Positions 1-16,315 of a stretch of DNA of 16,315 nucleotides are shown here, piece after piece (the first letter of the stretch is position 1; the number at the start of each line of letters is the position of its first letter). Origin of the DNA: Actinomycetota bacterium (lineage in GTDB: Bacteria; Actinomycetota; Acidimicrobiia; Acidimicrobiales; CADCTF01); assembly GCA_019348305.1 (NCBI GenBank), contig JAHWJQ010000024.1:1-16315 (forward strand), written 5' to 3'. Below the pieces are notes generated by a model. The model was not told where the DNA came from. It worked only from the letters and a program-made list of their open reading frames with translations, and did not search any database. Both the position numbers and the translations under genes were made by a program.

Positions 1-261
1 AACCTCACCAAGTTCGAGAGCCGGCCCACCAAGAAGAGCCTCGGCGAGTACTGCTTCATCATCGACTTCAGCGGCCACGTCGTGGACGAGGTGGTGGCGG
101 ACTGCCTCCGCAACCTCCGGGCCGACGTGGGGCTGGTCAAGTTCCTGGGTTCCTATCCCGCCGCCGGCGAACAGGGAGAGGTCATCCGCCGCGACGCCGA
201 GGCCGCCTGGCGGGAAGCCGACGAGTGGGTCGCCGGGCTACGGGCACAGGTGCGGCAGTAG
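1..261 (+). CDS. pheA: Prephenate dehydratase, C-terminal part (5'-truncated by window edge)
   Basis: The first 86 codons read in frame from base 1 to a TAG at 259-261 and give the C-terminal regulatory half of prephenate dehydratase. This enzyme decarboxylates and dehydrates prephenate to phenylpyruvate in cytoplasmic phenylalanine synthesis. The visible part is an ACT domain: it opens with NLTKFESRPTK, containing the ESRP motif that in this family helps bind phenylalanine for feedback inhibition, continues with LGEYCFIIDFSGHVVDE and ends the fold with VKFLGSYPAA. The catalytic domain lies outside the window. A helical tail of about 30 residues follows the ACT domain. The stop is 17 bases before the tRNA-Ser gene. 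The motif match is direct; the regulatory role is known for the family. Confidence 0.93.
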   Translation, partial: NLTKFESRPTKKSLGEYCFIIDFSGHVVDEVVADCLRNLRADVGLVKFLGSYPAAGEQGEVIRRDAEAAWREADEWVAGLRAQVRQ

Positions 262-278
262 CCTGGCCGCCAGGTCCT

Positions 279-361
279 GGAGGGGTGCGAGAGCGGCCGA
301 ATCGACCGGTCTTGAAAACCGGAGGGCGAGAGCCCCGTGGGTTCGAATCCCACCCCCTCCG
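279..361 (+). tRNA. tRNA-Ser(UGA)
   Basis: A complete class II cloverleaf. The acceptor stem GGAGGGG (279-285) pairs with CCCCTCC (354-360), followed by discriminator G361. The anticodon stem CCGGT/ACCGG (306-310/318-322) encloses a seven-base loop with anticodon TGA at 313-315. The long variable arm GGGC-GAGA-GCCC (324-335) is typical of serine tRNAs. The T arm is GTGGG-TTCGAAT-CCCAC (337-353). CCA is not encoded. The gene reads UCN serine codons. It lies between pheA and a convergent minus-strand operon whose last stop codon is only 14 bases away. Confidence 0.96.
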
Positions 362-375
362 CCGCAGTCCATCGC

Positions 376-615
376 CTACTGGACCTCGGCGTCCGGTGGA
401 GGCAGTTGGAACGACGTCTCCTCCTCGACCGCGGCGACCCCGTCGACCGCGCCGATCGAGTCCCGGGCCGTCGAGTCGACCGAGCCGGTGATGATCCCGA
501 CGGTGGACAGCACCTGGTGCACGCTCATCCCCGCCGCCCGCAGTTGCGCGGCCAGGTTCTCCACCATGTCCAGGTGATCCTCGGCGACCGTCACGGTGAT
601 CCGCGTCTCTGTCAT
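376..615 (-). CDS. Small I9-like protein paired with the S8 protease (possible protease inhibitor/chaperone)
   Basis: A 79-residue protein (MTETRITVTVAED...) whose ATG lies one base after the stop of the S8 protease gene (TGA-C-ATG). It has the pattern of a small ferredoxin-like fold: a beta strand (RITVTV), a helix (MVENLAAQLRAAGM), a strand with VLSTVGIITGSV, a second helix and a final strand (VAAVEEETSFQL). This resembles the I9 propeptides that fold and inhibit subtilisins, here as a separate protein. Database entries of this type are sometimes named ketohydroxyglutarate aldolase; nothing here supports an aldolase. The one-base junction and lack of a clear ribosome binding site suggest translational coupling. 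The inhibitor or chaperone role is inference from fold pattern and neighbour. Confidence 0.75.
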   Translation of the reverse strand: MTETRITVTVAEDHLDMVENLAAQLRAAGMSVHQVLSTVGIITGSVDSTARDSIGAVDGVAAVEEETSFQLPPPDAEVQ

Positions 616-616
616 G

Positions 617-1873
617 TCAGGGGGCTTGGACGAGACCGGTGCCGACGTCGACGGACGGAACCCGGAGGCGCCGGGCGGACCTGACGAGGTTCGACCACAG
701 CGCTGCTCCGGTGGCACCGGACGCCTCGTGCCACAAGGCGGCGACCCCAGCCACGTGTGGCGTGGCCATGCTCGTTCCTGAGATGGTCCTGTAGCGGGTG
801 GGCACGGGCCACGACGAGTAGACGCCGACACCGGGACCCGCGATGTCGACCTGACCGCCCCAGACAGGGTTGCTGCGGGCCGAGAAGTCAGCGATGCCGA
901 GCCGCGCATCGACCGCCCCCACCGCCATGATGGACGGGCTGTTGGCGGGAACCCCCACGAAGCCGAAGTTGCGGGCGCTCCGGGACGCGTTGTTGCCTGC
1001 CGCGGCCACCATGAGGGCGCCCTTTGCCAGGGCGCGCCGGCCGACCGCTTCGTAGGCAGCCGACACCTCCCGGATGTCGGCTCCCAGCGACATCGAGATC
1101 ACCCTGCAGCCGTTGGCGAGGGCCCAGTCGATGCCGGCGAGGATGCCGGCGTCGCTCCCCGACCCCTGGTCGCTCAGCACCTTGCCGACGAAGAGGTTGG
1201 TCCCGTGGGCGACCCCGTAACGTCGACCATCCGACGGCCGTTGCGGGCCGCAGGCTGTGCCTATGCAGTGCGTGCCGTGGCCGTGCCCGTCTTGGGCTGG
1301 TTGCTTGGAGACGAAGGACGTGGCGACGACGTTGCGGCCGGCGAAGTCGGGGTGGGCGAGGTCCAAGCCCGTGTCGAGCACGGCGACCCTGACGCCCCGG
1401 CCGCTGCGCCGGGACCCCGCGGCCTTGGTGGCCTGGAGGCCCCACGTGAAGGACGGGCTGTCGGCGAAGGGAGCGGCCACGTCCGCTCCGGCTTCGGCTG
1501 CCGACTCCGAGAGGCGCTCGTGGAGGTGAGCGGCGGCATCGCGGTAGCCGCGGAGGTACTCGAGGTACCCGTAGTCGCAGATGGCGTGGAGGATGTGCTC
1601 GGGCTCCACGGCCACCACACGCGGGTCCTCGCTCGCCGCCATCGACGCCAGCTGGTCGGGGTCGGCCGCCACGACGGCCACGCCGAGCTGGTGAAAGGTC
1701 GTCGCTGTAGCTGCGGCCACCTCCGCCGGGTCGATCCCCTGATCGCCGTAATCGAGGGAGCTGGCGACGTCGGTGACTCCAGCCAGGGACTGGAGAGTGG
1801 CTCTCATGGCGTCGGGTTCGGCGGAGGCCTCGTCGCTGAAGACGACGACGGAGCGCCCGGTGGTGTCAGTCAC
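617..1873 (-). CDS. S8 (subtilisin-like) serine protease, apparently without signal peptide
   Basis: A 418-residue S8 peptidase. The catalytic triad is visible: Asp167 in VAVLDTGLD, His199 in HGTHCIGT and Ser368 in GTSMATPHVAG, with the oxyanion-hole Asn294 in AAGNN. The first ~140 residues precede the catalytic domain; residues 7-92 look like a degenerate I9-type prodomain (VVVFSD... VVAVEPEH). No hydrophobic signal peptide is present at the N-terminus, so the enzyme may be cytoplasmic or leave by an unrecognised route. The GTG start (1871-1873) lies one base after the stop of the preceding YbjQ gene (TGA-C-GTG), and the same arrangement links it to the small I9-like gene downstream. All catalytic residues are intact. 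The substrate is unknown. Confidence 0.92.
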   Translation of the reverse strand: MTDTTGRSVVVFSDEASAEPDAMRATLQSLAGVTDVASSLDYGDQGIDPAEVAAATATTFHQLGVAVVAADPDQLASMAASEDPRVVAVEPEHILHAICDYGYLEYLRGYRDAAAHLHERLSESAAEAGADVAAPFADSPSFTWGLQATKAAGSRRSGRGVRVAVLDTGLDLAHPDFAGRNVVATSFVSKQPAQDGHGHGTHCIGTACGPQRPSDGRRYGVAHGTNLFVGKVLSDQGSGSDAGILAGIDWALANGCRVISMSLGADIREVSAAYEAVGRRALAKGALMVAAAGNNASRSARNFGFVGVPANSPSIMAVGAVDARLGIADFSARSNPVWGGQVDIAGPGVGVYSSWPVPTRYRTISGTSMATPHVAGVAALWHEASGATGAALWSNLVRSARRLRVPSVDVGTGLVQAP

Positions 1874-1874
1874 G

Positions 1875-2315
1875 TCAGTCGCCGATGGCGGTGCCGTAGC
1901 AGATGACCTCGGCGGCGTTGGCGGTGATCATCGAAGTCTCGAACCGGGCGTTGACGATGCCCGAGGCGCGGCGGCTGCGGGCTTGGTCGACCGCGCGTAG
2001 CAAAGCTTCTCTCCGCCCGCGGTCGACGAGCCGTCGGTACGAGCGGAGCTCACCGCCGACGAGGTTGCGAAGCCGGGCCACGGATTGCTTACCGTAGTCC
2101 GAGGCGATGACCACTTCGCCGAGGACGAGGCTCGCCCGCACCGGCTCCGGACGGCCCGGGATGCGTGGCATGGCTGTCACGACGAACCCGGCGAGCTCGG
2201 CTTCCCGGCGGCGCAGCGACGCCTCGTGGCGATGGTCCTTCAGCCTTCCCACCGCGCCGCCCACTACGAGGAGCAGTACCGGGAGGACGAGCCCGAAGAA
2301 GAGGTCGATCCCCAC
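1875..2315 (-). CDS. YbjQ-family protein with N-terminal membrane segment
   Basis: A 146-residue protein starting at GTG (2313-2315), one base after the stop of the first YbjQ gene. It begins with a hydrophobic segment (IDLFFGLVLPVLLLVVGGAVG, about residues 3-23) followed by a basic stretch (RLKDHRHEASLRRRE), which fits a membrane anchor with the rest in the cytoplasm. The remainder has the YbjQ (UPF0145) pattern: VTAMPRIPGRPEPVRASLVLGEVV, then RLRNLVGGELRSYRRL, then a glycine/alanine-poor C-terminal strand region (NARFETSMITANAAEVICYGTAI). YbjQ proteins form oligomers and have no firmly assigned function. A longer reading starting at 2384 would run into the upstream gene and lacks family similarity, so the GTG start is preferred. 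Confidence 0.82.
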   Translation of the reverse strand: MGIDLFFGLVLPVLLLVVGGAVGRLKDHRHEASLRRREAELAGFVVTAMPRIPGRPEPVRASLVLGEVVIASDYGKQSVARLRNLVGGELRSYRRLVDRGRREALLRAVDQARSRRASGIVNARFETSMITANAAEVICYGTAIGD

Positions 2316-2316
2316 G

Positions 2317-2679
2317 TCACTCCGCAGCGGCGGCGACGGGAGCGACCACGACCGCGGTGCCGTAGGAGTAGAGCTCCGCTGCACCGTTGGCGACCTGGGA
2401 CGTCGTGAAGCGTACGTTCACGATTGCGTTCGCCCCCAGCGCGGCCGCCTGATCGATCATGCGTTGCATCGCCTCTTGCCGTGCCTCGCTCATGAGCTCG
2501 GTGTAAGCGCGCAGCTCTCCGCCGACCAGGTTCTTGAGGGAGGCGCCGATGTCGCGCCCGAGATGCTTGGCGCGGATGGTGTTGCCCTGCACGAGCCCGA
2601 CGAGCGTGACGATCTCTTGGCCGGGCACGGTCTCGGTGTTGACGAGGATCAAGGTGATCAGGCTGCTCTCGCAACACAT
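2317..2679 (-). CDS. YbjQ-family (UPF0145) protein
   Basis: A 120-residue soluble YbjQ-family protein. It carries the family pattern LVNTETVPGQEIVTLVGLVQGNTIRAKH, the conserved SLKNLVGGELRAYTELM block (about residues 48-63), a helix with EARQEAMQRMIDQA, and NAIVNVRFTTSQVANGAAELYSYGTAVVV. The ATG at 2679 has a GGAAG ribosome binding site (2688-2692) eight bases upstream. A TTG at 2652 would give 111 residues, closer to the usual family length, so the start is uncertain. The first bases overlap the end of the small cysteine protein gene by 22 bases. Having two YbjQ paralogues in tandem, one soluble and one anchored, suggests a mixed complex, but this is inference. Confidence 0.88.
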   Translation of the reverse strand: MCCESSLITLILVNTETVPGQEIVTLVGLVQGNTIRAKHLGRDIGASLKNLVGGELRAYTELMSEARQEAMQRMIDQAAALGANAIVNVRFTTSQVANGAAELYSYGTAVVVAPVAAAAE

Positions 2680-2900
2680 GTTGGGCACTTCCGGGGCGAT
2701 GGCGTGGCGTCGAAGGTCCAATCTTCCAGCCGCCGCAGACCATCGGCGTCGAGCCCGCAGAGGGTCATCACCGACGACTCGCACTGCTGCGGGTCGACGG
2801 CATGGATCGTACCGATCGGTTCTGGTTGCTCCTGGTCTGGAAGGTGGACCGACCGAGAGACGAGGACCCGGTCTTCAGCAGAGGCCGCGACGTAACGCAT
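2658..2900 (-). CDS. Small four-cysteine protein, possibly zinc-binding
   Basis: An 80-residue reading frame from ATG 2900 (TTG at 2906 is an alternative). It contains HAVDPQQC (His33, Cys40), MTLCGL (Cys48) and a C-terminal KCPTC (Cys72, Cys75). Short actinobacterial proteins with a TLCG block followed by W and a terminal CPxC are common and are presumed to bind a metal; their function is unknown. It overlaps the start of the first YbjQ gene by 22 bases in another frame, so it probably belongs to the same transcript. No strong ribosome binding site is seen. The call rests on the cysteine spacing and gene order, so it is moderate in certainty. Confidence 0.55.
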   Translation of the reverse strand: MRYVAASAEDRVLVSRSVHLPDQEQPEPIGTIHAVDPQQCESSVMTLCGLDADGLRRLEDWTFDATPSPRKCPTCVARAA

Positions 2901-2957
2901 AGGCAATCATCGCAGCTTCACCCACTCCCTCGACTCGCTGCCGCCGGCCCGGGGGTC

Positions 2958-3545
2958 TCAGGAGTAGGCGTGGCGGAACTGGATGCTGATGCGGGCGTAG
3001 GCCGCCGCCCGCTTGGGAACGCTGTGGTCCCAGGTGCGCTGGCAGGCGCCCCCCATCACCAACAGGTCGCCGGCGTCGACGTCGAAGCGCCGCGAGCGCC
3101 CTCCGCCCCTCGGTCGGAGGAGGAAGGGCCGGCGGCCGCCGAGGGACACGATGGCCACCACCGCAGTGGGCAGGTCGCGGGCCACCCGGTCACCATGCCA
3201 CGCGACGCTGTCGCGCCCGTCACGGTAGAGGTTGAACCCCACCGAGGAGAATTCGACGCCGTAGCGTGCGCAAAGGGCGAGCCGCGCCGGCTCTACGGCG
3301 GCCGGTACGTCATCCCAGCCCCGCGCCGTGAGGCGTGGCTCGGCGACGCGGCGCTCGTACATCCAGCGGTCGTGGGCCGCCCACGGGGCCCGGTCGAGGA
3401 TGTCGGAGAAGAGGAGATCGGCGCCTCGCACCCAGCCCGGGGCATGGTCGACCCACGCCTCTTCGTCAAGGCTCACGCGGCGAACAGAGCTGAACTCGAC
3501 GTCGACGGCCGCCTCGTCACTGCCGAACAGCGACGGCTGCCACAT
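2958..3545 (-). CDS. alkB: AlkB-type 2-oxoglutarate/Fe(II) dioxygenase (alkylated nucleic acid repair)
   Basis: A 195-residue AlkB-family dioxygenase, which oxidatively removes alkyl groups from bases such as 1-methyladenine and 3-methylcytosine. The iron ligands are visible: His117 and Asp119 in VAWHGD and His174 in TWDHSVPK. The 2-oxoglutarate-binding NLY (Asn105, Tyr107) precedes them, and the two family arginines are Arg185 and Arg191 in RISIQFR. The start MWQPSLFG (ATG 3543-3545) matches the usual opening of small bacterial AlkB proteins; an upstream GTG at 3566 would add seven residues. Length is normal for the family. It lies 49 bases after the potassium channel gene and may share its transcript. 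Its substrate preference (DNA or RNA) cannot be seen. Confidence 0.93.
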   Translation of the reverse strand: MWQPSLFGSDEAAVDVEFSSVRRVSLDEEAWVDHAPGWVRGADLLFSDILDRAPWAAHDRWMYERRVAEPRLTARGWDDVPAAVEPARLALCARYGVEFSSVGFNLYRDGRDSVAWHGDRVARDLPTAVVAIVSLGGRRPFLLRPRGGGRSRRFDVDAGDLLVMGGACQRTWDHSVPKRAAAYARISIQFRHAYS

Positions 3546-3594
3546 CACGCCGGGCGGCGCACCCACGGCACCCAGCCTAGGAGCGGTCGCCGGC

Positions 3595-4614
3595 TTACCG
3601 GCTGGCGCTCTCGGCCATGCGGGTGAGGAGGTCAGTGGGGCCCACGACGATGATCAGGTCGCCGGGGGACAACAGCGTGTCGGCTGCCGGCGGCACGAGC
3701 AACTCACCGCTGGCGCTCTTGCGGGCGAGGATCATCGTGCCGGGGTAGGGGCTGCACACGTCGCGGACTGTGCGCAGGGCGAGCTGCGACCCCTCGCCCA
3801 CCACCAGCTCCTCGATCCTCAACCCTGGCGCCACCGCCACCATGTCGACGAACTCGAGTACTGCCGGGCGCAGGGCGAGTGAGGCCATTCGGCTGCCGCT
3901 CACGCTGTAAGGAGAGACGACCCGGTTGCTGCCCGCCCGCTTGAGCGTCTCCACCGACTCCATGCTCGATGCCCGGGAGATGATGAACAGCTCAGGGTTG
4001 AGCGACCGAGCGGTGAGCGTGATGTAGACGTTCACGGCGTCGGAGTCGACCGCGCAGATGAGTGCCTTGGCCCGTCGGATGCCCGCCTCTTCGAGCACAG
4101 CCTCCTTGGTGGGGTCGTCGATCAGGTAGGGCAGCCCGGCTTCGACCAGGACCGGCTCGAGCTCGTCCTTCGGCTCCACCAGTACGACCTCGACTCCCTC
4201 GCGCACGAGTTCTTCGGCCGCGGCTCGACCGACCCGGCCGAAGGCACAGATGACGTAGTGGTCCCGCATCCTCTCGATCCGGCGCACGATCCCTCTCCTC
4301 GACAGGCGCCTGCCAAGGTGGCCGCTGGCCAACGAAGCTGTCAAAGCCGAGACGAGGAGGAAGACAGCCGCGAACCCGATGGTGATCAGCGTGATGGTGA
4401 AGGCCCTGCCTGGCGGGCTCAGCGGCTCGATCTCCCCGAAGCCAACGGTGGTCAGCGTGGTCACCGTCATGTAGAGGGCGTCGAGCAGGCCGAAGCCCTC
4501 CAGCAAGACGTAGCCGGTGGTGCCGTAGACGAGGGCGAACAGCAACATGATGCCCGGCAGGCGGATGGGCGACACCGCCCTGCCCAGCCGGCTCCCCCTC
4601 CTGCTGGTCGTCAC
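3595..4614 (-). CDS. Two-TM potassium channel with RCK (TrkA-N/TrkA-C) domains
   Basis: A 339-residue MthK-like channel. The first transmembrane helix spans about residues 21-40, the pore helix and selectivity filter TTLTTVGFG end at residue 60, and the second transmembrane helix covers about 72-95. A cytoplasmic RCK domain follows: [18 protein letters not shown] (glycine-rich nucleotide-binding turn, residues 119-136), acidic strand end VEPKDE, then a TrkA-C domain ending [13 protein letters not shown]. It should conduct K+ across the inner membrane, gated by a ligand bound to the RCK ring. The GTG start at 4614 is supported by GGGAAG (4623-4628) eight bases upstream; the frame stays open further upstream but would overlap the divergent propeller gene. 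Confidence 0.92.
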
Positions 4615-4683
4615 CGCCTGAGCTTCCCACCCCGGCTCGCATATCTTGGGCTGCTGGTCGACGGGCTCACGAGGAGGCGAACC
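4615..4683. promoter_or_regulatory. Divergent intergenic region between channel and propeller genes
   Basis: These 69 bases separate two divergent start codons and must hold signals for both. They contain one AT-rich patch in otherwise GC-rich DNA, GCATATCTTGG (4639-4649), whose TATCTT (4642-4647) could serve as a -10 box for the propeller gene. No good -35 match is seen at the right distance. GAGGAGG at 4671-4677 is the ribosome binding site of the propeller gene. The promoter assignment is weak. Confidence 0.3.
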
Positions 4684-5799
4684 ATGACGGGGGTACGGGT
4701 GCTGGTGGGTACCCGAAAGGGCGCCTTCATCCTCACCACCGACGGGCGGCGCCAGCGGTGGGAGATCGACGGCCCCTTCTTCGGCGGCTGGGAGATCTAC
4801 CACGTGAACGGGTCACCGGCGGACCCCGACCGGCTGTACGCGTCGCAGTCCACGGGATGGTTCGGCCAGCTCATCCAGCGCTCCGACGACGGCGGTCGAA
4901 GCTGGGAGGCGGTCGGCAACGAGTTCCGCTACGACGGCGTGGCCGGCACCCATCAGTGGTACGACGGGACGCCGCACCCGTGGGAGTTCGCCCGAGTGTG
5001 GCACCTGGAGCCGTCACTGGCCGACCCCGACGTGGTCTATGCCGGCGTGGAGGACGCAGCGTTGTTCCTCTCCACCGACGGCGGGCGCACGTGGGGCGAG
5101 CTGTCCGGGTTGCGCGGCCACGGCTCCGGGCCGTCCTGGCAGCCAGGGGCGGGCGGGCTGTGCCTGCACACGATAGTCATCGAGCCTGGCCAACCGGACC
5201 GTATGTTCGTGGGCATCTCGGCCGCCGGCGTCTTCCGGACCGACGATGGCGGCAAGACCTGGCGAGCGGTCAACCGGGGGCTGCGCTCAGAAGGGATCCC
5301 GGACCCCGAGGCCGAGGTGGGGCACTGCGTCCACCGCATCGCCATGCACCCCTCGCGCCCCAGTGTGCTGTTCATGCAGAAGCACTGGGACGTCATGCGC
5401 AGCGACGATGCCGGCGAGTCCTGGTACGAGGTCAGCGGCGACCTCCCGAGCGACTTCGGCTTCGCCATTGACGTCCACGCCCACGAGCCCGACACCGTCT
5501 ACGTCGTGCCCATCAAGAGCGACTCCGAGCACTTCCCGCCCGAGGGGAAGCTGCGGGTGTACCGCAGCCGCAGCGGCGGCAACGAATGGGAGCCGCTGAC
5601 AAGGGGCTTGCCCCAGAGCGACTGCTACGTCAACGTCCTGCGTGACGCCATGGCCGTCGACACTCTCGAACCTTGCGGCGTCTACTTCGGGACCACCGGC
5701 GGCCAGGTCTACGCGTCGGCCGACGCCGGCGACAGCTGGGAGGCCATCGTGCGGGACCTGCCGCCCGTGCTCTCGGTCGAGGTGCAGACCCTGCTGTGA
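4684..5799 (+). CDS. Asp-box (BNR) repeat beta-propeller protein
   Basis: A 371-residue protein with five Asp-box repeats (S-x-D-x-G-x-x-W type): SDDGGRSW (67-74), STDGGRTW (130-137), TDDGGKTW (186-193), SDDAGESW (240-247) and SADAGDSW (345-352). This is the WD40/YVTN/BNR-like family, related in fold to sialidases and sortilin propellers, but the sialidase arginine cluster is not evident, so enzymatic activity should not be assumed. No signal peptide is seen. The ATG at 4684 follows GAGGAGG by six bases. Its stop overlaps the GTG of the MoaD/ThiS-like gene (GTGA), implying coupled expression. The molecular role is unknown; binding of a partner or polysaccharide is possible. Confidence 0.9.
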
Positions 5800-6092
5800 T
5801 CCGGGTCCGGCTGCCCGCCCACCTTCGCACGCTCGCGCAGGTGACCGGTGAGGTGTGCCTGGAGGTCGAGGGCCCGGTGACCCAGCGGGCAATCATCGAC
5901 GCCCTCGAGTCGTGCTACCCGGTGCTGCGGGGGACGATCAGGGACCACGCCACCCACCGCCGCCGGCCCTTCGTGCGCTTCTTCGTGGGCGAGCAGGACG
6001 TGTCCCACGAACCGCCGGACGCCCCTCTGCCCGACGGTGTGGCTGCCGGCGCCGAGCCCTTCTACGTCATCGGCGCCATGGCCGGCGGGTAG
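5796..6092 (+). CDS. MoaD/ThiS-like small ubiquitin-fold protein ending in Gly-Gly
   Basis: A 98-residue protein starting at GTG 5796, overlapping the propeller gene's stop by four bases. It has the MoaD/ThiS pattern: [25 protein letters not shown], a helix with [18 protein letters not shown], the strand [16 protein letters not shown], and a C-terminal GAMAGG ending in Gly97-Gly98. In MoaD and ThiS the free Gly-Gly end is adenylated and thiocarboxylated to carry sulfur. No other molybdopterin or thiamine genes are in the window, and the coupling to a propeller protein suggests a specialised role rather than cofactor synthesis. The fold call is strong; the function is open. Confidence 0.88.
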
Positions 6093-6287
6093 CACCTCGC
6101 ATCGTTTGGGTCCTTTTGGTCGTGACACCCGGTCGTTTGCCCACTGTTGGTCGCCAGGAAGACCCACACGTCGCGCCGCCTCCGTCCTCATCCGACGTGC
6201 CGGTGCCTCAACTCGGTGCTCTTCGTACCGATGGAGGCAAGCGGGAGCGTGACGAAGCGCGTCACCTCCCGACTCGGGGGAGCCGTC
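6093..6287. other. Intergenic region upstream of the TolB-like gene
   Basis: These 195 bases contain no convincing gene. The first part has three imperfect GGTCG(T/C) copies (near 6118, 6131 and 6149) and is slightly less GC-rich than its surroundings, so it could hold the promoter of the next gene. No clear -10/-35 pair was found. The last bases carry the ribosome binding site GGGGGAG (6276-6282). Confidence 0.3.
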
Positions 6288-7580
6288 ATGGAAGTCATAA
6301 AGCGCGGTGCCGGGCCTCGGTGGGTGGCGTCGCGCTGGCTGTTCGCGGCAACGGTGCTGCTCCTTGTCTCGGGGCTGCTCGGCGCGGCGTCGGCTGAGAC
6401 GCGGCGAGGCAACGACCGCCTGTCGGCCGGGGAGGGCAGCGAGCGGGTGGTGGTCGGGAACAACAGGCCCCGCGCCAGCCGTGGTCCTGTTCCGCTCGAC
6501 GCCGGCACCGACGCGGTCCCGGCAACCCTCGCGACGACAACGACCACGCCGCCCGTTCCTGTCTCAGTCGAGGCAGTCCCTGTCCCGGCCCCGGCAACGA
6601 CGCAACAGCCGCGGCGCACTGCAACGCCGCGGCCTGCCGCCCCGAAGCCGGCGACCGCGGCGCCGTTCCGAGCGGGCCCGGACTGCCGGGGGATCTTCGT
6701 CCTCGACCACGCAACGGCCCGCGCCCGCAAACTGGCCGACTCGCCGCGAGGGGTCCACGGCCCAGCGTGGGCCCCTGACGGCTCCCACATCGCCTGGGCG
6801 GTGGCTCAGGAGACCGTGCAGGCCGTCCGCCCTGACGGCAGCGAGCATCGGGTGCTGGCAAAGGGCCGCGTCAACGGCCGTCCCCAGTGGATGCCGGACA
6901 GTGCTGCACTGCTGTGGCCGGATTTCGTCGACCTTCGCCAACCGCCCGAGCACGACGCCTTCGAGTTCGTCCTCACCGACGTCGCAGGCGGCCCAGGCCG
7001 CGTCCTCAACGGCGACAACCCGAACGGGATGGTGGCTCTGTCTCCCGTCGGGACCCACATCGCCTACGTCGCGACCCAGAACCAGACGCTGCGGGTGATG
7101 AGCATCGACGGGAGCGATGACCGCAGCCTCGTCGACTCGATCGGCACCAATCCCGGCTGGTCTCCAGACGGATCCCTCGTGACCTACCAGCGATCGGGTG
7201 GTTTCGCCCTCATGGCCTTCGACCTCGGATCGGGGCAGCACCGCACGATCTACGACGGCAAAGTGGATCAGTACGCGTGGGCGGGTCGGGAGACGGTCCT
7301 GGTGTCCTCCGCCGGCCGCATCCTCGTGCTCGACGCCGGAACCGGCCGGGTGGCCGCGACGATCACCGGCAGCTCGCCCGTCTGGGATCCCGCCCGGGAG
7401 CGGGTGCTGTTCAAGCGCACCATCGACGGCCCGTACAACCGGGTGTTGGAAGCCGCGCTGGACGGGAGCGGTGAACGGGTGCTCATCGAGGACGCGGGCG
7501 CGCAGGTGGACGAAATCAGCCCCGCTCCCCACCGAGAGGGCGGACTGGCCTTCCACTGCAGCATCATCAACTCGAGGTAA
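6288..7580 (+). CDS. Exported TolB-like (PD40) beta-propeller protein
   Basis: A 430-residue protein. The N-terminus is a signal peptide: basic residues, a hydrophobic core WLFAATVLLLVSGLLGA, and a likely cleavage at ASA-ET after residue 36. A low-complexity Thr/Pro/Ala-rich linker follows (about residues 80-130), then repeated propeller blades of the TolB/PD40 type, for example GPAWAPDGSHIAWAV and NPGWSPDGSLVTYQR. Single cysteines near the linker and the C-terminus might form a disulfide. The ATG 6288 is chosen because GGGGGAG lies five bases upstream; an in-frame ATG at 6232 would displace the signal peptide. Such propellers usually bind partners or ligands outside the membrane. No Tol or Pal gene is nearby, so its role is not defined. 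Confidence 0.82.
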   Translation: MEVIKRGAGPRWVASRWLFAATVLLLVSGLLGAASAETRRGNDRLSAGEGSERVVVGNNRPRASRGPVPLDAGTDAVPATLATTTTTPPVPVSVEAVPVPAPATTQQPRRTATPRPAAPKPATAAPFRAGPDCRGIFVLDHATARARKLADSPRGVHGPAWAPDGSHIAWAVAQETVQAVRPDGSEHRVLAKGRVNGRPQWMPDSAALLWPDFVDLRQPPEHDAFEFVLTDVAGGPGRVLNGDNPNGMVALSPVGTHIAYVATQNQTLRVMSIDGSDDRSLVDSIGTNPGWSPDGSLVTYQRSGGFALMAFDLGSGQHRTIYDGKVDQYAWAGRETVLVSSAGRILVLDAGTGRVAATITGSSPVWDPARERVLFKRTIDGPYNRVLEAALDGSGERVLIEDAGAQVDEISPAPHREGGLAFHCSIINSR

Positions 7581-7598
7581 CGCAGCGACCGGCGGATG

Positions 7599-7629
7599 GC
7601 TCGGCCGGCTCCCGGTCGGGCGAGCGTTT
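7599..7629 (+). terminator. Terminator-like hairpin after the TolB-like gene
   Basis: GCTCG (7599-7603) pairs with CGAGC (7621-7625), enclosing an inner CCGG/CCGG stem with a short loop. GTTTC follows. The position, 19 bases after the stop codon, fits a terminator, but the T run is short, so efficiency is doubtful. Confidence 0.35.
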
Positions 7630-7740
7630 CGCTGTCCTACCCGCGTGCGATCGTCGTCGCGACGCCGGGTTCGAGGCGTGCGAGGTTGCCGGAGCTGAAG
7701 AAATGACACGGGTGTGACTCGTTTCTGGTACGACTGGGAC

Positions 7741-9321
7741 ATGCGGAGCGGAGACCGCCCCTGGAGGTGCCTGCCGCCGGAGTTGTTCGCGTTCACCAGC
7801 GGCAACCTGCGCGAGCTGCACACCGCCGTGCTGAGCGTCTTCCAGGACGCCGCTGTCCTGCAACCGGCGCTGCGCTTCGACCACGTGCGGTCGGCTCTCG
7901 AATCAGCCGGGTGGGACGAGCCGGTGACGGACGACCAGCTTCGGTTCAGCCTCGACCAGCTCGTGGGCTGGCACCTGCTCGACGTGATGCAGGACCACGC
8001 CGCCCACTACGCCACCCCCGAGGAGTTCGAGCGCCGGAACCTGCAGTGGTCGCTCACCCCCCAGGGCGAGGCGGCCATCGGAGGCGTGCAGTGGGCGCTG
8101 GCCGAGCTGGGCCGGGCCGTCAGCCTGCAGCCGGCGGTCCTCGACGCCATCGCCGACGGGCTCGGCGATCTCCACCGGCTCATCTCCGACGACGCCCGGG
8201 CCATCGACGCGGGGCGGGTGGCGACGACGCTGGCCGCCGTCGAAGGCCACCTGGAGTCGATGATCGCGAGCCTTCGGCAGTTCAACCGTCACCTCCAGCG
8301 CCTGGTGCGCGACGATGCCGCCGACGACGAGGTGTTCCTCGAGGTGAAGCGCCAGACGGTCGCCTACCTGCAGGAGTACATCACCGGGGTCGATCGACCG
8401 ACTCGGCGCGTGGCTGCCGCCATCGCGCGGTTGCGGGACGGGGCGGGCATCGCTGTGCTCCACGACACCGCGCTGCGGGGGGCGAACCTGGCCCCGCTGG
8501 GCCAAGAGGACCCGGCGCCCGGGTGGCTGGCCGAACGGGCCCGTCGGTGGGATGCGCTGGTGGTGTGGTTCGCCCCTGCAGACGGATCAGACCCGAGGAT
8601 CTCGACCCTCCTCGATGTTGCCCGCCAGGCCATCCTCCAGCTTCTTCGGGTGCTCGAGCGGCGATGGGAGGCGCGTCGGCGGTCCGCGTCGGTGGCCGAC
8701 GATTTCCGACGCCTCGCCGGCTGGTTCCGCCACGCCGCCAGCGAGGACGAAGCGCATGTGCTGTTCAACGTGGCCTTCGGTGCTTGGCCGGCCCGTCACG
8801 CCCACCTCCTGCATCCCGATGCCGAGGCCGTCCCGTCGACCGCGAGCTGGCTGGGGGCGGCTCCGGTGGAGGTCGCCCCCTCCCTCCGGGCATCGGGCAC
8901 CATCCAGAACCGGGGGAGGGTGCGGCCCGTCGCCGACCCCAGAGCCGTCCGCGCCCGGCGCCAGCGGGCCCAGGCCGAAGAGCTGCTACGGGACCGAGAG
9001 CTTCGTCGCGCCCTGGCCACGTCGGGGCGCGTGCCGCTGTCGTCCTTCGCCCACCTCGATGCGGCGTCCTTCCGGGAACTGCTCGGGCTCATAGGCGAAG
9101 CCCTGTCCGCCCCCGTCGGCGGCGACGGCCGCCGGCGAGCCCTCAGCGCCGACGGCCAGATCGAGATCGTCCTCATCCCCCCACGATCAGCGCGCACCTT
9201 CGCCGTGATCGTCACCGACGCCGGCCGCCTCACCTCGCCCGACTTCGGCGTGTCCATCGTCTTCACATCGGGCGAGTGCGCTACGCCGATGCCGTCGGTG
9301 GCGGAGGCCGGCGGTGCCTGA
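7741..9321 (+). CDS. jetA: Wadjet type II protein JetA (DUF2397/TIGR02677), kleisin-like subunit
   Basis: A 526-residue protein matching the family paired with the TIGR02680 SMC protein in Wadjet type II. It opens with RPWRCLPPELFAFTSGNLRELHTAVLSVF, the family's typical N-terminal block, continues with winged-helix-like and long helical segments (GRVATTLAAVEGHLESMIASLRQFNRHLQRL), and has AYLQEYITGVDRPT and WLGAAPVEVAPSLRASG blocks followed by basic helices. In Wadjet, JetA is the kleisin-like subunit (MukF-related) that bridges the SMC heads. The ATG at 7741 is used; a GTG at 7714 would add nine residues. Neither has a clear ribosome binding site. The gene overlaps jetB by eight bases. Family assignment rests on N-terminal pattern, length and operon partners. 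Confidence 0.9.
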   Translation: MRSGDRPWRCLPPELFAFTSGNLRELHTAVLSVFQDAAVLQPALRFDHVRSALESAGWDEPVTDDQLRFSLDQLVGWHLLDVMQDHAAHYATPEEFERRNLQWSLTPQGEAAIGGVQWALAELGRAVSLQPAVLDAIADGLGDLHRLISDDARAIDAGRVATTLAAVEGHLESMIASLRQFNRHLQRLVRDDAADDEVFLEVKRQTVAYLQEYITGVDRPTRRVAAAIARLRDGAGIAVLHDTALRGANLAPLGQEDPAPGWLAERARRWDALVVWFAPADGSDPRISTLLDVARQAILQLLRVLERRWEARRRSASVADDFRRLAGWFRHAASEDEAHVLFNVAFGAWPARHAHLLHPDAEAVPSTASWLGAAPVEVAPSLRASGTIQNRGRVRPVADPRAVRARRQRAQAEELLRDRELRRALATSGRVPLSSFAHLDAASFRELLGLIGEALSAPVGGDGRRRALSADGQIEIVLIPPRSARTFAVIVTDAGRLTSPDFGVSIVFTSGECATPMPSVAEAGGA

Positions 9322-10573
9322 GTCGCTGCTCGCCGCCCAGCTCGACGCCGACCGCGGCGTCGCCGTCCGCACGCTGCTGCGCACGCCGATCCTCGATGCT
9401 TCGGCCGATGCCGACGGGTTCGCGGCCGTCGTTCGCACCAAGGAGTGGCTCATCCCTTGGTTCGAGCAGACGTGCGGGTGGACGCTGTCGGTCGACACGG
9501 CGGGGCGCACGGCGCGACTGGCGAAACGTTCGCCCTCACCCGACGCCAGTCGCACGGCACGACGGGCACGAGGCGAGCGGGCGCCCTTCGATCGACGCCG
9601 CTACGAGCTCCTCTGCCTGAGCCTGGCCGAGCTCTCCGGGCACCCCGTGACGACCATCGGCATCCTGGCCGGTGCGCTGGCCGCCGGCGGGCCGGCCCGG
9701 CTCGACACCGCCCGCCACCGCGAGCGGGCGGCGTTCATCGACGCCCTGCTGCTCCTGGCCCGGTGGGGGATCGTCCGCTTCGAAGGTGGCGACCCCGACT
9801 CCTTCGTCGACAACGAGCACGGCAACGCCATGGTCTTCGTCGACACGGGGCGCCTGCACCGGCTCCTCGCCTCTGAGGTCCCGCCGTCGCGTGTCGATGT
9901 CGAGACGACCGAGGCGGCGACGGCGGCGCTGACCGTCGAGCCGCGCTACGGCGAGCCCGATGACCGTGACGACGAGACCCGGTTGCGCTGGATCCGCCAC
10001 TCGATCGCCAGGAGGGTCATCGACGATCCGGTCGTGCACTTCGAGGACCTCACGCCCGAGCAGGTCGCCTATCTCGAGAACCCGGCCGGTCGGAAGTGGC
10101 TCCGCGACCGGATGTCCGAGGCCGGCTTCGTGATGGAGCACCGGGCGGAGGGCGTGATGGCGATCGACCCCGAGCGGGTGGCGACCGACGATGAGTTCCC
10201 GGCGCCGTCGAGCACGGTGAAGCAGGTGGCCCTCCTCCTCGTGGCCAGCTTCGTGCGCGGCGACATCCTCGATCGGCGCGTGCTGGTGGAGGTGCCCATG
10301 CCGGCGCTGACCGATGCCGTCGGTGGGTTGTTGGCGGAGCACCCGGCATGGGCCCGCCAGCACCGCGAAGGGGAGGGGCCTGCTCGTCTTGCCGCGGAGG
10401 CGGTGGCGCTGCTGGCCCGGTTCGACCTCGTCCGGGTGGACCCGCCGACCGAGGAGGGCGGTCCCGAGGTCGTCCGGCCGCGGCCGGCGCTGGCGAGGTA
10501 TGCAGCGGCCGCTCCACGCCTCGTCGGCGCGACCGGCACCCTGTTCGACGACATCGAGGAGGAAGCGCGATGA
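9314..10573 (+). CDS. jetB: Wadjet type II protein JetB (DUF2398/TIGR02678), KITE-like subunit
   Basis: A 419-residue protein of the DUF2398 family. The GTG at 9314 sits inside the 3' end of jetA and has GGAGG (9303-9307) six bases upstream. Recognisable blocks are VRTLLRTPILDASADADGF, RRRYELLCLSLAEL and LLLLARWGIVRFEGG near the N-terminal half, and DDPVVHFEDLTPEQVAYL with RKWLRDRMSEAGFVMEHRAEG later. These are winged-helix-type regions expected for a KITE-like (MukE-related) subunit that binds JetA in the SMC complex. Its last bases form ATGA with the start of jetC. It should act with JetA and JetC in loading on and reeling in circular DNA. Confidence 0.9.
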   Translation: MPESLLAAQLDADRGVAVRTLLRTPILDASADADGFAAVVRTKEWLIPWFEQTCGWTLSVDTAGRTARLAKRSPSPDASRTARRARGERAPFDRRRYELLCLSLAELSGHPVTTIGILAGALAAGGPARLDTARHRERAAFIDALLLLARWGIVRFEGGDPDSFVDNEHGNAMVFVDTGRLHRLLASEVPPSRVDVETTEAATAALTVEPRYGEPDDRDDETRLRWIRHSIARRVIDDPVVHFEDLTPEQVAYLENPAGRKWLRDRMSEAGFVMEHRAEGVMAIDPERVATDDEFPAPSSTVKQVALLLVASFVRGDILDRRVLVEVPMPALTDAVGGLLAEHPAWARQHREGEGPARLAAEAVALLARFDLVRVDPPTEEGGPEVVRPRPALARYAAAAPRLVGATGTLFDDIEEEAR

Positions 10574-13500
10574 GATGGCAGCCGACCCGGGCGGGCCTGC
10601 TGAACGTCTGGCGGTACGACGACGAAGTCCTCACGTTCCACAACGGGCGGCTGCTGCTGCGTGGCGCCAACGGCTCGGGCAAGTCGATGGCGCTCGAGTT
10701 GCTCTTTCCGTTCCTGTTCGACGCGAGCGTGCTCCCGGGTCGCCTGTCGTCGGCTCAGAAGTCACGCGGCGGCCTCTATGACCGACTCATGACCGGTGCC
10801 GACGGCACCGGGCGCATCGGGTTCCTGTGGGCCGAGTTCCGGGCCGGCGAAGAGACGTTCACCATCGGGGTGCGGCTGCGGGCGTCCACCAGCACCCGCA
10901 ACGTCGAGCGCGACTGGTTCACGACGAGCCTCGTGGTGGGCGAGTCGCTCCAGCTGCTCGACGAGGACCGCTCACCCCTGCTGTCCCGCAAGGCCCTCGT
11001 CCACGCGCTCGGCGATTGCGGCACCGTCTACGAGAGCGCCGAGGAGTACCGGGCGTCGGTTCGGGCGCACCTGTTCGCCGGTTTCGATGTCCGCCAGTAC
11101 GACGCGGTGATCACGACGTTGCTCGCGCTGCGCCAGGAGAAGGTGTCCCAGGACCTGACGCCCGACAAGCTCTCCGAGATCCTGACCGCGTCGCTCCCGC
11201 CCGTCGACGAGTACCGCATCACCGAGGTGGCCGAGGGTTTCGAGCGCCTCGACCGCCGGAAGGCGAGCATCGAGCAGCTCGAGGCCGACCTCTCGGTGAT
11301 CAAGCGCCTCCAGCGCCAGAACCGCACCTACGCCCGCACGATTCTTACGGCCATGGCCGGGCGGGTGCGCTCGACGCAGAACGAGCGCGACGCGGTGACC
11401 CGCGACGAGCGCACCACGGGCGCGCAGCTGGAACAGGAGGGGGCCGAGGAGCACCGCGTCGAAGACGACCTGGCGGCGGCCGAGCAGACCATGGCCACCC
11501 TCGCCGCCGAGGTCGATTCCCTCAAGAACCTCGATGCCTACAAGGCCGGCGGCCAGCTCGTGCCCCTTCGGGAAGAGGCGCGACGGGCCCGGGGTCGGGC
11601 GGGTGCGGAGGACGCGGCCGCAGCCGAGACGAACGACGAACTGCGGCGGGCCGAGGACGAGGTGGCCGACGCCAGTCACCGCCTGGGCGCGGCATCGTCC
11701 GCCGAACGGACGGCACGAGACGACGTGACCCGGTTGGGCGACGACGCCGACGCCGCCGCCATCGTCGACGAGGTCGCCGGCCTCGAGCCAGACGCCGCGG
11801 ACGCGATGGTGTGCGCGTGGCTCACGACGAAGCGGGCGGCCAGCCGCGAGGTGCGGGAGGCGCTGTCGCGCCTCAAGGCGGCGATCGTCGAGCGAAGGCA
11901 TCGCGAGGAAGCGGCTGAGGAGGAACGGTCCCTGCGAGCTGACGCGGTGACCGCCGCGGCCGCAGCTGAGGCCGCGATGGTCGACGCCGTCGCGACCTTC
12001 CGTGGTGAGATCGCCACATGGGCGTCGGGGTGCCGCGCTCTTGATCTGGAAGCGGTGCGCCACAGCCTCTTGCATCACGAGCGGGGCGCCGACCCCCGCG
12101 CCGCCTTGGCGCTCGTCGCCAGAGTGGCGGCACCGGCGCTCGAGGCGTTGGCCGTGCGGCGGGCGCAGGCGGAGGTCGACCTCGCCGACAACCACGCCGA
12201 CGCGGCCAACCTCGGCGAGGAGCGGGCCGCGCTGGCGGCCGGGCGCGCACCAGAGCCGGAGGCCGCGCTGTGGCGGACGCCAGGCGCCCGGGAGGGCCGC
12301 GCCGGCGCCCCCCTGTGGCGGCTCCTGGACTTCCATGCCGATGTCACGACGGTCGAACGCGAGGGAGTGGAATCGGCGCTCTCGGCCGTCGGGCTGCTCG
12401 ACGCCTGGGTCGACGCCAGCGGCGCACTCGTCCTGCCAGAGCCCGTGGCCGACGCCTTCGCGGCGCCCTTCCTGCCTTCGCCGACGCAGCGGTCGCTGGC
12501 CTCGGTCATCGTGGCCTCCGGCGCGGAGGATGGTGAGGTCCCCGTCGAGGTGGTGGAGGCCATCCTGGCGTCGGTGGTGCTTGTCGACTCGGTCATCGGC
12601 GTCGAGCCGGGGGAGGGGCGACCGGCGGTCGGCCTCGACGGCACGTTCCGATTCGGGCCCCTGGCCGGCCGGGGGCCCGACGCCCGCGCCCGGTTCATCG
12701 GCACCGCCGCCCAGGAGCGTGCTCGACGCGATCGGATGGCAGAGATCGACGACGAGCTCGCCGCCCTGGCTCGCGCCGCTGCCGAGATCGGCCACGGCAT
12801 CGAGGTGCTCGACCGCGAGCGTTGCGCCATCGACGCGGAGGTGGCCTCGTTCCCAGCGGGCGACGCAGTCGAGGACGCCAGGCTGGCCCACGAGATCGCT
12901 CGCCAGCGCGCCCACGATGCCGCGGGCCGGGTCGAGCGGGCGGTGCAGCAGTTGCGCCAGGCCGAAGAAGCGGCCCGCCAGGCGCAGCTAGCCCTCACGC
13001 GGCTGGCGGCGGCGCACCGGTTGCCGACCGATCCGGACGCGCTCGACGAGTACGACGAGCGGCTGGTCCGCCTCGACCGGGCCGTGGCGGCGTGGACGAA
13101 CCGGCGCCGAGACGCGGCGCGAGCGGTGGCGGCACTGACGGCGGCTGAGCGCGCCCGTGATCGCGCCGTGGCCTCGGCCCAGAACGCCGCTCGCCGCCGT
13201 GAGGACGCCGAGCGCGAGGCGGCCGACCTCGAGGCCCGGCTGCGGGCGCTCGACGAGACGGTGGGGGCCAGCTTCCGGGAGGTACAGGATCGGATCGACG
13301 CGGCGCTGGTGGAGCGACAGCGCCAGGAGACCGCGGCAAAGTCACTGCGCATCCGGCGGGTCGAGTTGGCCAAGGCCGTTGCCACCCTCGAGGCCAAGGC
13401 GGCCGAGATCGAGGGCCGCCGCGTCGACGTCGAAGCTCGCCGAGAGGAGGCTCACCGTCAGTTCTCGGCCGGCGTCTCCGACGGTCTGGCGGCCGATGCC

Positions 13501-14598
13501 GACATCCCCCTTCCTCACGAGGAGCTCGCCGGCGTCGGCGACGTCGTCGACGCCAGTCGCGCCGTCCTGGCATCGGCGGGGGACGCGGCGCCCGACGACC
13601 CGGCGCTCTCGCGAGCCGAGGGCCAGCTGCACGAGACGCTTCATGTGGCCCGCCAGTCACTCCTCGGCCGTATCGAGGTGACCCTCGACCAGTCCGACGG
13701 TGGTTGGTGGACGTTGCGGACCACGAGCGGCGGTCTCCGCCGGTCGGTCGCGGCGACGGTGATGGCACTCCAGGGCGACCTGCTCGCCGCGCAAGAGGAG
13801 TTCCGCGACGACGAGCACCGGTTGTTCGACGAGACACTGTCGGGCAACGTCCGCGTCGCCGTCGCTGAGCGGCTCCGTCGGGCCCGCCAACTGGTCGACG
13901 GCGTCAACGACGAACTCGTGGAGGTCCGAACCGAGGCCTCCGGAGTCGGCGTGCGCCTGAAGTGGGAGGTCGACCCCGAGCAATCGGCCGCCGTGCGATC
14001 AGCTCGCAACCTCCTGTTGAGAGACGCCGCCGACTGGACCGAAGACGAGCGCCAGGGGATGTACGCCTTCTTCCGGGCGCGCCTGGCCGATGCCCGGGCC
14101 CGGCTCGACGGCACCGCAGGATGGGAGGACCGCCTTCGCGAGGCGCTCGACTACCGGCGCTGGCACCGCTTCGTGCTCGAGCTCAGGCACCAGGACAGCG
14201 ACGGCTACCAGGCGGCGACGGCCCAGCGGCTGGCCCGGCTCTCGACGGGCGAGCGGTCGATCGCGCTGCACCTCCCGATGCTCGCCGCCGTCGCCGCCCA
14301 CTACGACGGGGGCGGCACGCCGTCGGACCTGCCGGGGTGCCCGCGCTTGATCCTGCTCGACGAGCTGTTCGCCGGTGTAGATGTGGTCAACCGCCGCCAG
14401 CTTTTCGGCATGTTCGTGGCATGGGATCTCGACGCCATCTTCACGAGCGACCACGAGTGGTGCGCCTACGACAGCCTCGACGGCATCGCCATCCACCACC
14501 TGCATCCCGCCGAGCCGGGCGAGCCGGTGACGACGTCTCGCTTCGTGTGGGACGGCCGCGAGCGGCGCACCGCGCCACTCGAGCTCGTCTCGACGTGA
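10570..14598 (+). CDS. jetC: Wadjet type II protein JetC (TIGR02680), SMC-like ATPase
   Basis: A 1342-residue SMC-type ATPase, the motor of the Wadjet complex. The N-terminal head holds Walker A GANGSGKS (residues 32-39). Long Ala/Arg/Glu-rich coiled coils run from about 230 to 570 and 715 to 1170. Between them lies a globular hinge-like region (about 575-715, starting PLWRLLDFHADVTTVEREG). The C-terminal head holds the ABC signature LSTGER (1224-1229) and Walker B LILLDELFAGVD (1260-1271), so ATP binding and hydrolysis should be intact. The ATG overlaps the jetB stop (ATGA) and follows GAGGAGG (10556-10562) by seven bases. In characterised systems JetC with JetA and JetB extrudes plasmid DNA loops and presents small circles to JetD for cutting. 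Confidence 0.95.
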   Translation: MRWQPTRAGLLNVWRYDDEVLTFHNGRLLLRGANGSGKSMALELLFPFLFDASVLPGRLSSAQKSRGGLYDRLMTGADGTGRIGFLWAEFRAGEETFTIGVRLRASTSTRNVERDWFTTSLVVGESLQLLDEDRSPLLSRKALVHALGDCGTVYESAEEYRASVRAHLFAGFDVRQYDAVITTLLALRQEKVSQDLTPDKLSEILTASLPPVDEYRITEVAEGFERLDRRKASIEQLEADLSVIKRLQRQNRTYARTILTAMAGRVRSTQNERDAVTRDERTTGAQLEQEGAEEHRVEDDLAAAEQTMATLAAEVDSLKNLDAYKAGGQLVPLREEARRARGRAGAEDAAAAETNDELRRAEDEVADASHRLGAASSAERTARDDVTRLGDDADAAAIVDEVAGLEPDAADAMVCAWLTTKRAASREVREALSRLKAAIVERRHREEAAEEERSLRADAVTAAAAAEAAMVDAVATFRGEIATWASGCRALDLEAVRHSLLHHERGADPRAALALVARVAAPALEALAVRRAQAEVDLADNHADAANLGEERAALAAGRAPEPEAALWRTPGAREGRAGAPLWRLLDFHADVTTVEREGVESALSAVGLLDAWVDASGALVLPEPVADAFAAPFLPSPTQRSLASVIVASGAEDGEVPVEVVEAILASVVLVDSVIGVEPGEGRPAVGLDGTFRFGPLAGRGPDARARFIGTAAQERARRDRMAEIDDELAALARAAAEIGHGIEVLDRERCAIDAEVASFPAGDAVEDARLAHEIARQRAHDAAGRVERAVQQLRQAEEAARQAQLALTRLAAAHRLPTDPDALDEYDERLVRLDRAVAAWTNRRRDAARAVAALTAAERARDRAVASAQNAARRREDAEREAADLEARLRALDETVGASFREVQDRIDAALVERQRQETAAKSLRIRRVELAKAVATLEAKAAEIEGRRVDVEARREEAHRQFSAGVSDGLAADADIPLPHEELAGVGDVVDASRAVLASAGDAAPDDPALSRAEGQLHETLHVARQSLLGRIEVTLDQSDGGWWTLRTTSGGLRRSVAATVMALQGDLLAAQEEFRDDEHRLFDETLSGNVRVAVAERLRRARQLVDGVNDELVEVRTEASGVGVRLKWEVDPEQSAAVRSARNLLLRDAADWTEDERQGMYAFFRARLADARARLDGTAGWEDRLREALDYRRWHRFVLELRHQDSDGYQAATAQRLARLSTGERSIALHLPMLAAVAAHYDGGGTPSDLPGCPRLILLDELFAGVDVVNRRQLFGMFVAWDLDAIFTSDHEWCAYDSLDGIAIHHLHPAEPGEPVTTSRFVWDGRERRTAPLELVST

Positions 14599-15809
14599 CC
14601 GGGGCCGCTCGCGCCAGCCGCCCGGACCTCGAGCCGCTGTGGGAGGAGTTGGCGCGGCGGTTCTCGGCGTCGGACCGGCCGGTGACGTCGGTCACCGTCC
14701 GGCACCTCTCCGACCAGTCGCGCACGGCGTTGGCCGACCTCTTGGGCCTCGAGCGTCTTCCGCCGCCGTCGCCTCGCGTGCGGGTCGGCGAGGTGGCGCG
14801 GGCGCTCGGCGTGTCTGGTGAGGAAGGGGTGCGGGCAGCCGTCGAGGAGCTCGTGGGGCCCCTCGGCAACCGCTCCCTCGAACGGCGTCAGGACCGGGCC
14901 CGGCGGGAGGCGCTGTGGTCGTGGCTCGAAGGCGAGGCTGCGCGCCTCGACGTCGCCGAATGGTCGCGCTCGGTGCGCAGCCAAGGGATTCCGGGCGGGC
15001 ACGTCGCCGCCCATCGCCTTCGCCTCGAACGGGCGGTGGCCGTGCTCGATCGGGTCCTGGCGCCGGCCGCACGCCCTTCCGTGCTCGCCCACATTGCGGC
15101 CGATGTGCTCGGTGATCCGCACGCGCTGGATCCGGGCCAGCCCATCGCCGCCCTCGTCGTCGACGCCCTCGCGCTGCGAGGTGGCAGCGGCCGCGTTCGC
15201 CGGGCCGAGGTCGTCCGGGCGGTGTGGTCCTCGGCCGGCGTGGCGACGGACGAGCTGTCGCCGACGGTGCTCCTGTTCCACCTCGCCGGCGTTCCCCTGC
15301 CCGAGAACGTCAATCCGGTCGACTCGACGTGTGCGGCCATGGCCCAGGCCGGTGAGCCGGTCGTGCTCACCCTGTCGCAGCTCCAGCGCTGGTCCCTGCG
15401 TCCCGCCGCTTCTGACGTGCTCGTCGTCGAGAACCCGTCGGTCGTCGCCCATGCGTCGCATGAGGGGTATGCCGCCGCCCCGGTGGTGTGCACCGGAGGA
15501 TGGCCCAACGTCGCCGTGCTGACGTTGCTCCGCCAGTTGGTTGCCGCCGGGTGCCGGCTTCGCTGCCATGCCGACTTCGACCCCGCTGGAGTGCTGATCG
15601 TCCGCCATCTCGTCGAGCTCTTCGACGCCCAGCCGTGGGAGATGACGGCGACCGCCTACCTGTCCGCGGCCGACCGGTCCAGCGTTGCCTTCGACGGATC
15701 GGTGGCCGATACGCCGTGGGACCCGGCGCTGGCGGCGGCTATGCGACTACGGCAACGGGCCGTCTTCGAAGAGGACGTCCGTCACACGATCACAGAGGTG
15801 CCGAAGTAG
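14595..15809 (+). CDS. jetD: Wadjet type II protein JetD (DUF3323 + DUF2399 Toprim nuclease)
   Basis: A 404-residue protein starting at a GTG that overlaps the jetC stop (GTGA). The N-terminal part (ELARRFSASDRPVTSVTVRH..., through HRLRLERAVAVLDRVL) matches DUF3323, and the C-terminal part is the Toprim-like DUF2399. Catalytic residues are visible: Glu279 in VVENPSVV and the DxD Asp327/Asp329 in CHADFDPAG. In Wadjet, JetD is the nuclease that cleaves DNA once the SMC complex has reeled in a small circle. Length is normal for the family and no frameshift is seen. It ends the operon; 458 bases of non-coding DNA follow before the next gene. Confidence 0.94.
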   Translation: MTGAARASRPDLEPLWEELARRFSASDRPVTSVTVRHLSDQSRTALADLLGLERLPPPSPRVRVGEVARALGVSGEEGVRAAVEELVGPLGNRSLERRQDRARREALWSWLEGEAARLDVAEWSRSVRSQGIPGGHVAAHRLRLERAVAVLDRVLAPAARPSVLAHIAADVLGDPHALDPGQPIAALVVDALALRGGSGRVRRAEVVRAVWSSAGVATDELSPTVLLFHLAGVPLPENVNPVDSTCAAMAQAGEPVVLTLSQLQRWSLRPAASDVLVVENPSVVAHASHEGYAAAPVVCTGGWPNVAVLTLLRQLVAAGCRLRCHADFDPAGVLIVRHLVELFDAQPWEMTATAYLSAADRSSVAFDGSVADTPWDPALAAAMRLRQRAVFEEDVRHTITEVPK

Positions 15810-15825
15810 TAGCGACTCGCCTCGG

Positions 15826-15838
15826 ACGGAAATTCCGT
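15826..15838. repeat. Short inverted repeat after jetD
   Basis: ACGGAA-A-TTCCGT is a six-base inverted repeat around one central base, 16 bases after the jetD stop. It is AT-rich compared with its surroundings. As RNA it would form ACGG/CCGT around AAATT, too weak for a terminator. It could be an operator half-site pair; there is no further evidence. Confidence 0.25.
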
Positions 15839-15876
15839 TGACCGCGCCTCGCCCGTCTTGCACCATCACTTCTCCT

Positions 15877-16032
15877 ATGGCACGCAGGCTCACCGCCGAA
15901 CGAAAAACGCTCGAGGGCCAAGCCCTGTCGGGCTTCGGCGGGTACGCGTGGCCACCCGGAACAGTCCTCGACCACGAGGCGACGCCGGGGCGATGGGATG
16001 CTGCCGATACCGGCAGACCCATGCGCTGGTAA
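15877..16032 (+). CDS. Possible 51-residue ORF, doubtful
   Basis: ATG 15877 opens a frame (MARRLTAERKTLEGQALSGF...) ending at TAA 16032. No family is recognised and no ribosome binding site is convincing. The same bases form three hairpins, so the stretch is more likely part of a structured RNA or leader than a gene. It is listed so the interval is described. Confidence 0.15.
   Translation: MARRLTAERKTLEGQALSGFGGYAWPPGTVLDHEATPGRWDAADTGRPMRW
15917..16021 (+). other. Run of three hairpins between jetD and the tRNA-like elements
   Basis: Three stems occur in about 100 bases. The first is AAGCCC/GGGCTT (15920-15925/15930-15935) with loop TGTC, extended by GCC/GGC past a bulged C. The second is CCTCG-ACCA-CGAGG (15966-15979). 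The third is CTGCCG-ATAC-CGGCAG (16001-16016), extended by TGGG/CCCA (15994-15997/16018-16021). All have tetraloops. In GC-rich DNA such stems can arise by chance, but three in a row before two tRNA-like folds suggest a structured RNA. No known RNA family was recognised. Confidence 0.3.
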
Positions 16033-16081
16033 CGCACCGCCCTCCTGGCCGAAGTTCCCAGCGTCCTCCCCTTGGCCTCGA

Positions 16082-16143
16082 GCCAGTGGTGGCGTAGCGG
16101 TCTTCCAAAACCGATGACCGGCGGTTCGAGCGCCTCGCTGGTA
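16082..16143 (+). ncRNA. D-armless tRNA-like element with UCC loop (degenerate tRNA or tRNA mimic)
   Basis: GCCAGTG (16082-16088) can pair with CGCTGGT (16136-16142), using two wobble pairs, as an acceptor-like stem. Inside, CGGT/ACCG (16098-16101/16110-16113) closes an eight-base loop containing TCC (16104-16106) flanked like a glycine anticodon. GGCG/CGCC (16120-16123/16131-16134) closes a GTTCGAG loop like a T arm shifted by one base. Only nine bases occupy the D-arm place. It cannot be a standard tRNA. It may be a decayed tRNA-Gly or part of a tRNA-mimicking RNA. Confidence 0.35.
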
Positions 16144-16166
16144 GCGCTTCACCGATCCAACTTCAC

Positions 16167-16238
16167 GTGGTCGTCGTTCAACGGCGAGGACCTCAGGATG
16201 CCACTCTGAGGATGCGGGTTCGACTCCCGCCGGCCACA
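16167..16238 (+). tRNA. Complete 72-nt tRNA cloverleaf, anticodon GCC (tRNA-Gly-like; possibly a tRNA mimic)
   Basis: All four arms form. Acceptor GTGGTCG pairs with CGGCCAC (16167-16173/16231-16237, one G-T pair), followed by A16238. The D stem is GTTC/GGAC (16176-16179/16188-16191) with a loop containing GG. The anticodon stem is TCAGG/TCTGA (16193-16197/16205-16209) with loop ATGCCAC, giving GCC at 16200-16202. The variable loop is GGAT. The T arm is GCGGG-TTCGACT-CCCGC (16214-16230). CCA is not encoded. Oddities for tRNA-Gly are U2-A71 instead of C2-G71, an A at position 32 and a C at 38. A competing stem CCTCAG/CTGAGG (16191-16196/16206-16211) would open the loop to nine bases. It lies directly in front of an rtcB-like gene, so a Y-RNA-type mimic is the main alternative. 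Confidence 0.5.
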
Positions 16239-16267
16239 CGACGACAACGACAGAAAGGAGGGGTGCC

Positions 16268-16315
16268 GTGCCCACCAACCTCAACGACAGGCTCATCTCC
16301 TGGGCCAGTGAGATC
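16268..16315 (+). CDS. rtcB: Probable RtcB-family RNA ligase, N-terminus only (cut by window edge)
   Basis: A GTG at 16268 follows a near-perfect ribosome binding site AAAGGAGG (16254-16261) by six bases. The 16 visible codons read MPTNLNDRLISWASEI. The LNDRLISWAS opening is typical of one group of RtcB proteins, which join RNA ends carrying 2',3'-cyclic phosphate or 3'-phosphate to 5'-OH ends using Mn2+ and GTP. None of the catalytic residues are inside the window, so the call relies on this short motif and should be confirmed from downstream sequence. The leader contains the GCC cloverleaf, ending 15 bases before the ribosome binding site. Confidence 0.6.
   Translation, partial: MPTNLNDRLISWASEI

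Follow-up and report, generated by a model that had tools for sequence, protein, structure and literature searches.

Which kind of RNA is encoded directly in front of the rtcB-like gene at the right end of this locus, and does it form a unit with the ligase? In the window, by which we refer to the entire analysed stretch of 16315 bases, the initial annotation had described two tRNA-like folds, a full cloverleaf and a D-armless fold, next to the ribosome binding site of the gene, and had proposed that they might constitute a Y RNA of the YrlA type, a tRNA mimic linked to RtcB or a real tRNA that is co-transcribed with rtcB. Since the right end of the window cuts rtcB, only the left edge of the tRNA-array/rtcB unit is visible. 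We have compared the region with related loci.

Organization of the locus

The elements of the region, which from sequence comparison we regard as very likely to be correctly assigned, are listed from left to right:

15838 to 15866, plus strand: promoter-like pair TTGACC, 17 nt, CACCAT (by eye, comparison of eight leaders)
15873 to 16052, plus strand: conserved array leader with a 51-codon ORF, putatively coding, at 15877-16032 (blastn to relatives)
16071 to 16129, plus strand: 5' part of a tRNA-Trp-like gene, decayed, neither acceptor nor T stem intact, anticodon loop of 8 nt (blastn, stem comparison)
16130 to 16131, plus strand: junction between the first array tRNA on the left and the sequence preceding tRNA-Gly on the right (blastn blocks against L208)
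16131 to 16166, plus strand: homologue of the stretch before tRNA-Gly in L208, 8593-8628 (blastn)
16167 to 16238, plus strand: tRNA-Gly(GCC) with A as discriminator and U33 retained, CCA not encoded (ARAGORN, Rfam, alignment)
16255 to 16261, plus strand: ribosome binding site AAGGAGG (read from the sequence)
16268 to 16315, plus strand: first 16 codons of rtcB with GTG as start, truncated at the right end of the window

The assignment of the gene following the folds as rtcB-like was confirmed in our comparison. Although the window holds only the N-terminal 16 codons from the GTG at 16268, MPTNLNDRLISWASEI, the stretch 16269-16315 resembles the rtcB starts of relatives with up to 91% identity over 47 nt in blastn searches, and the identity of the ligase is documented in one relative, where the gene at 1498-2655 of L178 encodes an RtcB protein (PF01139, E 3e-112). 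Across the whole window, ARAGORN places a tRNA-Ser(TGA) at 279-363 and a tRNA-Gly(GCC) at 16167-16239, and the same two tRNAs are found above threshold in Rfam, which detects no other family. The tRNA-Ser is located directly 3' of the apparent end of a PheA gene, and a complete type II Wadjet operon comprising JetA, JetB, JetC and JetD (7714-15809) is found directly upstream of the leader.

tRNA arrays in related rtcB loci

Related loci were collected by comparing an RtcB of the same type from a mycobacteriophage (L038) with 396 genomes of the phylum (45 matches at E ≤ 1e-50), a closer RtcB with 298 genomes of the order of genome G276 (58 matches at E ≤ 1e-40), which had given the best match (70%) among 296 genomes for the end of PheA in the window that served as kinship marker, and the RtcB of L178 with 395 genomes of the class (24 matches at E ≤ 1e-130). 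From part of these matches, 40 rtcB loci of 38 related actinobacterial genomes were examined over at most 20 kb each. Thirteen of these loci, located in 11 genomes, carry arrays of 3 to 25 tRNA genes that share one strand and are located within the unit or next to it. The arrays of the type closest to the window contain 10 (L184), 15 (L208), 5 (L215), 11 (L216), 19 (L218) and 13 (L222) tRNA genes, the others 25 (L226), 8 (L240), 3 (L254), 25 (L259), 25 (L260), 3 (L261) and 6 (L263), where the low counts of L184, L215, L240, L254 and L261 reflect contigs that break off close to rtcB. In L226, the start of the last tRNA precedes that of rtcB by 2.5 kb, and the arrays of L259 and L260 each cover 19 amino acids. 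A tRNA array unit is defined by at least 20 tRNA genes at high density, a number that is reached in L226, L259 and L260, while the window with its single tRNA and a remnant stays below it.

The arrays are carried by several families, since the family of G524, of which 10 genomes were sampled, includes only three of the 11 array genomes, and they display at least three tRNA orders. Conversely, 27 of the 40 rtcB loci show no array (22 with at least 3 kb of upstream sequence and five with less), indicating that this ligase does not need one. Genome-wide, Rfam detects 40 tRNAs in G444 and 57-73 in the others of seven array genomes. A gene of the rtcA family (PF01137) is absent in all six array genomes searched, with E. 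coli scoring positive as control.

In the closest relatives, the comparison of sequences reveals a shared order, with a promoter-like pair followed by the leader, the Trp-like gene, a series of tRNAs ending in tRNA-Gly(GCC), rtcB and further tRNAs, in several cases together with TROVE. The leader of the window (15873-16052) is 77% identical to that of L208 over 183 nt (E 2e-34), with weaker matches in the arrays L184, L215, L216 and L254 and also in L212. For its ORF, dN/dS ranges between 0.28 and 0.54 in four of 28 pairs and between 0.6 and 1.5 in the others. The other seven leaders contain, as judged by eye, a TTGAC(A/G) element that a spacer of 16-17 nt separates from a -10-like box in the corresponding position, and a consensus scan found no sigma-70 site at 15838-15866.

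A separate search of genome contigs with a narrow pattern, a tRNA-Gly(GCC) followed by an rtcB start, returned five matches (L001-L005) that we treat as chance. Among them, the genome of L002 lacks RtcB and L005 contains no tRNA gene and by eye no rtcB, whereas for L001, L003 and L004 the scan was confined to tRNAs. Being narrow, the pattern misses true cases. In viral contigs, a degenerate pattern of the rtcB start did not provide any match.

The tRNA-Gly gene and the tRNAs of related arrays

The full cloverleaf that the initial annotation had recognized at 16167-16238 belongs to a real tRNA-Gly(GCC), which is called by ARAGORN and scores 49.9 bits in the Rfam model RF00005, compared to a cut-off of 29. 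We have aligned ten copies of this tRNA, nine with the anticodon GCC, among them that of the window, and one with TCC; in this alignment 97.6% of the cloverleaf cells are paired. Changes on both sides of a pair, which had been suggested as a check in related genomes, are found at nine of 21 pairs, compared to a mean of 4.3 in shuffled alignments and with none of 500 shuffles reaching nine. This pattern of substitution indicates that the tRNA-Gly is under structural constraint. As in the window, the tRNA nearest upstream of rtcB is a tRNA-Gly(GCC) in each of the six closest-type arrays (L184, L208, L215, L216, L218 and L222). In four of six array genomes, a strict pattern identifies a canonical-looking tRNA-Gly(GCC) on another contig, and in these genomes the array gene is consequently an extra copy. 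A similarity of the tRNA of the window to tRNA-Gly(TCC) of enterobacterial and vibrio prophages and plasmids (about 74-78% over 60-70 nt) was dismissed as ordinary resemblance between tRNAs.

The array copies of this tRNA carry unusual residues at two positions. In bacteria, the identity base for glycine is U73. In contrast, the discriminator is an A in all nine copies of tRNA-Gly(GCC), in the window and in eight out of eight array copies, and the tRNA of the window thus does not contain the bacterial glycine base. Position 33, which in tRNAs is almost always a U, is occupied by a C in seven of nine array copies, whereas the copy in the window has kept U33. Together, A73 and C33 may impair charging or decoding of the array tRNA-Gly(GCC).

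In other array tRNAs, the discriminator often fits the amino acid (Asp 9/9 G, Trp 3/3 G, Phe 7/7 A, His 3/4 C), and many of them therefore look chargeable; unusual is a C at this position in Tyr of L208, Leu of L218 and Asn of L226. The CCA end is encoded in 41 of the 157 plus-strand tRNAs of 11 array loci. Deviations at position 33 extend beyond tRNA-Gly, which accounts for eight of the 29 cases where, in loops defined by the structures of ARAGORN, a C or G is found among 163 tRNAs of 12 array loci (including L313). The corresponding numbers are 1/119 in phage arrays near rtcB, 9/153 in viral loci near TROVE and 1/27 in single tRNAs, resulting in p-values for the excess in arrays of 7e-7, 0.0016 and 0.085, respectively, with the counts not being independent. 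Changes in the anticodon loop have been proposed to shield phage tRNAs from nucleases (van den Berg and co-workers, PMC10264068), and by analogy those of the array tRNAs may be similarly protective.

Origin of the second fold

The D-armless fold at 16082-16143, which had been proposed as a potential tRNA mimic, has in our comparison found a different explanation. Although its letters are present, they combine the 5' part of a Trp-like gene with sequence that in a relative directly precedes tRNA-Gly, so that the fold corresponds to a decayed or fused tRNA-Trp-like gene and not to a mimic. In blastn searches, 16071-16129 shows an identity of 81-88% (E 2e-14) to the tRNA or tRNA-like gene that opens the arrays L208, L215, L216, L218 and L222, and this first gene is called tRNA-Trp(CCA) by ARAGORN in L208 only. 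Compared to its relatives, the copy in the window has retained three of seven acceptor pairs (six or seven in relatives), three of five T-stem pairs (five in relatives) and in total 13 of 19 cloverleaf pairs (18 or 19 in relatives), and it contains one extra base in the anticodon loop. Its D stem of 3 bp is retained, and the acceptor that had been proposed earlier, pairing 16082-16088 with 16136-16142, uses letters from the D-arm of the Trp-like gene and is not homologous to the acceptor of this gene. Neither Rfam at E ≤ 10 nor ARAGORN detects a tRNA at 16082-16143, whose minimum free energy structure is one long hairpin instead of a cloverleaf (-27.2 kcal/mol, z -1.7, with 10 of 200 shuffles as good). 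Covariation in the Trp-like element is uninformative, with one pair changing on both sides and 169 of 500 shuffles scoring as high.

The two parts of the fold meet at a junction that is apparent from the blastn comparison of 15800-16315 with the arrays, which yields three collinear blocks comprising the leader, the Trp-like gene and the region from tRNA-Gly to rtcB. The last of these, 16131-16315, matches L208 from the sequence before tRNA-Gly into rtcB at 78% identity (E 8e-39). Between the second and third block (7602-7658 and 8593-8778), L208 contains 934 nt with eight tRNA genes, which are absent from the window, and the simplest reading is that the window has lost this stretch. We infer, from one contig near its end, that a deletion has joined the Trp-like gene to the sequence preceding tRNA-Gly. 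Erosion is also found elsewhere: in L212 the leader and rtcB are present with no detectable tRNA between them apart from a match of 29 nt, and in L213 rtcB is preceded by a Gly-like remnant that has degenerated, with a single tRNA-Arg located 1.4 kb upstream.

TROVE genes and the Y RNA question

The initial annotation had linked the folds to Ro60, the partner of Y RNAs. This link has found a counterpart in the relatives, where a TROVE gene follows six related arrays, and none in the window, which ends in rtcB. In L218, the gene following the array encodes a TROVE protein of 521 residues (PF05731, 41.5 bits compared to a cut-off of 23), which matches the solved TROVE structures 9l5y and 9kop at an E-value of 4e-38 and Ro60 (1yvp) at 0.003. 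Of 7996 candidates scored in public protein sets, 2712 are related to this protein at E ≤ 1e-60. A Pfam scan with the frameshifted copy of L222 found nothing.

In tblastn searches at E ≤ 1e-8, TROVE was detected in L216, L218, L222, L254, L259 and L260, as well as in shorter stretches covering the same sites, all of which are arrays, and in no array-less locus. Restricted to loci with downstream room, defined as at least 3 kb or a TROVE gene seen, this corresponds to six of 10 arrays compared to none of 20 array-less loci (Fisher p 3.5e-4, uncorrected for relatedness), and irrespective of downstream room to six of nine compared to none of 24 (p 7.6e-5). A TROVE search of 286 genomes of the class identified four positives, each with a same-strand tRNA gene about 0.7 kb or less upstream, which are two of the arrays already described, a short contig where a tRNA-Ile adjoins the gene, and L313. 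In the latter, TROVE is found with Lys-Ser-Gln-Gly-Leu tRNAs, much as in L260, and with no rtcB in the stretch examined. As there are also arrays without TROVE (L208, L226, L261 and L263), the parts of the unit are separable. Downstream of the unit in L218, the region 4762-6635 contains an integrase gene near a tRNA-Arg(CCT), which suggests an integrative element, and, between TROVE and the integrase, a winged-helix protein with a weak nucleotidyltransferase match (E 0.026).

The combination of rtcB, Ro60 and tRNAs that had motivated the assignment as Y RNA is thus, on the basis of these sequences, real in relatives, whereas an RNA of the YrlA type is not supported. Besides tRNA, no Rfam 15 family is above threshold in the window; a permissive search of 15790-16315 (E ≤ 10) returned nine matches, of which only tRNA-Gly reaches the cut-off and none is a Y RNA, and in seven related array loci all 93 matches are tRNAs and none belongs to a Y RNA family, with the restriction that Rfam 15 may lack a YrlA model. 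In Y RNAs, the stem that binds Ro60 is made by the ends of the RNA. As a candidate for such an RNA, we have considered a structured insert that separates the Asn and Gly genes of L215, L216 and L218, with a length of about 75 nt, which blastn finds twice per locus in opposite orientations and which we therefore read as a mobile repeat. No further candidate came to notice. In L218, the copies are located at 10916-11001 and 8740-8816, one apparently between the acceptor and the D-arm of a Cys-like tRNA gene.

Proposed function and alternative explanations

On the level of sequence, the homology of the leader, the Trp-like gene, tRNA-Gly and the rtcB start to their counterparts in relatives is evident, as are the arrays and TROVE genes of the latter and the intact cloverleaf of tRNA-Gly. 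Among the three possibilities raised for the RNA, a real tRNA transcribed together with rtcB fits best: the tRNA is located directly before rtcB, and the two would be co-transcribed. We consider it probable that the window ends in a tRNA-array/rtcB unit, whose array has become eroded and which would serve as a stress kit against tRNA damage; for the latter function, which is proposed by analogy, we see the chances as about evenly balanced.

In the proposed mechanism, the leader, the tRNAs and rtcB would be transcribed jointly from the promoter-like pair before the leader, and the inducing condition would be the cutting of tRNAs, by anticodon nucleases of rivals, toxins or phage defence, or a block of translation. 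The array would deliver fresh and partly altered tRNAs, permitting translation to continue after tRNA cleavage, RtcB would reseal the cut tRNAs and the Ro60-like protein, where present, would hold or sort damaged RNA. The copy in the window would retain the ligase and at least one spare tRNA-Gly.

This functional assignment draws on precedents in Anabaena, Salmonella and jumbo phages. In Anabaena PCC 7120, a silent trn operon of 26 tRNA genes and rtcB share the repressor TrcR, which is relieved by inhibitors of translation elongation (PMC10272220). Antibiotic resistance is reported to decrease when trn is lost (cited in PMC10272220), whereas in a trcR mutant the deletion of either trn or rtcB left the resistance to kasugamycin or BMAA unchanged (PMC10272220). 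The likeness lies in the large extra set of tRNAs and an rtcB under the same regulator; as differences, rtcB of Anabaena (all3526) is located separately on the chromosome and the tRNAs on a megaplasmid, whereas here rtcB is found in or beside the array, and no Ro60 is noted in the covered parts of PMC10272220, whereas here TROVE follows some of the arrays. The Salmonella operon rsr-yrlBA-rtcBA, which is induced by cut tRNAs, similarly unites a Ro60-like protein, RtcB and tRNA-shaped RNAs in connection with tRNA cleavage (PMC7790460). It differs by its Y RNAs, rtcA and control by RtcR, whereas the related arrays contain up to 25 tRNA genes bearing anticodons and PF01137 is absent in the array genomes searched (6/6). 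In jumbo phages, the covered literature discusses tRNAs, RNA ligases and TROVE jointly as RNA repair. Dense rows of extra actinobacterial tRNA genes are also known from the tRNA array units of Mycobacterium, which are distributed over chromosomes, plasmids and phages, generally without common flanking features (PMC5966550); in contrast to the arrays described here, which are adjoined by rtcB or TROVE, neither ligase, RtcB nor TROVE is mentioned in the main text of that study.

The occurrence of mycobacterial arrays on chromosomes, plasmids and phages (PMC5966550), together with the integrase gene and tRNA-Arg(CCT) following the unit in L218 and the phage arrays that precede rtcB in 10 of 80 viral loci, would be compatible with an ordinary tRNA-Gly that by chance resides before rtcB, with arrays being neutral passengers of phages or integrative elements and with no joint function. 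We regard this as unlikely in view of the presence of rtcB in or beside arrays at 13 loci of 11 genomes, with several families and at least three tRNA orders, the confinement of TROVE to array loci and the both-sided changes that preserve the cloverleaf of tRNA-Gly. An artefact, where an array in a metagenome contig was collapsed at a tRNA repeat during assembly, might be suspected since tRNA arrays are hard to assemble and the contig ends 16 codons into rtcB. It appears most improbable to us, given that the two sides of the junction share few bases, whereas assemblers, by our reasoning, need longer shared words, and that natural erosion is found in L212 and L213.

Highly unlikely is also a YrlA-like Y RNA or RtcB-linked mimic, a non-decoding RNA that would either tether Ro60 or act as substrate or regulator of RtcB. 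The TROVE genes following six related arrays and the departure of tRNA-Gly(GCC) copies with C33 and A73 from the usual features of decoding and charging would be in line with such a role, but no Y RNA family was found at Rfam thresholds nor at E ≤ 10 in 15790-16315, the tRNA-Gly of the window is a full cloverleaf with U33 and the insert between Asn and Gly in three arrays is a repeat occurring twice per locus in both orientations.

An extension of the stress-kit reading, which we offer as a conjecture that is rather improbable, would regard the islands as systems of tRNA replacement and repair, where RtcB, a Ro60-like protein and a near-complete second set of tRNAs, part of which is altered at position 33 so as to resist anticodon nucleases, are produced jointly, and where some members of this set, above all tRNA-Gly(GCC) with C33 and A73, would no longer decode and instead serve Ro60 like a Y RNA. 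If true, the arrays would illustrate a possible route from tRNAs to Y RNAs. Little is known about the RNA partners of bacterial RtcB and Ro60, or about what bacterial tRNA arrays are for; with a ligase, Ro60 and up to 25 tRNAs in one locus, likely partners can be named and both questions become testable in a single operon. Such a locus also provides a concrete setting for the idea of tRNA-derived Y RNAs. The individual pieces have precedents, and in the titles and opening abstracts of the open literature we have found no publication on an rtcB gene within a bacterial tRNA array, nor on a TROVE gene following such an array. A survey of RNA repair systems by Burroughs and Aravind from 2016 reportedly includes TROVE and may touch on the combination.

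Counterparts in phages

Phage tRNA clusters (PMC7824862, PMC10264068; L086-L105 and L275-L305) resemble the described loci by arrays upstream of rtcB or near TROVE, and differ in that the latter loci reside in bacterial genomes. An rtcB downstream of a phage tRNA array was found in 10 of 80 viral loci (L044-L123); in these ten, L086, L089, L090, L092, L093, L094, L098, L103, L104 and L105, an rtcB of the same type follows arrays that end in tRNA-Glu(CTC). Within the stretches examined, none of 35 scanned viral TROVE loci contained an RtcB of the same type. Seven of these 35 (L275, L281, L282, L293, L300, L301 and L305) hold at least 16 tRNAs, with numbers ranging from 16 to 33. Two of the seven, L300 and L305, look like copies. 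In L282, 30 tRNAs are located upstream of TROVE.
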